Part shown: piece by piece, positions 1 to 64,000 of the stretch
Layout: each line of letters begins with the position of its first letter
Numbering within the stretch: the stretch's first letter is position 1
NCBI GenBank assembly: GCA_017397305.1
Contig: JAFQJB010000011.1
Location: forward strand, 1 to 64,000
DNA length: 64,000 nucleotides
Direction: 5' to 3'
Source: Clostridia bacterium
GTDB lineage: Bacteria > Bacillota > Clostridia > Christensenellales > Borkfalkiaceae
Translations under genes and position numbers: made by a program
The notes under the pieces: generated by a model
What the model saw: the letters and a program-made list of their open reading frames with translations, nothing else
Database searches by the model: none
What the model was told of the DNA's origin: nothing

Positions 1-800
1 ACTGCATCTATAGAACGCCCTTTCACCCATACTTGTTACGCTATCTGGTATTTCTATGCTTGTTAATGAACTGCAACCATAGAACGCTTCATCACCTATA
101 CTTGTTACGCTATCTCCTATTACTACACTTGCAAGAGAACTGCAACCCTCGAACGCAGACTCATATATACTTGTTACGCTATCTCCTATTACTACGCTTG
201 TTAATGAACTGCAAATAGAGAACGCACCAAAACCTATACTTGTTACGCTATCTGGTATTTCTATACTTGTTAATTTACTGCAATCACAGAACGCAAAATC
301 ACCTATACTTGTTACGCTATCTGGTATTACTATACTTGTTAATGAACTGCATCTATAGAACGCAGAATCACCTATACTTGTTATGCTATCTGATATTTCT
401 ATGCTTGTTAATGAACTGCAATAATAGAACGCATAATCACCTATACTTGTTACACTATCTGGTATTTCTATGCTTGTTAATGAACTGCAATAATAGAACG
501 CCCATTCACCTATACTTGTTACGCTATTGGGTATTACTATACTTGTTAATGAACTGCATCTATAGAACGCAGAATCACCTATACTTGTTACACTATCGGG
601 GATTTCTATACTTGTTAATGAACTGCAATTACGGAACGTATAATCACCTATACTTGTTACGCTATCTCCTATTACTATGCTTGCAAGAGAATCGCAACCA
701 GAGAACGCCCATTCACCTATACTTGTTACGCTATCTCCTATTACCACGCTTGTTAATGAACTGCAACCACGGAACGCATCTTCACCTACACTTGTTACTA
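1..800. repeat. 69-bp tandem repeat encoding LRR units
   Basis: The string ACTTGTTACG or a one- to three-base variant recurs at 31, 100, 169, 238, 307, 376, 445, 514, 583, 652, 721 and 790, exactly every 69 bp with no indels. Each unit encodes one 23-residue LRR of the lipoprotein read on the minus strand. Neighbouring units are much more alike in DNA than in the other LRR gene of the window, which suggests recent unit duplication or homogenisation. Confidence 0.95.
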
Positions 801-1158
801 ATTTGCCTTTATAGCTTGATGGAATATAAACTTCGGTTGCCGTGCCCGTATAGTCTATTACTTGGTATTCATTATCAACTAAATCAAACACCAAGCCATC
901 AGTTCCTTTTGTTGAAGCACCGCAAACTGAACATTTTCCATTTACAAATGAGTGTGCACCTTCATCTATTTTAAGGTCACATCCACAATTTGCTTTTTTA
1001 TAATGCTTTTCCGTGTCAAAACTCCACTCGTTAGAGTAAGAGTGCTCGTGTGGTTTATCTCCTTCTCCACCGCCATCTTTTCCACCGCACGCAGTGAGAG
1101 CAAGCCCACCCATAGCAAGTAAGAAAACTGAAATTAGAACTGACAAAAGTTTTTTCAT
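1..1158 (-). CDS. BspA-like leucine-rich-repeat lipoprotein (3' end off the window)
   Basis: The frame is open from an ATG at 1158 to the window edge, giving at least 386 residues without a stop. The N-terminus is a lipoprotein signal: MKK, a hydrophobic stretch, then a LTAC lipobox with Cys near residue 24. A Gly/Asp/His-rich linker follows, then a short segment with paired Cys. From about residue 105 the protein is a string of 23-residue LRR_5/BspA-type repeats of the form SLTSIEIPDSVTSIGDYAF. Proteins of this family are surface-anchored and often bind host or bacterial ligands; that role is inference here. An AGGAGAAAGG ribosome-binding site precedes the start. The C-terminus is not visible. 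A second, more diverged member lies at 54450-55736. Confidence 0.9.
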   Translation of the reverse strand, partial: MKKLLSVLISVFLLAMGGLALTACGGKDGGGEGDKPHEHSYSNEWSFDTEKHYKKANCGCDLKIDEGAHSFVNGKCSVCGASTKGTDGLVFDLVDNEYQVIDYTGTATEVYIPSSYKGKLVTSVGEDAFRGCSSLTSVVIGDSVTSIGEWAFSGCDSLASIVIGDSVTSIGDYTFRNCSSLTSIEIPDSVTSIGDSAFYRCSSLTSIVIPNSVTSIGEWAFYYCSSLTSIEIPDSVTSIGDYAFYYCSSLTSIEISDSITSIGDSAFYRCSSLTSIVIPDSVTSIGDFAFCDCSKLTSIEIPDSVTSIGFGAFSICSSLTSVVIGDSVTSIYESAFEGCSSLASVVIGDSVTSIGDEAFYGCSSLTSIEIPDSVTSMGERAFYRCS

Positions 1159-1187
1159 AACCTTTCTCCTAAAAGATTTATGTAAAG

Positions 1188-1216
1188 ATTTTACCACTTT
1201 TTATCTATAAACGCAA
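1188..1216 (-). promoter_or_regulatory. Promoter of the LRR lipoprotein gene
   Basis: On the minus strand TTGCGT (1216-1211) and TAAAAT (1193-1188) are separated by 17 bp. The expected start site leaves a leader of about 25 nt before the ATG at 1158. Confidence 0.6.
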
Positions 1217-1261
1217 GGATATATAAAAAATTGTTTCTAACCAAACATATGCGCGTAAAAA

Positions 1262-1297
1262 TAAAACTAAAAAAGCCACTGAAATTTCAGTGGCTTT
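1262..1297 (-). terminator. Rho-independent terminator downstream of gdhA
   Basis: A perfect 13-bp inverted repeat without a spacer (AAAGCCACTGAAA / TTTCAGTGGCTTT, 1272-1297) is followed on the minus strand by TTTTTTAGTTTTAT. It lies about 315 nt past the gdhA stop, beyond two repeat elements, and just before the promoter of the LRR gene. Confidence 0.8.
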
Positions 1298-1318
1298 GAT
1301 TGTTGTTTGTATAGTGTT

Positions 1319-1384
1319 TTTAAGTGGTTAGATGCAAGCAAGACAAGGCTCGCGAAGGGTTTGGGGTAAGACAAACCCTTTTAT
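1319..1384 (+). repeat. Family I repeat, variant a
   Basis: The left part, GGTTAGATGCAAGCAAGACA at 1326 and onward, is shared with other family I copies. It is followed by a 9-bp hairpin, AAGGGTTTG (1355-1363) with CAAACCCTT (1372-1380). A diverged relative lies at 53941-54000. No TAACC right end is visible, so this may be a half-element. The strand given is the orientation of the consensus only. Between 1385 and 1492 I see an imperfect hairpin around 1434-1475 (AAAGCCCCGATAG with CTATTGGGACTTT) and nothing else. Confidence 0.65.
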
Positions 1385-1492
1385 AGTATGATTTTTAAGT
1401 CAAAGATACAGAAAAAAGGAGGAAAACAAAAAGCCCCGATAGGCGCGTACGTCTGTACGTAACTATTGGGACTTTGTTTGTGTTTTTCTTTT

Positions 1493-3030
<1,538 letters not shown>

Positions 3031-3087
3031 CAATTTTTAATACGTTTTTTCAAATATAGTCTATTATTTTTATTTATACTTTCTTTC

Positions 3088-3259
3088 GTCACTAGAACAA
3101 TAAAGCATTGATTAGTAATTTTGCGATTTGACGAGGAAAACGCAAAAAGGACGAGCGTTCTTGTGAGGGCGCATACCCTTGCGGTCTGTAACCGAACAAA
3201 ACGCAAAGTAATTTGCAGTGTTTTTCCGTCAAAAATCAATGGTGGATTGTGTAAGTGAC
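3088..3259 (+). repeat. Family II palindromic element 3' of rseP
   Basis: A 172-bp imperfect hairpin. The left arm (3088-3113) begins GTCACT, then ACAAT and CATTGATT; the right arm (3234-3259) is AATCAATG, ATTGT, AGTGAC. The inner part has TTTGACGAGGAAAA against TTTTTCCGTCAAAA, then GCGTTCTTG, a CATACC/GGTCTG apical stem, and GTAACCGA, CAAAACGC. The core matches the element at 42455-42622 closely, but the outer arms differ by paired changes. It ends 5 nt from the rseP stop codon. The rest of the 2960-3264 gap holds only the gdhA promoter. Confidence 0.8.
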
Positions 3260-3264
3260 ATCTA

Positions 3265-4386
3265 TTAAAAGCATTGCTGGACGTCGACAAAGATTGCAAA
3301 GAGCAGTATCAGCACAAAGCCTATGCCGTGAATAATAGCCTCTACCCTGCGTTTTAGGGGTTTTTTGCGTATCCATTCGATTGTGGTGAACACCGCACGC
3401 GAGCCGTCTAGTGCGGGGATAGGAAGAAGGTTAAACACGGCAAGGTTTACACCGATAAAGGCGGTCATGTTCAATAAATACTGAAATCCACCCAGCCGTA
3501 TTGCATCGGCAGTTACGGTGATTGTTGTTACCGTTCCACCGAGCGAGCTTATGCCGAGTGACCCAGTAAATAATTGTCTTAGCACGGTAAATATCGTGCC
3601 CGCCGTCTTAAACGAATACTCAAAACTTCTACCAACAGTTCTCAGCGGTCCAAGTTTTATGCCTGTCGAATAAATTCCACCGCCCGCAAACTCCCCGTTG
3701 TCGTCCACTGCATAGTAGACGCCGAGTGCCGAGTAAAGTTTTTTCATATCTTCAACGTTTTTAAAATGGGTGTCTTCGCGGAGCATTATGGAGATATCTT
3801 GCACCTTACCGTCACGAATAACGGTAAACTCCACAAGTTCGCCCTTTTCCCTACCTTCAACCGCATCCATAAGGTCGGTGACTAAATAGATATTCTTTCC
3901 GTCCGCCTCAACGATGACGTCTTGGCTTTGAAAACTATACTCTATCGGCACGGAGGGGTCTGGGGTTAAATCGTAGGTCATAAGTGCACTATGTCCGTAC
4001 ACCGAGAACATTATTATTATAACAATCACGGCAAAGATATAGTTCATAAGTGCACCGGATACCAGCACAATCAGTCTTTGCCACGGCTTTTTGTTGTTAA
4101 ATGCGGTGGGGTCGGTGCTGTCGTCGTCTTCACCACGGAAAGAACAAAAACCGCCTATTGGAAATAAGCGGATAGAGAATTTTTCTCCGTTCTTTTTGGT
4201 TTTGGAAAACAGCCTTGGCCCAAAGCCTATTGCAAATTCTTCAATTCCAAACCCAAATATTCTGCCCGTTATATAATGCCCGAATTCGTGCACGGTAATC
4301 ATAACCAATAGCACCAAAATAGCAAGCAAGATATAACCGACGTAAGTCATTACGCTACCAAAGGAAGCGAGAAATAAATAATTCAT
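3265..4386 (-). CDS. rseP: Site-2 membrane metalloprotease RseP
   Basis: 373 residues, M50 intramembrane zinc protease family. The first transmembrane segment carries the zinc motif HEFGH at residues 33-37; a central PDZ domain spans roughly residues 150-240; the last third has NLLPIPALDGSR, the second zinc-ligand motif. It cleaves membrane-bound substrates such as anti-sigma factors or signal peptide remnants; the local substrate cannot be read from the sequence. Its ATG overlaps the dxr stop by one base (TAATG), so the two are translationally coupled. It is the last gene of the pyrH-frr-uppS-cdsA-dxr-rseP block, an order common in Firmicutes. Confidence 0.95.
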   Translation of the reverse strand: MNYLFLASFGSVMTYVGYILLAILVLLVMITVHEFGHYITGRIFGFGIEEFAIGFGPRLFSKTKKNGEKFSIRLFPIGGFCSFRGEDDDSTDPTAFNNKKPWQRLIVLVSGALMNYIFAVIVIIIMFSVYGHSALMTYDLTPDPSVPIEYSFQSQDVIVEADGKNIYLVTDLMDAVEGREKGELVEFTVIRDGKVQDISIMLREDTHFKNVEDMKKLYSALGVYYAVDDNGEFAGGGIYSTGIKLGPLRTVGRSFEYSFKTAGTIFTVLRQLFTGSLGISSLGGTVTTITVTADAIRLGGFQYLLNMTAFIGVNLAVFNLLPIPALDGSRAVFTTIEWIRKKPLKRRVEAIIHGIGFVLILLFAIFVDVQQCF

Positions 4387-5522
4387 TACACTCCAAACAA
4401 CTGCGCCACGTACCGCCTTGCAAACGCGTCGGCTTCTACCAAGTGGTCCTCTTCAACGTGGTGACCGCCGTCAAACGATTGCATTGCGCCGTATATGGCT
4501 TTATAAATGTCATTATACCCAATTTTGCCTTCTAAAAACAACTTAACCGCCATTTCGTTAGCACCGTTTACCACTGCGGGATATGTTCCGCCTTCCTTTG
4601 CGCCTTCTAGAACAAGGTTAAAGCAAGGGAATCTATCGTGGTCAACATTTTCAAACGAAAGGGTTTTAAGTTCGGCAAAATCTAGGCTTTTAAGCCCGAT
4701 ATTAAGCCGTTCTGGATAGGAAAGCGCTAAGGCAATTGGCAATTCCATGGTGGGATAACTCATTTGCGCCATCACCGAACGGTCAACGTACTCTACCATA
4801 GAGTGTATGATACTTTCCCTATGAATTATAACGTCTATTTTGTCGAAAGAAGTGTTATATAGCCATTTTGCCTCGATAACCTCAAAGGCTTTGTTAACAA
4901 GCGTTGCGCAATCTATGGTAATCTTAGCCCCCATATTCCAGTTGGGGTGCTTTAGTGCGTCTTTTGCGGTGACAGAACGTAATTGCTCTTTACTTAAATC
5001 TCTAAACGCACCGCCACTGCACGTCAGTATTATTTTATTAAACGGCTTTTCAAAGTCGAAAGAAAGGGCTTGCCATACGGCTGAATGTTCGCTGTCGATT
5101 GGAAGAATTTTAACCCCTTTTTCCTTTGCCCTTTGCATTACTAAACTTCCGCCCACAACCAAGCTTTCCTTGTTTGCAAGCGCAACGTTTTTGCCCTTTT
5201 CTATAGCGTCTAAAACGGCAACTATCCCCTTAAAGCCAACCAATGCAACGACCACAACGTCGGCTTCCTTTATGATTGCGTTTTTAAAACTATCCTCGCC
5301 AGAGAAAAACTCTACACCCTTTACCTCACGAACGGAATCTGGAAGGGCGCAAGATAGGGTTGCAACCTTTGGCATAAATTCTTTTACTTGCGATGAGAAT
5401 TCTTGCGCGTTGTTGCCCGCCGAGAGCGATACTATCTTAAATTTGTCGGGGTGCTTACGGACAACGGATAGCGTTTGCTTACCGATTGACCCCGTGCTAC
5501 CTATAAGTGCAATTTTTTTCAT
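4386..5522 (-). CDS. dxr: 1-deoxy-D-xylulose 5-phosphate reductoisomerase
   Basis: 378 residues, normal length. It catalyses the first committed step of the MEP isoprenoid pathway, NADPH-dependent conversion of DXP to MEP. The N-terminal dinucleotide site is GSTGSIGKQT (residues 8-17). The metal and substrate region includes IDSEHSAVWQ (about residue 142) and TCSGGAFRDL. It sits directly between cdsA and rseP and downstream of uppS, which uses the isoprenoid product to make the undecaprenyl carrier, so the block links isoprenoid supply to envelope synthesis. It starts one base after the cdsA stop (TAATATG). Confidence 0.97.
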   Translation of the reverse strand: MKKIALIGSTGSIGKQTLSVVRKHPDKFKIVSLSAGNNAQEFSSQVKEFMPKVATLSCALPDSVREVKGVEFFSGEDSFKNAIIKEADVVVVALVGFKGIVAVLDAIEKGKNVALANKESLVVGGSLVMQRAKEKGVKILPIDSEHSAVWQALSFDFEKPFNKIILTCSGGAFRDLSKEQLRSVTAKDALKHPNWNMGAKITIDCATLVNKAFEVIEAKWLYNTSFDKIDVIIHRESIIHSMVEYVDRSVMAQMSYPTMELPIALALSYPERLNIGLKSLDFAELKTLSFENVDHDRFPCFNLVLEGAKEGGTYPAVVNGANEMAVKLFLEGKIGYNDIYKAIYGAMQSFDGGHHVEEDHLVEADAFARRYVAQLFGV

Positions 5523-5523
5523 A

Positions 5524-6348
5524 TTAAACCAAAAGGAAAATTAAATAAAGGAATAACACTACGAACTGCGTGCCGTCAATTCTATCTAGCACACCGCCGT
5601 GACCGGGGAGAAGTTTTCCAGAGTCTTTTACCCCCACCTTTCTTTTAAGCAAACTTTCTAAAAGGTCGCCAAAAGTGTTTATAACGCTTGCAACTAAGCC
5701 CACTAGCGCAAAGAAGAATACGGGCGAGAAGAAATTTATGGTCGGCTTAAATATAAAGTAAACGATTATCGCGCCGACTATTCCGCCAACTACCCCACCG
5801 ATAGCACCCGACCAAGTCTTTTTGGGGCTTACCTTTGGGCAAAGTTTAGGTCCGCCGATGAGTCTTCCCGTAAAGTATGCAAAAGTATCCGCAAACGGAG
5901 AGATGACAAAGGATAGCAAGAGTATTATAAAGCCGTTCGCCACACTGTTTGCCATAAGCATAAACATAAGCGGTACTGCGGGGTAAATAAAGGGTATTAT
6001 GCTATAGAAAAATTGTGCGCTCGTCTTTTTCCAAAAGATTGCGTAAATGCAATACACGATAAGGATAAGAGCAACGAGGTCGATTGAAACAAGCCAACCC
6101 CAACCACCACCGATTAGCCACTCGCTTAAAAGATAAACGAGCGGAAATAAGATACCGAATGTAACACCTAGCGGATAAACGCCTTTAAGTGCTTTCTCTT
6201 TTACCATGCGAGCAACTTCAAAGGTTGCCCATGCTATTAAAAAATAAGTTAAAAGGTGAAAGATTCGTGCGTCTACAAGCTCACGCATCAAAAAGAAGCC
6301 GAGCATTACCGCAACGTATCCTGCACCCGTAATAATTCTTGTCAACAT
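5524..6348 (-). CDS. cdsA: Phosphatidate cytidylyltransferase
   Basis: 274 residues from an ATG at 6348, one base after the uppS stop (TAATATG). The frame is open further upstream, but that extension would lie inside uppS and lacks a ribosome-binding site. The protein is a polytopic membrane enzyme with about eight hydrophobic segments. It makes CDP-diacylglycerol from CTP and phosphatidate. The CdsA signature is at the C-terminal end: [12 protein letters not shown], then [19 protein letters not shown], then DRIDG. Confidence 0.95.
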
Positions 6349-6349
6349 A

Positions 6350-7036
6350 TTAAATCTTCCCAAAACGACGTTTCCTACCCGAAAATTCTTCCAATGCCTT
6401 GTCGAATTCCTTTTCGTCAAAGTCCGGCCACAAAACGTCGGTAAAATATAGTTCACTATACGCGCCTTGATACAAGAGGAAGTTGGAAAGTCTAAGTTCT
6501 CCACCCGTCCTTATTATAAGGTCGGGGTCCCCCGATTGCGCGGTGTAAAGGTTAGCTGAAATCGATTGTTCGGTAACCTCTTCACCCTTACTTAAAACTT
6601 TTTTTACGGCTGAAACAATCTCTTGCCTTCCGCCATAATTTATTGCAATGTTAAGGTAATGAGCGGTGTTTTTCTCGCTCTGCTTTTCGCCGTCCTCAAT
6701 AACCTTTTTTAAGTCGGCGGAAAGTTGTTCTCTACCCCCCACTACCACAAGACGAACGTCACTTTTAACCACCTTTTTAATGAACTTTTTAAAGTAGGTT
6801 TTAAGAAGTTTCATAAGTTCGTCCACTTCTTCCTTGGGACGTGCCCAATTTTCAGAAGAAAATGCGTATAGGGTAAGCGATTTGACACCTTTTGAAAAGG
6901 CGTGCGAAACGATTCTATCCACGTTTGCAGAGCCCGCTCTATGCCCGAACGAACGGTTTTTTCCACGTGCAGTTGCCCACCTGCCGTTCCCGTCCATAAT
7001 TATCCCAACGTGACTGGGCAATTTTGATTTTTCCAT
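6350..7036 (-). CDS. uppS: Undecaprenyl diphosphate synthase
   Basis: 228 residues from the ATG at 7036, one base after the frr stop. A start 12 codons upstream would overlap frr and adds nothing conserved. cis-Prenyltransferase signatures are present: [11 protein letters not shown] with the catalytic Asp, [27 protein letters not shown], and the C-terminal [19 protein letters not shown]. It makes the C55 carrier lipid for peptidoglycan and other envelope glycans. Confidence 0.97.
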
Positions 7037-7037
7037 A

Positions 7038-7613
7038 TTAAACGGAAAGAACGTCCTTTTCTTTTTCAGCACAAAGCTTTTCTATCTTTTCGATAGTTTC
7101 GGCAATTAGTTTATCGATTTCCTTTTCGCAAACTGCATGTTCGTCTTCAGAAAGTTCTTTATTGTTTTTCATCTTCTTGATGCCGTCCATTGCGTCACGA
7201 CGAACGTTTCTAACCGCAACCTTGCTGTCTTCTGCCATCTTCTTAACTTGCTTAACAAGTTCCTTTCTTCTCTCTTCGGTGAGTGCTGGGAAAACAAGGC
7301 GGATAACCTTACCGTCGTTAACGGGGGTAATACCAAGGTTTTCAGCAAGAAGTTGTTTCTCGATAACTTTAAGCATGCTTGCATCCCACGGAGCGATTAC
7401 TAAGCATCTACCTTCGGTAACCGAAAGGTTGCCTACTTGGTTGATAGGCGTGGGGCTTCCGTAATAATCTACAAGCACCTTGTCGAGAATATGCGGATTT
7501 GCTCTGCCCGCACGGATAGTAACGTATTCGCCGTTAAGAACGGATACGGTTTTTTCCGTTCTATCCATAGTCTCCATCATAATCATTTCATATTGTTCAT
7601 TTTGGATTGCCAT
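7038..7613 (-). CDS. frr: Ribosome recycling factor
   Basis: 191 residues, slightly longer than the usual 185. It splits post-termination ribosomes together with EF-G. The conserved stretch RAGRANPHILDKVLVDYYG is near residue 34, and ALTEERRKELVKQVKK lies in the long helical arm. The start follows AAGGAGAACTTATT. It is separated from pyrH by a 316-bp gap filled by family II repeats. Confidence 0.97.
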   Translation of the reverse strand: MAIQNEQYEMIMMETMDRTEKTVSVLNGEYVTIRAGRANPHILDKVLVDYYGSPTPINQVGNLSVTEGRCLVIAPWDASMLKVIEKQLLAENLGITPVNDGKVIRLVFPALTEERRKELVKQVKKMAEDSKVAVRNVRRDAMDGIKKMKNNKELSEDEHAVCEKEIDKLIAETIEKIEKLCAEKEKDVLSV

Positions 7614-7709
7614 AATAAGTTCTCCTTTATTGTTTGTCTATTTTAATGTTTTTAAGTTCTTGCCCCAAAAGGCTTTAAAGTAAAAGGGGTGTTTTGCTTT
7701 TTCTCAAAA

Positions 7710-7758
7710 GGCTTTGGAGCAATACGATTTGATTAGCCTAGCGTTTTGGTGAGGAAAA
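7710..7758 (+). repeat. Family II left-end fragment
   Basis: GGCTTTGGAGCAATACG, TTGATTAG and GTGAGGAAAA match the left half of the element at 42455 but no right half follows. A still weaker trace, GGCTTTAAAG, is at 7671-7680. Together with the full element at 7771 these fill the gap between frr and pyrH. Confidence 0.6.
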
Positions 7759-7770
7759 TTTTTCTCAAAA

Positions 7771-7929
7771 GGCTTTGAAGCGAAAAACGTTGATATAGCG
7801 CGAAGTGGCAAACACAAACAAGACTTTTGTTATGCCCGACGGCAAGAGTATACATCTTGTCTAGGGTGTAACGAGAGTATTGTGCAGTGTTTCACGCTTT
7901 GCGCATCAACCTTTTTGAGCGGAAAAGTC
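7771..7929 (+). repeat. Family II palindromic element 3' of pyrH
   Basis: A 159-bp imperfect hairpin ending on the base before the pyrH stop codon. Arms pair in order: GGCTTT with AAAGTC, AAAAA with TTTTT, GTTGAT with ATCAAC, GCGC with GCGC, AAG with CTT, AAACAC with GTGTTT. The apical part differs from the 42455 and 3088 copies, so this is a second subtype. Its left half recurs at 42385-42430 (GGAGCGCAAGGTGGCAAACG). Confidence 0.75.
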
Positions 7930-8637
7930 TTAACTAATCAACGTGCCGATTGTTTCGCCGGTAACTGCACGCATAAGTGCGTTGTCTTCGAATAAGCCGA
8001 AGGATAGAACGTGAATATTGTTTTCTTGACAAATGGTTATTGCAGTCATATCCATCGCTTTAAGTCCTTTAATCATATAGTCGGCATAAGAGATTTTGTC
8101 AAGTTTTTTAGCATTGGGGTTGGTTTTTGGGTCGGAATCGTAAATGCCGTCCACGTTTTTAGCAAGGAGCAACACTTCTGCACCGATTTCAGCCGCACGT
8201 AGAGCCGCTGCGGTATCGGTTGTAAAATAGGGGTTACCAGTTCCACAAGCAAAGATAACTACCCTACCTTTGCCGAGGTGTGACATTGCCTTTCTTAAAA
8301 TATAAGGCTCTGCAACTCTAGTGATAGTAAGCGCCGTTTGAACGCGGGTTTGAACGTCCTTTCTCTCTAGGGCGTCTTGAAGTGCAAGTGCGTTGATAAT
8401 GGTAGCGAGCATACCCATATGGTCGGCTGTCGTCCTATCCATTTCCTTGCCTTGTCTTCCGCGCCAGAAGTTACCGCCACCGACGATTATACCTATTTCA
8501 ACGCCAAGTTCTTTTACCGCTTTGATTTGGTCGGTAATTTGGTCCAAAATCTTTTCGTCAAGACCGTTGCCCTTTTCACCCGACAACGCCTCGCCCGAAA
8601 GTTTGATAATAACTCTCTTATATGCTGCTTTGCTCAT
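7930..8637 (-). CDS. pyrH: UMP kinase
   Basis: 235 residues, amino-acid-kinase-fold UMP kinase, which phosphorylates UMP to UDP in pyrimidine supply. Visible signatures are [11 protein letters not shown] at the N-terminus, [11 protein letters not shown] (about residue 48), [19 protein letters not shown], and the acidic [18 protein letters not shown] loop. The start follows AAGGAGTTTTAA. A promoter lies 55-80 nt upstream, so this gene begins the pyrH-to-rseP block rather than continuing from tsf. Confidence 0.97.
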
Positions 8638-8690
8638 TTAAAACTCCTTAAAACCACGATTGGTTTTATTTAGTAAATTATATCTTTAAT

Positions 8691-8719
8691 ATTATATACT
8701 ATTTTCCTTAATTTGTAAA
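8691..8719 (-). promoter_or_regulatory. pyrH promoter
   Basis: Minus-strand TTTACA (8719-8714), 17-bp spacer, TATAAT (8696-8691). It lies between the tsf terminator and pyrH. Confidence 0.65.
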
Positions 8720-8762
8720 TATCAAAAGGCAACAAACAAACAAAAAATTGCCATTAAATTAC

Positions 8763-8794
8763 AAAAAAATGTGCGTACCAATAGGTACGCACAT
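8763..8794 (-). terminator. Terminator of the rpsB-tsf operon
   Basis: An 11-bp perfect stem, ATGTGCGTACC with GGTACGCACAT (8769-8794) and a 4-nt loop, followed on the minus strand by TTTTTTTG. Confidence 0.9.
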
Positions 8795-8810
8795 AAATTT
8801 TTAAGAAAAA

Positions 8811-9692
8811 TTATTTCTTCATTTGTGCTTCAACTTCAGCAGCGAAGTCATCGTTTCTCTTTTCTAAGCCTTCACCCATTTCAAATCTGGTGAAACGTTT
8901 AATAGAAAGAGTTTTGCCCATCTTGTCGCCACAAGCCTTAACGAGCTTTTCGATAGTGATAGAGGGGTCTTTAACGAATGCTTGGTTCAAAAGACAGAAT
9001 TCGTCGTAATACTTCTTAACTCTACCTTCAACCATTCTATCAACGATAGCAGCGGGTTTGCCTTCGTTTAATGCTTGAGCCTTCAAAATTTCCTTTTCGT
9101 GTTCCAAAACTTCTGCAGGAACTTCTGCTGCGTTAAGATACAAGGGTTTAGCCGCTGCGATTTGAAGTGCAACGTCGTGTGCAAGTTCTTTTGCGCCGTC
9201 GCAAGTGCAACCTTCAACTTCTACGAGAACGCCTACCTTACCACCCATGTGGATGTAGCTTTCTACGATACCAGCTTCAGCGGTGTATTTAACAAAACGA
9301 CGGATAGCAATCTTTTCGCCGATTTTTGCAGTTGCAGCGATAGTATCTTCAGATTTTGCAGCAACGAGTGCGTCGATATCAGCAACTTCGTTTGTTGCAA
9401 CGTATTCAGCAACACCATCAACGAATGCTTTGTATTGGTCGCCCTTTGCAACGAAGTCGGTTTCGCAGTTTACTTCTACCAATACGCCAGTGTTACCAAC
9501 GATTTTAGCAGCAACGATACCTTCTGCAGCGATTCTTGAAGCCTTTTTAGCAGCGGTAGCCATACCTTTTTCTCTCAAAAAGTCTACAGCCTTGTCCATG
9601 TTGCCGTCGGTTTCTTTCAATGCCTTTTGGCAATCTGCAACGCCAGCACCCGTCTTCTTACGGAGTTCCATTACGTCTTTACTTGTGAACAT
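8811..9692 (-). CDS. tsf: Elongation factor Ts
   Basis: 293 residues. It is the nucleotide exchange factor that regenerates EF-Tu-GTP. The UBA-like N-terminus [19 protein letters not shown] and the core stretches [17 protein letters not shown] and the dimerisation region around residues 150-200 are typical. It lies 18 bp after rpsB, the universal rpsB-tsf pair, and ends at a strong terminator. Confidence 0.98.
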
Positions 9693-9710
9693 ATATCTTT
9701 CCCCCTATGA

Positions 9711-10448
9711 TTATTCTTCTACTTTTGCTTCTTCAGCTTGAGCGGTTTCAGCGGTTACTTGTTCGCCTTGGTTTGCTTCGATAACTGCGTCTGCTATAAC
9801 TGATGCGATAAGTTTAACTGCTCTAATAGCGTCGTCGTTACCAGGGATAACGTGGTCGATAAGGTCGGGGTCACAGTTGGTATCGGTGATAGCAACGATA
9901 GGAATGTTAAGCTTTCTTGCTTCCAATACAGCGATGTCTTCTTGTGAGGGGTCTACGATAAACATAAGACCGGGAAGAGTTCTCATTTCTCTAATACCGC
10001 CGAGGTTGGTTTGAAGCTTTTCTCTTTCAATCTTCAATTGGCTAACTTCTTTTTTGGGAAGAAGGTCGAATTCGCCCATTTTTTCCATGTTGTCGAGTTT
10101 GTTAAGTCTTTCAACTCTGGACCTAATGGTTTTGAAGTTGGTAAGAGTACCGCCGAGCCATCTTGAGTTAACGTAGTATTGACCGCATCTTTCAGCTTCT
10201 TCTTTGATAGCATCTTGAGCTTGTTTCTTTGTTCCTACGAAAAGTACGCTCTTACCCTTTTTAACCGTTTCAACAACGAAAGGATATACGTCGTTTTCGA
10301 TAAGGTCTACGGTTTGTTCTAGGTTAACGATATGAATACCGTTTCTTTCGCCGTAGATGTACTTTTTCATTTTCGGGTTCCAACGTCTTGTTTGGTGGCC
10401 GAAGTGAACTCCAGTTTCAAGGAGTTGTTTCATTGTGATAACTGCCAT
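9711..10448 (-). CDS. rpsB: 30S ribosomal protein S2
   Basis: 245 residues. Signatures include [20 protein letters not shown] at the N-terminus, [19 protein letters not shown], and [19 protein letters not shown] in the second half. The C-terminus is acidic. The start follows GGAGGTAAAAATT. A leader of about 120 nt separates it from its promoter; no known leader motif was recognised there. Confidence 0.98.
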
Positions 10449-10571
10449 AATTTTTACCTCCGTTCTGCCTCCTCGTCCCTTCCTTTTATAGCGGAATACA
10501 TTCCCAAGATAGATGTTTTTTTAGGAACACGAATTTCCACAAAAGAAACGAGTGCGAATTTTTGCTTGTAT

Positions 10572-10600
10572 ATTCTACCACACTTTACTACGTAAAGCAA
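10572..10600 (-). promoter_or_regulatory. rpsB promoter
   Basis: Minus-strand TTGCTT (10600-10595), 17-bp spacer, TAGAAT (10577-10572). Confidence 0.55.
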
Positions 10601-10675
10601 ACGATTTTAAGCGGTTTTTAAATATAATTTGACCTTTTTTTAATAGATTTTTTAAAATTAGCACATCTTGTGCAA

Positions 10676-10704
10676 AATAAAAAAACGCCCACCAAATGAG
10701 CGTT
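10676..10704 (-). terminator. Terminator after the DUF1292 gene
   Basis: Stem AACGCTC with GGGCGTT (one G-T pair) at 10684-10704, followed on the minus strand by seven T. Confidence 0.8.
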
Positions 10705-10725
10705 TTCTTTTTCTTGTTCTTTTGA

Positions 10726-11085
10726 TTATTTTTCCAAAGATTCTGCTTCTTCAGCAAGTTCGTCTTCTTCCAAAACTCTGCAGAATTCTTCAAACACTTC
10801 GTCAAGAAGTGCTTCGTCTTCTATCGGGAGAAGGTCTGCGGTTTCTTCGTCGTCGCCAGCAAGTTCAAAGATAACAAGGTCGTCGTCTTCAATGCCGTCG
10901 ATTTCTTCGGCAGGCTCGAATGCAGAATAGTTTTTGCCCTTATACTCAATAGTTCCTACAAAATAGAATTTAAGTTTCTTTCCGTCATCGGTGATAAGTT
11001 CGATGGGCTCGTCAAATGATTGGTCACAGCAGTCGCATTCGTGTTCGTCGCAACCGCAAGTGCATTTCTTTTCTTTTTCGCTCAT
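10726..11085 (-). CDS. DUF1292 (YrzB-like) protein
   Basis: 119 residues, very acidic. The N-terminus is rich in Cys (CTCGCDEHECDCCD), an uncommon extension that could hold a metal. The DUF1292 body has ELITDDGKKLKFYFVGTIEY, then YSAFEPAEE and DLVIFEL. The function of the family is not known. In many Firmicutes it is encoded beside yrrK/ruvX, as here, with an 11-bp gap. Confidence 0.85.
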   Translation of the reverse strand: MSEKEKKCTCGCDEHECDCCDQSFDEPIELITDDGKKLKFYFVGTIEYKGKNYSAFEPAEEIDGIEDDDLVIFELAGDDEETADLLPIEDEALLDEVFEEFCRVLEEDELAEEAESLEK

Positions 11086-11096
11086 AATATTCTCCT

Positions 11097-11522
11097 TTAT
11101 TTTTGGTTTTTATTTTTCTCGTTCAAAAAGCTTTGTAAAATAGTGGCGGCGGCAAGGCTATCAACAAAAAGCTTTCGCTCTTCCCTACTCTTACCTTGTT
11201 CTATAAGCACGGCTTCGGCTTCACACGTCGAACACCGCTCGTCAACCCTAAAAATTTCAACGCTCAAAATCTCGGTAAGTTTTTGAATAAAAAACTCTGC
11301 CTTTTGCGTTTGAATGGAAGGCGTTCCGTCAAAGTTTACGGGAAGCCCGCACACTAGAGCAGTCGCCCCCTTGTCTTCAACGTAACTTTTTATCTTTGCA
11401 AGGTCGGTTTTCAAGTTTTTTCTTGAATACGTTTCAACCGGCAAAGAATAAGAGTTGAATGGGTCGGAAACGGCAATGCCTATTCTTTTGTCGCCAATGT
11501 CTAAGCACAAATATCTTTCCAC
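11097..11522 (-). CDS. ruvX: YqgF/RuvX-type putative Holliday junction resolvase
   Basis: 141 residues, RNase-H-like fold. Motifs are YLCLDIGDKRIGIAVSDPF with the first acidic catalytic residue, LVCGLPVNFDGT, and RVDERCSTCEAEAVL. The C-terminal DSLAAATILQSFL contains the last acidic residue. Family members process pre-16S rRNA or resolve junctions; which applies here cannot be told. Homologue of yrrK of Bacillus. Confidence 0.9.
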   Translation of the reverse strand: MERYLCLDIGDKRIGIAVSDPFNSYSLPVETYSRKNLKTDLAKIKSYVEDKGATALVCGLPVNFDGTPSIQTQKAEFFIQKLTEILSVEIFRVDERCSTCEAEAVLIEQGKSREERKLFVDSLAAATILQSFLNEKNKNQK

Positions 11523-11589
11523 GATTATAGTTTACCACAAAAAAAGTTTTTTTACAAGGTTTTATTGAACAAAGTAACCTTTTAACTTA

Positions 11590-11623
11590 AAAAACACAAA
11601 AAGGCGGATAATTCCGCCTTTTT
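11590..11623 (-). terminator. Terminator after the 122-residue membrane protein gene
   Basis: Perfect 11-bp stem AAAAAGGCGGA with TCCGCCTTTTT (11598-11623), 4-nt loop, followed on the minus strand by TGTGTTTTTT. Confidence 0.85.
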
Positions 11624-11639
11624 AATCTTCACGTTTATT

Positions 11640-12008
11640 TTAATTACAGCTACTTGCGAGGTTGATAATTAAAAGAGTAAGCGCAAGTGCTATGCAAACG
11701 ACTGCCACAATACCTAAAATGTAGGCAAGCTTGGGTCTTTCTCTGCCTTCTTTTGCTTCGTGATTAGCAGCCTTTATCATCTTAAATGCAGGCGCTAGGC
11801 TAAGCAATGAAAAAGGCCATGCCACAAACAAGTCCAATATAATTCCAACCGCGGAACCAGCAAGCGTCGCTCCTTTATCATCAATTTCATAATCTACACC
11901 AATAGCAAATGCAACGATGCTACAAACCAATGCAATAAAACTCAACGAAGCAACGATGATTGCTTTTTTATTACTTGCGTCCTTATTTAAATTTATCTTA
12001 GAAGCCAT
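11640..12008 (-). CDS. Small membrane protein of unknown function
   Basis: 122 residues with three to four hydrophobic segments (about residues 15-37, 47-75 and 94-118) and a short charged loop EAKEGRERPK before the last. The start follows AAGGAGAAAAATA. No family was recognised. It has its own terminator and lies downstream of the SipW-type operon in the same direction, with a 136-bp gap. A broadly similar small membrane protein is at 52798-53199. Confidence 0.7.
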   Translation of the reverse strand: MASKINLNKDASNKKAIIVASLSFIALVCSIVAFAIGVDYEIDDKGATLAGSAVGIILDLFVAWPFSLLSLAPAFKMIKAANHEAKEGRERPKLAYILGIVAVVCIALALTLLIINLASSCN

Positions 12009-12144
12009 TATTTTTCTCCTTAATCTTTAATATCATCATTAATTTTATAACAATTTTTTCGGTATGTCAAGTGTTATGCCGATAAAGTTATGAAAATAAT
12101 TGATAAGATTTACAAAATTGCGGGGGTTTAATACCTTTAGACTG

Positions 12145-13221
12145 CTATTTTGCACTTGCTATTTTTTGTTCGATTGTCTTTCCGTCGGTAGATTCCCAAA
12201 GGTCAGTGTCGAACGAACCGCTTCCTATCCAACCGCTATACGTCTTTATGGGTGCCGTTCCCTCGTACATTTCGCCAAAAATCGACCAGGTTTTTCCGTC
12301 GTCGGTAGAAGTATATACCGCCGCGTAAACCACCGCTTCTCTATGCGACCAACTCCATTGCAAGCCGTCGGTGGTCATATAGATTGTCATTTCGTTGCCG
12401 TTCTCGTCGCCCGTGTTAACGTTTCCGTCCAAATTTTCACGTTTGATAAGAATGGTCACTGATTGGTCTTTTCCGTCAATGTTTAATATCAACTGACCTT
12501 GGAACAAGTCGTTCAAAAGTGCAGAGTCGTCAGGACTTGCGCCAGAAACGTTGCCTATGTAACTTGAATTGTGCCTATCGTTCTCCGCTGCTTTATCCAT
12601 TTGTGCAATCAAGTCGTCGTAAGAGCCGTCGAACACAAGGTCGTTTATAATCTTCCTAAACTGCTCTAACGCGCCACTAACCGCTATTTCCTCTTCTTCT
12701 GGAAGTTCGTCTAAGGGCAAGAATTCGTAGTTTATGGTAGACGACAATGCAGTGTTAGAAATGGAGTTTTTGTTGTCGTATGAAAAGGTCACGTCAAAGG
12801 TGAGCGAACTACCCGCAGCAATCTCCGTGCCGTGCTTAAACGTCGTACCATCTTGATTGGTCAGCGAGAAAATTACGTTTGAATTGCTATATGCGTCTTG
12901 AATATATTTTGCCGCGTTATACGCATAAGTTTCGCCCGCATTGTTGTAGACCGTAATGGTAAACGTAACGGTGGAGTTTTTATTAGTGCCTAGGTTAATA
13001 TTTGAAGTGTGCGCGGTCATTAGGTGTGTGCCCGAATCTACCGAGGCAGTGCCCGAAGTAGACTTGACCGTGACCGACGTTATATATACCGCACTTGGCG
13101 GAATAAGGTTTGCACTGCCCATAACCTTTGTGTCGATTGAAGCGTTAGCAAACCCTATGCCACAAAAAACCGCGGAGAGCGAAATAACGATAGCAATCAA
13201 TACTTTATGAAATGCTTTCAT
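12145..13221 (-). CDS. SipW-class secreted protein, TasA/camelysin-like (larger substrate)
   Basis: 358 residues. The N-terminus is a SipW-type signal peptide: MKAFHKVL, a hydrophobic core, then GIGFANASIDTKVMGSANL, the same layout as the 179-residue protein at the operon start. The mature part begins with a beta-rich region with TVTFTITVYNNAGETYAYNA and ends (residues 175-358) in an acidic region predicted to be mixed alpha/beta with GDENGNEMTIYMTTDG. It is probably exported and processed by the signal peptidase encoded two genes upstream. A fibre, surface or matrix role is inference from TasA-type systems. RBS: AAGGAGGAAGA. Confidence 0.7.
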   Translation of the reverse strand: MKAFHKVLIAIVISLSAVFCGIGFANASIDTKVMGSANLIPPSAVYITSVTVKSTSGTASVDSGTHLMTAHTSNINLGTNKNSTVTFTITVYNNAGETYAYNAAKYIQDAYSNSNVIFSLTNQDGTTFKHGTEIAAGSSLTFDVTFSYDNKNSISNTALSSTINYEFLPLDELPEEEEIAVSGALEQFRKIINDLVFDGSYDDLIAQMDKAAENDRHNSSYIGNVSGASPDDSALLNDLFQGQLILNIDGKDQSVTILIKRENLDGNVNTGDENGNEMTIYMTTDGLQWSWSHREAVVYAAVYTSTDDGKTWSIFGEMYEGTAPIKTYSGWIGSGSFDTDLWESTDGKTIEQKIASAK

Positions 13222-13254
13222 TCTTCCTCCTTAACCGCGGTTTTGATATTTTTA

Positions 13255-14973
13255 TTATTTAGATTTCTTTTCTTTAATTCTAATCAAGTTTTCCTTGACA
13301 AGTGCATTTCTCGACTTGGTGGGGATGTTCTTAACCTTTACCGTTAAGTTCTTATTAACAAGCCCCTCTTTCTCAAACACGATTTGCAACAATTCGATAG
13401 CCCATCTGGTCTTTCTATCCGAAGTAACCTTCATAAACGCAGGCGTCTTTTCGAATCTCTTGATAGTCGACATATCAACTAGTTTATACTTGCTATTTTC
13501 GTATTCTTTGGGGTCGAGTTTGAACGCTGTCGAGAGTTTCATACCCTTAAAGGATATAACTGCAAGCACGTTTCTACCAACACAAACCTTTTCCTTATCC
13601 CACGTTCTCGTAACGTTTACGCCGTATGATTGGATAAATGAGATTATGTCTTTATAGTATTCTTTGGTCTCCTTTGCGGACATATGAAGTTTAGCCACAA
13701 AACTGTAATCGTAACTGATATTAGACCTATATCCGTGCTCGTTTTCAACTTCCGCTTGTTCGGTTTGTTCGTTTTCTTGCTCGATAACCGCTTCTTTTAC
13801 TTCTTCTACCGCCTTTTCTTCTTTGGGAAGTTCGGTTGCCGTAACCTCTTTATTTACCGCACCGCTAAACCCATAAATCTCATCATAGTCCTCTACTTTT
13901 ATTTCAAAGAGGTAAAGGAGGCTATTTTGGGTGGGTATCATAAATTGGGTCATCGTTCTGTCTTGATTTTCGTGCATTAGGATAGGTGATTGGGTTGTAT
14001 CCCTAATATCCAGCATTTCCTTAAACGTGCCAACTTTAAGCACTTGATAACCATCTGCACAGAAGTTGTTCTTTATCTTTTGAACGTAAGACTTGTATTG
14101 AACTACCAGTCTTTTAACCTTAATATCGTATTCAATATCGTAATTTCTAGTAAGTACCGCATAAATGCCCATAACGAGTAGAACAATTATGCCAAGCCCT
14201 AAAGATATAAGCGAAAGGTATCCAAACGGCTGTCCGTCACCTTTGTCGCACACCAAAATTTTGTTGTTATTGGTTGGAACTGAGGAGGTGAAGTTAATAT
14301 CCACCGTCTCTTCGGTCAAAGGGATAGACAAAGTTTCAAAGTGGGAAACCGTCCCCTCGCATATACCGCCTACTTTTGCACTCATAAATAGTTTTAGGGT
14401 GCTTTCCACCCCTTGATTTTCAAGGTTATAGGTGTTTATAAAAGCATTTGCAAGGCTGTTATACTCCGCATAATCGATTGTTGCGGTATGGCTTATTTTG
14501 GTAGGTTGGTCAACGATTGTATGCACGGTGTATTCGTCAACGAGCGGATACTTCTTCGTAAACATTGCGTTGCCCGTTTGTTCCTTACTGATAATAAGTT
14601 CGCCGTAAAGTTGATAGGTTACCGAATACATTTTGTTAGATAAGTCAACCCTATCGTTATTTAGGCTGTCTTTATCTAGCGCAAACTTATAGTCAAAGTC
14701 TATAACGATATCGTCTATAAGTGAGGCAACGTATTCTTTATCTTTACCGAGGAATTCTTCCTCGTAAAAATCGTTTTGTTTAAGGTAAACCTTATAATCA
14801 ACCGTACCCGTTTCGGTATAGCCTATTTCAACGTCTTTAGCCTTTTCCCTGGAAATGAGCGCAAGCGGAATAAACGCAACGATAAACATAATGGCAACAA
14901 CCACTTGTATCGCTATGCGTGTTTTTCTTCTCTTTCTATACTCTAATCGTTTTTTCTTTTCGCTTTCTGACAT
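13255..14973 (-). CDS. DUF5305-like two-pass membrane protein
   Basis: 572 residues. A basic N-terminus (KKKRLEYRKRRKTR) precedes TM1 (about residues 18-40). An external domain of roughly 210 residues follows, with beta-rich segments, then TM2 (about 252-275). The C-terminal 300 residues are cytoplasmic, Lys-rich, with a Glu-rich linker near residue 390. The layout matches DUF5305 proteins, which are often coded beside SipW-type signal peptidases. It lies 17 bp after the signal peptidase gene and 33 bp before a secreted substrate, so a role in export or assembly is likely but unproven. Confidence 0.6.
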   Translation of the reverse strand: MSESEKKKRLEYRKRRKTRIAIQVVVAIMFIVAFIPLALISREKAKDVEIGYTETGTVDYKVYLKQNDFYEEEFLGKDKEYVASLIDDIVIDFDYKFALDKDSLNNDRVDLSNKMYSVTYQLYGELIISKEQTGNAMFTKKYPLVDEYTVHTIVDQPTKISHTATIDYAEYNSLANAFINTYNLENQGVESTLKLFMSAKVGGICEGTVSHFETLSIPLTEETVDINFTSSVPTNNNKILVCDKGDGQPFGYLSLISLGLGIIVLLVMGIYAVLTRNYDIEYDIKVKRLVVQYKSYVQKIKNNFCADGYQVLKVGTFKEMLDIRDTTQSPILMHENQDRTMTQFMIPTQNSLLYLFEIKVEDYDEIYGFSGAVNKEVTATELPKEEKAVEEVKEAVIEQENEQTEQAEVENEHGYRSNISYDYSFVAKLHMSAKETKEYYKDIISFIQSYGVNVTRTWDKEKVCVGRNVLAVISFKGMKLSTAFKLDPKEYENSKYKLVDMSTIKRFEKTPAFMKVTSDRKTRWAIELLQIVFEKEGLVNKNLTVKVKNIPTKSRNALVKENLIRIKEKKSK

Positions 14974-14990
14974 AGAGCACTCCTACGTTA

Positions 14991-16109
14991 CTAACTGAAA
15001 ATACTGTTTAGCCACACTGTCGGGTATCCTATAAACGGCACTCTTGCCTTTGTTAAACCTACAATTTGGCTTTTTGTGACAAACCCGTCGTCCCTATCCT
15101 CGTTTGCATCACCTTTTGTAAAATACATAACGATGCCGTTTTCGTTTTTAATTTCAACGACCCTGTGAACAACGTTGCCACCATTTTTGTCGAAGATTAT
15201 AACTTGCCCTTCGACAATATCTTGACCTTCGTATCTTTCATAAAGCACTAGGTCACCTTTATTGATTTCGCCAGTCATTGATTCGGTTGCAATAACGATT
15301 ACACCATACTTAAACTGACCAGAAACCAACATTATGCTTGCCGACATAATGGCAACAAGCACTATTGCGGAAATTGATTTCCACTTTTTCTTTTTGTGTT
15401 TTTGAAACCTTCTTTTGTTATCAAAAAGGAGGTGAAGAAGGTACATACAAACAAGCGGAGCAATGATTTTCAAAAATGCGTTCAATGCGTTCTGCACGTT
15501 TGGGATAACGGGGATAGCGTATATGTAGAGCGACATAACAAGTTTATACACTATCGCGGGCAACACCCCGTACCTTTTTGTAACGTAGTTTAAAAACACG
15601 TTTGTTGTTACTGCGGGAAGAACAATCATACCCACAACGTAAATAACGTTTTCGGTTATAGCCGAAAATGATGCGGTTTGCATTATCAAGTCCGTAACTA
15701 TGCCAACCGCAAGCATGGTCACGTATGCAATTTTGCTGTTTTGAGAAAGGAAGACGTTTCTTATAATTTCGGTCGCAATAATTATCGCAATAAAAGGGAT
15801 AATGCCTGTGAAAAAATAATATTTTGCCATTTTGGGCCTTGCGTTAAAACCAAACGCCAAACCGAGCAAATAGTAAATTGTCAAAAGCAATACGCTGGTT
15901 ACCGCAACAAGCAATAACACCTGCCTTTTGTTAACGGCTAAAGCCTCTCTCTTCCTAAAAAGAAAGGCAACAAAAAGCGCGAAAACGCCCAAGAATATTG
16001 CGCTTAAAAAACGACCATATGGTAAAAACAATGCGGTCGGGAGACAGCATACAAGGATAAAACATGCAAGATATAATCTTTTTTTATCGCTGTTAATGCT
16101 CTTTGGCAT
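14991..16109 (-). CDS. ER/archaeal-type signal peptidase I (SipW class) with polytopic N-terminus
   Basis: 372 residues. The first 230 residues hold about seven hydrophobic segments, which ordinary SipW (about 190 residues) lacks. The last third is the peptidase: ATESMTGEINKGDLV with the nucleophile Ser, GNVVHRVVEIK with the general-base His in place of the bacterial Lys, and FTKGDANEDRDDGFV with the Asp. This Ser-His-Asp set defines the ER/SipW type, whose Bacillus member processes TasA. Its substrates are probably the products of the genes at 16168 and 12145. RBS: GGAAGGGAG. Confidence 0.85.
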   Translation of the reverse strand: MPKSINSDKKRLYLACFILVCCLPTALFLPYGRFLSAIFLGVFALFVAFLFRKREALAVNKRQVLLLVAVTSVLLLTIYYLLGLAFGFNARPKMAKYYFFTGIIPFIAIIIATEIIRNVFLSQNSKIAYVTMLAVGIVTDLIMQTASFSAITENVIYVVGMIVLPAVTTNVFLNYVTKRYGVLPAIVYKLVMSLYIYAIPVIPNVQNALNAFLKIIAPLVCMYLLHLLFDNKRRFQKHKKKKWKSISAIVLVAIMSASIMLVSGQFKYGVIVIATESMTGEINKGDLVLYERYEGQDIVEGQVIIFDKNGGNVVHRVVEIKNENGIVMYFTKGDANEDRDDGFVTKSQIVGLTKARVPFIGYPTVWLNSIFS

Positions 16110-16167
16110 ACCCTGTCTCCCTTCCTAATGTTTTAATTAATTTCTGCTAAACTATTTCGTTTGAAAA

Positions 16168-16707
16168 TTAGTCAACTGCAGAGGTTGCACTCATAAGCAC
16201 CATGAATGATACTTGTGCAGAGTTGTCGTTGATAACACTGGTAAGTTCAACTGTTACGGTGAAAGTGGTTGATTCACCTTGAGCCAAAGTGGTCTCTTGG
16301 GGACCAGTGGTGGTTACGCTGATGTGTGCAACGTAATGGTTTTCAGTTTCGCTACCCATTTGAATGCGGGGAGCAGCCAACACTGCGTCATAAGCTTGAG
16401 TAGAGGCGTTTTTAACGGTGAAGGTGCCGGTAACTTTGTCACCTGCATTCTTAAGACCACTTACAACAAAGGTTGCTTGTGAAGCGTCAGCAGTAGAAAC
16501 GGTGATAACACCAGTTGCTTCAGTACCAACTTTGTCGTTGGCAGAACACCCATCTTGAACAAGTTCAACTTTGAAGTTTGATGCGTCTAAACCAAGGTTT
16601 GCAGTACCGGTAATTTCAACGTTTTTGCTGATTGCTGCAAAACCGATACCAATTGCCATGATGGCACAAATTAAAAATGATACGATTGCTGTTCTTTTAA
16701 TTCTCAT
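16168..16707 (-). CDS. SipW-class secreted protein, TasA/camelysin-like (first gene of operon)
   Basis: 179 residues. The signal peptide has MRIKRTAIVSF, a hydrophobic core, and GIGFAAISKNVEITGTANLG after the cleavage region, as in SipW-cognate proteins. The mature protein is Thr/Ser/Val-rich and beta-predicted, with GTFTVKNASTQAYDAVLAAP and QGESTTFTVTVELTSV. It is the first gene after a perfect consensus promoter and a leader of about 200 nt, so it may be made in large amounts. It could form a fibre subunit or surface layer; sequence alone does not decide. Confidence 0.75.
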   Translation of the reverse strand: MRIKRTAIVSFLICAIMAIGIGFAAISKNVEITGTANLGLDASNFKVELVQDGCSANDKVGTEATGVITVSTADASQATFVVSGLKNAGDKVTGTFTVKNASTQAYDAVLAAPRIQMGSETENHYVAHISVTTTGPQETTLAQGESTTFTVTVELTSVINDNSAQVSFMVLMSATSAVD

Positions 16708-16910
16708 AAAAAAATCTCCTTAAAAAAATTTTTATTTCTTCCTTGCATATCTACAGCAAAGATAATGCCTCTTTCTTTCGGGATAAAAAATCACCCCTAA
16801 GTTTCGGGGTAATAATCCAACGTGCAAATTGTTCTTTTTTGCTAATTAAGCACAACGTTTGCGTATGCAAATACGCAAACGGGGTGCACCCCGTAAATTA
16901 TGTAATAATT
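16708..16910 (-). promoter_or_regulatory. Hairpin-rich 5' leader of the SipW-class operon
   Basis: Read on the minus strand, the leader holds a 12-bp perfect palindrome GGGGTGCACCCC (16881-16892), then an 11-bp stem CGTTTGCGTAT/ATACGCAAACG with a 4-nt loop (16856-16881), then a nested hairpin GGAT...ACCCC...GGGGT...ATCC (16781-16818) enclosed by TTGCA/TGCAA. No terminator-type T-run follows. I do not recognise a known riboswitch class. The gap between genes here exceeds 300 bp and is otherwise explained by the promoter and the terminator at 16995. Confidence 0.5.
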
Positions 16911-16916
16911 TCTTAG

Positions 16917-16945
16917 ATTATACCTCTATCGCCACACGATGTCAA
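16917..16945 (-). promoter_or_regulatory. Consensus promoter of the SipW-class operon
   Basis: Minus-strand TTGACA (16945-16940), exactly 17 bp, TATAAT (16922-16917): a perfect sigma-A consensus match, among the strongest in the window. Confidence 0.85.
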
Positions 16946-16994
16946 TGCTTTTTTTGAGAAAATATTTTTTTCTTGTGTAAAGCATTTAAAATAC

Positions 16995-17026
16995 AAAAAA
17001 ATCGGCGCTTTTAACACCGATTTTTT
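16995..17026 (-). terminator. Terminator after the 50-residue gene
   Basis: Stem AAAAAATCGG with CCGATTTTTT around a 10-nt loop, with further A/T runs on both sides. It separates the small gene at 17030 from the promoter of the SipW-class operon. Confidence 0.75.
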
Positions 17027-17029
17027 CTT

Positions 17030-17182
17030 TTAGTCGCATAAGCAACACTTTTTTTGTTTTAGCATTTCTTTTGCCTTGTCTTGCCCTTTAATTATTGCTT
17101 GGCGAAGCTTTTTTGAGTTTGCAACAATAATTGCACCACCAACCATGCCTAGTGCAAGGGCACATACTAATTTACCTTTCAT
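17030..17182 (-). CDS. 50-residue single-pass protein with C-terminal CCxxC
   Basis: A short gene with ATG at 17182 after an excellent ribosome-binding site (AAAGGGGGG, 5 nt spacing) and TAA at 17030-17032, directly before a terminator. The product has a hydrophobic N-terminal segment (residues 5-21, LVCALALGMVGGAIIVA), a basic amphipathic middle, and ends KKCCLCD. It lies 66 bp after iscU, so it may belong to the iscRSU transcript. The Cys cluster could bind a metal; that is inference. Confidence 0.65.
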   Translation of the reverse strand: MKGKLVCALALGMVGGAIIVANSKKLRQAIIKGQDKAKEMLKQKKCCLCD

Positions 17183-17248
17183 ATTATCCCCCCTTTAAGT
17201 TTCCCTATTAGGTTGTGCGAAAAATGGGGAATTATGCGTTTGAAAGTT

Positions 17249-17620
17249 TTACGCGTTTTTCTTTGCTAGGTAATCGTCGATGGCCTTCTTTATTGCTTCT
17301 TCAGCGAGCACTGAGCAGTGAATTTTTTGTGCGGGAAGTCCGCCCAAGCACTCTACAACCTTTTTGTTGGTAACCTCTAGCGCCTCTTTTATGGTCATTC
17401 CCTTTATCATTTCGGTTGCGGTTGAACTTGTTGCAATGGCTGCCGCACAGCCGAAAGTTTTGAATTTTGCGTCCACAATAACGTCGTTTTCAATCTTTAG
17501 TGAAATTTGCATTATGTCACCGCAAGATGCGTTACCAACCGTTCCAACGCCGTCCGCATTTTCTATTTCGCCCACGTTCTTGGGATTTTTGAATACGTCC
17601 ATTACCTTTTCGTTATACAT
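17249..17620 (-). CDS. iscU: Iron-sulfur cluster scaffold IscU/NifU-like
   Basis: 123 residues. The three cluster-binding Cys are visible in GNASCGD, KTFGCAAAIA and KIHCSVLAE, and an Asp follows the first Cys as in IscU. It receives sulfur from the cysteine desulfurase and assembles [2Fe-2S]/[4Fe-4S] clusters. Its start overlaps the iscS stop by 8 bp, showing coupling. Confidence 0.95.
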   Translation of the reverse strand: MYNEKVMDVFKNPKNVGEIENADGVGTVGNASCGDIMQISLKIENDVIVDAKFKTFGCAAAIATSSTATEMIKGMTIKEALEVTNKKVVECLGGLPAQKIHCSVLAEEAIKKAIDDYLAKKNA

Positions 17621-18797
17621 ACTTAATCTCTCCTTCTGCCTTAAATAGCGGGGACATTTCCCTTAACTTTTGTACCGCTTCTTTTATCTTCTCCACTGCG
17701 TAATCAACTTCTTCTATCGTGTTATGCTTGCCGAACGAAAACCTTATAGAGCCGTGTGCAAGCGCCTCGGGAAGCCCCAATGCTAATAGCACGTGTGAAG
17801 GCTCTAACGAGCCAGACGAACAAGCCGAACCCGAAGATACGGCAATGCCCGCTAAATCTAGACTGAATAGTATTGATTCGCCCTCGATAAACTCAAACGA
17901 GAAGTCTGCGTTTGCGGGAAGCCTATTCTCCCTCGGTCCGTTAAGTTTAACGAACGGAACTTCGGCTAGCACCCTATCGATAAATCTATCTCTTAAACCG
18001 CTTACGTAGTTAAAGTTCTTTTCTAAATCTCTGTCGGCAATCTTGAATGCCTCTGCAAAACCTACGATTCCCGCAACGTTGGTGGTGCCACCGCGTTTCA
18101 TTCTCTCTTGGTGACCGCCCGTCAATATGCTTTGCACCTTAACGCCGTTTCTTATATAGAGCGCGCCCACGCCTTTAGGTCCGTAAATCTTGTGCGCGCT
18201 CATGCTCATAAGGTCAACGCCCAATTCCTTAACGTCTATTTTAAGCACGCCAGCCGCTTGTACTGCGTCGGTAAAGGACACCGCCCCGCAATCTTTTGCG
18301 ATTTTTGCTATCTCTTTAATCGGCTCGATAGTTCCCACTTCGTTGTTCGCCATCATACAGCCGATAAAGATTGTGCCCTCTTTTGCTATACTCCTTAAAT
18401 GGTCAAGGTCAACAACGCCTTCGTTATCCACTTTCATATAGGATATTTTGAAGCCCTCTTTAGCGAGTGCCTTTGCGGTAGAAAGCATTGCCGCGTGTTC
18501 TATCGGGCTTATGATAATGTGGTTGCCCTTGTCCTTATACGCGTGCGCTACACCGCGGAGTGCCCAGTTGTCGCCTTCCGTCCCACCCGAAGTAAAATAC
18601 ACTTCGTTGGGTTTTGCGTTTATTATCTTTGCTATAATATCTCTCGCCTCGTCAACCGCTTTAACCGATTCTCTACCAAAAGCGTGTTGACTGTTTGGGT
18701 TACCGAACACGTCGGTAAAATAGGGAAGCATTTTATCCAGCGCCTCTTTGCACAAGGGCGTTGTTGCCGCATGGTCAAAATATATTTGTCTTTCCAT
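17613..18797 (-). CDS. iscS: Cysteine desulfurase IscS/NifS
   Basis: 394 residues from the ATG at 18797 after AAAGGAGGAAGTT; the longer open frame runs into iscR and is not used. PLP enzyme of class-V aminotransferase fold that moves sulfur from cysteine to IscU. Motifs: YFDHAATTPL, TSGGTEGDNWAL, the PLP lysine in MSAHKIYGPKGVG, and the sulfur-carrying Cys loop SSGSACSSGSLEPSHVL. Adjacent to iscR and overlapping iscU. Confidence 0.97.
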   Translation of the reverse strand: MERQIYFDHAATTPLCKEALDKMLPYFTDVFGNPNSQHAFGRESVKAVDEARDIIAKIINAKPNEVYFTSGGTEGDNWALRGVAHAYKDKGNHIIISPIEHAAMLSTAKALAKEGFKISYMKVDNEGVVDLDHLRSIAKEGTIFIGCMMANNEVGTIEPIKEIAKIAKDCGAVSFTDAVQAAGVLKIDVKELGVDLMSMSAHKIYGPKGVGALYIRNGVKVQSILTGGHQERMKRGGTTNVAGIVGFAEAFKIADRDLEKNFNYVSGLRDRFIDRVLAEVPFVKLNGPRENRLPANADFSFEFIEGESILFSLDLAGIAVSSGSACSSGSLEPSHVLLALGLPEALAHGSIRFSFGKHNTIEEVDYAVEKIKEAVQKLREMSPLFKAEGEIKYV

Positions 18798-18808
18798 AAC
18801 TTCCTCCT

Positions 18809-19216
18809 TTATTGTAGTTCGCCTTTTAACATTTGCTCTATCGTCATCGAGTCTAATATTTCGTTTATGCCCTTGTGCAGTCTTTTCCACACACCACTAG
18901 ACGGACAGCACTTACACTTGCCATCGGCTTTTACGCATTCTACAAGTTCCATATCGTCCTCTAAGGCACGCACAATTTCCCCAATGGTTATTTCTTTGGG
19001 GGGGCGGGCTAGATAATATCCACCACTTGCACCGCGCGTTGCCGAAACGATTTGCCTTGCAGATAGCATACGCATTATCTTTTCTAGATACTTACCAGAC
19101 ACTGCAAGGTAACTTTCTAGCGTGCTTGCGGATACAAGGTTGTCGGGATAGTTTAGCCCCAAGATATGACAGGCCTTTAACCCGTATTTTGTTCTTGACG
19201 ATAACTTCATTTTCAC
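18809..19216 (-). CDS. iscR: Rrf2-family regulator, IscR-like
   Basis: 135 residues. An N-terminal winged helix with KYGLKACHILGL and a recognition region RGASGGYYLARP is followed by a Cys-rich loop, ECVKADGKCKCCPSSG, with four Cys in place of the usual three-Cys cluster motif. It likely senses Fe-S status and represses this operon. It is first in iscR-iscS-iscU, and a palindrome lies just before its start codon. A start two codons later is possible. Confidence 0.9.
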   Translation of the reverse strand: MKMKLSSRTKYGLKACHILGLNYPDNLVSASTLESYLAVSGKYLEKIMRMLSARQIVSATRGASGGYYLARPPKEITIGEIVRALEDDMELVECVKADGKCKCCPSSGVWKRLHKGINEILDSMTIEQMLKGELQ

Positions 19217-19219
19217 CTA

Positions 19220-19242
19220 ATTGCAACCAAATCGGTTGCAAT
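19220..19242 (-). promoter_or_regulatory. Candidate IscR/Rrf2 operator
   Basis: Perfect inverted repeat ATTGCAACC-5-GGTTGCAAT over the expected transcription start of iscR, 4 bp downstream of the -10 box. Position and symmetry fit autorepression. Confidence 0.7.
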
Positions 19243-19246
19243 TAAT

Positions 19247-19275
19247 ATTATAGACGTATAATGCGCTATTGTCAA
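19247..19275 (-). promoter_or_regulatory. iscR operon promoter
   Basis: Minus-strand TTGACA (19275-19270), 17 bp, TATAAT (19252-19247): a perfect consensus. Confidence 0.85.
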
Positions 19276-19279
19276 TTAA

Positions 19280-19315
19280 ATTAAACGCCCGACGGCAAGT
19301 TTTTTTGCGTCGGGC
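19280..19315 (-). terminator. Terminator between the 233-residue gene and iscR
   Basis: 8-bp GC-rich stem GCCCGACG with CGTCGGGC (19287-19315). A T-rich stretch follows on the minus strand (GTTTAATTTAATT). Confidence 0.65.
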
Positions 19316-19323
19316 AAAGTTTT

Positions 19324-20025
19324 TTAATTGGGCAAGTCTTCACCCTTGTTGAATCTAAAAAATTTGGGGGTGGTGGGGTTAATTCCGTCCTTGTATAAGA
19401 GGTTTTTAAGGCGCAAGTTCTCTTGTTCTAAAATTCGAATTCTATCTTTTAGAAATTCGTTTTCCTTTCTCTCCTTTTGCGATATCCTTAGCACAAGGTT
19501 ATTAATCTCGCTTTTTAATCTTAAAAACTGCTCTTCTTTGATTATTGGCACGAGTGCTTTTTCGCTTTTATACTCTTTGACTTTTGTTCCGTCCCTTTTC
19601 ATTTCTTCAATAATATCTTCTATAAGTTGGGGCTTAGTTTTAATCGCGCTTCTATATTTGTTTTGATACCTAAGTGCAACCTTTTGGTCGCCCTCCGCAA
19701 GTTCGTTTATAGCACTGCGCACCGACTTGCCTTGGTTGGTTTTAATTAGCACTTGTTTTATTAGCGCACGTTCTTGGTCGCTATCAAACTCTACTATTTG
19801 ATTGACCAAAATTTGCTCCCCTCCCAAAAACTGATTGCGAAACTCCTCGTTTTCCTTGCTAAGTTTCGCTAGCGCGTAATAAAGATTTCTAACCGTTCCC
19901 TTTGCCTTACCGCTCTTTAGGGCGTATTGCGAAAAGGTTTGGCTTAAACTTTCCCCCTTCCTCTCTTTTAAAAACTCCGCAAGACCTATAACGTCGCTTT
20001 GCTTGTAGCCGTATAATTTGTCCAT
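19324..20025 (-). CDS. Hypothetical protein with C-terminal coiled coil
   Basis: 233 residues, charged and helical, no signal or membrane segment. The N-terminal 65 residues contain QTFSQYALKSGKAKGTVRNL, which looks like a helix-turn-helix of the kind seen in putative Clostridia regulators. Residues 160-215 have a heptad pattern (LRLKSEINNLVLRISQKERK and onward) expected to form a coiled coil. A DNA-binding regulator is plausible but not established. Single gene with a terminator, divergent from the gene at 20100. Confidence 0.6.
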   Translation of the reverse strand: MDKLYGYKQSDVIGLAEFLKERKGESLSQTFSQYALKSGKAKGTVRNLYYALAKLSKENEEFRNQFLGGEQILVNQIVEFDSDQERALIKQVLIKTNQGKSVRSAINELAEGDQKVALRYQNKYRSAIKTKPQLIEDIIEEMKRDGTKVKEYKSEKALVPIIKEEQFLRLKSEINNLVLRISQKERKENEFLKDRIRILEQENLRLKNLLYKDGINPTTPKFFRFNKGEDLPN

Positions 20026-20059
20026 AAATCTATCTCCCTTTCATTGTTTGGTGAGATTA

Positions 20060-20087
20060 TTGACATAATAAAATAAAAATATACATA
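20060..20087 (+). promoter_or_regulatory. Possible promoter of the 314-residue gene
   Basis: TTGACA (20060-20065) and TACATA (20082-20087), spacer 16 bp. The expected start site is only a few bases before the ATG at 20100 and no ribosome-binding site is visible, so the mRNA may be leaderless. Confidence 0.45.
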
Positions 20088-20099
20088 CCATTAATCGAT

Positions 20100-21044
20100 A
20101 TGTATTTTTATTTTTCAGCATCCGTTCTATCGGCAATAAAACTAGACGGCATATATTACGGCATAATACACGATAACGTAAAACATATAAACGTGCAAGA
20201 CGACCGCCCCGTTTTCGTGGAGGTGTGCCCGTTAAACGCAAAGAGCGGACAAATAAACTTTTTATTAGACCAGGACTTTTTATCCCACCCGCCCGACAAC
20301 GTTTGGGTGGTAAACCTCAGGGGTGGGTACTTGATAAAATTTGCTCTCCCACAAGACGACTCGCCCTTTTGTCTTTTATCACAAGAAAAAGCCCAAAACC
20401 TTTTGGTTACAGCCTATAAGGAAAACGGGCTGAAAATTTCCATAGAAACCCCCACGGACTTTTGTTTAGAGCAGTTTTCTTTATGCGTTGATAGTGCAAA
20501 GATTTACACCTTTTCTCTCAGCGGAGAGCAATTTGTGGGCATTACGTTTTTTGGAAAAGATAATTATTCTGCGGTGTATAAGGTCGGCGGTAAGATTGAA
20601 AAATTGCTTTTTCTTCCCGCTACTTTGTTTTTGGAAAACAATCTCTTAAAAACCGAACAGAACTTTTTGGATATGGCAAAGCACAAGGTTATCGTCACGT
20701 GGGAATACCTCGGCGGAAAACTTGTAGAAAGTAATAGGTCGGTAAGTGCGAAAAAAAGCTTAAACGTGGGGGTGCTCCCCCAAAAACTTGTGCCCTACGC
20801 TTTTTTAGAAGAACTTTTGGCGGGAGGTAACGTCGCCGATTTTACCTGCGGTAAGGTCAAGGAAAACGCCTACAAACTTAAAAACTATTTGGGCGATTTT
20901 ATCGGGGTGTTCCCCCCGCCCGTGTTTAGAAGCGCAGAAGAGGTTGGAATTGTTCTACCAAGCGATTGCGGATATAAAGTTGATTATCTTACCTTTGAGT
21001 TTGAGGGGAATAAAATTTGCAATATAAAAAAGTCGGCTGAGTAG
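20100..21044 (+). CDS. Hypothetical 314-residue protein
   Basis: No family was recognised. The sequence is soluble-looking, beta-rich, with scattered Cys, and has no signal peptide or membrane segment. Repeated aromatic and Gly turns (WVVNLRGGYLIKFALP, YSAVYKVGGKIEKL) suggest a beta-sandwich or propeller-like N-terminal half. It is one of few plus-strand genes and stands alone between its own promoter and a terminator hairpin whose loop contains its stop codon. Start without a ribosome-binding site. Confidence 0.65.
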   Translation: MYFYFSASVLSAIKLDGIYYGIIHDNVKHINVQDDRPVFVEVCPLNAKSGQINFLLDQDFLSHPPDNVWVVNLRGGYLIKFALPQDDSPFCLLSQEKAQNLLVTAYKENGLKISIETPTDFCLEQFSLCVDSAKIYTFSLSGEQFVGITFFGKDNYSAVYKVGGKIEKLLFLPATLFLENNLLKTEQNFLDMAKHKVIVTWEYLGGKLVESNRSVSAKKSLNVGVLPQKLVPYAFLEELLAGGNVADFTCGKVKENAYKLKNYLGDFIGVFPPPVFRSAEEVGIVLPSDCGYKVDYLTFEFEGNKICNIKKSAE

Positions 21045-21056
21045 CCGACTTTTAAT
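21029..21056. terminator. Bidirectional terminator
   Basis: Perfect 10-bp stem AAAGTCGGCT with AGCCGACTTT, 4-nt loop that includes part of the TAG stop of the plus-strand gene. T-rich on both strands, so it can serve this gene and the convergent lipoprotein gene at 21068. Confidence 0.85.
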
Positions 21057-21067
21057 TTTTGTTTTTA

Positions 21068-21925
21068 TTAAACCATTTTTGCCGATACAATTCTTACCGC
21101 AGGAGTGTCGGTAGTGGTTTGTACGGGAACTTTAATGAGCGTTTTGTTGAAGCAAACGTATTGGTCTTCCTTTGCCTCGAACAAGTTTTCAACCTCGTCC
21201 TCCAAGAAATCTTCTTCCTTTTCGCAGTGGAAGGTCAAGCCAAAGTTTTCATTAGGTTTAGAAGCGTCGTATTCGCCAGTGTAGTAAATAACGTAGTTAG
21301 CGAACTCCGCACCATCGTCGCATGCTTTGATAATTTTGTTAAGTGCGTCTTCGTTACCCTCTTCTTCAAAGTCTATAGTTGCAAATACGCAGAACCAATC
21401 GTCGTATTCGCTAATCGTAGAGGTGGGGATATACCAAGTTGACCTACCTGATGACAACGCGTCACTATTGGTTTTGAATTGATTGTCTGATGCGTACCAA
21501 GTTCTCCAAAGACCGATTGAACCCTTTTCATTTTTGAGGTTGGAACCAACAGTTCCACCACGGGTAAATTCTGCTTTGTCGATTTCGGGTTTAATTGCGT
21601 TTTGAACGACTGCACCGTCATTCATTTTCAAGTCGCCAACCATAAGTTGTTTGGTATAACTTCCGCTATTAAACTTATAAACGAATGCGTCGTTATAATA
21701 TCCGTCGTTAATATAGCCTTCAATTGCATCAACCGTTTCTTTTGCAAGGTGACCGTAGAGTTCTGCGGTTATAGTAACCTCTTCAAACTCGTCAGTATCG
21801 TAATTGTACACCGAAACGGTAAGTTCCATTTCTCTTACGTCTTTACAGCCCGCAAACGAGAAGCACGCAACAACGAGCATCACCACTAAAAGAAGGCTTG
21901 TAAAAATTCTCTTCATTTTTTTCAT
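21068..21925 (-). CDS. Cyclophilin-like lipoprotein (putative peptidyl-prolyl isomerase)
   Basis: 285 residues. A lipoprotein signal (hydrophobic segment then FSFAGC, Cys near residue 27) is followed by a domain with the cyclophilin order of motifs: ITAELYGHLAKETVDAIEGY, GYYNDAFVYKF, the QLMVGDLK strand, TRGGTVGSNLKNEKGSIGL, then a strand SGRSTWYIPT. The usual catalytic Arg/Phe positions are not clearly conserved, so it may bind rather than isomerise. Probably membrane-anchored on the cell exterior. Single gene with a consensus-like promoter. Confidence 0.6.
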   Translation of the reverse strand: MKKMKRIFTSLLLVVMLVVACFSFAGCKDVREMELTVSVYNYDTDEFEEVTITAELYGHLAKETVDAIEGYINDGYYNDAFVYKFNSGSYTKQLMVGDLKMNDGAVVQNAIKPEIDKAEFTRGGTVGSNLKNEKGSIGLWRTWYASDNQFKTNSDALSSGRSTWYIPTSTISEYDDWFCVFATIDFEEEGNEDALNKIIKACDDGAEFANYVIYYTGEYDASKPNENFGLTFHCEKEEDFLEDEVENLFEAKEDQYVCFNKTLIKVPVQTTTDTPAVRIVSAKMV

Positions 21926-21966
21926 ACTAAATCTCCATAGAGTAAGCCAATTTTGATTACCTTTAT

Positions 21967-21995
21967 ATTTTACCCGTTTTTTATTAAATTGTCAA
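21967..21995 (-). promoter_or_regulatory. Promoter of the cyclophilin-like lipoprotein gene
   Basis: Minus-strand TTGACA (21995-21990), 17 bp, TAAAAT (21972-21967). Confidence 0.7.
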
Positions 21996-22064
21996 TGTTT
22001 ATTTAAAGTTTATTAGACTATTTAGGTTAAATTTAAAAACTTTTTAGGGAAAATTCAATTAAAA

Positions 22065-22100
22065 GGTTAACTTACGCAGAGATGCGCCGTAAATAACCAA
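22065..22100 (+). repeat. Internally deleted family I copy
   Basis: GGTTA (22065) and TAACC (22094) are retained, and the 27 nt at 22074-22100 are identical to the right end of the full element at 22209-22235. The middle is missing. Confidence 0.65.
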
Positions 22101-22116
22101 ATTAAAATACAAAAAG

Positions 22117-22241
22117 TTTTTATTGGTTAGTTGCAAGCAGGTCAAGGCGCGCGAGCATTGCGAAGTGGCGCGTACTTTTTGTACGTAACACGAGCAACGC
22201 GGAACGCAACGCAGAGATGCGCCGTAAATAACCAATAAAAA
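22117..22241 (+). repeat. Family I repeat, variant c, next to the rplL terminator
   Basis: 125 bp with perfect 13-bp terminal inverted repeats TTTTTATTGGTTA and TAACCAATAAAAA. The core has GTTGCAAGCAGGTCAAGGCG, a GTAC-5-GTAC apical hairpin with extended imperfect pairing, and GCAGAGATGCG. The copy at 54017-54137 differs at only about five core positions, yet its 11-bp arms are TTAAAGGGTTA and TAACCCTTTAA, again perfectly complementary. The right arm runs into the T-tract of the rplL terminator. With the deleted copy at 22065 it accounts for most of the 21926-22288 gap. Confidence 0.85.
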
Positions 22242-22268
22242 ACCGCATCGCGATTGCAATGCGGTTTT
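22236..22268 (-). terminator. rplJ-rplL terminator
   Basis: 10-bp stem AAAACCGCAT with ATGCGGTTTT and a 10-nt loop, followed on the minus strand by a T-run that is shared with the adjoining repeat arm. Confidence 0.85.
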
Positions 22269-22288
22269 TCTAGCTTACTTAAAAGAAA

Positions 22289-22663
22289 TTATTCAGCAAC
22301 AACTTCTGCGCCAGCTTCTTTGAACTTAGCGATCATAGCGTCAGCTTCTTCTTTGGTAGCGCTTTCTTTGATTACCTTGCCATCTTCAGCGAGTGCTTTA
22401 GATTCAACAAGACCCAAACCAGTGATATCTTTGATAACTTTGATAACGCCGATTTTGTTTGCGCCAACAGCTTTAAGAACAACCTTGAATTCGGTCTTTT
22501 CTTCAGCAGCGGGAGCATCTGCAGCCGCAGCGGGAGCAGCAGCAACTGCAACGGGTGCAGCAGCGCTTACGCCAAATTCTTCTTCCAAAGCCTTAACGAG
22601 TTCGTTAAGTTCCAAAACTGTCATACCTTTAACTTCTTCAATCATCTTCTGAATGTCTGCCAT
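22289..22663 (-). CDS. rplL: 50S ribosomal protein L7/L12
   Basis: 124 residues from the ATG at 22663 after GGAGGATAGAAAA. N-terminal dimerisation helix ([20 protein letters not shown]), Ala-rich hinge (residues 38-55), and C-terminal factor-binding domain with [16 protein letters not shown]. Second gene of rplJ-rplL. Confidence 0.98.
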
Positions 22664-22727
22664 TTTTCTATCCTCCATTGATAACTTTTAAATTTAATTT
22701 TTTTAATTTTTTTGGTTTTTGCTCAAA

Positions 22728-23252
22728 CTATTGAGCCTTTTTTTCCGCAACTGCGTTAAGCGCAATTACGAGGCTTCTCGGCATTGCTGAAAGCACACCG
22801 ACAAAGTTGGAAATGGGCGCTTGCAACGAACCGAGCATTTTTGCAACGAGTTGTTCTTTGCTGGGCATTGCTGCAAGTTCTTTGACGCCGTTTGCGTCTA
22901 CCTTGCCACCTTCAACAAAGGCGCTCTTTACTGTGATTTTGTCTTGATATTTTTTTGCAGCTTCTACGATAACTTTTGCTGCGCCAGTTTCATCAGAACC
23001 GAATGCAACTGCCGTAGGGCCGTTCAAATCTTCGTCAAAATCGTTGATTCCTAAATCGTGGAAAGCGTATCTAATCAAAGTGTTTTTGTAAACTTTGTAT
23101 TCTACGTTGTTCTTTCTAAATTCGCGACGAAGTTCTGTGTCTTCTGCAACGGTAAGTCCGTCAAATTTTACGAATACAACCGATTTAGCTTCTTGAATTT
23201 TCTCTTTAATAGCTTGGGATAACTCTTTTCTCGCATCTTTACTTGCCGACAT
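22728..23252 (-). CDS. rplJ: 50S ribosomal protein L10
   Basis: 174 residues. The N-terminal rRNA-binding domain has SVVFVKFDGLTVAEDTELRR and a NTLIRYAF segment; the C-terminal helix that binds L7/L12 dimers ends the protein. It is preceded by an L10 leader, through which L10 bound to L7/L12 normally represses this operon. Confidence 0.97.
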   Translation of the reverse strand: MSASKDARKELSQAIKEKIQEAKSVVFVKFDGLTVAEDTELRREFRKNNVEYKVYKNTLIRYAFHDLGINDFDEDLNGPTAVAFGSDETGAAKVIVEAAKKYQDKITVKSAFVEGGKVDANGVKELAAMPSKEQLVAKMLGSLQAPISNFVGVLSAMPRSLVIALNAVAEKKAQ

Positions 23253-23274
23253 TTTGATACCTCCTTGTTTTAAT

Positions 23275-23400
23275 GAAAAAGCCCTCGAAAACCAAAACGG
23301 AAAACGAGGGCATGAAAAATCACGCTTAAAAATTTCCGCCTCGGTTGGTCTGCCACTTGTGGCAAGTTAACACCTACTGTCTTAGGCTATTTAATTTACT
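23275..23400 (-). promoter_or_regulatory. Ribosomal protein L10 leader with attenuator
   Basis: On the minus strand the leader contains GCCTAAGACAGTAGGTG, the conserved internal-loop motif of L10 leaders, then a hairpin CTTGCCACAAGTGGCAG, then an intrinsic terminator: GCCCTCG, 17 nt, CGAGGGC, TTTTT (23276-23311) just before the rplJ ribosome-binding site. Confidence 0.85.
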
Positions 23401-23405
23401 TTGTG

Positions 23406-23434
23406 ATTATAGCACTAAAAATAAAGTTTGTCAA
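23406..23434 (-). promoter_or_regulatory. rplJ-rplL promoter
   Basis: Minus-strand TTGACA (23434-23429), 17 bp, TATAAT (23411-23406). A perfect consensus starting on the base after the rplA stop codon. Confidence 0.85.
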
Positions 23435-24121
23435 CTAAATTTTAGCGTTAATTTTTACGCCAGGTCCCATCGTGCTTGCTAAAGCAACGCTCTTGATGTA
23501 TTGACCTTTTGCTGCTGCAGGTTTTGCCTTAACGATTGCTTCGATAAGTGCTTCGTAGTTTTCTTTAATTTTTTCGTTGCCGAAGCTCTTCTTGCCAATC
23601 GGGCAGTGAATGATTGCAGTTTTATCCAATCTATATTCTACCTTACCAGCCTTGGTGTCTTTGATTGCTTTTGCAACGTCCATGGTAACGGTACCTGATT
23701 TCGGGTTAGGCATCAAGCCTTTAGGACCAAGCACTTTACCGATACGTCCAACCAAACCCATCATGTCGGGGGTGGTGATGATTACGTCGTAATCAAACCA
23801 GTTTTCGCTTTGGATTTTTTGAATCATTTCTTCTGCGCCAACGAAGTCTGCACCAGCAGCCTTTGCTTCGTCAGCCTTTGCGCCTTTTGCAAGAACCAAA
23901 ACTTTAACGTCTTTACCAGTTCCGTTCGGAAGAACGAGCACGCCTCTAACTTGTTGGTCAGCTTGTTTGGGGTCTACACCCAAACGAACGTGAAGTTCAA
24001 TCGTTTCGTCAAATTTTGCTTTTGCGGTATCAAGAACCAAACCGATAGCCTCGTCTACTTCGTAAAGTTTAGCGGGTTCGATGGTCTTAAAACTATCTAT
24101 ATATTTCTTTCCGTGTTTCAT
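23435..24121 (-). CDS. rplA: 50S ribosomal protein L1
   Basis: 228 residues, standard length. Core motifs: [40 protein letters not shown], and the C-terminal [17 protein letters not shown]. Binds 23S rRNA at the L1 stalk and usually also its own mRNA. Follows rplK. Confidence 0.98.
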
Positions 24122-24132
24122 TTAATTTACCT

Positions 24133-24166
24133 CCGGTGGTACGTTCGGGTAGTATACCCTCCCACT
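24133..24166 (-). promoter_or_regulatory. Candidate L1-binding mRNA site
   Basis: Minus-strand GAGTGGGAGGGTA, TACCC, then GTACCAC just before the rplA ribosome-binding site (GGAGG). A GTGGGAGG...ACCAC hairpin here resembles the L1 site on 23S rRNA and is common between rplK and rplA in Firmicutes. The assignment rests on motif and position. Confidence 0.5.
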
Positions 24167-24175
24167 CAATATTTC

Positions 24176-24601
24176 TTAATCTACGACTTCAACACCCATA
24201 CTTCTTGCAGTACCAGCAATCATGCTTGCAGCTGCTTCCAAAGTGTTTGCGTTAAGGTCAGGCATTTTTTGTTTTGCAATTTCTTCAACTTGAGCCTTGG
24301 TAATCTTTGCAACCTTATTTTTGTTAGGAGTTGCAGAAGCACTTTCAATACCGCACGCTTTCTTGATAAGAACGGGTGCCGGTGGGGTCTTCAAGATAAA
24401 GGTGAACGAACGGTCTTGATAAATGGTCATTACAACCGGGATAATAAGACCAGCCTGATCTTGCGTTTTTGCGTTGAACTCTTTTGTAAATCCTGGAATA
24501 TTGATTCCGTGAGGACCTAACGTTGAACCTACGGGCGGACCGGGTGTTGCCTTGCCTGCGGGCAATTGCAATTTAACGATAGCCGTAACTTTCTTTGCCA
24601 T
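24176..24601 (-). CDS. rplK: 50S ribosomal protein L11
   Basis: 141 residues from the ATG at 24601 after GGAGGAAACAATT; an upstream start would add a non-conserved 22-residue tail. Signatures: [33 protein letters not shown], and the RNA-binding C-terminal domain ending [10 protein letters not shown]. Confidence 0.98.
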
Positions 24602-24715
24602 AATTGTTTCCTCCATTTGGTGGTGATAACGTTGTGCCAGTGTGAAAAAATTTAACACAACTCCCACGTTATTTCAATCGGCCTCTGCCGAATGATGCCT
24701 TTAAATATATAATGT

Positions 24716-25264
24716 TTATTCTGCCGATTCTTCTTGACTTACATTAACCTTTTTAACTTGCACAAAATCAAGTTCAACGTCCGTTCTTCTACCGAACATT
24801 TCAACGTTGACCATAACCTTTTGCGTGCTTTCGTTAAGTGAGGTTACTTCGCCCGAGAACGATTCCAACGGACCTGATACCACTTGAACGGTATCACCTA
24901 CCGTGAAGTCAATGCTTAGCGCAACTTCTTCAAGTCCCATTCTTGCAACTTCTTCTTCGGTCAAGGGAAGCGGTCTACCTTGGGGGCCAACGAAACCCGT
25001 TACACCCCTAGTATTAGTAACCAAATACCAAATGTCGTTTGAATAAATCATTTTCAAGAAAACGTAGCAAGGGAATTTCTTTCTTTCAACAAGTTTTTTC
25101 TTTCCGTTTGCCTTTTCTTCCAAAGTTTCCTCGGTGGGAATCTTAATTTCGAAAATGTTTTCTTGCAAGTTGTTGTTTTCAATGAGTTTTTCCAAACTGT
25201 CCTTTACCATTGCTTCATAGCTGGAATAGGTGTGGATAACGTACCATCTAGCTTGTTCTGCCAT
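24716..25264 (-). CDS. nusG: Transcription antitermination/termination factor NusG
   Basis: 182 residues from the ATG at 25264 (GGAG, 5 nt spacing); a GTG two codons earlier is less likely. NGN domain: ARWYVIHTYSSYEAMVKDSL, FPCYVFLKM, TRGVTGFVG. KOW domain: FTVGDTVQVVSGPLESFSGE. Binds RNA polymerase and modulates pausing. Part of rpmG-secE-nusG-rplK-rplA. Confidence 0.97.
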   Translation of the reverse strand: MAEQARWYVIHTYSSYEAMVKDSLEKLIENNNLQENIFEIKIPTEETLEEKANGKKKLVERKKFPCYVFLKMIYSNDIWYLVTNTRGVTGFVGPQGRPLPLTEEEVARMGLEEVALSIDFTVGDTVQVVSGPLESFSGEVTSLNESTQKVMVNVEMFGRRTDVELDFVQVKKVNVSQEESAE

Positions 25265-25273
25265 AACCACTCC

Positions 25274-25570
25274 TTACTTCTTAATTCCAACAAGGCTGAC
25301 AAGTGATGCCAAGCCGTAATCGAACGCAGTGATAACAACCAAGAAAATTACAACGACAGCAAGAACGATACCCGTTTGCTTAAGCACCTTAGAGAAGGTA
25401 GGCCAGTTAACCTTTTTAAGCTCCGAGAAAACGTCCTTACATTTTGCGCCAAATCTCTTGAAGATATTAGGGCGCTTGTCCTTTTTCGGTTTTTTGGTTT
25501 CTTTTTGCTTTTTAGCGTCTTTCTTATCTACGAAATCGCCTTTTTTAGCAACCTTTTTAATTTCTTCCAT
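25274..25570 (-). CDS. secE: Preprotein translocase subunit SecE
   Basis: 98 residues. A long Lys-rich cytoplasmic N-terminus (residues 1-45) is followed by the amphipathic helix motif VFSELKKVNWPTFSKV and one transmembrane segment (about residues 68-90). It clamps SecY in the Sec translocon. Standard neighbour of nusG and rpmG. Confidence 0.95.
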   Translation of the reverse strand: MEEIKKVAKKGDFVDKKDAKKQKETKKPKKDKRPNIFKRFGAKCKDVFSELKKVNWPTFSKVLKQTGIVLAVVVIFLVVITAFDYGLASLVSLVGIKK

Positions 25571-25615
25571 ATTACCCCTTTACTTTGCCACTATGGGCGG
25601 ATAAATAATCGAAAA

Positions 25616-25780
25616 TTATTTTGCTTCTTTGTGAGTGGTATGCTTTTTGCAGAATTTGCAATATTTTTGCATTTCCAATCTTTCAGTATCGTTCTTTTTG
25701 TTTTTAAAAGTATCGTAATTTCTTTGCTTGCACTCAGTACATGCCAAAGTAATTTTTGCTCTTGCGCCTTTTGCTGCCAT
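25616..25780 (-). CDS. rpmG: 50S ribosomal protein L33
   Basis: 54 residues from the ATG at 25780. Zinc-ribbon type with two CxxC pairs (CTEC and CKFC). First gene of the rpmG-secE-nusG operon. A seven-codon longer start has no ribosome-binding site. Confidence 0.95.
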
Positions 25781-25831
25781 AATGCACCTTCCGAACATCA
25801 AAAAATTACACCCCGAACGGGATGCTGATTT

Positions 25832-25860
25832 ATTTTACCAAATAAAAGCAATCGTGTCAA
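25832..25860 (-). promoter_or_regulatory. rpmG-secE-nusG-rplKA promoter
   Basis: Minus-strand TTGACA (25860-25855), 17 bp, TAAAAT (25837-25832). Confidence 0.7.
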
Positions 25861-25979
25861 GTTTTTTGCACGTTTTTTTAAAGTTTTTAAATAAAAAACA
25901 TCGATTTTTACACACTTTTCAACATTTTGAAAAAAATCGCCCCCAAACCACAACATATTGCGATTAAAAGGCGATTTTG

Positions 25980-26819
25980 TTAAATATATTTTTCTATCGG
26001 GGAATATAAATCCCCCTTTTCTAGAAGCTTTTTTATCTTTTGGTCGGTAAAAACTGCTTTTTTGTACTCGCCGTCATAAACTTCTATCTCGTTCATTGCG
26101 TTCTCGTCTAAAATGCTCAGCAGTTTTTTTAAGGTCACGCTTTTATCCACCGCTTGCCGTTTAATAGCAATTCCGTGTTTTAATTTTTCCTTATTTACCG
26201 CTGAATACACCTTGACGTATTTATTCTCCCTTGCTCTTCCTAAAGCACCGAAAAGCACGAATAGTCCAAAAAATAGTAGCGACACGTTTAGGGTGCCCTT
26301 TATTGCCGTGATTAAAAATATCGCAAGCAAAATAAACGCAAGTGCCGAGCCCGTGATTTTGCACGTTCTTTCGGCAACCTTTGTTCCAAACTTCATAGAT
26401 AGGTATGCCGATAGCACCCTACCGCCGTCTAGCGGAAAGGCGGGCAACATATTGACAAGCGCCATTGATAGTGAGGTGGAAACGATGACGTCGGTATAAG
26501 CATAAATTTCGGGAAATATCCACCAAAACGCAATGAAAAATAGCCCTATAAAAATATTCAAGACCGGGCCGGCTATGGCTATTTTCATTTCGTCTAAAAA
26601 CTTAAGCCCCTCGATGTCCCCTTTTACCACCGCACCGAAGGGCATTAGCGTGATTTTGTTTAGTCTATACCCGCACCCACCCGCAACGAACGAATGACCG
26701 AGTTCGTGAGCAAGTGCGGTGACCGTGCAAATTAGAAAGACGAAGAGTTTGCCCGTCAACGAATAGTATATTCCGCAAATAAAAAATAGTGGATGAACGG
26801 TTAAACTTAAGCCTCCCAT
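25980..26819 (-). CDS. spoIVFB: SpoIVFB-like intramembrane metalloprotease
   Basis: 279 residues, M50 family with a C-terminal regulatory (CBS-like) region. Zinc motif HELGH near residue 40, NMLPAFPLDGGR near residue 130. Six hydrophobic segments are expected. In sporulating Firmicutes SpoIVFB cuts pro-sigma-K in the mother cell. Its start overlaps the 3' end of the upstream SpoIVFA-like gene by 13 bp, the canonical pairing, which supports this over a housekeeping M50 protease. Confidence 0.8.
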   Translation of the reverse strand: MGGLSLTVHPLFFICGIYYSLTGKLFVFLICTVTALAHELGHSFVAGGCGYRLNKITLMPFGAVVKGDIEGLKFLDEMKIAIAGPVLNIFIGLFFIAFWWIFPEIYAYTDVIVSTSLSMALVNMLPAFPLDGGRVLSAYLSMKFGTKVAERTCKITGSALAFILLAIFLITAIKGTLNVSLLFFGLFVLFGALGRARENKYVKVYSAVNKEKLKHGIAIKRQAVDKSVTLKKLLSILDENAMNEIEVYDGEYKKAVFTDQKIKKLLEKGDLYSPIEKYI

Positions 26820-27598
26820 ACGACAGACTGCTCAACCAACTTATAATCGCTGATAAGACTGCCCGAAGCGTCCTTAAAGCAAAGGTTACCGCCGTTCTCA
26901 GCACTATATCCTACTGGAACGTTAGAGAAAACCTTGTCGCCTTGACTTACGTAAACGTGTTCTAAGCCGTTTATTACGGTTGAAAAGTTGGTGCTGTGGG
27001 TTATTTCCATTGAAAAGCTTCCGTCTTCACTTGAACTTACCCAAGCAACCGTTCCGTCGCAAGGTGCGTACACACTGCTCTCACCAGTAAAACCGATAAC
27101 TCCGTCACTTAAAGTAACGCTTACTTGTTCGTCTAATGCAAGGACGGGTGCAAACTGGTCGTAACTTCTCTCGTCGACTTGTTCCACCCCACTATTCGAG
27201 CCGAAAACCTCACGCATAAAAACGTTTATACCGCTGTCGGGATAGAATGCATTGGTCAAAAATATAGTCGCAACAAGTACGCCGATAATGATGAATTGCG
27301 TGCCAATTATGGATATTTTTGAACGAGATTTTTTAACCTTTTTCTCTATCGATACCGTCTCTTTTTGTTCAAAATCGACCTGCTCTGTTGGTTGCTCTAA
27401 AATATTCTCGATAGGCTCTTTAATCGGCTCTTGGTTTTCTTGACTTAAATTGACCTTGGTTATCAATTTTTCCTTTACAACGTCGGGGTTTACCTCCTTT
27501 TTCTTTCGCTTGAAAAGTTTTTTGCCTTCCTTTACCGTAACCGAACAAGTGCTTACGGGAATTTCTAGCATTGACGCATACTGCAATTTTTCGTTCAT
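26807..27598 (-). CDS. spoIVFA: SpoIVFA-like membrane protein with LytM-type domain
   Basis: 263 residues. Basic, low-complexity cytoplasmic N-terminus (about 95 residues), one transmembrane segment (residues 97-120), then an external M23/LytM-like domain with VYAPCDGTVAWVSSSEDGSF and NGLEHVYVSQGDKVFSNVPV. The zinc-binding HxH of active M23 peptidases is not intact, as in SpoIVFA, which tethers and inhibits SpoIVFB. The call leans on gene order as well as the domain. Confidence 0.7.
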   Translation of the reverse strand: MNEKLQYASMLEIPVSTCSVTVKEGKKLFKRKKKEVNPDVVKEKLITKVNLSQENQEPIKEPIENILEQPTEQVDFEQKETVSIEKKVKKSRSKISIIGTQFIIIGVLVATIFLTNAFYPDSGINVFMREVFGSNSGVEQVDERSYDQFAPVLALDEQVSVTLSDGVIGFTGESSVYAPCDGTVAWVSSSEDGSFSMEITHSTNFSTVINGLEHVYVSQGDKVFSNVPVGYSAENGGNLCFKDASGSLISDYKLVEQSVVWEA

Positions 27599-27655
27599 AG
27601 CCGTTCTCCTTTACTTATTTCATAAAAAGCATATGAAAAAAAATTTGCCGTTATG

Positions 27656-27697
27656 ACAAAAAAAAGCCCACCGCAATATTAAAAATGCGGTGGGTTT
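27656..27697 (-). terminator. Terminator after apgM
   Basis: Stem AAACCCACCGCA with TGCGGTGGGCTTT (one G-T pair), loop about 10 nt, followed on the minus strand by TTTTT. Confidence 0.85.
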
Positions 27698-27706
27698 TGT
27701 CGTTTT

Positions 27707-28918
27707 TTATAAACTTAACAATTTGCCGACTAAGGTATGTCCTTTTTCTATATAAAGTCCCGTACTTTTTGCTTGGTCCTCATCGTAAGATTTTGCGCCG
27801 TTACCGATATCCTTTCCGCTCCTATAAAGCATGAACGGAATGGGGTCAGAGCAGTGCGTCATAGTAGATATTGGCGTTGGGTGGTCGGGTGCAATCAAAA
27901 GGGCAAACTCTTCTCCCCTTTGTTCTAACCCGTCTATTACCCTTTTAATAATTTTTTGGTCGATTTGCTCGATTGAATAAATTTTGTTTTTAGCATCGCC
28001 GTGGTGTCCGCACTCGTCAGGTGCTTCAACGTGCACGTAAACAAAGTCACAACCATTATCTAGCGCTTCAAGGCAAGCTTCAGCCTTTCCCTCAAAGTTG
28101 GTATCGTAATTACCAGTTGCACCTTCAACCTCAACGACTTGCATATTTGCAATCTTGCCCATGCCTTTAAGAAGGTCGACCGCTGAAATCATTGCACCTT
28201 TAACGCCGTATTTTACCTTAAAATCTTCAAGCGACGGCTTGGTGCCTTCCCCCCAAAGCCAAATTGAGTTGGCGGGGTTCTTGCCCTCCCTTACCCTCTT
28301 TAAGTTTACGGGGTGGTCTTTAAGTAACTGGTGTGATTTTTCCATAAGGGCAAGCAGTTTTTTGCCTTGTTCGCTCTTAGGGAGATAGTCTTTTATAGGT
28401 TTTCCCGTTATATCGTGTGGTGGCGTAAAATCGCCCGCAATCGTGCCGTTTTCAATAACTAAGCAATGACGATAGCTTATGCCTGCGAAAAAGGTGTATT
28501 CTTCGTTATCCAAATGCTCTTTTAAGTATTCGATAAGAATTTTTGCTTCCCTCGTTGAAATTTCCCCACCGCTATAATCGACCATGGTTTTATCGCAAAA
28601 CTTTTGTTCGTTAGATAGGGTTACGAGGTTAGTTCTAACCGTAACGTCGGTGTCTTTTAGGTCGATACCGATAGACGCAGCCTCGAGCGGTGACCTACCA
28701 GTGTATCCTATTTCAGGGTCGTAGCCTAAAACCGAAAGGTTTGCAACGTCGCTTCCCGGTTTCATACCGCAAGGAACGGTCTTTGCAAGCCCAACTATGC
28801 TTTTTGGTGCAAGGCTATCCATACAAGGCTTATTTGCAAGCATTAGGGGGGTTTTATCGTTTAGGCTTGGTTGGTGAAAATCCGCCATACCATCGCCCAA
28901 AATTACAACGTATTTCAT
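27707..28918 (-). CDS. apgM: Cofactor-independent phosphoglycerate mutase, archaeal type (ApgM family)
   Basis: 403 residues from the ATG at 28918, which overlaps the ung stop (ATGA). Alkaline-phosphatase superfamily: VVILGDGMADF with the first metal Asp, the Ser in GSDVANLSVLGYDP, and the metal ligands HVEAPDECGHHGD and LLIAPDHPTP. Members of this subfamily interconvert 2- and 3-phosphoglycerate, while some bacterial ones have been proposed as homoserine kinases; the sequence does not separate these. No threonine genes adjoin. Confidence 0.85.
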   Translation of the reverse strand: MKYVVILGDGMADFHQPSLNDKTPLMLANKPCMDSLAPKSIVGLAKTVPCGMKPGSDVANLSVLGYDPEIGYTGRSPLEAASIGIDLKDTDVTVRTNLVTLSNEQKFCDKTMVDYSGGEISTREAKILIEYLKEHLDNEEYTFFAGISYRHCLVIENGTIAGDFTPPHDITGKPIKDYLPKSEQGKKLLALMEKSHQLLKDHPVNLKRVREGKNPANSIWLWGEGTKPSLEDFKVKYGVKGAMISAVDLLKGMGKIANMQVVEVEGATGNYDTNFEGKAEACLEALDNGCDFVYVHVEAPDECGHHGDAKNKIYSIEQIDQKIIKRVIDGLEQRGEEFALLIAPDHPTPISTMTHCSDPIPFMLYRSGKDIGNGAKSYDEDQAKSTGLYIEKGHTLVGKLLSL

Positions 28919-29583
28919 AGTGCGCTCCAATCAATAGGTGTTTTATTGTGTGAAATTAAATATTCGTTGGTCTTTTTGAAGTGTCCGCACCCAAAAAAGC
29001 CGTTGTATGCGGATAACGGGCTTGGGTGTGCACATTCCAAAACGAGATGTTTGTTAGTATCAATTAGTGCCTTTTTGCTCCGTGCGTTTGCGCCCCAAAG
29101 CAAAAACACAACGTTCTCTTTTAAGGTGGAAATCTTTTTTATTATTCCGTCGGTAAAACTTTCCCACCCCTTACCTTTGTGGGAATTTGCTTGATGCGCC
29201 CTAACGGTAAGCACAGTGTTTAGAAGCAACACCCCTTGCTTTGCCCAACCTGTAAGGTTACCGCTTTTTCTTATAGGAACGCCAAGCTCTGCATTCAATT
29301 CCTTATACATATTGACAAGCGAGGGCGGAACGTCAACCCCGTCGGGCACCGAAAAGGAAAGCCCCATTGCTTGCCCTTCGTTGTGGTATGGGTCTTGGCC
29401 TAATAAAACCACCTTTACACCCTCAAACGACGTGATTTTCATACTGTTAAAAATGTCGTGCATTGGGGGATAGATTGTTTTAGTAAAATATTCGGTTTTC
29501 AAAAACTCTCTTAAGGATAGATATTCATTAGAAGAAAATTCTTCCTTTAATACCTCGTCCCACTCTTCAGTAATTTTTATCAT
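28915..29583 (-). CDS. ung: Uracil-DNA glycosylase
   Basis: 222 residues, family 1 UDG. Motif A GQDPYHNEGQAMGLSFSVP with the catalytic Asp near residue 62, and motif B HPSPLSAYNGFFGC with the catalytic His. Removes uracil from DNA as the first step of base excision repair. Precedes and overlaps apgM by 4 bp. Confidence 0.97.
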   Translation of the reverse strand: MIKITEEWDEVLKEEFSSNEYLSLREFLKTEYFTKTIYPPMHDIFNSMKITSFEGVKVVLLGQDPYHNEGQAMGLSFSVPDGVDVPPSLVNMYKELNAELGVPIRKSGNLTGWAKQGVLLLNTVLTVRAHQANSHKGKGWESFTDGIIKKISTLKENVVFLLWGANARSKKALIDTNKHLVLECAHPSPLSAYNGFFGCGHFKKTNEYLISHNKTPIDWSAL

Positions 29584-29603
29584 TTACGCTTATCCTTTAC
29601 GCT

Positions 29604-29633
29604 ATTGTATCATATTTCGGTTGACAAAAGCAA
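29604..29633 (-). promoter_or_regulatory. Possible ung promoter
   Basis: Minus-strand TTGCTT (29633-29628), 18 bp, TACAAT (29609-29604). Its -35 overlaps the spacer of the divergent mntP promoter. Confidence 0.4.
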
Positions 29634-29649
29634 TATAATTTTGTACACT
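29621..29649 (+). promoter_or_regulatory. mntP promoter
   Basis: TTGACA (29621-29626), 17 bp, TACACT (29644-29649). The leader to the ATG is about 28 nt, too short for a yybP-ykoY manganese riboswitch. Confidence 0.6.
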
Positions 29650-29683
29650 GAAAACATATTTTATTAACGTTTAAGTTGGTTTT

Positions 29684-30277
29684 ATGAAGATTTATGAAGT
29701 AATTTTAATCGGCATCGTTCTATCAATCGACGCATGCGCCATAACCATTGCAAACTGCGCCACCTATAAGGGTAGGCTCAGCACAAAAAAAGAATGGTCC
29801 ATGCCCGTTGCCTTTGCCCTCTTTCAAGGGGTGATGCCACTTATAGGTTTTTTTGTAGGCTATCTTTTCCTAGATTATATCGCCTCGGCAACCAAGTTTA
29901 TAACGGCGGGCATTTTCTTTTTGCTTGCGGGAAAAATTGTGTTTGACGTGGTAAAGGAAAAAATTTGCGAGCGAAAGATTGTTGAGGTGGATAGGTCGGC
30001 TTGCAAGGTTAAAAAGCCGTTTAGCATTGGCGTTCTTCTTTTGCAAGCGGTTGCAACAAGTATTGACGCACTTGCGGTGGGCGTAACGTTAATCGATTTA
30101 ACCTTTTCAGTGTTCTTTGCCGTGCTAATCATATCCGCAGTAACATTTGTTTTCGTTTCATGCTCGCTCTTTTTTGGAAAACGACTCGGCAAGCTTTTTG
30201 GTAAATATGCCGAGTGGGTGGGTGCGGTTATCCTTTTAGCACTTGCAATAAAATCGCTAATTGAAGGACTTATATAA
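29684..30277 (+). CDS. mntP: MntP-type manganese efflux pump
   Basis: 197 residues, six transmembrane segments as two related halves. The paired motifs LSIDACAITIANC (residues 14-26) and ATSIDALAVGVTLI (about residues 126-139) carry the conserved Asp residues of MntP/YebN. It exports Mn2+ to avoid toxicity. Single plus-strand gene with own promoter and terminator. Confidence 0.93.
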   Translation: MKIYEVILIGIVLSIDACAITIANCATYKGRLSTKKEWSMPVAFALFQGVMPLIGFFVGYLFLDYIASATKFITAGIFFLLAGKIVFDVVKEKICERKIVEVDRSACKVKKPFSIGVLLLQAVATSIDALAVGVTLIDLTFSVFFAVLIISAVTFVFVSCSLFFGKRLGKLFGKYAEWVGAVILLALAIKSLIEGLI

Positions 30278-30281
30278 AAGC

Positions 30282-30314
30282 AAAATCCGTTGCATTTCGC
30301 AACGGATTTTTTTA
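30282..30314. terminator. Bidirectional terminator between mntP and the beta-helix lipoprotein gene
   Basis: 12-bp stem AAAATCCGTTGC with GCAACGGATTTT and a 5-nt loop. It has a T7 run on the plus strand and TTTTGCTTTT on the minus strand, and lies between convergent genes. Confidence 0.88.
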
Positions 30315-30315
30315 A

Positions 30316-31287
30316 TTAGCCTAACAAAAGTTGTTCGTCCATATTATATTCAACTTTTCCCGAAGAGATTCCTTCAAAATAAAATTCACTCGCCTCTGGG
30401 ATAACTTCCCAAGTGTTAACGCCAAACTTAACTATACCCGACGCATTATCAAGTATATTTAGGTAATTACTTCCGCTCAAGGTGTCTTTTAGATAGAAGA
30501 CGTTGCCCGAAATGTCGCAATCGGTTAGGTGGCAGTTGGCAAGGTGGATAACACTGCTACCCGTTCCCTTAAAGGTATTTCCCGTAATAATTACCGTGCC
30601 CGTCAACCTATTTCCACCTATTTGCAACGCATTGTACTCAATGGTGTTAAAAATGCAGTCTTTAACGGTCAAGTTTTCACAAAGGTTTACCCTTACCGCC
30701 GTAAGTTTTCCGCCCGATGAAATACCGATAAATTCACAGCCTATTAACGACAAATCTTTTATCAATGCATCGTTTTGGTTGGATATTTGTGCATTTTCAG
30801 TAAACTTGCAGTTTTTTATGGTTATGCCGTTAACTTGCTCGGGCATTGTAAAGTTACCTTCAAACGAAAGTCCGTCTATCGTAATATTTTCTATCGTGCC
30901 AGCGGTGGACATTATCCTACTAACCTTCGAGCCCTTTTCAAAACAAAGGTAAAGATTTTTTGCCGTGGTGTATAAAGTTACGCCAGTATAGTCGCTTCTC
31001 TTTAAGAACAAAAACTCGTTATCCTTTGCCCCTGCTATAGCATCGTAGCAATCGTTTGCCGATACAACCTTAGAGTTTGGAACCTCAATATATTGTTGAC
31101 AAATCGTACACTTTTTCTCCTTAGAAAAAGCCGTTTTATCTTGTTCAAAATATCCAACCTCGCCAGTAGATTGATAATCGTGTGCGCAAACTGGTTGCTT
31201 GTCGCCCTCATTACCCCCGCAAGCGACGGCGAAAGTTAAGCAGAAAACACTGAGCATTACTGCTATAAGTGATAAAAACCTTCTCAT
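30316..31287 (-). CDS. Lipoprotein with right-handed beta-helix repeats
   Basis: 323 residues. Lipobox AVACGG (Cys near residue 23), then a His/Cys-containing segment CAHDYQSTGEVGYFEQDKT and CTICQQYIEV of the type found before LRR repeats in Clostridia surface proteins. Residues 110-290 show the spaced ITIDGLSFEG, ITIKNCKFTE, LSLIGCEFIG, LTVKDCIFNT, VIITGNTFKG pattern of a parallel beta-helix. Probably surface-anchored; ligand or glycan unknown. 20 bp after icd with a weak ribosome-binding site, so it may be co-transcribed. Confidence 0.75.
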   Translation of the reverse strand: MRRFLSLIAVMLSVFCLTFAVACGGNEGDKQPVCAHDYQSTGEVGYFEQDKTAFSKEKKCTICQQYIEVPNSKVVSANDCYDAIAGAKDNEFLFLKRSDYTGVTLYTTAKNLYLCFEKGSKVSRIMSTAGTIENITIDGLSFEGNFTMPEQVNGITIKNCKFTENAQISNQNDALIKDLSLIGCEFIGISSGGKLTAVRVNLCENLTVKDCIFNTIEYNALQIGGNRLTGTVIITGNTFKGTGSSVIHLANCHLTDCDISGNVFYLKDTLSGSNYLNILDNASGIVKFGVNTWEVIPEASEFYFEGISSGKVEYNMDEQLLLG

Positions 31288-31307
31288 TCGTTTTCCCTAT
31301 TATCTTT

Positions 31308-32507
31308 TTATATGCGTTTTGCAATGGCTTCCAAAAACTCTTTAGAAGAAAGTTTTTGTGCCTTTACGCCTTCTTTTTTGAACATTGAAAGGAGGTCGCC
31401 CGTCATTTCACCGCTCTCAATGGTATCAATCGTGGCTTTTTCAAGGCGGTTTGCAAAGTCGATAAGTTCACTGCTACCGTCAAGTTCACCACGTTTTCTA
31501 AGTGCCCCCGACCACGCAAATATAGTCGCTACGGGGTTGGTTGAAGTTTCTTCACCCTTTATATATTTATAGTAGTGACGGGTTACCGTGCCGTGTGCCG
31601 CTTCGTATTCGTAAACGCCGTCGGGTGAAACGAGCACACTGGTCATCATTGCAAGACTTCCGTATGCGGTTGCAACCATGTCGCTCATAACGTCGCCGTC
31701 ATAGTTTTTGCATGCCCAAACGATACCGCCCTCGCTTCTAACGATTCTTGCAACGACGTCGTCGATAAGTGTGTACATATACTCTATACCCGCACTTTCA
31801 AACTTCTCTTTATACTCTTCATTATAAACGCGTTCAAAAATAGCCTTAAAGTTTCCGTCGTAAACCTTACTTATGGTGTCTTTGGTAGAAAACCAAAGTG
31901 GAAGTTTCATGTCTAGCGCATAGTTAAAGCAAGCGCGTGCAAAACTTTCAATCGATTTATCGGTGTTGTGCATTGCCATTACTACACCGCCGTCAGCAAA
32001 GTCAAACACTTTCTTTTCCACTTTTTCGCCGTTTGTATCGGTATAGCATAAAGTTGCACTGCCAACCCCCGCCTTTCCGTCAACAGCCTTGTAAATATCG
32101 CCGTACGCATGTCTTGCAATAACGATAGGCTTTTTCCACGTGGGAATATAGGGGGTTATTCCGTCCACGATAATAGGCGCGCGGAAAACCGTGCCGTCAA
32201 GCATTGCCCTTATCGTTCCGTTGGGACTTTTATACATCTTTTTAAGCGAATATTCTTCCACCCTTTGCGCATTGGGGGTTATGGTTGCACACTTAACTGC
32301 AACGCCGTACTTTTTGGTTGCAATCGCACTATCAACCGTAACCTTATCGTCGGTCAAATCTCTGTTTTTTAAGCCGAGGTCGTAATATTCGGTTTTCAAC
32401 TCTACGAACGGGCAAATTAAAATATCCTTTATCCATTGCCACAAAATTCTTGTCATTTCGTCGCCGTCCATTTCAACTAACGGCGTTACCATTTTAATTT
32501 TTTCCAT
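31308..32507 (-). CDS. icd: NADP-dependent isocitrate dehydrogenase, eukaryote-like subfamily
   Basis: 399 residues. It oxidatively decarboxylates isocitrate to 2-oxoglutarate. The N-terminus [18 protein letters not shown], substrate motif [19 protein letters not shown], and the metal/NADP part [20 protein letters not shown] and [14 protein letters not shown] are those of the IDH subfamily that includes mitochondrial and many anaerobe enzymes, not the E. coli type. It supplies 2-oxoglutarate for glutamate synthesis, matching gdhA elsewhere in the window. No other TCA-cycle gene is present here. Confidence 0.93.
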
Positions 32508-32558
32508 TTGTTTTTCTCCTTTAATTTTCCCTTGTATTTTATCACAACTCTCGTTATT

Positions 32559-33659
32559 TTACAAGTGTTTTGTCCCCTTAGAGCCAACACCTGCTAAAAT
32601 ACCCGACTTAAAAACCGTTTGACACGAACATTTTTCAGCAAACTCCCTTTCGCAAAGGAGTATCAGTCGGTCAATCACGGCGGAAAATTCCTTAATGGTT
32701 TTTGTGTGCAAATAATAGGCAAGCGAGCCGGGGACGGTGTTTATTTCATTGACCAAAACCTCCCCGCCCGAAATAAAAAAGTCTATCCTGATTATACCGC
32801 GTGCATCAAGTTCTAAATAAATTTTCTCCGTTAAGTTTTTTATCTTTTTTGAAAGGCTTTCCTTTATGTCCGCGGGGAAAACCCTATCCCCCTTTTCATA
32901 TTTATCCTTAAAGGTCAAAACCGCATCTTTCCCTACTGGCTTTTCACACTCGGAAACGACAACCTTTCCGTTCTCGTCTAGATAGCACGAGCAGTTAATC
33001 TCGATAAAATCTTTAAGGCAAGGCTCTATTAAGACACAACTGCCGTACCTAAGCGCACCCGCCACCGCCTTTTTAAGTTCGCTCAAATCTTTAGCGACCG
33101 CAATACCTATGCTAGAGCCTAAAAGGTTTGGTTTTACTATGGCGGGGAAAACCACCTTTTCAATGTTCTCACCAATCTCTTCAACCGATTTTACCACAAG
33201 TGACTGAAGGGTTTTTACGCCCATTCCTTTAAGTGCAATTTTTGTAAAACGTTTATCCATACACACAGAAGAAGCGAGCACGTTTGGCGAGCACAGCGGA
33301 ACACCACATAGGTTAAGCAGTCCCGCTAAACTCCCGTTCTCCCCCTCTCCGCCGTGCATACAATTTATTGCAACCGCAATTTCACCGATTGGCTTTAATC
33401 TTTTGCCCTTAACCTCGTAAAGAAGGTTATTTCCACCAATAAATGTCACCCTTTTAAGTTTGTTTTTATCGGTTTTTATAAGTGCGTCGACGTCTAGGTT
33501 GACCTTTTGGTCATACCGCCACACCCCGCCTTCATCGACGTAAATAGGATACACATTGTACTTTTGCTTATCTATTGCATTCGCCGTCAAAACACCAGTT
33601 ATGATAGAAACGTCGTGCTCTACCGACTGCCCACCAAAAAATACCGCCACGTTTTTCAT
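32559..33659 (-). CDS. ddl: D-alanine--D-alanine ligase
   Basis: 366 residues, ATP-grasp. Motifs: FFGGQSVEHDVSIITG at the N-terminus, INCMHGGEGENGSLAGLL, and NEINTVPGSLAYYL at the C-terminus with the metal-binding Glu/Asn. Makes D-Ala-D-Ala for peptidoglycan, the substrate of the upstream murF product. Its ribosome-binding site lies in the arm of a terminator-like hairpin. Confidence 0.95.
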   Translation of the reverse strand: MKNVAVFFGGQSVEHDVSIITGVLTANAIDKQKYNVYPIYVDEGGVWRYDQKVNLDVDALIKTDKNKLKRVTFIGGNNLLYEVKGKRLKPIGEIAVAINCMHGGEGENGSLAGLLNLCGVPLCSPNVLASSVCMDKRFTKIALKGMGVKTLQSLVVKSVEEIGENIEKVVFPAIVKPNLLGSSIGIAVAKDLSELKKAVAGALRYGSCVLIEPCLKDFIEINCSCYLDENGKVVVSECEKPVGKDAVLTFKDKYEKGDRVFPADIKESLSKKIKNLTEKIYLELDARGIIRIDFFISGGEVLVNEINTVPGSLAYYLHTKTIKEFSAVIDRLILLCEREFAEKCSCQTVFKSGILAGVGSKGTKHL

Positions 33660-33702
33660 AAAAAATAAAACACCTCCGCATATTTTTTTGCTTTGGTGTT
33701 TT
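33655..33702 (-). terminator. Terminator/attenuator between murF and ddl
   Basis: Stem AAAACACC with GGTGTTTT (33667-33702) followed by ATTTTTT on the minus strand. The right arm overlaps the ddl Shine-Dalgarno GGAGG (33677-33673), so folding would both end transcripts and hide the ribosome-binding site. Confidence 0.6.
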
Positions 33703-33727
33703 GTTTATTTATCCTTTACTAAAAGTT

Positions 33728-35404
33728 TTAGTTGTAGTTATCGGGCAAATCGTTTTCAAAAAGAACAACGTCGCCCTCTTTTAAGATTTCGCTTAAAATC
33801 TCGTTGCCTTTGTTTAGCGATTTTGCAAACTTGATATTCTCCCTATCCATACCGCCGTCGATAAGTCCGTTTATTATGGTTTCGGAATTGTGATTGCCGA
33901 TTACGATAACTATATCCGCGTGCTTTGCAAGGCGACGCCCAAACTCTAAATTCATAACACTTTCCATTTTGCCAAGTTCCACAAGCCCAGGGGTGAGCAC
34001 GATTTTTCTACCCTCAAAGGTGTCTAAAACTTGCATTGCAGCCTTAGTGCCGTCCTCGTTAGAGTTATAACTATCGTCAATAATTATTATGTTTTTATTG
34101 TTAGGCACCAACTCTAATCTATGCCCGATAGACTGAATTCTGCCAATACCTAGCGCAATTTCTTTAGCGGTTAAACCGATTTTGTATGCAACCGCTGATG
34201 CAAGGCATATATTTTTAACACTATGGTTTCCAAGAAGCACGGTAGAACATTCCACCGCATCTTCACCTTTAATTTTAAGCTTAAAGGTCATACCCCTTCC
34301 GTCCATAACGATATCGGTTGCGGTAACAAGGTTATCTTCCCCCGAAAGTCCAGCAAAATATTTTTCGCCGTCGTACTTTGCGCTCAGTTCAACCGACGCA
34401 TCGTTATCTGTTGAAAAGAATGCTTTCTGCTCTCCGCTTAAATTTTCAAACAACTCAAACTTTGTGCTCTTTGTTGTTTCTATATCCTTAAAGGTTTCTA
34501 AGTGCTGATTGTTAACGCCCGTTAGAACGCCATATTGGGGACTAACAAGTTTTGCAAGCGCCTCAATATCGCCCTTGCTTCTTGCACCCATTTCGGCAAT
34601 AAACACGTCGTGCGTGCTGTCAAGTTTTTTTACCGTGAGGGCAATTCCTAGCGGGGTATTATATGATTCAGGGGTTGCCATAACCCTATACTTTGTGGAT
34701 AAAATCGTCTTTAAGATTTCTTTTACAGTGGTCTTTCCGTAACTTCCAGTAATACCTATCTTTAAGATATCAAGACTATCAAGTTTGGTCTTTGCAAGGC
34801 GCAAGAAGTGTTTTTTGCGCATTTCTTCATACGGCTCGTTAAGTCCGTACGCCAAGAACAATAGATATGGTGCAAGCATGGGTATTAAGCATAAAACCGA
34901 ATATCTAAGAAGGGCAAGTACGGGGGAGTTTACCGCAAACGCGATATAGTTTAGTAGCACGATAACCCCGAAGGTAAATGCAAACAAAACGGCAAAGTAT
35001 GAAATACAAAGCCTTACTAGACGTTTGGTCTTCTTTAAGGGGACTTTTGCGTTTACACTACTCTCCGACTTGATATACATAACGGTGAACAAAAGCTGAG
35101 AGGCAAAGCCTATGTATTGCGCCGAGGTTTCACCGATAAGTGCCGAAAAACACATGCTTAGTACCATAGAAAACAATAGCCCAAGTAGGCATAATAGCAT
35201 AAGCCTTGACCTATACGGCGTTTCTCTACTATATAGCCAGTTAAAGTATCTTCTTCCCTTGTATCCACATTGTTGAAGTACGAGCAAGAATTTTAACGAA
35301 GCATAAAAGAGCAATATCGCGTTGAAAACGCTTATACCCAAATAGATTGCAATTTGACCGTTTGCAAATAGCTCTGCAAAACTTGAAGCTTCTATAGGAA
35401 ACAT
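33728..35404 (-). CDS. murF: MurF with N-terminal membrane domain
   Basis: 558 residues, about 100 more than soluble MurF. Residues 1-190 contain five to six hydrophobic segments; the Mur ligase begins near residue 200. ATP loop GITGSYGKTTVKEIL, the substrate region IAEMGARSKGDIEALA, and the C-terminal IIDDSYNSNEDGTKAAM. It adds D-Ala-D-Ala to the UDP-MurNAc tripeptide. The membrane part may place the enzyme at the site of lipid I formation; such fusions occur in some Clostridia. Confidence 0.92.
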   Translation of the reverse strand: MFPIEASSFAELFANGQIAIYLGISVFNAILLFYASLKFLLVLQQCGYKGRRYFNWLYSRETPYRSRLMLLCLLGLLFSMVLSMCFSALIGETSAQYIGFASQLLFTVMYIKSESSVNAKVPLKKTKRLVRLCISYFAVLFAFTFGVIVLLNYIAFAVNSPVLALLRYSVLCLIPMLAPYLLFLAYGLNEPYEEMRKKHFLRLAKTKLDSLDILKIGITGSYGKTTVKEILKTILSTKYRVMATPESYNTPLGIALTVKKLDSTHDVFIAEMGARSKGDIEALAKLVSPQYGVLTGVNNQHLETFKDIETTKSTKFELFENLSGEQKAFFSTDNDASVELSAKYDGEKYFAGLSGEDNLVTATDIVMDGRGMTFKLKIKGEDAVECSTVLLGNHSVKNICLASAVAYKIGLTAKEIALGIGRIQSIGHRLELVPNNKNIIIIDDSYNSNEDGTKAAMQVLDTFEGRKIVLTPGLVELGKMESVMNLEFGRRLAKHADIVIVIGNHNSETIINGLIDGGMDRENIKFAKSLNKGNEILSEILKEGDVVLFENDLPDNYN

Positions 35405-35408
35405 TTTT

Positions 35409-36119
35409 TTATGAGAGTAAAAACTCCTTTACCTCCGTGTTGAATTTGAATTTTTTATCTATGAAACAAAAGTGCCCCGCATCTTCTAGCATAATAATTT
35501 TAGAGCCCTCTATAAGCCTATTTAACCGCTTTGCCATATAGGGCGGGGTTTCTTTATCATTCTTTCCGTTTATGATAAGGGTGGGGATTTTTATGTCCTT
35601 TGCCCTGTCGTCTAAATGTTCGTTTACCACCTTTATAAAGCTTTGCTTCATAACGGGGGATAGATTTTGATAATCTTTTGAATAAAAACCTTTAAGCCGT
35701 TCTTTTTTAACCAAAACTTTGAGCGTGTTAAACACGGCTTTTTTAAGGGTTTTCTTTATGGTTTTTTTGGGTTTTAACCCCGCACTCCCCGTGAGCACAA
35801 GTTTAGAAAACAAGTCTGGGTATCTACTTAAAAGTTTGATTGCCACCCTTCCCCCGAACGAGTGCGCAATGACGCACGGCTTTTGTATCCCCTTTTCCTT
35901 TATAAAGGAATAAACGTCGTCCACGTAATCGTCAAGAGAGTAAGGATAGGTCATATCGGTATTTTTGCCAAAGCCTTTTAAGTCTAGGGCAAAAATTTCA
36001 AAACTATCCTTAAAGGCGGGATATTGATAGGCAAAACTATTGCTATCAGCAAGGTAGCCGTGCAAAAAAAGAAGTGCCTTTTTATCTTCGGTGGAAAATT
36101 GATTGACAACTTTTCCCAA
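35409..36119 (-). CDS. Alpha/beta-hydrolase
   Basis: 236 residues, no signal peptide. Oxyanion region LLFLHGYLADSNSF, nucleophile elbow VIAHSFGGRVA (Ser near residue 90), acid region INGKNDKETPP and catalytic His in LEDAGHFCFI. A cytoplasmic esterase or related enzyme; the substrate is unknown. It directly adjoins rimI without a gap and precedes murF by 4 bp. Confidence 0.88.
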   Translation of the reverse strand: MGKVVNQFSTEDKKALLFLHGYLADSNSFAYQYPAFKDSFEIFALDLKGFGKNTDMTYPYSLDDYVDDVYSFIKEKGIQKPCVIAHSFGGRVAIKLLSRYPDLFSKLVLTGSAGLKPKKTIKKTLKKAVFNTLKVLVKKERLKGFYSKDYQNLSPVMKQSFIKVVNEHLDDRAKDIKIPTLIINGKNDKETPPYMAKRLNRLIEGSKIIMLEDAGHFCFIDKKFKFNTEVKEFLLS

Positions 36120-36551
36120 TCAAAACTCCTTTACCATAACTATTGCATTCTCACCGTCGGGATAATAGTTTTTCCGCCTATTTATCTCGACAAAATTTTG
36201 GGTTTTATAAAAGGCGATTGCGCCTTGGTTTTTCTCCCTAACTTCCAAAAAAAGTTTGGTTGCGTTTTTTTGTTTAACGCTTTCTATCACAGCGTTAACA
36301 AGGCTTGTCGCAACACCTTTTCGGCGATAGTTTTTATCGACCACAACGTCTTCTATATCCGCCGTATCCCCTGCGATAGAATAGGTTATAACACCTATAA
36401 TTCGCTCGTTATCTTTAACGCCAAACGCATTTAGCCGTTCAAGATTAAACCCCGAATTTATCATTTCTTCCGTCCAGCCGTCAGCAAAGTTTTGAGTGAA
36501 AAACTCGGCAATATCTTTTGCGTCTTTTTTTACAAGTTTTTCTACTATCAT
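36120..36551 (-). CDS. rimI: RimI-like ribosomal protein alanine acetyltransferase (GNAT)
   Basis: 143 residues. GNAT motif A, IEDVVVDKNYRRKGVATSLV, gives the acetyl-CoA site; LEVREKNQGAIAFYKTQNF is typical of RimI. Start overlaps the tsaB stop by 4 bp. The tsaE-tsaB-rimI order is conserved in Firmicutes. Confidence 0.9.
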   Translation of the reverse strand: MIVEKLVKKDAKDIAEFFTQNFADGWTEEMINSGFNLERLNAFGVKDNERIIGVITYSIAGDTADIEDVVVDKNYRRKGVATSLVNAVIESVKQKNATKLFLEVREKNQGAIAFYKTQNFVEINRRKNYYPDGENAIVMVKEF

Positions 36552-37153
36552 CTGCCCTCCTCGGCTTGACTTTTTCTAACGTATAAAGGCTCTAATCTAT
36601 CAAGGTTTGACGTGATTTCGTCTTGCTTTTTCTCTATAGCATTGATTAATCCTTGCGGAATGGAAACCACCTTAACGTCAAATCCATCAATTTCTTCAAA
36701 GGATACTATTTTATAATCTTTTGCAAGTTCTATAACTTTCTCACGCATTAAATATGCAGGCTCAAAACAAACTTTTTTATCTAAATAACCGCAAACGTAA
36801 AAGCCGTTATGCTTTGCATCGATAACCGCCAGCACTTGCCCATCTTCATTATACGCAAGCGTGTCGAACGAAGTTACCGATAAGCAAGGTTTATTAAAAG
36901 CAAAACACATTGCTTTAACGGTTGCAACGCCTATCCTTATCCCCGTGAACGAGCCAGCCCCGACAACGCAAGCAAAAAAGTCGGCACTATTAAAATCAAA
37001 GTCCGCACTCTTTGCAAGTTCTTCCACCCTCGGCATAAGTTCTACCGAGTGGGAAACACCGCACTTATCGTCGTGAAAAATAAACGTCTTTTCCTCTTTT
37101 TTTATTATAACGGTCAAATTTTTACCGCTTGTGTCAATGGCTAAATAATTCAT
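36548..37153 (-). CDS. tsaB: tRNA t6A biosynthesis protein TsaB
   Basis: 201 residues, ASKHA fold. N-terminal YLAIDTSGKNLTV and the conserved GAGSFTGIRIGVATVKAMCF near residue 66. It scaffolds TsaD and TsaE in making threonylcarbamoyladenosine at tRNA position 37. Overlaps tsaE by 4 bp. Confidence 0.93.
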   Translation of the reverse strand: MNYLAIDTSGKNLTVIIKKEEKTFIFHDDKCGVSHSVELMPRVEELAKSADFDFNSADFFACVVGAGSFTGIRIGVATVKAMCFAFNKPCLSVTSFDTLAYNEDGQVLAVIDAKHNGFYVCGYLDKKVCFEPAYLMREKVIELAKDYKIVSFEEIDGFDVKVVSIPQGLINAIEKKQDEITSNLDRLEPLYVRKSQAEEGR

Positions 37154-37545
37154 AAAACAATCTTTCGGGTATTCTCGCCCGTCTTTTCAATTCTAACCCT
37201 TTTTACCTTTTCTGGCAGTGCGTCTTCAATATTTTCCGCCCACTCTATTAAGCAAATGTTATCACCGCAAAAATAGTCGGTAAGCCCAAGCCTTTCTGCG
37301 TCCTCACCACACGATAGACGGTAGCAATCGTAATGATAAAGAAGGTTGCCGTACACGTTTAGATAAGCGTAGGTCGGGCTTGTTACCCCTTCTAAACCAA
37401 AGAATTTTGCTACGCCTTTAGTAAATGCAGTTTTCCCAGCGCCTAAATCCCCTTCTAAAAGCACCACGTCACCCTTAGATAAGGTTGAAGCGTACTCAAA
37501 AGCAATCTTTTCGGTATCCATTGCGCTTAAAGATATTTTTTCCAT
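37150..37545 (-). CDS. tsaE: tRNA t6A ATPase TsaE
   Basis: 131 residues from an ATG at 37545, 7 bp after the ribU stop; an upstream in-frame start would overlap ribU. Walker A is LLEGDLGAGKTAFTKG, and the Walker-B-like region is ICLIEWAENIEDALP. No clear ribosome-binding site, so translation may depend on the preceding gene. Confidence 0.9.
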   Translation of the reverse strand: MEKISLSAMDTEKIAFEYASTLSKGDVVLLEGDLGAGKTAFTKGVAKFFGLEGVTSPTYAYLNVYGNLLYHYDCYRLSCGEDAERLGLTDYFCGDNICLIEWAENIEDALPEKVKRVRIEKTGENTRKIVL

Positions 37546-37552
37546 ACTTACA

Positions 37553-38146
37553 TTATACATCCTTTGCGGAATTTTGCAACTTGATTTTCTTAAAAAGATA
37601 AGATACTTTCTTGTATAAAACAATGGTCAATAAAGAAATAGCCACGCTCTTTATTGCGTTGAATATTAAAATGTATATCCAAAGCGAATCAAACATTGTG
37701 TTAGACACTTCTGTTGGAACAAAAGGCGCACTTCCCGTAAAGAAAGGAAAGTTAACGTATTTATTTATCAAAATAGATACGCCCACTTGAATTATACAAG
37801 CAGCAAAAAGAGTTATCACAACGGTTTTTATACCCTTTTTATAACAATATATTATTGAAGGAACAATAGCATAAGAAATTGTTATAATCAAGTTGGCAAG
37901 TTCACCAACACCGCCCGTTGTTCCAATAGGAATATGTATTGCTTCCTTTATTACCGTGACAATAATTGCCCCCACCGGTCCATACATAAAGCCGGAAAGC
38001 ATAACCAATACGTTTGACAGGTCAAGTTTTAAAAAGCTTGCGGGCGTAGATGCAAAAATCGGCATTTCTATCAAGTAAACGATAAACGCAAGCGCGCTCA
38101 TTACCGCCATTCCCGCAATGTTTTTTGTTGTGAACAAATTTTTCAT
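37553..38146 (-). CDS. ribU: Riboflavin ECF transporter S component
   Basis: 197 residues, six transmembrane segments. The N-terminal AGMAVMSALAFIVYLIEMPI and the substrate region FLKLDLSNVLVMLSGFMYGP are RibU signatures. It binds riboflavin for import with a shared ECF energising module, which is not in this window. An FMN riboswitch and terminator precede it, which confirms the substrate class. Confidence 0.93.
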   Translation of the reverse strand: MKNLFTTKNIAGMAVMSALAFIVYLIEMPIFASTPASFLKLDLSNVLVMLSGFMYGPVGAIIVTVIKEAIHIPIGTTGGVGELANLIITISYAIVPSIIYCYKKGIKTVVITLFAACIIQVGVSILINKYVNFPFFTGSAPFVPTEVSNTMFDSLWIYILIFNAIKSVAISLLTIVLYKKVSYLFKKIKLQNSAKDV

Positions 38147-38159
38147 GTTTCTCCTTTTT

Positions 38160-38197
38160 TAAGGGCAAAAACAAGCGCCCCTATCTTTTCGGGGCGC
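38160..38197 (-). terminator. FMN-riboswitch expression-platform terminator
   Basis: Stem GCGCCCC with GGGGCGC (38175-38197) followed on the minus strand by TTGTTTTTG, right before the ribU ribosome-binding site. Confidence 0.85.
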
Positions 38198-38235
38198 GAC
38201 AAAACAAAATAATGGCAAATATATACTATTGCCCT

Positions 38236-38345
38236 AATTCTTTTCCCATCCGGACTATAACCGTCGGTTTTGGAATTTAACCAAATCAGCCTTTCGGCTC
38301 GCAGACTTTACTGCCGATGGGGAATTTCACCCCGCCCCAAAGAAT
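38236..38345 (-). promoter_or_regulatory. FMN riboswitch (RFN element)
   Basis: On the minus strand, closing stem AATTCTTT/AAAGAATT, then GGGGCGGGGTGAAATTCCCC, ATCGGCAGTAAA, CTGCGAGCC, and the hallmark AGTCCGGATGGGAAAAGA. All conserved blocks of the RFN element are in order. Transcription of ribU and probably of the following genes should fall when FMN is abundant. Confidence 0.96.
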
Positions 38346-38396
38346 TTTTTTAAGTTTAATTATATTTTAATGATATTTTAGAGTTTTGTAAAGCGT

Positions 38397-39275
38397 TTAG
38401 CGAAGTTTTATAGAAGTTATTTGATATCTTTCAAAAAGGTTTTTGCCAATATCGTCGGCAAAGGGGGTTAAAACCTTGTCCACACCCAATTTGATAAGTT
38501 CTTTAACAATCTCTTCCTTGTCAACGTTTGCAAGCACGAAAATCTTTTTCTTTGCCCTTAACGTTTGAACCTTTTCAATTTTTTCTTTAACCGTTTGATA
38601 ATCACTTTCACCAAAAAGAAGGGCAACGTAATCAGCCTTGCTCTTTTCGGTAAACTTTATAACCCTTGAAAAATCTTGGTCGGATAAATCCCCTGCATTA
38701 AAGGCAAACCCCTTTTTGCCGTTAAACGCACGGAGAAGTTTTTTGGCTTGCTTTTTATACTCTTTTACTTTGTCGGGCAACGTTAAAACGTTGGGCATGG
38801 TTATAAGAACGCCGTCAATGTTTGCCCTTTTGCAATCTTTAACCTCGTTTAGTCTTGCCTTTAGGGTGCTTTCGCCAAACGGAAAATCAACCACGGCAAC
38901 CACTTCGATATCCACGTCGGCATTCTTGTTGATTATCTTTTTTACTGCGGGTAAATGTGCGGGGGCAACGTAAACACCTCCCACGCCTTGAGCCATGCAG
39001 TTTAGAAAAATCTTTTCAAGCTTATTGTCGCCGTCGCCAAACCTAACAACAGCCTTTCCAACGTTTGCCATAAACTTCTTTATTAGGTATAAATAAAGTT
39101 CTTGCTTGACGTTCTCTTCACTGTCGTTAAGAAGCGAGCAAAAAGAGGTAAAGTTTTGGTAAAAATCGTTGCTCTTTTTTCTCTTACTATCAGCCTCGGT
39201 AAGTGCGGGCAAAGTTTCAACTATTTCTTCGTCCACTTTTTTGGTCTTTTCTTTTTTCTTTAATTTTACCGCCAT
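38397..39275 (-). CDS. DeoC-like TIM-barrel protein, probably not an active aldolase
   Basis: 292 residues from the ATG at 39275 (AAAGGAAAGATT). The first 40 residues are Lys/Glu-rich and extra. From residue 95 the pattern GGVYVAPAHLPAVKKIINKN, VVAVVDFPFGESTLKAR, LNEVKDCKRANIDGVLITMP follows deoxyribose-phosphate aldolase (VCV, GFPxG, E...GA.EID). The Schiff-base Lys and the paired Lys/Asp of active DeoC are not found at the expected places. Function unknown. Confidence 0.6.
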   Translation of the reverse strand: MAVKLKKKEKTKKVDEEIVETLPALTEADSKRKKSNDFYQNFTSFCSLLNDSEENVKQELYLYLIKKFMANVGKAVVRFGDGDNKLEKIFLNCMAQGVGGVYVAPAHLPAVKKIINKNADVDIEVVAVVDFPFGESTLKARLNEVKDCKRANIDGVLITMPNVLTLPDKVKEYKKQAKKLLRAFNGKKGFAFNAGDLSDQDFSRVIKFTEKSKADYVALLFGESDYQTVKEKIEKVQTLRAKKKIFVLANVDKEEIVKELIKLGVDKVLTPFADDIGKNLFERYQITSIKLR

Positions 39276-39367
39276 AATCTTTCCTTTTTTCAAAAAAAAT
39301 CATTTATCAACAAATACTTTCACCAAATTGTGCTAAATTTTAGTTAAAATTTTTGCGAGGTGATTTA

Positions 39368-39622
39368 ATGAGTGTTGTTTCTTTGTTCTTTTTAGGTCTA
39401 TTTTACGTTTGTCTGTTGTTTTCGCTGTGCGTTCTTTTAGTGGTGGGCGTAAAACTTATATACTCTCACGTAAAAAGCATTTTTGCCCCGCCGTCCGCAA
39501 TCCCTATAAAGCAACCCACGGCAGTTAAAAGCACCAAACCTAAACGCAAACCCAAAACCTTTCGAAGCATTGAGATTAACCCCGAAGAAGTGGACAGGAT
39601 TTACGTCAAAAAAGTCTCTTAG
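39368..39622 (+). CDS. Small single-pass membrane protein
   Basis: 84 residues from the ATG at 39368 after GAGGTG. One long hydrophobic segment (residues 3-28) and a basic, Pro-rich cytoplasmic tail with TKPKRKPKTFRS and a conserved-looking end INPEEVDRIYVKK. No family recognised. It overlaps the convergent rsfS by 4 bp. Confidence 0.6.
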   Translation: MSVVSLFFLGLFYVCLLFSLCVLLVVGVKLIYSHVKSIFAPPSAIPIKQPTAVKSTKPKRKPKTFRSIEINPEEVDRIYVKKVS

Positions 39623-39966
39623 TCTTGGTACTTAACGATGTTTTCTTCATTGCCCCAAAGGCTTTCTAAGTGATAGAAAAGCCTTGTTTCGTCGTTAAAG
39701 AGGTGAACGATAACGTCGCCGTAGTCAAGCACTGCCCAGCGACCTTCCCTTATCCCTTCACGGCGAATGGGTGAAAAGCCAAGTTTTTCCATTTCGTATT
39801 CAACGTGTTCGATAAGTGCCTTTGTTTGCGTCATTGAGCGACCGCCCGCAACAACGTAATAATCGGCAACTTCGGTCTTTCCGCTGACGTCAATACTCAA
39901 AACGTCTTGAGCCTTTCTTTCAAGTAAAATTTCACATACCTTTTTTGTAAACTCTTTAGAATTCAT
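39619..39966 (-). CDS. rsfS: Ribosomal silencing factor RsfS
   Basis: 115 residues. Signatures: DVLSIDVSGKTEVADYYVV, RSMTQTKALIEHVE, and GRWAVLDYGDVIVHLF. Binds L14 and blocks subunit joining in starvation. Encoded 13 bp after nadD-yqeK, the usual Firmicutes order. Confidence 0.95.
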   Translation of the reverse strand: MNSKEFTKKVCEILLERKAQDVLSIDVSGKTEVADYYVVAGGRSMTQTKALIEHVEYEMEKLGFSPIRREGIREGRWAVLDYGDVIVHLFNDETRLFYHLESLWGNEENIVKYQD

Positions 39967-39979
39967 TTTTATCCTTCCT

Positions 39980-41098
39980 TTATTTATAGTAGTTATACGC
40001 TTCTAGCGTTAAGTGATATATCTTTTGTTTTTTGTTTATAAGGTGCACGGTCTCTTCTTCTAAGCACTTAAAAAAGCACCTTTCAAAATCGTCTTCATTA
40101 TAAGATTTACGAAGTTCTTCCACCCCGTCATAAGTCCTTCCGTCTTCCACCATATCGGCAACGAAAACAAGTTTTTCTAACGTCGTCATGTTGGGTCTTC
40201 CGGACGTGTGGTACTTGATTGCGTCAAGCACTTCTCTATCGGTTATTTTTAGGTGTTTTTCGGCTAGATACGCGCCTAAAAATGCGTGAATAACCGGCTC
40301 TGGCACGTCTTCGCTAACAGTAAAGCCCTCAACCGTTTTATAGTCGATATACTTTGCAAAATCGTGAAGCATGGTAGCAGTTATCACTTTTTTATTTTCA
40401 AGCCCCAATTCCTTTGCTCTCTTTAAGGCGCAAATGACCACGTTTGCCGTGTGAATAAGGCGTTTTTCGGGCAAGGTTTTTTTTACGATATCGGCAAACT
40501 CAAAATCTTGATAAAGCCGATTTTTGATTATATACTCTTCAACTTCCTTGGTGGTAAGATTATCTAGTGGCAAGGATAGTGCCGAATAAATGCGGATTTT
40601 TGTGGACGATGCGTCCCTTCCTACGTGGTTAAGCTTAATAAAAGTTTTGCCGAAAGTATCCATAAAATACTTTGTTAAACCATCATAGTCGGTGTAAAAC
40701 CCTTCCCTATCAAACACCGCTAACGTACATGCGGAAAGAATGCGTTCAGGATATCGCCAAGTAGGAAAATCGGTAAGCATATCCCCACCAACGATAAAGA
40801 AAAGTTCGGCATCTTCACTACTTTTAAAGTGCTCTACCGTTTGATAGGTATAACTCTTTCCCTGCTTTTCAATCTCGAAGTCGGAAACTTCCACTTTTTC
40901 AACGTCCTTAAAGGCTAGTTTTAACATGTTTAACCTATGCGACGAGCAAAGTGGAACTTCGCTTTTATGCGGTGATATAAAGGTTGGCATCACGATAAGT
41001 TTATCGAGTGCAAGTTCTTTTATCGCCGATTTTGCAAGCAGAACGTGTTCGATATGCACGGGACTGAACGTTCCGCCTAGTATTGCAATTCTCTTCAT
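39980..41098 (-). CDS. nadD: Fused NadD nicotinate-nucleotide adenylyltransferase and YqeK HD phosphohydrolase
   Basis: 372 residues from the ATG at 41098. Residues 1-185 are NadD: RIAILGGTFSPVHIEHVLLA with the nucleotidyltransferase HxxH-like site, and SSTKIRIYSAL. Residues 195-372 are a YqeK-type HD domain: HTANVVICALKRAKE, MLHDFAK, HAFLGAYLAEKHLK, IKYHTSGRPNMTTLEKLVFVADMVE. In Bacillus these are adjacent separate genes. NadD makes deamido-NAD; YqeK hydrolyses diadenosine tetraphosphate. No internal stop or ribosome-binding site was seen at the junction. Confidence 0.93.
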   Translation of the reverse strand: MKRIAILGGTFSPVHIEHVLLAKSAIKELALDKLIVMPTFISPHKSEVPLCSSHRLNMLKLAFKDVEKVEVSDFEIEKQGKSYTYQTVEHFKSSEDAELFFIVGGDMLTDFPTWRYPERILSACTLAVFDREGFYTDYDGLTKYFMDTFGKTFIKLNHVGRDASSTKIRIYSALSLPLDNLTTKEVEEYIIKNRLYQDFEFADIVKKTLPEKRLIHTANVVICALKRAKELGLENKKVITATMLHDFAKYIDYKTVEGFTVSEDVPEPVIHAFLGAYLAEKHLKITDREVLDAIKYHTSGRPNMTTLEKLVFVADMVEDGRTYDGVEELRKSYNEDDFERCFFKCLEEETVHLINKKQKIYHLTLEAYNYYK

Positions 41099-41197
41099 AA
41101 CTTTATTATCGCACATTTTGAAAATAAAATCAATATTTTATTTAGTATAAGTGGTTAAATCGGTGGGTATAATTTTATAAAAAAAGGCGGTACGGCT

Positions 41198-41971
41198 ATG
41201 AAATCTTACCTTTCGGTGATAATTGACACCATTTTTTCTTTACTTGTCGTTTTTGTTCTATCCCTAATACTACTTACTTATTTTTTGCCATCTACCCCCG
41301 CTTTAATACTATCTTCCCTTTTGGGCTCTATTTTTTCTTTGCTTATCCTTAAACGGCTTTTGGATAAAAGAAAGGGTGCACTAAATAGCATAAGGGAAAA
41401 AAGAGAGAGAGAAAGCCTTATAACCGAACTAAACTTTTTGCCTCAAAAATCGGTTTTGTCACACTTTTATACACTTTTTGAAAACCAAGGCTATAAAATT
41501 TATCTTAACGGCAAGCATATTTGTTTTAAGGATAACCCCGCCGTGCTTAAATTTTGCTTTGGATTTGCAAAAGTCGAAAAGACCGACCTTGTGAATTTTT
41601 TTAACAGCCTTTTAGATAGTCAAACGGGGTATCTATTATCCAGCGAATTTTCCAAAGAAATTATACAGTTTAACAAGTGCTTTGGCGGTAAAATCGTACT
41701 GGTTAGCGGTGACGAGGTTTACAAATACTTAAAAGAGCACGGCGCACTTTTGCCAAAAAGGTTTTCTTCCATAAAGAAAAAGCCGAGTAGTGTCGCTCTA
41801 CTAAATCTTTTTAAAAAGAAAAAAGCCAAAAACTTTTTGTTTTTAGGCTTAATCTTTCTTTTTATGAGTTATTTTGTGCCGATAAAATTATACTACGTCG
41901 TTTGCGGTTGTTTGTTTTTATCATACGCACTCTTTCTTCGCCTTTTTGGAAGGGCGGAAAAAATCGATTAG
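41198..41971 (+). CDS. Hypothetical membrane protein
   Basis: 257 residues. Two N-terminal transmembrane segments (about 5-32 and 35-52), a soluble domain of about 150 residues with basic patches and the sequence LFENQGYKIYLNGKHICFKD, and two C-terminal segments (about 210-246). The domain has a faint restriction-endonuclease-like look (a Lys-rich strand after a conserved Phe-Gly turn), but no catalytic set can be assigned. It starts after GGCGGTACGGCT, a weak site, and overlaps the convergent yhbY by 4 bp. Confidence 0.6.
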   Translation: MKSYLSVIIDTIFSLLVVFVLSLILLTYFLPSTPALILSSLLGSIFSLLILKRLLDKRKGALNSIREKRERESLITELNFLPQKSVLSHFYTLFENQGYKIYLNGKHICFKDNPAVLKFCFGFAKVEKTDLVNFFNSLLDSQTGYLLSSEFSKEIIQFNKCFGGKIVLVSGDEVYKYLKEHGALLPKRFSSIKKKPSSVALLNLFKKKKAKNFLFLGLIFLFMSYFVPIKLYYVVCGCLFLSYALFLRLFGRAEKID

Positions 41972-42261
41972 AAAACTATGTGTTCAACTTTTGGCGACTT
42001 GCTTTTCCTATAGAAAACTAGTTTTCTTCCCGTTGCGCACACAAATTCTGCGCCAAGCTTTTCGGCAATTTCAAAGCCCGCCTCTTTGGGAATAAGGTCG
42101 GAATTTTCAAGCACGGTAACCTTTATCAATTCTCTTTTTTCAATGGCTTTATCAAGCCCTTCGATAAGGCTATCGTTAACACCAAGTTTTCCTACCTGTG
42201 TAATAGGTTCTATGTTAGAAGCAATCGAACGAAGGTTGCTTCTTTGTTTTGACGTTAGCAT
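41968..42261 (-). CDS. yhbY: CRM-domain RNA-binding protein YhbY/YqeI
   Basis: 97 residues. The CRM signature GKLGVNDSLIEGLDKAIEKRELIKV and the C-terminal ATGRKLVFYRKSK are clear. Binds pre-50S ribosomal particles. Follows obgE in the same direction across a repeat-filled gap of 363 bp. Confidence 0.93.
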   Translation of the reverse strand: MLTSKQRSNLRSIASNIEPITQVGKLGVNDSLIEGLDKAIEKRELIKVTVLENSDLIPKEAGFEIAEKLGAEFVCATGRKLVFYRKSKSPKVEHIVF

Positions 42262-42323
42262 GTTCTTTCTCCTTTTGTTTTATGATATAAAAGTGTTTTT
42301 GCAGTATTTTCTCTTTTTTGAAA

Positions 42324-42373
42324 GGCTTTGAAGCAATGCGTGTTGATTAGTTTACGCTATGACGAGGAAAACA
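42324..42373 (+). repeat. Family II left-end fragment (first)
   Basis: GGCTTTGAAGCAATGCGTG, TTGATTAG and GACGAGGAAAACA match the left half of the full element at 42455; no right half is present. Confidence 0.65.
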
Positions 42374-42384
42374 CTTTGCCGAGA

Positions 42385-42430
42385 GGCTTTGGAGCAAAAA
42401 ATGGTTGGAGCGCAAGGTGGCAAACGCAAG
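42385..42430 (+). repeat. Family II left-end fragment (second, other subtype)
   Basis: GGCTTTGGAGCAAAAAATGG, then GAGCGCAAGGTGGCAAACGC, match the left half of the pyrH-linked element at 7771 rather than the neighbouring copy. Confidence 0.65.
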
Positions 42431-42454
42431 CAAACACTCAACCCATTTACCAAA

Positions 42455-42622
42455 GGCTTTGGAGCAATGCGTGGTGATTAACGAAGTGGTTTGGCGAGGA
42501 AAATACAAGTAGGGCGCGCGTTCTTGCAAGGGAGCATACTTGAAAAGTATGTAACCGAGCAAAACGCGATGCAATACGAAGTATTTTTCCGTCAAAAATC
42601 ACCTAAGCATTGCGGAAAAGCC
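42455..42622 (+). repeat. Family II palindromic element 3' of obgE
   Basis: A 168-bp imperfect hairpin ending 2 nt before the obgE stop codon. Left arm blocks GGCTTT, GCAATGC, GGTGATT (42455-42479) pair with AATCACC, GCATTGC, AAAGCC (42597-42622). Inner pairs are GAAAATAC with GTATTTTTC and CGCGTT...TTGC with GCAA...AACGCG; the apex is CATACTT-gaa-AAGTATG. With the two fragments upstream it fills the 42262-42624 gap. Confidence 0.85.
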
Positions 42623-42624
42623 GA

Positions 42625-43887
42625 CTAATCAATAAATTCAAATTCTTCGCCACCGATGATTACAACTGATTTGTCGGTTGCACCCATTTTGCGAAGTTGG
42701 TCGATAATGCCCCTATCTTTCAATACTTTTTGCAAGTATGCAAGCGAGTTCATATCGTCCATAACAACGTTTCTTCTAAGCACTTCAACAAGCGTGCCTT
42801 CGATAACAAATGTTTCGCCCTCTTTGAAAATTTCGTACTCTAACCTATCGGGTTTGGTGTAAACGAATTCTTCAAACTCTAGAGGTTTAACGGGCGGGAG
42901 TTTAATAAGCGTATCGTAGATTGCCTTTTTAAGTTTATCAAGTCCGTCGCCAGTGATTGCAGAAAGACAAATGGTTTTGTGCTTTCTGCCGATTTTTTCC
43001 TTTATTGCCTTAACGTTTTCTTCAGCACCGTACATATCGGTTTTATTTAGAACAACGATTTGTTTTAACTTAGCAAGAAGCGGACTATAATTTTTAAGTT
43101 CGGCATTGATTTTTAGGTAATCATCGTAAGGGTCTCTACCCTCTACACCTGAAACGTCGATAACGTGAACGAGCATTCTCGTTCTTTCGATATGACGCAA
43201 AAATTCTATACCGAGTCCTGCGCCGTCACTTGCACCCTCGATAAGTCCTGGGATATCGGCAACGACAAACTGATTATCGTAATAATCAACGACGCCAAGG
43301 TTTGGCGACAAGGTTGTGAAGTGATAGTTTGCAATCTTGGGACGCGCTTTGGTTATCTTTGATAAAATGGTAGATTTTCCAACGTTTGGAAAGCCAACCA
43401 AGCCTACGTCCGCAATAGTTTTAAGTTCTAGCACGATTCTTTTAGATTCGGTTTTTTCACCCGTTTGTGAAAAGTGGGGAGCGTGTCTTCTAGAATTGGT
43501 AAATTTTGCGTTACCCTTTCCGCCGTCACCACCGACCAAAACAACCTTTCTTTGCCCGTCGGTAAACATATCGGCAATAATACCGCCCGACTCTCTATCC
43601 TTAATAACCGTACCTAGTGGCACGCGCAAAACAAGGTCCTTCCCGCACTTACCAAAACAATCTTTGGGCTCGCCGGGAGCACCGTTTTCCGCAACGTATC
43701 TAGTTTTATAGTAATAGTCGGAAAGGTTGCTCATATGCTGGTCGGCAACAAAAACAATGTCGCCACCCTTTCCACCGTCACCGCCGTCCGGACCACCGCT
43801 AACCTTTCCTTTATAGTGTATAAAGGAAGTCATTCCGTTTCCGCCGTCGCCCGCTTTTATCGTTATAAACGCTCTATCAACAAACAT
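42625..43887 (-). CDS. obgE: GTPase Obg
   Basis: 420 residues. Gly-rich Obg fold at the N-terminus (AGDGGNGMTSFIHYKG, GGDGGKGGDIVFVAD), G domain with GFPNVGKSTILSKIT, DIPGLIEGASDGAGLG and NKTD, and a C-terminal OCT domain (about residues 340-420). Acts in 50S assembly and stress responses. Confidence 0.97.
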   Translation of the reverse strand: MFVDRAFITIKAGDGGNGMTSFIHYKGKVSGGPDGGDGGKGGDIVFVADQHMSNLSDYYYKTRYVAENGAPGEPKDCFGKCGKDLVLRVPLGTVIKDRESGGIIADMFTDGQRKVVLVGGDGGKGNAKFTNSRRHAPHFSQTGEKTESKRIVLELKTIADVGLVGFPNVGKSTILSKITKARPKIANYHFTTLSPNLGVVDYYDNQFVVADIPGLIEGASDGAGLGIEFLRHIERTRMLVHVIDVSGVEGRDPYDDYLKINAELKNYSPLLAKLKQIVVLNKTDMYGAEENVKAIKEKIGRKHKTICLSAITGDGLDKLKKAIYDTLIKLPPVKPLEFEEFVYTKPDRLEYEIFKEGETFVIEGTLVEVLRRNVVMDDMNSLAYLQKVLKDRGIIDQLRKMGATDKSVVIIGGEEFEFID

Positions 43888-43890
43888 AAT

Positions 43891-44517
43891 TCACCTTTTA
43901 ATTCTTTTTTGGCACTCTATATTTATGGGGCAGTTTTCGCAGTCGGGGTTTTTAGCCTTGCAAAAACTTCGCCCTAAGTATATTAGGTAATGGTGCGCCC
44001 TTGACCAATCGTTTTTGTCAAGAATTTCCATTAACCCTTTTTCAGTAGCTAAAACGTTTTCCGCCTTAACCAGCCCTATTCTATTTGAAACCCTAAAAAC
44101 GTGGGTATCCACGGCTATTGCTTGTCCCTTAAATGCAACGCTATAAACTACGTTTGCCGTCTTTCTACCTACCCCCGCAAGCGTGCGGAGTTCTTCAAGC
44201 GTTCTAGGAACTTGTCCACCGAATTTTTCCACAATGTCTTTGGTTGCCGACAAGATGTGGTCGGCTTTGGACTTATACAGCCCGCAAGAAAATATGTAAC
44301 CTTCTAATTGCTCGTTTGAAAGTGAAAGGATATCTTTTGGGGTGGGATAGTCCTTAAACAACCGCTCGGTTACCTTGTTTACCCGCTCGTCAGTACACTG
44401 CGCCGACAAAATAACCGCCACCAAAAGTTGATACTCCGTTTCAAACTTTAATGCGGGTTTATCGGTGAAGATATATGACAATTTGTCTACAATTGTTTTT
44501 GCCGTACTCTTTTTCAT
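43891..44517 (-). CDS. nth: Endonuclease III
   Basis: 208 residues from the ATG at 44517 (GAGGAAATCTT). Helix-hairpin-helix LRTLAGVGRKTANVV with the catalytic Lys, Asp in AIAVDTHVFRVSNR, and the [4Fe-4S] motif CKAKNPDCENCPINIEC. Removes oxidised pyrimidines. Ends 3 bp before obgE starts. Confidence 0.96.
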   Translation of the reverse strand: MKKSTAKTIVDKLSYIFTDKPALKFETEYQLLVAVILSAQCTDERVNKVTERLFKDYPTPKDILSLSNEQLEGYIFSCGLYKSKADHILSATKDIVEKFGGQVPRTLEELRTLAGVGRKTANVVYSVAFKGQAIAVDTHVFRVSNRIGLVKAENVLATEKGLMEILDKNDWSRAHHYLIYLGRSFCKAKNPDCENCPINIECQKRIKR

Positions 44518-44581
44518 AAGATTTCCTCTCATATCTTACCACATTTCACGGCTTTTTATCAAGCATTTTTAATAAACTGCT

Positions 44582-44839
44582 CTAAATGGTTGTAACTATC
44601 CTTCGTCCCGCAACCTCTTTTACCAAAAAGAAACCAGCAAAAGAGTTAAGTCTTGCAATGCCGACCGCTCTTTTAATAAGTGCAAAACTACCCCTATCAA
44701 CCTTTACCGAAAGTCCGCACCCCACCCCCGCTTCTTTAGGGGTGTTAACTATTTCCGCCCTTATCCCCGCGTTTTTTATTCGTTCGTAAAAACCAACCGT
44801 ATGCGCGCGCGAACGAAATGCAACCACAACGTATTCCAT
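44582..44839 (-). CDS. DUF3343 protein
   Basis: 85 residues from the ATG at 44839. DUF3343 signature: VVAFRSRAHTVGFYERIKNA, then TPKEAGVGCGLSVKV with a conserved Cys. Members are proposed small carriers of sulfur or selenium and often sit near a cysteine-desulfurase-like gene, here divergent at 44933. Role inferred from context. Confidence 0.8.
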   Translation of the reverse strand: MEYVVVAFRSRAHTVGFYERIKNAGIRAEIVNTPKEAGVGCGLSVKVDRGSFALIKRAVGIARLNSFAGFFLVKEVAGRRIVTTI

Positions 44840-44932
44840 AGTTTGTTCTCCTTTGCATAAAGGAATTTTTTTCCTTATATAATATACTATTAAACTTTTA
44901 TAACTTTTGTTAAGTATGATAAGGAGATATTT

Positions 44933-46072
44933 ATGATTTATTTTGATAACGCGGCGACGGGCGGGTTTAAGCCGAGGGCGGTGACCGATGCCGTTCAAAC
45001 GGTGATAAGATACCTATCGGCTAACCCTGGGAGAAGCGGACACCGACTTTCTAGCACGGGGGCGGAAATGGTTTATAGTTGCAGAAAAATTTTTGCCGAC
45101 ACCTTTTCCGCTAGTGCCGACCGCGTTATATTTACTAAAAACTGCACCGAGGCACTAAACACCGCAATCTTTGGCACTATAAAAGAAGGTGGACACGTTA
45201 TAACCACCACTTTTGAGCACAACTCGGTTTTGCGCCCTTTATTCGCACTAAAGGAGCGCGGTATAATTTCTCTTTCCATCGCCTCTCCCACCGACAATCT
45301 CACCCTTTCCCAAGCAATCGAAAAAGAGATTTCCCCTAACACCTATATGATTGTTGCAACCGCCGTTTCAAACGTTACGGGCGAACAGATAGATATTTAT
45401 GAAATAGGCAAAATCGCAAAAAAGCATAACCTATTGTTCGTTGTTGACGGGGCTCAAGCGGGTGGGCACGTTAATCTTGATATGAAGAAAAACAATATTT
45501 CCGCCCTTGCTCTTGCTGGACACAAGGGGTTATACGGAATTATGGGGAGCGGGGTGCTAATTTTCGACGAACAAACTGATATTGACCCCCTTTTATACGG
45601 CGGAACGGGCACTGAATCGCAAAACCTTTCCCAACCGCTCTTCTACCCCGAACGACTGGAATCGGGCACGTTGAACCTTCCCGCAATCGCATCACTTAAC
45701 GAAGGAATAAGGTTTGTAAACAAAAACCTTTCGGGTTTTGCGGGGCACCTTATAAACGCAACCGAGCATTTAATTTTAAGCCTATCAAAACTGCCAAAGG
45801 TCAAGTGTTATTCTGTCCCAAACCCAAGCGGAATAGTGGCGTTTTCAATAGACCAACTTTCAAGCACAGACGTCGCCGACATCCTTTCGTCAAGATACGA
45901 CGTGGCTGTGCGTGGCGGTTTTCACTGCGCACCCCTAACCCACAAATTTTTAGGGAGTGAAAAGGAAGGGCTTGTGCGCGTTAGCCTTGCCGTGCAAAAC
46001 AGTTCTAGCGAGATTGCTCATTTTATCCGTGCGGTAAGTGAAATCACTTCAAGCAGTCTAGATGCGTTTTAA
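44933..46072 (+). CDS. Cysteine-desulfurase-family aminotransferase (class V)
   Basis: 379 residues, RBS AAGGAGATATTT. Motifs: IYFDNAATGGFKP, FTKNCTEALNTAIFG, FVVDGAQAGGHVNLD, the PLP Lys in LALAGHKGLYGIMG, and RGGFHCAPLTHKFLG with the reactive Cys. It belongs to the SufS/CsdB-like branch, not the iscS-type gene at 17613. It is divergent from the DUF3343 gene, a recurrent pair thought to act in sulfur or selenium transfer. It overlaps the convergent gene at 46058 by 15 bp. Confidence 0.85.
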   Translation: MIYFDNAATGGFKPRAVTDAVQTVIRYLSANPGRSGHRLSSTGAEMVYSCRKIFADTFSASADRVIFTKNCTEALNTAIFGTIKEGGHVITTTFEHNSVLRPLFALKERGIISLSIASPTDNLTLSQAIEKEISPNTYMIVATAVSNVTGEQIDIYEIGKIAKKHNLLFVVDGAQAGGHVNLDMKKNNISALALAGHKGLYGIMGSGVLIFDEQTDIDPLLYGGTGTESQNLSQPLFYPERLESGTLNLPAIASLNEGIRFVNKNLSGFAGHLINATEHLILSLSKLPKVKCYSVPNPSGIVAFSIDQLSSTDVADILSSRYDVAVRGGFHCAPLTHKFLGSEKEGLVRVSLAVQNSSSEIAHFIRAVSEITSSSLDAF

Positions 46073-46351
46073 TTCTTGCACGATTTTATAAAGCATTTTG
46101 CGTTTTTTATCGTCAAGTACGGGGGATAGCATTGTGGCAAAGTTATCTATATCCTTATTTGTAAGAGTGCCGTTCTTTTTGCCCCGCCTTGCCTCTTCAT
46201 AAATGGCTTTTATCAGTTCTTGCTGACTTTTGCCGTCAAACTTGCCAGCAAGCGCGCTTACTAAGTTTATAAGGTTTTGGTTTTGACCTTGCCAATCTTC
46301 ACCGCCGTTATTATTGCTTGAGTTTGAAACGTAATCGTTAAAATCTTGCAT
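46058..46351 (-). CDS. Small helical protein of unknown function
   Basis: 97 residues from the ATG at 46351 after CAGGAGGGACT. Asn/Gly-rich first 25 residues, then helical with QELIKAIYEEARRGKKNGTL and KRKMLYKIVQELK. No signal or membrane segment. Divergent from the plus-strand gene at 46426. Confidence 0.6.
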   Translation of the reverse strand: MQDFNDYVSNSSNNNGGEDWQGQNQNLINLVSALAGKFDGKSQQELIKAIYEEARRGKKNGTLTNKDIDNFATMLSPVLDDKKRKMLYKIVQELKRI

Positions 46352-46425
46352 AGTCCCTCCTGATAAACATAAAATTTTCAATTTTATTATATGAAAATCA
46401 TATACTATATTGTTATGGAGGAAGT

Positions 46426-46674
46426 ATGGAAATATTGCAAGCCTTAATCAAACTACTAGGAAATGGAATGAATGCCGATGGTTCTAAGCCGATAACCGAC
46501 TTTTTGAAAAACGTGGATTTAACCACTCTTGCACCGCTAATCAACGGGCTGTTTTCTCAAAAAGAAAAATGCCCGACGGAATCCGTCGGGCAAAACGAGC
46601 ATCTCAACCCTATCGCATCAATTGCCGATAAGGAAATTATCTATGCCTTAAATAAATTCTATTCTTGTTCTTGA
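46426..46674 (+). CDS. Small protein of unknown function
   Basis: 82 residues, good RBS (GGAGGAAGT). Begins MEILQALIKLLGNG, with VDLTTLAPLINGLFSQKE, helical and weakly hydrophobic. The coding sequence contains a terminator hairpin for the convergent ctpA gene (46571-46591), and the last 16 bp overlap the ctpA stop region. Either the protein tolerates this (the encoded PTESVGQ may be a loop) or the real product ends earlier. Confidence 0.5.
   Translation: MEILQALIKLLGNGMNADGSKPITDFLKNVDLTTLAPLINGLFSQKEKCPTESVGQNEHLNPIASIADKEIIYALNKFYSCS
46561..46591 (-). terminator. Terminator for ctpA inside an opposite coding sequence
   Basis: GCCCGACGGAATCCGTCGGGC is an inverted repeat (46571-46591) followed on the minus strand by ATTTTTCTTT. 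It lies about 70 nt past the ctpA stop. Confidence 0.75.
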
Positions 46675-48044
46675 CCAGCATCATTTGGTTCAGTTCCCTC
46701 TGGGTCTTCAGGCACGATAGGTTCTTCGGGCACGATAGGTGCGGTCATTATTTCAATCACACGTTCTACCGCCTCGTCCTTATCCACAGAGTTTTCTTTG
46801 GTTGCACGAATACCAACTTTGTTTATGCAAGTCTTTTTGTCGGGGAACATAATTTTCCCCGTAGTAAACTTAACCGCACCACCATTTTCAAGTTCGTAAG
46901 TGGTTTGCATAACGCCTTTACCAAAGGTTGAGCCTATGCCTTCCTTATCCTTTGCACCCTCGATAATAATGTGGTCTTGGTCAAAGTTAATGTCTTCACC
47001 ATAATAGAGCATTGCACCGATTAAAGCCTCCGATGCCGAAGCAGTATTGCCGTTTGCAAGCACAAACACCTCTTTTATAAAGGGCAAGAAATTGTTCTTT
47101 GGTGTGAAATATTCTTCAGTTCCCTTTTTCTTTTGTGCATATACCACAAGCGATTGCTCTTGTCCTTCGTTATAGATAAAATACGATGCGATTTCGAGCA
47201 AAACGTTAAGTTTTCCGCCACCGTTGTCGCGAAGGTCGAATATTAGTTTTTCTTTGTTGTTTGCTTGCATTTGTGCAAAGGCTTCTTTTAACTGCCATAC
47301 CGCACTATCTTCAAAACTTTCAAGCTTAATATATGCAGTTTTATCGTCAAGTTCCGTCATTCCAGCAGTGTTATCCACAACCTTTTGAATTTCATCGCTG
47401 TCTTTAGAACTAAAATACAACTTACATTGATTGTCGTAGTAGGTCACTTGGGCTGTTTCAAACTGCTCTTTAACAACTTCTAAGGTGTGTTGTTCGCCCT
47501 CTCGTTCAAAGGTGATGGATATTTTTTGTCCCATTTTAAGTTCGCCCATCACTTGTTCGATAACAGTACCGCCGGTTACCTTTTTGCTCTCTTTTCCTTC
47601 AATTTGTAGATAAGTTATTCTGTCGCCCGCCAAGAAGCCTGCGCGTTCTGCGGGGGAGTTGCCGTAAACCTTAAATACTACGGGGTATAGGTCTTTTCCG
47701 CCCTCATCTCTATAAAAGGAAAGTCCAACCCCTTCACGTGCGCCCGTTCTTTCTTTAAGGATTTGTTCGTATTCTTCTTTTGTGTAGTATGCCGAATAAT
47801 CGTCTAAAAGTCCGTTTACAATTGCGTCTGCTATATCGTCTTCGGTAATTTCTTTTGCTTCACCAGTAATTGGGTCGACAATATAGGCGGCGTCTTGCAT
47901 AATACGTGCAATATCACCTACCGTAGACGTGTCTTTTTTATGCATTGCTCTGCTAACAAAGTATCCACCGAAAAACATACCGACAAGCAAAAGCACTATC
48001 AGTATATCGGATAATATTCGTTTGGCTTTCTTTTTAATATCCAT
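46659..48044 (-). CDS. ctpA: S41-family C-terminal processing peptidase
   Basis: 461 residues. One N-terminal transmembrane segment (about 12-33), then a PDZ domain (GVGLSFYRDEGGKDLYPVVF, AERAGFLAGDRI), then the protease core: LIFDLRDNGGGKLNVLLEIA, the Ser in ANGNTASASEALIGAMLYYG, and a Lys in GSTFGKGVMQT. A Pro/Glu-rich tail of 25 residues ends it. Anchored outside the membrane. Follows the PucR-type regulator gene by 4 bp. Confidence 0.93.
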   Translation of the reverse strand: MDIKKKAKRILSDILIVLLLVGMFFGGYFVSRAMHKKDTSTVGDIARIMQDAAYIVDPITGEAKEITEDDIADAIVNGLLDDYSAYYTKEEYEQILKERTGAREGVGLSFYRDEGGKDLYPVVFKVYGNSPAERAGFLAGDRITYLQIEGKESKKVTGGTVIEQVMGELKMGQKISITFEREGEQHTLEVVKEQFETAQVTYYDNQCKLYFSSKDSDEIQKVVDNTAGMTELDDKTAYIKLESFEDSAVWQLKEAFAQMQANNKEKLIFDLRDNGGGKLNVLLEIASYFIYNEGQEQSLVVYAQKKKGTEEYFTPKNNFLPFIKEVFVLANGNTASASEALIGAMLYYGEDINFDQDHIIIEGAKDKEGIGSTFGKGVMQTTYELENGGAVKFTTGKIMFPDKKTCINKVGIRATKENSVDKDEAVERVIEIMTAPIVPEEPIVPEDPEGTEPNDAGQEQE

Positions 48045-48048
48045 CTTT

Positions 48049-49083
48049 TCACCTTGATAATTTTGAAAGAATTATAATAAGTCTAAACGTAACCGCATCG
48101 GCAAACTTTCTTATGTCAAGCCCGGTTGCGTTTTCTATTTTATCTAATCTATACATTAGTGTGTTTCTATGCAAATACATCTTTCTTGCCGTTTCGCTAA
48201 CGTTGAGTCCGTTTTCCATAAACTCCTCAGCCGTTTCAAGCATTTCTTTATCGGCAAAAATTTCTTTTGCGCCAGAATCTTTCAAGATTTCCAAGTATTC
48301 GTTTATCTTGTGCCTTGGTAAATCTTCTATAATCTTTATGAGCACGTATTCTTTAAACGCGTGCACTTCGCCGTGGGAAGAAAAACTTTCACTCATTCTT
48401 GCGGTCGATAGTGCTTGAGAAAAAGAAACGCCCACTTGTGCCAATTCGTTTACTCGACTTCCTATACTAACCCGCACGAAAACGCCCGTTTCTTCGTAGA
48501 GCGATTGTCTTAAAAACTCCGCGTACTCGGTAGGCGACTGATATTCGCCCGACTCTCCGTCGCTAAACTTCACAAACGCTAGGTTAAACGCGTCGACCTC
48601 TTGAACAAAATCGTTACTTGACGAGCAGTAGTTTATAAGGATGCTTTTTATCAATGCGATATCGCTTTTTTGCCCGCTCAAAATCATTACGCAAACGGGC
48701 CCGTCTTTAATGCGGAATTTTTTTACGTACCTATCGATTTGGGTGTGGTTAACCTCACCAAACAATACCGCCCTTAAAAAGTCAGCCTTAGATAACCCAA
48801 TTTCTTTTTTCTCCGTTCTTTCTGCAAGTTTTTTTACAAGACTTGCGTAAACGGTTTGCTCTTTTTTTGCCCCTTCTAGTACACCGTAATAATTTTGACT
48901 GCCGTACTGCAAGGGGAAAATTGTGCAATTATTTTGCGCGTCGGTTTCCACCGCGCCTAAAGGAAAATGCGAAAGGGGTTGCCCGATATTATCAATCGGG
49001 TTTCCGTCTTCGAGGTAAATTTTCAGTTTTAACCCCGTTCCGTCTTCTATACTTTTTATAAAGCTTAAAACTTCTTCTTTCAT
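48049..49083 (-). CDS. PucR/CdaR-family transcriptional regulator
   Basis: 344 residues from the ATG at 49083 (CGGAGAATT). The N-terminal 100 residues form a sensor-like domain, the centre a GGDEF-related CdaR domain, and the C-terminus has the PucR helix-turn-helix, LNVSETARKMYLHRNTLMYR, near residue 298. Usually an activator responding to a small metabolite; the target is unknown. Encoded directly before ctpA in one transcript. Confidence 0.88.
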   Translation of the reverse strand: MKEEVLSFIKSIEDGTGLKLKIYLEDGNPIDNIGQPLSHFPLGAVETDAQNNCTIFPLQYGSQNYYGVLEGAKKEQTVYASLVKKLAERTEKKEIGLSKADFLRAVLFGEVNHTQIDRYVKKFRIKDGPVCVMILSGQKSDIALIKSILINYCSSSNDFVQEVDAFNLAFVKFSDGESGEYQSPTEYAEFLRQSLYEETGVFVRVSIGSRVNELAQVGVSFSQALSTARMSESFSSHGEVHAFKEYVLIKIIEDLPRHKINEYLEILKDSGAKEIFADKEMLETAEEFMENGLNVSETARKMYLHRNTLMYRLDKIENATGLDIRKFADAVTFRLIIILSKLSR

Positions 49084-49217
49084 AATTCTCCGCGTGGGCA
49101 TACCTACCAACATAACCTATTATATCCTTTTTTGAAAAATTTTTCAACCATTTTTGGCTATTTAATAGATAATGGCAGGCTCCCACCCCTTTTTCACCCT
49201 ATTTTTAGCAAAATTCG

Positions 49218-49252
49218 CACAAAAAAACCGAGCCCATACGGACTCGGTTTTA
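49218..49252 (-). terminator. Terminator after the sugar ABC ATPase gene
   Basis: Stem AAAACCGAGTCC with GGGCTCGGTTTT (one G-T pair), 4-nt loop, then TTT on the minus strand. Confidence 0.85.
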
Positions 49253-49274
49253 AATTTTTAATTAAATGATAGAA

Positions 49275-50642
49275 TTATTCAGCGTCAGCATCGTCGGTAG
49301 ATTCTGCCTTGCTTGCCTTTTTAGCAAGTTTCTTTTCCATCTTAATTCTAAGCTTTTCAGCTTCAACAGCAGCCTTTGCTTCTTCTTCAGCAAGTCTTGC
49401 AGCTTCTTCTGCAGCCTTTGCCTCTGCTTCTGCAGCACGTTTTGCGTGGAGCGCTTCAATTTCTGCCTTGTTTTCCAAGCTACGAGCAAGAATGGTGATT
49501 TCTGTTTCTTTATCGAAGATGTGAACGTGCTTAACGTCAACAGCAAGTTTAATCATGGTGTTGTTTTGAGTTTCTGAACGAGAGTCAACCTTAGCGATAA
49601 GGTTAGCAACGTCTTCAGAAATACTCTTTTCGTCACCGCCAAGTTCAGACTTGGTCTTGCAGTAAAGAATGGTTTCAGGTCCAAGTTTTTCCATTGTATC
49701 AACGTAAGTTTCGATAACTGCGTCTTCATTATCTTTGGTCCATTCTTCTTCGTCGTGGAAATCTTCAGGACGGATACCTAAAACGATTTCTTTATCGGTA
49801 TTGAGGTATTTTTCAATATCACAAATAAGTTCAACCTTTTCCTTGGGGAGAACGATATAGTCACCACAGAATTCAACGCGAATGTTGTCTTTGTCACCAA
49901 CGAGTTTGCCGGCAAAGAAGTTCATTTGAGGAGTTCCAATAAAGCCTGCAACGAATTGGTTGATAGGATAATCGTAAAGATTAATCGGGGTATCAACTTG
50001 TTGCATAAAGCCGTCTTTCATAACTACGATTCTGGTACCCATGGTCATTGCTTCGATTTGGTCGTGGGTAACGTAAATAAAGGTAGTTGCAAGTCTGTTG
50101 TGGAGCTTGGTAATTTCAGCTCTCATTTGAGTACGGAGTTTTGCGTCGAGGTTTGATAACGGTTCGTCGAGAAGGAATACCTTAGGTTCACGAACGATTG
50201 CACGGCCGAGTGCAACACGTTGTCTTTGACCACCGGACAAAGCCTTAGGCTTTCTAGAAAGGTACATTTCGATACCGAGAATTCTTGCAGCTTCTCTAAC
50301 TCTTTGGTCAATTTCCGCTCTGGGAACTTTACGGAGTTTAAGACCGAACGCCATGTTATCGTAAACGGTCATGTGGGGATAGAGTGCGTAGTTTTGGAAA
50401 ACCATTGCGATATCTCTATCTTTAGGAGCAACGGTGTTAACCAAAACGCCGTCGATGTAAAGTTCACCGGATGAAATTTCTTCAAGACCAGCAATCATAC
50501 GAAGTGTGGTAGACTTACCGCAACCGGAAGGTCCAACGAACACAACGAATTCTTTGTCTTCAATGTCAAGATTAAAGTCGGTAACAGCAGTTACGCCTGA
50601 CGGATAAATCTTGTAGATGTTTTTAAGGTTTAAACTTGCCAT
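49275..50642 (-). CDS. MsmX/UgpC-type sugar ABC transporter ATPase with coiled-coil tail
   Basis: 455 residues; typical members have 360-390. Walker [19 protein letters not shown]-loop, signature [16 protein letters not shown], Walker [13 protein letters not shown], switch His in YVTHDQ. The TOBE region spans residues 240-390 ([21 protein letters not shown]). The last 65 residues are Ala/Glu/Lys repeats ([20 protein letters not shown] and so on) expected to be a coiled coil. No permease or binding protein adjoins, so it likely serves several sugar importers in trans. Confidence 0.93.
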
Positions 50643-50655
50643 AATTTTCCTCCAT

Positions 50656-50669
50656 AGTCGATGTCGACT
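50656..50669. promoter_or_regulatory. Inverted repeat in the ABC ATPase leader
   Basis: AGTCGA-TG-TCGACT, a perfect 6-bp inverted repeat between the -10 box and the ribosome-binding site. A possible operator; the regulator is unknown. Confidence 0.4.
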
Positions 50670-50684
50670 GTATTTTTCCTTTAT

Positions 50685-50713
50685 ATTTTACACCATTTAA
50701 ACAAATTTTACAA
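50685..50713 (-). promoter_or_regulatory. Promoter of the sugar ABC ATPase gene
   Basis: Minus-strand TTGTAA (50713-50708), 17 bp, TAAAAT (50690-50685). Confidence 0.6.
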
Positions 50714-50763
50714 GCGATTTAATAACAAATTCGCCCATAGTTTTTGTGCAATGTGCACAAAAA

Positions 50764-51339
50764 TCAATCTAACTCGTCTAAAGTCAAATCGAATGCGGGT
50801 GCAAATTCCTTTAAGTAATACTCAACGTCTTGTCTTTTAAGGCTTTTTAATTCGTTGCCGATTGAGGTCTTCGCCTTCTTAAATTCCGAGTTGCCCGCTT
50901 TAACTTCCTCAACACATTTTAGGTATGCGGCAAGCCTGTCCGCACACTTGACGATTTTATATTCTTCACAATCGGTGTCTGGCAATATATATTGGCGGTA
51001 ATCTTCCTTTAAGTCGTCGGGGAGCATGTTTATAAGCCTTTCGGATGCATTCTTTTCTAAGTCCTTATATGCAGACTTAATCTCGGGGTTAAAGTATTTG
51101 ATAGGCGTTGGAAGGTCGCCCGTTATAACCTCGCTGACCTCGTGGTATTGGGCGAGCATAACCACTTTTGCAACGTCCACGTTCTTGCCGTATATTTTAT
51201 TGTTTATTAAGCTAAGCGCGTGCGCAATAACCGAAACTTGTTGGCTGTGCTCCATGATGTTTTCTTCTCTAACCGAGCGCATAAGTGACCAACGTTTGAT
51301 ATATTTCATTCTGTTTAGAAAGGCAAAAAACTTGTACAT
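50764..51339 (-). CDS. YfbR-type HD-domain 5'-nucleotidase
   Basis: 191 residues. HD-domain residues are in EENIMEHSQQVSVIAHAL and LAQYHEVSEVITGDLPTP, and the last Asp is in IVKCADRLAAYLKC. YfbR removes phosphate from deoxynucleoside monophosphates. The start has AAGGAT about 10 nt upstream. Its promoter overlaps that of the divergent TPP-riboswitch transcript. Confidence 0.88.
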   Translation of the reverse strand: MYKFFAFLNRMKYIKRWSLMRSVREENIMEHSQQVSVIAHALSLINNKIYGKNVDVAKVVMLAQYHEVSEVITGDLPTPIKYFNPEIKSAYKDLEKNASERLINMLPDDLKEDYRQYILPDTDCEEYKIVKCADRLAAYLKCVEEVKAGNSEFKKAKTSIGNELKSLKRQDVEYYLKEFAPAFDLTLDELD

Positions 51340-51375
51340 TTTTATCTATCCTTGAAAAAATTTTTTGGGAAATAT

Positions 51376-51404
51376 ATTCTATCACATAATTTTGCTTGAC
51401 GCAA
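51376..51404 (-). promoter_or_regulatory. yfbR promoter
   Basis: Minus-strand TTGCGT (51404-51399), 17 bp, TAGAAT (51381-51376). The -35 overlaps that of the plus-strand promoter by three bases. Confidence 0.55.
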
Positions 51405-51424
51405 TAGATTTGGTGTGATAATAT
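51396..51424 (+). promoter_or_regulatory. Promoter of the TPP riboswitch transcript
   Basis: TTGACG (51396-51401), 17 bp, TAATAT (51419-51424). Confidence 0.65.
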
Positions 51425-51447
51425 TTAAGTATCAAAATTAAATTATT

Positions 51448-51515
51448 CGCTATGGGTGCCGTTTCGGCTGAGATTATACCATTGAATCCGCAAGGTAATG
51501 CTTGAAGGAAAATGC
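51448..51515 (+). promoter_or_regulatory. TPP riboswitch (THI element)
   Basis: TATGGGTGCC, the invariant GGCTGAGAT, ACCATTGAATCCG, and GGTAATGCTTGAAGGAAAATG follow the order of the THI box. The variable P3 region is short. A terminator follows at 51531. Confidence 0.9.
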
Positions 51516-51530
51516 TTTTTATTAGTCTTT

Positions 51531-51557
51531 AAACGCTCCCAAACGGGAGCGTTTTTT
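51531..51557 (+). terminator. TPP-riboswitch terminator
   Basis: Perfect 10-bp stem AAACGCTCCC with GGGAGCGTTT, 4-nt loop, then TTT. It sits between the aptamer and the ribosome-binding site. Confidence 0.9.
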
Positions 51558-51584
51558 GCATCAAAGCGAATAAAAGGAGGTTTT

Positions 51585-52733
51585 ATGTTTTCTAATTTAC
51601 TCTCATCCACCTATGCGGTGGATAGGTTAGAACCAGTTGCCTTGTGGCTGACCGTCGGCTTTATTTCGGCACTTCTTCTAACCGCACTTATCCTTGTCTT
51701 CATTGACAAAAAGTCTTTGGGGAAATTCGCTAAAGCAGGGCTTATCAGTTTTGCACTATACGCACTTGTGCTTGGTATACTTATGCTCGTGCTTGAAATT
51801 TGCAAAAAGTATAGCACTGCGTATCTTGAGGACAACTGGGTTAGCCTTAACGTAGTAACTTACGTGTTTATCCCCCTTCTTTGCACGCTGGTCGTTGCAC
51901 TTTGCGGTGGATTGGTTTTATTTGCCCTTGTAAAGAAGAAGATACCCGTTAAAAGATACGGCATTATGTTCGGTGCAATTTTAGGTGCTTTCACAATCGT
52001 TACCCTCGTTCTTATGGGTGTTTATCACTCTAATAACGTTCAAGGCGACGGATATTACACCGACCCCGAATACGGCAACCTTAACCCCGCCATGCTCTAC
52101 CTTTTTGCCGGCTTAGTGGTTGTGTTCACCGTAATCGTTGCATTCGTTGTGGGCAGAAAAAACAAGCGTCCCTTCGACACCCGTTGCATTGCTACCGCAG
52201 GTATTTGCGTTGCTCTATCCTTTGCACTTTCCTTTATTAAACTTTGGGATATGCCGACTGGTGGTTCGGTAACGTTAGTATCCCTTCTTCCCGTAACCTT
52301 GTTTGCTTACATTTACGGAATGAAAAAAGGTCTTCTAGTTGGACTTTTATACGGCGTGCTTCAAGCGGTGCAAGACCCTTGGCTTATCCACCCCGCTCAG
52401 TTCATTTTGGACTATCCTATCGCCTTTTCAATGGTATGCTTCGGCGGACTTTTCTCCGACCTTAACCTTATCAAAAAACCCAAACAATTAAACTTTGCCC
52501 TAAGCGCAACGGTTGCGGGTTCATTAAGATTTTTCTGTCACGTTTTATCGGGCGTGTTTGCGTTCGGTGCGTATGCTAAAGATGCTGGTGTTGATAACTT
52601 CTGGAGTTATAGTTTGGTTTATAACTGCTACGTGTTTATCGATATCGCAATGGTTATTGCCGTTGGTATATTTATTCTATCTTCTAAAAACTTCAATAGA
52701 GAAATAGATAAAATGAGAAGCACGTTGAACTAA
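51585..52733 (+). CDS. thiT: ThiT-like thiamine ECF transporter S component with extra N-terminal membrane domain
   Basis: 382 residues from the ATG at 51585 after AAAGGAGG. The longer open frame begins inside the riboswitch and is not real. Residues 190-382 are ThiT: IKLWDMPTGGSVTLVSLLPV, LLVGLLYGVLQAVQDPWLIH, PAQFILDYPIAFSMV, with the thiamine-binding aromatic residues and HPxQ...DY motif. Residues 1-185 hold about five extra transmembrane segments not found in usual ThiT (about 190 residues). The riboswitch supports thiamine uptake. The function of the extra domain is unknown. Confidence 0.88.
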   Translation: MFSNLLSSTYAVDRLEPVALWLTVGFISALLLTALILVFIDKKSLGKFAKAGLISFALYALVLGILMLVLEICKKYSTAYLEDNWVSLNVVTYVFIPLLCTLVVALCGGLVLFALVKKKIPVKRYGIMFGAILGAFTIVTLVLMGVYHSNNVQGDGYYTDPEYGNLNPAMLYLFAGLVVVFTVIVAFVVGRKNKRPFDTRCIATAGICVALSFALSFIKLWDMPTGGSVTLVSLLPVTLFAYIYGMKKGLLVGLLYGVLQAVQDPWLIHPAQFILDYPIAFSMVCFGGLFSDLNLIKKPKQLNFALSATVAGSLRFFCHVLSGVFAFGAYAKDAGVDNFWSYSLVYNCYVFIDIAMVIAVGIFILSSKNFNREIDKMRSTLN

Positions 52734-52747
52734 TAACGTTTTGCAAT

Positions 52748-52779
52748 GAAAAAAGGCTCTTTTGATAAGAGCCTTTTTT
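52748..52779. terminator. Bidirectional terminator between thiT and the convergent membrane protein gene
   Basis: Stem AAAAAAGGCTCTT with AAGAGCCTTTTTT, loop about 5 nt, T-runs on both strands. Confidence 0.88.
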
Positions 52780-52797
52780 GTTTTTTCTCTACACTTT

Positions 52798-53199
52798 TTA
52801 AGCCACCAGTTTTATAATAACTAGCATTAAAACTTCGGTGATTATTGGAAGAACCATCATAATGGCAAAGCCAACCACCCAAAGTTTGCTTGTTCCATAT
52901 TTCTTTTTCTTCTTTATCGAAACAATTAACCCCGCGATTGACAAGCCTATCGGCACGATATTAGCAAGTGTGCCGTAGCCGATTACTAAAATAATCACAA
53001 GCACAAGGCTTATCCCTCTTGCAAAATCAGATTCAGCATTCAGTGCATCAAACAATAATATAAATCCAAAAATGGTTATTGCTAGATAGAAAAATACCGC
53101 CAATGCGCCTAGAACTATAAGCGACGTTCTCTTTTTCTTTTGTGGCGTAATTTCCACTTGTTCGGTAACTTCCAAAACTTTATTTTCTTGATTATCCAT
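52798..53199 (-). CDS. Small membrane protein of unknown function
   Basis: 133 residues. Cytoplasmic N-terminus (about 25 residues) then three transmembrane segments (about 27-50, 62-92 and 105-131) with a KKKKKYGTS loop. No family recognised. It resembles the 122-residue protein at 11640 in layout only. Follows the C_GCAxxG_C_C gene by 25 bp. Confidence 0.65.
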   Translation of the reverse strand: MDNQENKVLEVTEQVEITPQKKKRTSLIVLGALAVFFYLAITIFGFILLFDALNAESDFARGISLVLVIILVIGYGTLANIVPIGLSIAGLIVSIKKKKKYGTSKLWVVGFAIMMVLPIITEVLMLVIIKLVA

Positions 53200-53224
53200 A
53201 ATTTCCCTCCTTACTTAGTTTTTT

Positions 53225-53662
53225 CTATTTGTACTTTTTTATAAGTTTTTCCGCTATATCCCCACTAAGTGCGCAAAGTTCAGCACAGGGGCGTTTTTTA
53301 TAATATTGCTCAGTTCTCTCCTCGGGTACTATCGACTTATCTTGAAGTGTTTGTCCGTCGAGAAGCTCTGCACAAATAACCGAGCCCGCCTCTTTCGAAA
53401 ACTCATCCATCGCCTCTTTAACGATTTGATAAATTTTAAGCCTATCTTTTCCGTCGGATAAAAGGCTTCCCAGAACGGCAGTCATACCCGACACCGCACC
53501 GCATACGTAACGTTGCCTTGCAAACCCACCGCCAAAACCTATGATTAATTTTTTTAAGTCTTGCTCGTCAATTTTAAGGTCATCTTTAAATGCCAAGAGA
53601 ACGGCTTGCGCACAATTCATTCCCGCCTTAAAATTCTCTCTCGCTAAATCACCTTTTACCAT
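53225..53662 (-). CDS. C_GCAxxG_C_C family protein
   Basis: 145 residues. Family Cys positions are NCAQAVL (first Cys), YVCGAVSGMTAVLG (the CGAxxG motif) and ICAELLDG, with a further Cys in PCAELCALSG near the C-terminus. These small proteins are thought to be redox-active or metal-binding. RBS AAAGGAGGGGC, own promoter. Probably one transcript with the small membrane protein downstream. Confidence 0.85.
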   Translation of the reverse strand: MVKGDLARENFKAGMNCAQAVLLAFKDDLKIDEQDLKKLIIGFGGGFARQRYVCGAVSGMTAVLGSLLSDGKDRLKIYQIVKEAMDEFSKEAGSVICAELLDGQTLQDKSIVPEERTEQYYKKRPCAELCALSGDIAEKLIKKYK

Positions 53663-53684
53663 AAGCCCCTCCTTTGTTTTTTTG

Positions 53685-53713
53685 ATTATAACATAAGACT
53701 TATAATTTGTAAA
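53685..53713 (-). promoter_or_regulatory. Promoter of the C_GCAxxG_C_C gene
   Basis: Minus-strand TTTACA (53713-53708), 17 bp, TATAAT (53690-53685). An 8-bp inverted repeat, ATACCGAT (about 53714) with ATCGGTAT (about 53740), lies just upstream and could be an operator. Confidence 0.65.
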
Positions 53714-53774
53714 TACCGATTTTGAAATTTACACTCTCTTTGCAAGACTATCGGTATAATTTTTTTTGAGGGCT

Positions 53775-53803
53775 TGTGCAAGCAGGTCAAGGCGCGAGAC
53801 GCG
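53775..53803 (+). repeat. Family I left-end fragment
   Basis: GTGCAAGCAGGTCAAGGCGC matches the left part of the full element at 54017, truncated after the GCGAGACGCG tract. Confidence 0.6.
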
Positions 53804-53807
53804 AACA

Positions 53808-53935
53808 TTTTAAGGGGTTAAAAGCAAGCAGGGGGAGGCTCGAGAGCCAAAACAGACGAAATAGAACGTCCGTTCATTGAGATTGTTTTGGCGAATCAGT
53901 TAACGATGCCCTGCGATGCTTATGAGCCTTTAAAG
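53808..53935 (+). repeat. Family I repeat, variant b (second copy)
   Basis: Partner of the copy at 1493. The core (53839 onward, GCTCGAGAGCCAAAACAGAC, ACGTCCGTTCAT, TGTTTTGGCGAATCAGTTAA) is nearly identical. Helices are AAGC (53822-53825) with GCTT (53918-53921) and GCAGGG (53828-53833) with CCCTGC (53909-53914), with the same 2/3-nt internal loop as in the first copy but different bases. Confidence 0.8.
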
Positions 53936-53940
53936 TTAAA

Positions 53941-54000
53941 GGTTTTAGAATCAAGCAAGACAAGGCTCGCGAAGTGTTTTGGATGAGATAAACCTTGTCG
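53941..54000 (+). repeat. Family I repeat, variant a (second copy)
   Basis: Shares TCAAGCAAGACAAGGCTCGC with the copy at 1326. Here GACAAGG pairs with CCTTGTC, enclosing a smaller hairpin AAG-GTTT/AAAC-CTT. Confidence 0.65.
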
Positions 54001-54016
54001 GTTTTGTTGTTCTTTC

Positions 54017-54137
54017 TTAAAGGGTTAGTTGCAAGCAGGTCAAGGCGCGTGAGCATTGCGAAGTGGCGCGTACTTATTGTACGTAACACAAGCAACGCGG
54101 AACGCAACGCAGAGATGCGACGCAAATAACCCTTTAA
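54017..54137 (+). repeat. Family I repeat, variant c (second copy)
   Basis: 121 bp, arms TTAAAGGGTTA and TAACCCTTTAA perfectly complementary, core as at 22117. The 53663-54449 gap (787 bp) therefore holds a promoter, three family I elements, one fragment and two terminators; 54172-54385 shows nothing recognisable. Confidence 0.85.
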
Positions 54138-54142
54138 AAATT

Positions 54143-54171
54143 CAAAAAGCATTAAACACCGTTTAATGCTT
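54143..54171 (-). terminator. Second terminator-like hairpin 3' of the LRR gene
   Basis: Perfect 11-bp stem AAGCATTAAAC with GTTTAATGCTT, 3-nt loop, then TTT on the minus strand. Confidence 0.65.
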
Positions 54172-54385
54172 CTTGAATAATATATGATAAGGGGGAAAAT
54201 GATGAGCTTTTGTATAACGTCGAGCAGTTTCCCTTTCGACAATGATATGATACTACTTTCGACAAAAATTGTAAAGCGTTTTACTAGCGATTTTGTAATT
54301 TTTTTGTAAATTTTTAACAAAATTTTTCAAAAATGAAATATTTTTGTTATAATTTTTCGTTAATTGTTAAAGTTTATCAATTGAT

Positions 54386-54420
54386 AACAAAAATATCCGC
54401 TCGTTTGTTTACACGAGCGG
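54386..54420 (-). terminator. Terminator of the second LRR lipoprotein gene
   Basis: 8-bp stem CCGCTCGT with ACGAGCGG, followed on the minus strand by ATATTTTTG, 30 nt past the stop. Confidence 0.8.
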
Positions 54421-54449
54421 TATTTTGCTTTAATTTAATTGATTATTTA

Positions 54450-55736
54450 TTAAGCGTTGTAACCCCATGTTACTTGACAATTGCCACGATTGCTTAAATA
54501 ATTCCACGCATCATCCCAACTTTCAGGTTTGCTTTCTGCTTCGCAATAAATTTTTAAAGAATAACAAGCTTCAAACACCCTATATCCAACACTGGTTACA
54601 CTTTTTGGTATCACTATGCTTGTAAGCGCATCACAACTTTTAAACGCATAATCACCTATACTCTTTACACTTTCAGGTATTGTTATATCTGCAAGCAAAA
54701 AGCATCCATCAAAAGTATTTTCTTCTATCGCCATTAAACTATTAGACAGGGTTACACTTTTCAATTCATAACAGCTCTCAAAAGCAAACGAACCCAACCT
54801 TGTTACTGTATTTGGAATCACTACATTTTTTAGTAATGAACACCCTTTAAAAGCAGAGGCACCAATACTTATTACACCACTAGGTATTTCTACACTAACT
54901 AGTGAATAACAGGCACTAAAAACACCCGCACCAATAAACTTGCAGTTTTCATCTACTTTCACTTCAGATATGTTTTGCGAAACAACTCCTATTAAATATA
55001 AATATTTGTTGGACGAATTGCCAAGATACTTTAATCCGTTTTTCTCATTGCATTGCAACGTTTTATCAAACGCATAATCACCTATACTAGTTACTCCGCT
55101 TGGGATTTCTATATTCGTTAACGAAAGACATTCGCTAAACGCATATTTACCTATGCTAGTTACTCCGCTAGGAATTTCAATGCTTTCTATCCAACGACAG
55201 CCCGAAAACGCATTGTTACCAATGGTTGTCAATAGACTGTTCTCTGCAAACGTTACGCTAGATAACTCCATTCCCATATAAAAGGCATATTCACCTATGC
55301 TAGTAACACTTGCTGGTATTTCAATACTTGTTAACTTACTGCAATTATCAAACACATGCGCCTCAATACTAGTTAAGCCGTTTGGTAACATTACACTCGT
55401 CATGTTATAACAACCCTTAAAAGCATATTCGCCTATGTTTGTAACACTGCTTGGAATTACAACGGTTTTTAACGAAGACTCTTCCTTAAACGCATTTGCG
55501 CTGATACTTGTCACGGGAAGGTCGTTGTAGGTTTCGGGAATAACCACATCACCAGACGTAACCGAACCAATATCGACAACACTATAAGATTCTTGGTCTG
55601 CATTTAATTCATATTCAAGCACCTCAACGTTGCTTTGTCCGCCACCAATCGAACCATCGCCACCACAAGCAGTCAACATTACTGCGCCCATAGACAGCAA
55701 AAAGGTTGCTATCAACAATGCTAAAACTTTTTTCAT
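54450..55736 (-). CDS. BspA-like leucine-rich-repeat lipoprotein
   Basis: 428 residues. Lipoprotein signal with LTACGG (Cys near residue 24), a Gly-rich spacer, then about 14 LRR_5 repeats of 23 residues such as SLKTVVIPSSVTNIGEYAF and TSIEIPASVTSIGEYAF. One repeat position is interrupted by an insert (residues about 225-255, CNEKNGLKYLGNSSNKYLYL). The end is a short cap with Cys and Trp (PESWDDAWNYL). Surface-anchored; ligand unknown. The promoter has an XRE-type operator and the gene is divergent from a small regulator. Confidence 0.92.
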   Translation of the reverse strand: MKKVLALLIATFLLSMGAVMLTACGGDGSIGGGQSNVEVLEYELNADQESYSVVDIGSVTSGDVVIPETYNDLPVTSISANAFKEESSLKTVVIPSSVTNIGEYAFKGCYNMTSVMLPNGLTSIEAHVFDNCSKLTSIEIPASVTSIGEYAFYMGMELSSVTFAENSLLTTIGNNAFSGCRWIESIEIPSGVTSIGKYAFSECLSLTNIEIPSGVTSIGDYAFDKTLQCNEKNGLKYLGNSSNKYLYLIGVVSQNISEVKVDENCKFIGAGVFSACYSLVSVEIPSGVISIGASAFKGCSLLKNVVIPNTVTRLGSFAFESCYELKSVTLSNSLMAIEENTFDGCFLLADITIPESVKSIGDYAFKSCDALTSIVIPKSVTSVGYRVFEACYSLKIYCEAESKPESWDDAWNYLSNRGNCQVTWGYNA

Positions 55737-55764
55737 AAAACTCCTCCTTTAAGGTTATAATTCT

Positions 55765-55793
55765 ATTATAGTTAGATTATATCTAACTGTCAA
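55765..55793 (-). promoter_or_regulatory. Promoter with operator filling the spacer
   Basis: Minus-strand TTGACA (55793-55788) and TATAAT (55770-55765) are separated by exactly 17 bp, and those 17 bp are the palindrome GTTAGAT-3-ATCTAAC (55771-55787). Further half-sites, GTTAGAT at 55802-55808 and TTAGAT at 55821-55826, lead to the start of the XRE gene. Confidence 0.85.
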
Positions 55794-55826
55794 GCAAAAA
55801 AGTTAGATTTTATTAAACTATTAGAT

Positions 55827-56042
55827 ATGGAAACGCGAAAAATTTTTAGTGAAAAATTAAAAGAAGCAATAGAAATGTCACCTTTAAGCTACGCGGAAGT
55901 TGCAAGAAAACTAGGGATTACCAAGCCAACCATGTCTATGTATAAAAGCGGAAAGGCTCTTCCCTCGCTTGAAACTTTCGCACTTCTTTGCGACGTTTTA
56001 GACGTTTCGGCAGACTTTTTACTTGGAAAAAAAGAGATATAA
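55827..56042 (+). CDS. XRE-family (Cro/CI-like) regulator
   Basis: 71 residues, essentially one helix-turn-helix domain: SYAEVARKLGITKPTMSMYK with the recognition helix near residues 29-37, then ALPSLETFALLCDVLDVSAD. No sensor domain. Its ATG directly follows a TTAGAT half-site and no ribosome-binding site is seen, so it may be leaderless or weakly translated. It probably binds GTTAGAT/ATCTAAC sites and represses itself and the divergent LRR gene. Confidence 0.88.
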   Translation: METRKIFSEKLKEAIEMSPLSYAEVARKLGITKPTMSMYKSGKALPSLETFALLCDVLDVSADFLLGKKEI

Positions 56043-56076
56043 AAAAACACTCTGGAAAACCAGAGTGTTTTTGTTT
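56043..56076. terminator. Bidirectional terminator between the XRE gene and nagB
   Basis: Stem AAAAACACTCTGG with CCAGAGTGTTTTT, 4-nt loop, T-rich on both strands; the genes are convergent. Confidence 0.9.
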
Positions 56077-56085
56077 TTTATTCTT

Positions 56086-56838
56086 TTATGCGAATTTTTC
56101 GATAAGTTCTTTGGTGAGCATTGAAGCAGAATCGGGGTCACAATAAACGGTGCAGTCTGCGTGTTGTTTCATAAGTGTTGCGGGAACGTCAACAGAGAGT
56201 TCGCTGTTTAAGGTGTTGAAGATTGCTTCAGCCTTAACTGCATAAGGAACTACGCTGATGATGTGTTTGCAAGCCATGATGCGTGAACAAGTCATGCTGA
56301 TTGCTTGTTTATAGGTTTCTTCAACAGACTTAAACCAACCTTCGCCGATTTGTTGTTGCAAGCATCTGGGAGCAAGGGTAACAACCTTATAGAATCTTTG
56401 GTCGTCAAAGTCTGCGGGTGGGTCGTTGAACGCGATGTGTGCGTTTTCGCCAATACCGATAAGACCAACGTCAACGGGGCATTCTGAAAGAAGTGCGGTG
56501 AGTTTTGCAATGGTTTCTTCGGGGTTGTCCTCGCCGTTAATGAGGTTTGCTTTCTTTAGGGGAACCTTAGAAACAAATCTTTCGGTGAGATACTTGTTGA
56601 AGCTTGCGGGGTGTTCTTTGGAAATTCCAACGTACTCGTCGAGGTGGAACATTTCTACCTTTGACCAGTCGATATCTTGTTTGATAAACTCTTCAAAGAA
56701 GGGGAATTGAGATGCGCCGGTAGACAAAAGAATACGAGCGTAACCCTTTTCGGCAATAGCTTCGTTGATAAGTTTTGCTGCGTGAACAGCCGATTCTAAA
56801 CCGAGGTCTTTGGTTGATTTGGAAACTACTAATTTCAT
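56086..56838 (-). CDS. nagB: Glucosamine-6-phosphate deaminase
   Basis: 250 residues. Converts GlcN-6-P to fructose-6-P and ammonia. Motifs: LLSTGASQFPFFEEFI, MFHLDEYVGISKEHPASF with catalytic Asp, GLIGIGENAHIAFNDPPADF with catalytic His/Asp. Start overlaps nagA by 4 bp (ATGA). Confidence 0.95.
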   Translation of the reverse strand: MKLVVSKSTKDLGLESAVHAAKLINEAIAEKGYARILLSTGASQFPFFEEFIKQDIDWSKVEMFHLDEYVGISKEHPASFNKYLTERFVSKVPLKKANLINGEDNPEETIAKLTALLSECPVDVGLIGIGENAHIAFNDPPADFDDQRFYKVVTLAPRCLQQQIGEGWFKSVEETYKQAISMTCSRIMACKHIISVVPYAVKAEAIFNTLNSELSVDVPATLMKQHADCTVYCDPDSASMLTKELIEKFA

Positions 56839-57998
56839 TTTACGATTTCTCCTTTATGGAATATATTTTGTATTTCTAAACTATCGTTTACAATAATTAA
56901 GTCGGCACGTTTGCCAATTTTTATCTCTCCCCTATCGTCAAGCCCTAAGAGGCGGGCGGGGTTAAGGGACGCCATTTTTGAAAGGGCAACAAAGTCTTTA
57001 CCGATAACGTTTGCCATAACTTTATAAAGCCTATCGAAAGTTGCCGTACTACCCGCAAATGACGATTTATCTTTTAATAGCGCAACGTCGTTTTCTATAA
57101 CGATTGGCATTGCGTCTTCTTTGGGGCCTATAAACGATTCGGTGCCGTTTTCTAGTCCACAACCCCTTGTTGCATCGGTGATTAAACTGATTTTATCCAC
57201 ACCCTTAATCTTATATATAAGTTTAAGTAGCGAATCGGGAAGGTGACGTCCGTCTGCAATAATTTCCACGTTCATATCGTCCAAATAATATCCCGCTTCA
57301 ACTGCACCTGCAACCCTATAAAGATTTACTCGCTCGGTGCCTTTCATACCCGAATAAAAATGCGTCATAAGGTCATAGCCGTTTTGGTGGGCAAGGCAAA
57401 CGGTGTCAAAATCGGCATTGGTGTGACCAACCGAGGCAAGAACGCCAAGTTCTTTTGCCTTTTTGCCAAACTCCATTCCGCCGTCAAGCTCGGGCGCACA
57501 AGAAACCCTTTCAACAAAGGGATATTCAGCTTTAATTTTTTCAAGCTCGGCACTCGATGGGTTTTTCATATTGGAAACGTCTTGCGCACCACATTGAGCA
57601 GGTGAAAACCAAGGCCCTTCCATATGAACGCCGTATAAAACGCCGTCGGGATTATTCTTTTTGTATTCTGCAAAGGTCTTTAAGCAGTTTTCAGTTGTGC
57701 TTTCATTTGCTGTAAGCGTTGTGGCAAGCATTGTTGTCGTGCCATGGGATAGGTGGAAAGAAGCAATCTTTTGCATTTCTTCCTTACTTGCGTCGATAAA
57801 ATCAAGCTCTATTCCGCCGTGGCAGTGCATATCGATAAAGCCGGGGATTAAATACCCGCCCTTGCCATCCACCACGTTAGCATCGCCAACTTGCGTTTGA
57901 CCGATTGAACAAATTTTTCCGTCCTCTATAAGTACGGCGGAGCTTGGTATAACCTCGCTTGCCGTTACAACGTTGACGTTTTTAATAAGTGTTTTCAT
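56835..57998 (-). CDS. nagA: N-acetylglucosamine-6-phosphate deacetylase
   Basis: 387 residues, amidohydrolase fold. Metal motif PGFIDMHCHGGIELDF (His-x-His), GVHMEGPWFSPAQCGAQ with the metal Glu, ASVGHTNADFD, and the catalytic Asp in LITDATRGCG. Removes acetate from GlcNAc-6-P, giving the nagB substrate. Start overlaps the oxidoreductase stop by one base. Confidence 0.95.
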   Translation of the reverse strand: MKTLIKNVNVVTASEVIPSSAVLIEDGKICSIGQTQVGDANVVDGKGGYLIPGFIDMHCHGGIELDFIDASKEEMQKIASFHLSHGTTTMLATTLTANESTTENCLKTFAEYKKNNPDGVLYGVHMEGPWFSPAQCGAQDVSNMKNPSSAELEKIKAEYPFVERVSCAPELDGGMEFGKKAKELGVLASVGHTNADFDTVCLAHQNGYDLMTHFYSGMKGTERVNLYRVAGAVEAGYYLDDMNVEIIADGRHLPDSLLKLIYKIKGVDKISLITDATRGCGLENGTESFIGPKEDAMPIVIENDVALLKDKSSFAGSTATFDRLYKVMANVIGKDFVALSKMASLNPARLLGLDDRGEIKIGKRADLIIVNDSLEIQNIFHKGEIVK

Positions 57999-59212
57999 TA
58001 TTTCATTTTCTTTAGGAACTCTGTAAGTTCTATTTTCTTGCCTTCTTTAATACTTTGATTTGCGGAAATACCAATCATTGCAGACTTAATTCCGTCATAA
58101 CTTGTAGAGCATTGACCAAGTGGGTCAGGTCTATCACCAAAGAACATATCAAGCATTCTGTCGTCGCCACCGCTATGCATACCGCTTGCCTTGGGCACAC
58201 TAATCTTGTGCACGCACTTATCATCGGTAAACGCAACGATTACGTTGTCTGGGCCTTTATCGTAATCAAAACTATTGAACTCTATTCTTCCCTTAGTGCC
58301 GGTAATGTTAATTCTAAAACCTTCACTTGGGCTAAACATATGCAAGGTGTAAGTGAGGATTGCACCGCGAGTGTATTTTACCGAAACACTCATATTGTCA
58401 TAAATATCGGTGTCGGGCTTAAATACGCAGTGGTCACGATGATAATTATCGACGTCTTCCGGTCCAAAATAGAGAAGTTGAATATCTTCTTTATCATCTT
58501 CATACCAATCGAAACTCGTACAAGTTTCTTTATACTTGCATTGCATACATCTTTCGCCGTGTGGTCTATCATCGTTGCCGTAATAAACTCTGTTAGCTTG
58601 GGCAATAACTGATTCTGGGTCATCACCTAGTATCCAGTTCATAACGTCAAAGTGGTGGGTGGACTTATGAACAAGCATACCGCCACTCTTTTCCATATGT
58701 CTATGCCAACGCTTAAAATAGTCACCGCCGTGGGTGTATGGCAAATGATAGTCATAGTTGATTGATAAAGGTGTGCCGATTATACCAGAGTTTACAACCT
58801 CTTTAAGTTTTGCAAAGTATGGCACAAATCTGCAGTTAAAGGTTATGGTAACCTTTTTGCCACTCTTTCTCTCTGCCTCACGGATAGCTTCACAGTTTTC
58901 TTTTGTGGTGGTAAGGGGCTTTTCGGTATAAACGTCAATACCCGCTTCCAATGCCTTTATAATATACTTGTGGTGCAAGCCGTCTGGTGTGGTAACCAAA
59001 ACAGCATCGGGCTTTAATTCCGCAAGCATTTTGTCAAAATCTTCATAATATTTCATATCCTTATCGATAGTATCGATATAGATTTGTGCACGCTTATAGT
59101 TGGGGTCGCATACACCAACAAGCTTGCATCTGTCAGAAAATCTATCTCTTATGGTCTTTGCAAACATATGATAGCATCTAAACCCTGCGCCAACAATAAC
59201 AAATCTCTTCAT
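57998..59212 (-). CDS. Gfo/Idh/MocA-family oxidoreductase
   Basis: 404 residues. N-terminal Rossmann domain with VIVGAGFRCYHMFAK, then TTPDGLHHKYIIKALEAG and the family motif YTEKPLTTTKENC. The second domain has MLVHKSTHHFDVMNWILG with a candidate catalytic His pair, and an unusual Cys cluster, ERCMQCKYKETCTS (about residues 220-233). First gene of an operon with nagA and nagB, so it likely acts on an amino sugar or its glycoside; an NAD-dependent glycosidase role (GH109-like) is possible but unproven. Confidence 0.85.
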   Translation of the reverse strand: MKRFVIVGAGFRCYHMFAKTIRDRFSDRCKLVGVCDPNYKRAQIYIDTIDKDMKYYEDFDKMLAELKPDAVLVTTPDGLHHKYIIKALEAGIDVYTEKPLTTTKENCEAIREAERKSGKKVTITFNCRFVPYFAKLKEVVNSGIIGTPLSINYDYHLPYTHGGDYFKRWHRHMEKSGGMLVHKSTHHFDVMNWILGDDPESVIAQANRVYYGNDDRPHGERCMQCKYKETCTSFDWYEDDKEDIQLLYFGPEDVDNYHRDHCVFKPDTDIYDNMSVSVKYTRGAILTYTLHMFSPSEGFRINITGTKGRIEFNSFDYDKGPDNVIVAFTDDKCVHKISVPKASGMHSGGDDRMLDMFFGDRPDPLGQCSTSYDGIKSAMIGISANQSIKEGKKIELTEFLKKMK

Positions 59213-59327
59213 TTTTTATACCTCTTTTAATTTGGTTTGCTCACATTATACACCAATTTTTTAACGATTTTTATATAAAATATTACACAAAGTATCAAAA
59301 ATTACATAAATCGTAAATACTTTTATT

Positions 59328-59368
59328 TAGCAAAAAACCGCCCTTGAAATTCCTCAAAAGCGGTTTTT
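59328..59368 (-). terminator. tex terminator
   Basis: Stem AAAAACCGC with GCGGTTTTT (59334-59368), loop 18 nt that pairs partly (TTGA/TCAA), followed on the minus strand by T residues. Confidence 0.8.
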
Positions 59369-59380
59369 GGTTTTGTTTTT

Positions 59381-61666
59381 CTATCTACCGAATTTTTTCA
59401 TTAAAAGTTCTTTAAGTTGTGCGTCGGTAAGGGGTGCGTTTGCCTCGCGTTTTTTCTCGGCATCGCGTCTACCTTGTTTTCTTTCCCTGTCGGTTTTTTG
59501 GTTGCCAACGTTAAGTCCGTGCGGAAGTTCGGTGGTTTTCATCGTTAAGGAAATCTTTTTCTTTACCGTATCAACGCCAAGCACCTTGACCTTAACCAAG
59601 TCGCCAACCTTCAACACGTCGGACGGGTGCTTGATATAGTTGTCGGAAATTTGAGAGATATGCACCAAGCCGTCTTGATGAACGCCGATGTCCACGAATA
59701 CACCAAAGTCGATAACGTTTCTTACCGTGCCGTTGATTTCCATGCCTTCTTTTAAATCATTTAAGTCCATCAAATCGCTTCTTAAAATTGGCTTTGGCAA
59801 GCTATCACGGATATCCCTACCGGGTTTTAAGAGTTCATTGGCGATGTCTTTTAACGTTGGAACACCTATTCCGCACTCTTCAGCCGTCTTTTCCCAGCTC
59901 TTTTCCTCTATCCTTTCTCTTATATCACCAATCTTGCCGTTTGCAACGTCGTCCAAGGTGTATCCAGTTGCGGTAAGAAGCTTTTCTACCGCGGGATAGG
60001 ACTCTGGGTGAACGCCTGTGTTATCTAGCACGTTACCGCCTATAATACGAAGGAAGCCCGCGCATTGCTCAAAGGCTTTTGCGCCTAGTTTTTTAACCTT
60101 AAGCAAGTCCTCTCTCTTTATAAAAGGTTTTTCCGCCCTATACTTTACAATTTCTTTTGCGATACCCTTGTTTAAGCCCGCAACGTAAGAAAGTAGGCTG
60201 GGTGAAGCGGTATTAAGGTCAACACCGACACTGTTAACACAGTCTTCAACAACACCGCCCAAAACCTCTTCAAGCCTTGCTTCAGGCATGTCGTGTTGAT
60301 ACTGACCGACACCGATTGATTTAACGTCAATCTTAATAAGTTCGGCAAGAGGGTCTTGCAATCTTCTTGCAATAGACACCGCACTTCTTTGAGCGGGTTC
60401 AAAGTCGGGGAATTCTTCCGCACCGAGCTTGCTTGCGCTATAAACTGACGCGCCCGCCTCGTTTACAACTGCATATGAAAGGGGCAAACCCGATTCTTTT
60501 ATCATATTTGCAACGAAGATTTCCGACTCTTTACTTGCCGTGCCGTTACCGATGGAAATAATGGAAACGTTGTGCTTTTTAATAAGTTTAAGAAGGGTTG
60601 CACTAGCCTCTTCAATTCTGTTTTGGGGCGGAGTGGGGAACACAACTGCCGTATCCAAAACGTTGCCTTCGGCATCTATTACTGCAATTTTACAACCCGT
60701 ACGGTACGCGGGGTCAAGACCTAGAATAGTCTTGCCTTTTAGCGGGGGTTGTAAAAGAAGTGGACGAAGGTTAACCTCAAACATCTTGATTGCTTGTTCG
60801 CTTGCCTTTTCGGTAAGTTCGCTTCTAACTTCCCTTTCGATTGAGGGGAATATTAGGCGGGAATACGCGTCAGCACAAGCATTTGCAACTATTTCTTGCG
60901 CTTCGCCACTGCCCTTAACGTATATAGAGCGAATTGCTGAAACAAAAGCCTCGCTATCCACCGTTATATTTACCCTTAAACATTCTTCCTTTTCACCGCG
61001 GTTAACGGCAAGAATTCTATGTGAAGGTATTTTTGCAATTTTTTCGCTATACTCTGCGTACATATCATAAGTTTTAGAGTTTTCAGCCTCCAAAAGTTTG
61101 CACGCAAGTTCACCAACCTCGCCTATCTTTTTGCGGAGCATTTTTCTAAGTTCGGCATCGTCCGAAACGCGTTCTGCAATAATGTCGGATGCGCCTGCAA
61201 TAGCACTTTCCACGTCCAAAACGCCCTTTTCTTCGTTGATAAACTCTTTTGCTTTTTCTTTTACACTTTCACCATTTTGCTCTAAAATAAAGTCGGCAAG
61301 CGGAGCAAGACCCTTTTCGGTGGCTACCGACGCCCTAGTTTTTCTCTTTTGTTTGTAGGGGCGGTATATATCTTCGGCTTCGGTTAACGTTTCAGCACCA
61401 GCGAGCGCGATTGCGATTTCGTCGGTCATTTTGCCTTGCTCGGTAATAGAGTTAACAATCTCTTCCTTTCTCTTGTCAAGGTTTCTTAGATATTTAAGCC
61501 TGTCGTTAAACTCACGCAAAACTTGGTCGTCGCAAGCACCCGTCATTTCCTTTCTATACCTTGCGATAAACGGAATGGTGTTTCCGTCGTCAATAAGGGT
61601 GATAATGTTCGACGCGTAGTCGGTACGTAAGTTAAATTCTTTTGATAATTTTAATGAATAGTCCAT
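59381..61666 (-). CDS. tex: Tex-family RNA-binding transcription accessory protein
   Basis: 761 residues. N-terminal helical region with NTIPFIARYRKEMTGACDD, a YqgF-like domain starting ILGLDPAYRTGCKIAVID, helix-hairpin-helix VDLNTASPSLLSYVAGLN, and a C-terminal S1 domain (about residues 650-725, GTVRNVIDFGVFVDIGVHQD). Basic tail. Acts in transcription and RNA metabolism; precise role not fixed. Last gene of rarA-sdaA-tex. Confidence 0.95.
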   Translation of the reverse strand: MDYSLKLSKEFNLRTDYASNIITLIDDGNTIPFIARYRKEMTGACDDQVLREFNDRLKYLRNLDKRKEEIVNSITEQGKMTDEIAIALAGAETLTEAEDIYRPYKQKRKTRASVATEKGLAPLADFILEQNGESVKEKAKEFINEEKGVLDVESAIAGASDIIAERVSDDAELRKMLRKKIGEVGELACKLLEAENSKTYDMYAEYSEKIAKIPSHRILAVNRGEKEECLRVNITVDSEAFVSAIRSIYVKGSGEAQEIVANACADAYSRLIFPSIEREVRSELTEKASEQAIKMFEVNLRPLLLQPPLKGKTILGLDPAYRTGCKIAVIDAEGNVLDTAVVFPTPPQNRIEEASATLLKLIKKHNVSIISIGNGTASKESEIFVANMIKESGLPLSYAVVNEAGASVYSASKLGAEEFPDFEPAQRSAVSIARRLQDPLAELIKIDVKSIGVGQYQHDMPEARLEEVLGGVVEDCVNSVGVDLNTASPSLLSYVAGLNKGIAKEIVKYRAEKPFIKREDLLKVKKLGAKAFEQCAGFLRIIGGNVLDNTGVHPESYPAVEKLLTATGYTLDDVANGKIGDIRERIEEKSWEKTAEECGIGVPTLKDIANELLKPGRDIRDSLPKPILRSDLMDLNDLKEGMEINGTVRNVIDFGVFVDIGVHQDGLVHISQISDNYIKHPSDVLKVGDLVKVKVLGVDTVKKKISLTMKTTELPHGLNVGNQKTDRERKQGRRDAEKKREANAPLTDAQLKELLMKKFGR

Positions 61667-61677
61667 CTTTAATCCTT

Positions 61678-62871
61678 TTATAATTTATAGTTTTTTGCAA
61701 TACCGCCTCTTGCGGTTTCCAAATATTTTTTGTTTAAATCTTTTCCCGTTTCATACATTGTCTTAACAATAACGTCAAACGGAATTTTACGCATTGGTGC
61801 GAGATAGTATGCAACGCAGAAAGAATCAAACGCACGCATAGCCGCCATTGTGTTTCTTTCAATACAAGGCACTTGCACAAGCCCTAAAACGGGGTCACAC
61901 GTAAGCCCTAAATTGTGCTCCATTGCAACTTCGGCAGCACATTCTATTTGGTCAATGCTTAACCCGTAAATTTCCGCAACCGCAGCAGCGGCCATTGAAC
62001 AAGCCGTTCCTATCTCTGCTTGACAACCGCATTCTGCCCCGCTAATAGACGCGTTTGTTTTTACAATATTTCCTATAAGCCCTGCTGTCGCAAGCGCATT
62101 TATTATGCAATCTTCTCTAACGTGCTCGTTTTTATAAGCATAGTATAACACAGCGGGCAATACCCCTGACGCACCGCAAGTGGGAGCTGTAACAATTTTA
62201 CCATTGTCGGCATTTTCTTCTGCCACAGCCAATGCATATGCACAAGTGAGTTTGTTGCGAAGCAAAGAATCCCTTACAAAAATATCGTCACTTTCGTAAA
62301 TATATTTTGCTTTTTTTACAACGTTAAGCCCACCGGGTAAAACCCCCTCTTTCTTAAGCCCTCTCTCTACGCTCTCTTTCATAACCGTCCAAACGGTTTT
62401 CAAATATTCCTTTACGCTTGGTTCTACCTCATAAACGTAATCGTATAGCGTCATTTGTTTTTCAAGAACGTAACTTTTTATTTGATTAAACGTGGATAAT
62501 GTATAAACGTCATTAGGCTCGATAACCTCTTCACCCTCAATCTTAACACTTCCACCGCCAACGCTTATTGCAGTTATCGTTTTTAACAATTCTTCACCAC
62601 GATACACGACAACACTCATAGTATTTGGGTGTGGGATATCGGTTTTTAAGCGGTCATACTCAATTTCCGTCTTATCCCCCAGCACTTTCTTTAATACTGC
62701 ATCGGTGCCGTGCCCCTTTCCCGTCAATGCCAAAGAACCATACAACACAACTTTATACTTATCAGCATTTGGATACTTAGCCCTAACAAACTCTGCAATT
62801 TTCTCTGGACCTATTGTATGCGAACTTGACGGTCCAATACCTATTTTGAAAAGCTCTTTTAACGATTTCAT
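61678..62871 (-). CDS. sdaA: L-serine ammonia-lyase, iron-sulfur type, single chain
   Basis: 397 residues. The beta domain starts at GIGPSSSHTIGPEKIAEF and the alpha domain includes TAPTCGASGVLPAVLYYA, GAECGCQAEIGTACSMAAAA and LTCDPVLGLVQVPCIERN, which hold the [4Fe-4S] ligands. Converts serine to pyruvate and ammonium. Shorter than E. coli SdaA (about 454), mainly within the beta domain. 11 bp before tex, 2 bp after rarA. Confidence 0.95.
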   Translation of the reverse strand: MKSLKELFKIGIGPSSSHTIGPEKIAEFVRAKYPNADKYKVVLYGSLALTGKGHGTDAVLKKVLGDKTEIEYDRLKTDIPHPNTMSVVVYRGEELLKTITAISVGGGSVKIEGEEVIEPNDVYTLSTFNQIKSYVLEKQMTLYDYVYEVEPSVKEYLKTVWTVMKESVERGLKKEGVLPGGLNVVKKAKYIYESDDIFVRDSLLRNKLTCAYALAVAEENADNGKIVTAPTCGASGVLPAVLYYAYKNEHVREDCIINALATAGLIGNIVKTNASISGAECGCQAEIGTACSMAAAAVAEIYGLSIDQIECAAEVAMEHNLGLTCDPVLGLVQVPCIERNTMAAMRAFDSFCVAYYLAPMRKIPFDVIVKTMYETGKDLNKKYLETARGGIAKNYKL

Positions 62872-62873
62872 TA

Positions 62874-64000
62874 TTATTGCTTTTTGCCTTTTTTCTTTCT
62901 TATTTCTTTGACGGTCTTTTCGTAACCGTTATCTTTAGGTGCATAATACACCCTATCTTTTAACTCGTCGGGAAGATATTGCTGTTCGACGTAACCGCCA
63001 AAGTCGTGCGGGTATTTATATAACCCCTTTTGTTTTTTATCTTCCTTAGAGGCAAACTCGTAATTTTTTAGGTGAGCGGGAACGTTATCGTCTTTAACGC
63101 TTATCGCATCAGCCTCCGCTGAATACATCGCCTCTACAACTGTGTTAGACTTTTCCGCCTCGCAAACGTAAATTATGGCTTCTGACAAGGGGATAAGCCC
63201 TTCGGGAAGTCCTAGATTTTGAAAAGCCGTAAGCGCGCTCGTTGCAACGACTAGCGCGTTGGGGTCTGCCATACCCACGTCTTCTGCCGAGTGAACGACA
63301 AGCCTTCTCGCTAAAAGTAGTGGGTCGCACCCGCCTTTAATAAGCCTTTGCATATAGTATAGCGCCGCGTTTGCATCACTTCCCCTAAGGCTTTTACAAA
63401 ATGCCGAAAGTATATCGTAATACAAACTTTCGTCGTAAGATAGCGCCTTTTGTTGAATAGATTCCTCAGCATCTTTCAAGGTGACCTTGATAGTTCCGTC
63501 GGCTTGTGGCGTAGTTGTAAGCGACGCCAGTTCCAGCGCGTTAAAAGCAACCCTAAGGTCGCCCGCTGAAACTTTTGCTATATGGTCAAAAGCCTCTTCG
63601 TCTATGTCCAAATTATAATTACCAAGCCCACGTTCTTTGTCGGCAACCGCCTTTTTTAATGCCGTTTTAATATTTTCAAAAGAAAGCCTTTTAAGTTCGA
63701 ACACCCTACAACGCGACACTATCGCGGGGGTCATCGATGCATACGGGTTTTCGGTGGTAGAGCCAATAAAGATTATATCACCCTTTTCGATTGCGGGAAG
63801 CAAACTATCGCTTTGCGTTTTGTTAAACCTATGGCACTCGTCAAGAAGAAGGTAGGTCTTTTTGCCGTAAAGTTTAAGGTTGGTTTGAGCCTCTTCCACC
63901 ACCCTTTTAACGTCAGCAACACCGCTGTTAACCGCGTTTAACTTAACAAAGTTCCCGGCAGTGCTATTTGCAATCACGTTTGCAAGCGTGGTTTTTCCAC
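62874..64000 (-). CDS. rarA: Replication-associated recombination ATPase RarA (5' end off the window)
   Basis: The frame continues past the window edge: the last 23 bases encode GKTTLAN of Walker A, so the true start is outside. Walker B is YLLLDECHRFNKTQSDSLLP, sensor 1 is IFIGSTTENPY. The C-terminal half has the MgsA/RarA tetramerisation part (SLRGSDANAALYYMQRLIKG, HSAEDVGMADPNALVVA). It acts at stalled replication forks. Confidence 0.95.
   Translation of the reverse strand, partial: GKTTLANVIANSTAGNFVKLNAVNSGVADVKRVVEEAQTNLKLYGKKTYLLLDECHRFNKTQSDSLLPAIEKGDIIFIGSTTENPYASMTPAIVSRCRVFELKRLSFENIKTALKKAVADKERGLGNYNLDIDEEAFDHIAKVSAGDLRVAFNALELASLTTTPQADGTIKVTLKDAEESIQQKALSYDESLYYDILSAFCKSLRGSDANAALYYMQRLIKGGCDPLLLARRLVVHSAEDVGMADPNALVVATSALTAFQNLGLPEGLIPLSEAIIYVCEAEKSNTVVEAMYSAEADAISVKDDNVPAHLKNYEFASKEDKKQKGLYKYPHDFGGYVEQQYLPDELKDRVYYAPKDNGYEKTVKEIRKKKGKKQ

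Follow-up and report, generated by a model that had tools for sequence, protein, structure and literature searches.

Mobile hairpin elements behind stop codons in a genus of Clostridia carry a tip shared with the enterobacterial ERIC repeat

Hairpin elements in the 64-kb window

The stretch of Clostridia DNA analysed here in its whole length of 64,000 nucleotides (the window) carries the genes obgE, rseP and pyrH on its minus strand, as judged from Pfam matches (Obg; M50 protease, for rseP; amino-acid kinase, for pyrH). A repeat element lies behind the stop codon of each gene (Table 1). An earlier note on this DNA had described the three as full copies of one family (Family II) whose pairing is kept while the arms diverge. 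Re-reading of the window sequence bore out the coordinates, the stop spacing and the outer arms of all three. The obgE and rseP copies indeed belong to Family II; the pyrH copy, however, shares only the outer arms, having a different core and no tip, and forms a small family of its own with three long matches in its own genome. The obgE element, which reads GGCTTTTCCGCAATGC...GCATTGCTCCAAAGCC on the gene-sense (minus) strand, has 17 matches within its own 1.39-Mb genome. Compared with shuffled sequences, the folding z-scores were -7.1, -4.3 and -3.0 for the obgE, rseP and pyrH copies, respectively.

Table 1. Repeat elements and hairpins located in the window
Feature	Positions	Strand	Description
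Family II full element (obgE copy)	42455..42622	-	Gene-sense strand GGCTTTTCCGC...GCTCCAAAGCC; starts 2 nt past obgE stop
Hairpin tip of obgE copy	42529..42556	-	Conserved GGTTACATAC-TTTTCAA-GTATGCTCCCT
Partial Family II pieces	42321..42454	-	Tandem, adjoining obgE copy
Family II full element (rseP copy)	3088..3259	-	5 nt past rseP stop; outer arms GTCACT/AGTGAC; relatives found in the genus
Hairpin tip of rseP copy	3168..3192	-	GTTACAGAC-...-GTATGCGCC; genus variant, G for T; one mismatch to the tip rule
pyrH copy	7771..7929	-	Starts at the stop (0 nt); outer arms GACTTTTCCGC...GCTTCAAAGCC, as Family II
Family I element (GGTTA...TAACC)	22125..22233	-	Directly behind T-tail of rplL terminator; fits the tip rule, tip at 22167-22189
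Second Family I element	54023..54131	-	Behind terminator T-tail, downstream of LRR gene; tip at 54065-54087
Terminator-like hairpin	1433..1472	-	Stem, then TTTTT; apex is the same tip, GTTACGTAC-AGAC-GTACGCGCC

Among these features, a GC stem followed by a T-run was seen by eye only in the terminator-like hairpin. A further repeat, with GGTTA..TAACC-like arms and a different core (CAAAACAACCTCGATGAACGGACGTTC...), occurs at 1491-1617 and 53808-53934, and one of its copies begins right behind the gdhA stop. The window also contains 69-nt tandem repeats that code for leucine-rich repeats (1-852 and 54642-55487; BspA-type LRR, with a Pfam match for 54450-55736). Gathering-score matches in Rfam were an FMN riboswitch (38234-38348) and an L10 ribosomal leader (23266-23404). 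None of the elements had a match at the gathering score, nor a credible one at permissive E-values, and a known RNA family was excluded on this ground.

Structure and mobility of Family II

Family II elements are about 170 nt long. The obgE and rseP queries together detected them in 13 of the 44 genus genomes; in 24 genomes belonging to other families within the order, the obgE query had no match. Most of the genomes compared are metagenome bins. In one of them (G020; L019, L029, L036), copies of the element stand head to tail in tandem, about 180 nt apart.

The structure was tested on 53 aligned copies, using RNAalifold and counts over the full rod including the outer arms. RNAalifold alone gave the inner rod, with double changes at 14 of 24 pairs. 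Over the full rod, 91% of the cells were paired, compared with 82.7% in shuffles and 38-46% when the structure was slid, a control that is flattered because the structure was partly drawn from the same sequences. For the same reason, more weight belongs to the double changes: they occurred at 35 of 56 pairs, and there were 276 double-change cells against 88 in shuffles. None of 500 shuffles of the 53 copies reached any of the rod measures. Family II is one rod-like hairpin backed by strong covariation, and the claim that pairing persists while the arms diverge holds across all 53 copies.

The elements have conserved ends, GGCT...AGCC (GGCTCTGTCACAAA...TTTGTGACATAGCC), which form inverted terminal repeats, and they contain no ORF; at their length, these are the features of a MITE. 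Exact 8-bp duplications flanked 11 of 41 copies, compared with 0.2% when the flanks of different copies were paired. The obgE-yhbY junction was inspected by eye in 30 species: two (G000 and G018) carry the full element 1-2 nt past the stop, two (G007 and G010) carry short, apparently end-only remnants, and 26 have none. Hence, Family II elements are non-autonomous insertion elements of the MITE type, whose mobility is evident from the duplications and the empty sites. These two observations contradict, for Family II, the reading of the elements as terminators or 3'-end regulators of transcription that are not mobile and owe their spread to ordinary duplication. That reading is suggested by the terminator-like stem with TTTTT under one tip of the window and by the Family I copies at gene ends. 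Family II, in contrast, has no consistent terminator (7/53 by a terminator heuristic in sense vs 3/53 in antisense) and a separate one frequently precedes or follows it, and we regard the terminator reading as extremely unlikely.

ISL3 and IS1595 insertion sequences are expected to make 8-bp duplications and to have ends starting with GG. Family II resembles MITEs of these types in both traits, and its duplications and GGCT ends prompted a search for an ISL3 origin. Neither the ISL3 family (PF01610) nor the IS1595 family (PF12762), the two Pfam families searched, was present in any of the 44 draft genomes of the genus, unlike what such MITEs would call for, and both origins were rejected. The earlier note had set simple MITE insertion with a known transposase against its own reading; insertion of the MITE kind was found, but not the ISL3 or IS1595 transposase. 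A phage or viral origin was also rejected, as the viral contigs scanned did not contain the tip; querying phages with a short sequence joined by hand from the ends of the element, which is a weak test, also gave no match.

The conserved tip, ERIC and other known repeats

The tip of the hairpin follows the rule GTYACNTAC-loop-GTAN'GCKCC, with a 3x3 internal loop. N and N' were complementary in 186 of 188 cases, with A:T, G:C, T:A and C:G all seen, and the loop varied from 4 to 8 nt. This free variation argues against folded recombination sites (integron attC-like or Xer/dif-like) served by a tyrosine recombinase. Such sites could account for a conserved structure with variable sequence and for positions following stop codons, and the reverse strand of the tip, GGGCGCATAC-GTATGTAACC, presumably bears a loose resemblance to dif. 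However, 8-bp duplications would be unexpected, and the elements flank housekeeping genes in otherwise ordinary operons; we consider this the least probable of all the readings.

A strict version of the tip, scanned over genome contigs, was found in at least 114 stretches, about 11 of which are estimated to be chance matches. Among the matches listed are many gut Clostridia, Helicobacter canis (an isolate genome), H. avicola, Myxococcales, Verrucomicrobia, Lentisphaeria, Bacteroidetes, Acidobacteria, Desulfobacterales, Actinomycetota, Gammaproteobacteria, Bacteriovoracia and Desantisbacteria. A looser version, counted in 25 of these genomes, gave up to 28 copies per genome and the reversed pattern gave none; three of the 25 had no match. 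When 299 genomes spread evenly over the phylum of the window were scanned, nine tips were found in the window's own genome and two single, non-complementary matches in the 298 others, with none for the reversed-pattern control. In 274 genomes from the class of the gammaproteobacterial MAG, an ERIC-type tip was present in five, and all eight matches were complementary; one of the eight sits in what appears, by eye, to be 23S rRNA (L305). At position 1412 of this locus, in one gammaproteobacterial genome, a 23S rRNA hairpin (GGAGC..GUGAC) matches the tip as read on its reverse strand and shares its 3x3 loop geometry; a literature lead on this resemblance yielded nothing further.

In most phyla, the flanks of the tip folded far below shuffled flanks (z -3 to -8). 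Folding of the flanks was weak in some GC-rich groups (Myxococcales, -0.6; Lentisphaeria, 0.3), whose membership therefore rests on the tip, the copy number and visibly complementary outer arms. The tip-bearing hairpins of other groups have unrelated arms, and as arms from distant phyla cannot be aligned, common descent is not proven beyond the tip and the general architecture.

Two of these groups may be described separately. The 1.9-Mb isolate genome of H. canis has 28 exact tips in both orientations and not beside stops (L133, L140, L184, L186, L222, L225, L227, L228), several of them inside long open frames. Clostridium sp. MAGs (L150, L153, L194, L195, L230 and relatives) carry a separate tip-bearing family with ends GGTTGAAAAATAATT..TTCTTTTCCAACC, in which several copies themselves contribute the stop codon for the gene upstream, with similar RBS-like sequences coming after them. 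One copy (L195) has a flanking repeat of about 16 nt, AAAGGAAGGACAGTAA.

The ERIC repeat (enterobacterial repetitive intergenic consensus, also named IRU or RU-1) has been known since 1990-91 and is used worldwide for typing. A 44-nt ERIC sequence matched 5,373 of 5,426 E. coli genomes, and its apex, GTCACTTAC-TTAT-GTAAGCTCC, fits the tip rule exactly. Like ERIC, Family II is a small imperfect hairpin with the tip, mobile but non-autonomous, whose sense copies lie behind stops. Of the properties of ERIC proper, Family II has the central inverted repeat, namely the tip. In contrast, ERIC is 127 bp long, its short ends start with TATAC and its termini carry TA (PMC2229807), whereas Family II, with its greater length, its GGCT...AGCC ends and its 8-bp duplications, has none of these, and the arms of the two are not alignable. 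Correia/NEMIS, RUP, BOX and YPAL/RU-2 are likewise small, palindromic, non-autonomous and intergenic, and some are processed as RNA (PMC10969869); RUP, BOX and SPRITE, however, are enriched between convergent genes (PMC3049150), unlike Family II, which lies mostly in tandem gaps and in sense. REPs and REPINs, which go with RAYT transposases, are also extragenic palindromes, but REPs measure 20-40 bp and have GTAG/CGTC tags (PMC3733652), in place of the roughly 170 bp and the target duplications of Family II. The open-access literature searched gave no description of the tip beyond enterobacteria. That ERIC and hairpin repeats from eight or more other bacterial groups obey one tip rule suggests a single, unrecognised superfamily.

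Placement at gene 3' ends and its possible causes

Orientation was assessed for 69 Family II copies with genes on both sides, the genes being longest-ORF calls made by script. In tandem gaps, 48 copies were in sense and three in antisense (p = 2e-11; the placement p-values are only indicative, since the gene calls are script-made and copies of one species are not fully independent). In convergent gaps, the element adjoined, in 12 of 12 cases, the stop of whichever gene shares its orientation. A sense gene preceded 58 copies, and 39 of these began 8 nt or less from its stop, where 10.0 would be expected for a uniform position in the gap. Gaps of more than 120 nt showed the excess too (16 of 34 copies, 1.3 expected). 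Among the other 19 of the 58, 14 had a terminator T-tail in the preceding 25 nt, and copies behind terminators were also in sense. Outside Clostridia no orientation bias was seen (5 vs 5 of 21), and the Helicobacter copies were not stop-adjacent.

These data bear on what the earlier note had said of placement. A start 0-5 nt after the stop describes the three window copies; across the genus, the range is 0-8 nt and applies to two thirds of the copies. Random distances from stops, against which its proposal was to be checked, did not occur genus-wide, and its suggestion of targeting to stop-codon or terminator sites fits both classes of site. The stop class had been recognised there, but not the T-tail class as an observation, nor the rule of sense orientation, the duplicated target sites or the conservation of the tip.

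An ordinary MITE with no special placement, found near stops merely because gaps are short, would agree with the genuine target duplications and the empty sites. It is contradicted by the counts in the longer gaps and by the 48:3 orientation, and is very unlikely.

The same pattern might arise if MITEs inserted at random and selection then acted on the transcript. Survivors would be those that spare promoters, ribosome sites and terminators, in the orientation that yields a harmless or useful RNA, for example one capping or processing the mRNA 3' end, of the kind reported for Yersinia ERIC. In compact operons, the sole free spot is that between the stop and the ribosome site; the empty obgE-yhbY spacers, for instance, are often only 8-20 nt. 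In Yersinia, the effect of ERIC on the upstream mRNA is reported to depend on its orientation (De Gregorio 2005, as cited in PMC2229807); a possible role of the present elements in mRNA 3' ends, as the earlier note had proposed, or in mRNA stability is suggested by that Yersinia work only. At the purC site, where the element lacks the outer arms, its core is identical at 109 of 111 positions between two species (L058 vs L046), compared with 87% for the coding flank and 68% for the downstream spacer; selection could explain this sameness, and so could gene conversion.

The placement of ERIC in E. coli fits this reading and that of directed insertion alike. Sense copies lie behind stops, about 1 nt past ybhI (in the ybhI-ybhJ gap, L302), about 6 nt past cusC and about 19 nt past a gene of EcN, whereas antisense copies lie mid-gap, about 150-180 nt from the nearest stop (yafP, preT-yeiS, aceF-lpdA). 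These six distinct sites, which are few and not randomly drawn, agree with the genus pattern.

Against selection on the transcript, copies lying past a terminator, which should be little transcribed, share the sense orientation, and copies with intact duplications, which are presumably young, mostly follow the rule already. Moreover, when promoter and terminator signals of Family II were compared between the strands of the 53 copies, there was no clear difference, so that such an asymmetry was rejected as the cause of the orientation bias and does not explain why antisense copies should be harmful.

Because the copies with intact duplications and those behind terminators already obey the orientation rule, we lean towards directed insertion. 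We consider it somewhat probable that these are MITE-type elements of an ERIC structural superfamily, moved by a transposase acting in trans and directed in a fixed orientation to gene 3' ends. The predicted transposase would thus place the GUUACNUAC strand in the mRNA. Paired arms may be kept since an intact hairpin would be required for the element to move or to be tolerated, and the tip and internal loops may be kept as they would be recognised by a putative partner. Counting against directed, oriented insertion are the absence of a transposase from the two Pfam families searched, the missing orientation bias outside Clostridia and one copy (L090) that has an intact duplication yet lies in antisense between genes. 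Purifying selection on random insertions could yield much of the placement pattern, given that an insertion does least harm in a compact genome when it falls behind a stop or a terminator. Selection on the transcript is accordingly a serious possibility, nearly as likely as directed insertion, and both may act together.

A bolder, tentative proposal is that the tip, as RNA or as cruciform DNA, could be a portable recognition module in small mobile elements that are unrelated in all else, from Clostridia to Helicobacter, Myxococcales and Enterobacteria, with ERIC as one branch. It might bind a putative, widely conserved bacterial factor that either steers new copies towards transcript 3' ends or renders their insertion there tolerable.

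The open-access literature gave no answer as to what moves ERIC or why it is conserved. With its tip rule present in at least eight other groups, ERIC would no longer be an enterobacterial oddity but part of a wide superfamily, and the tip offers a concrete motif for fishing out a partner. The strict placement and orientation at gene 3' ends in Clostridia pose the question of transcription-coupled insertion versus selection on mRNA ends.
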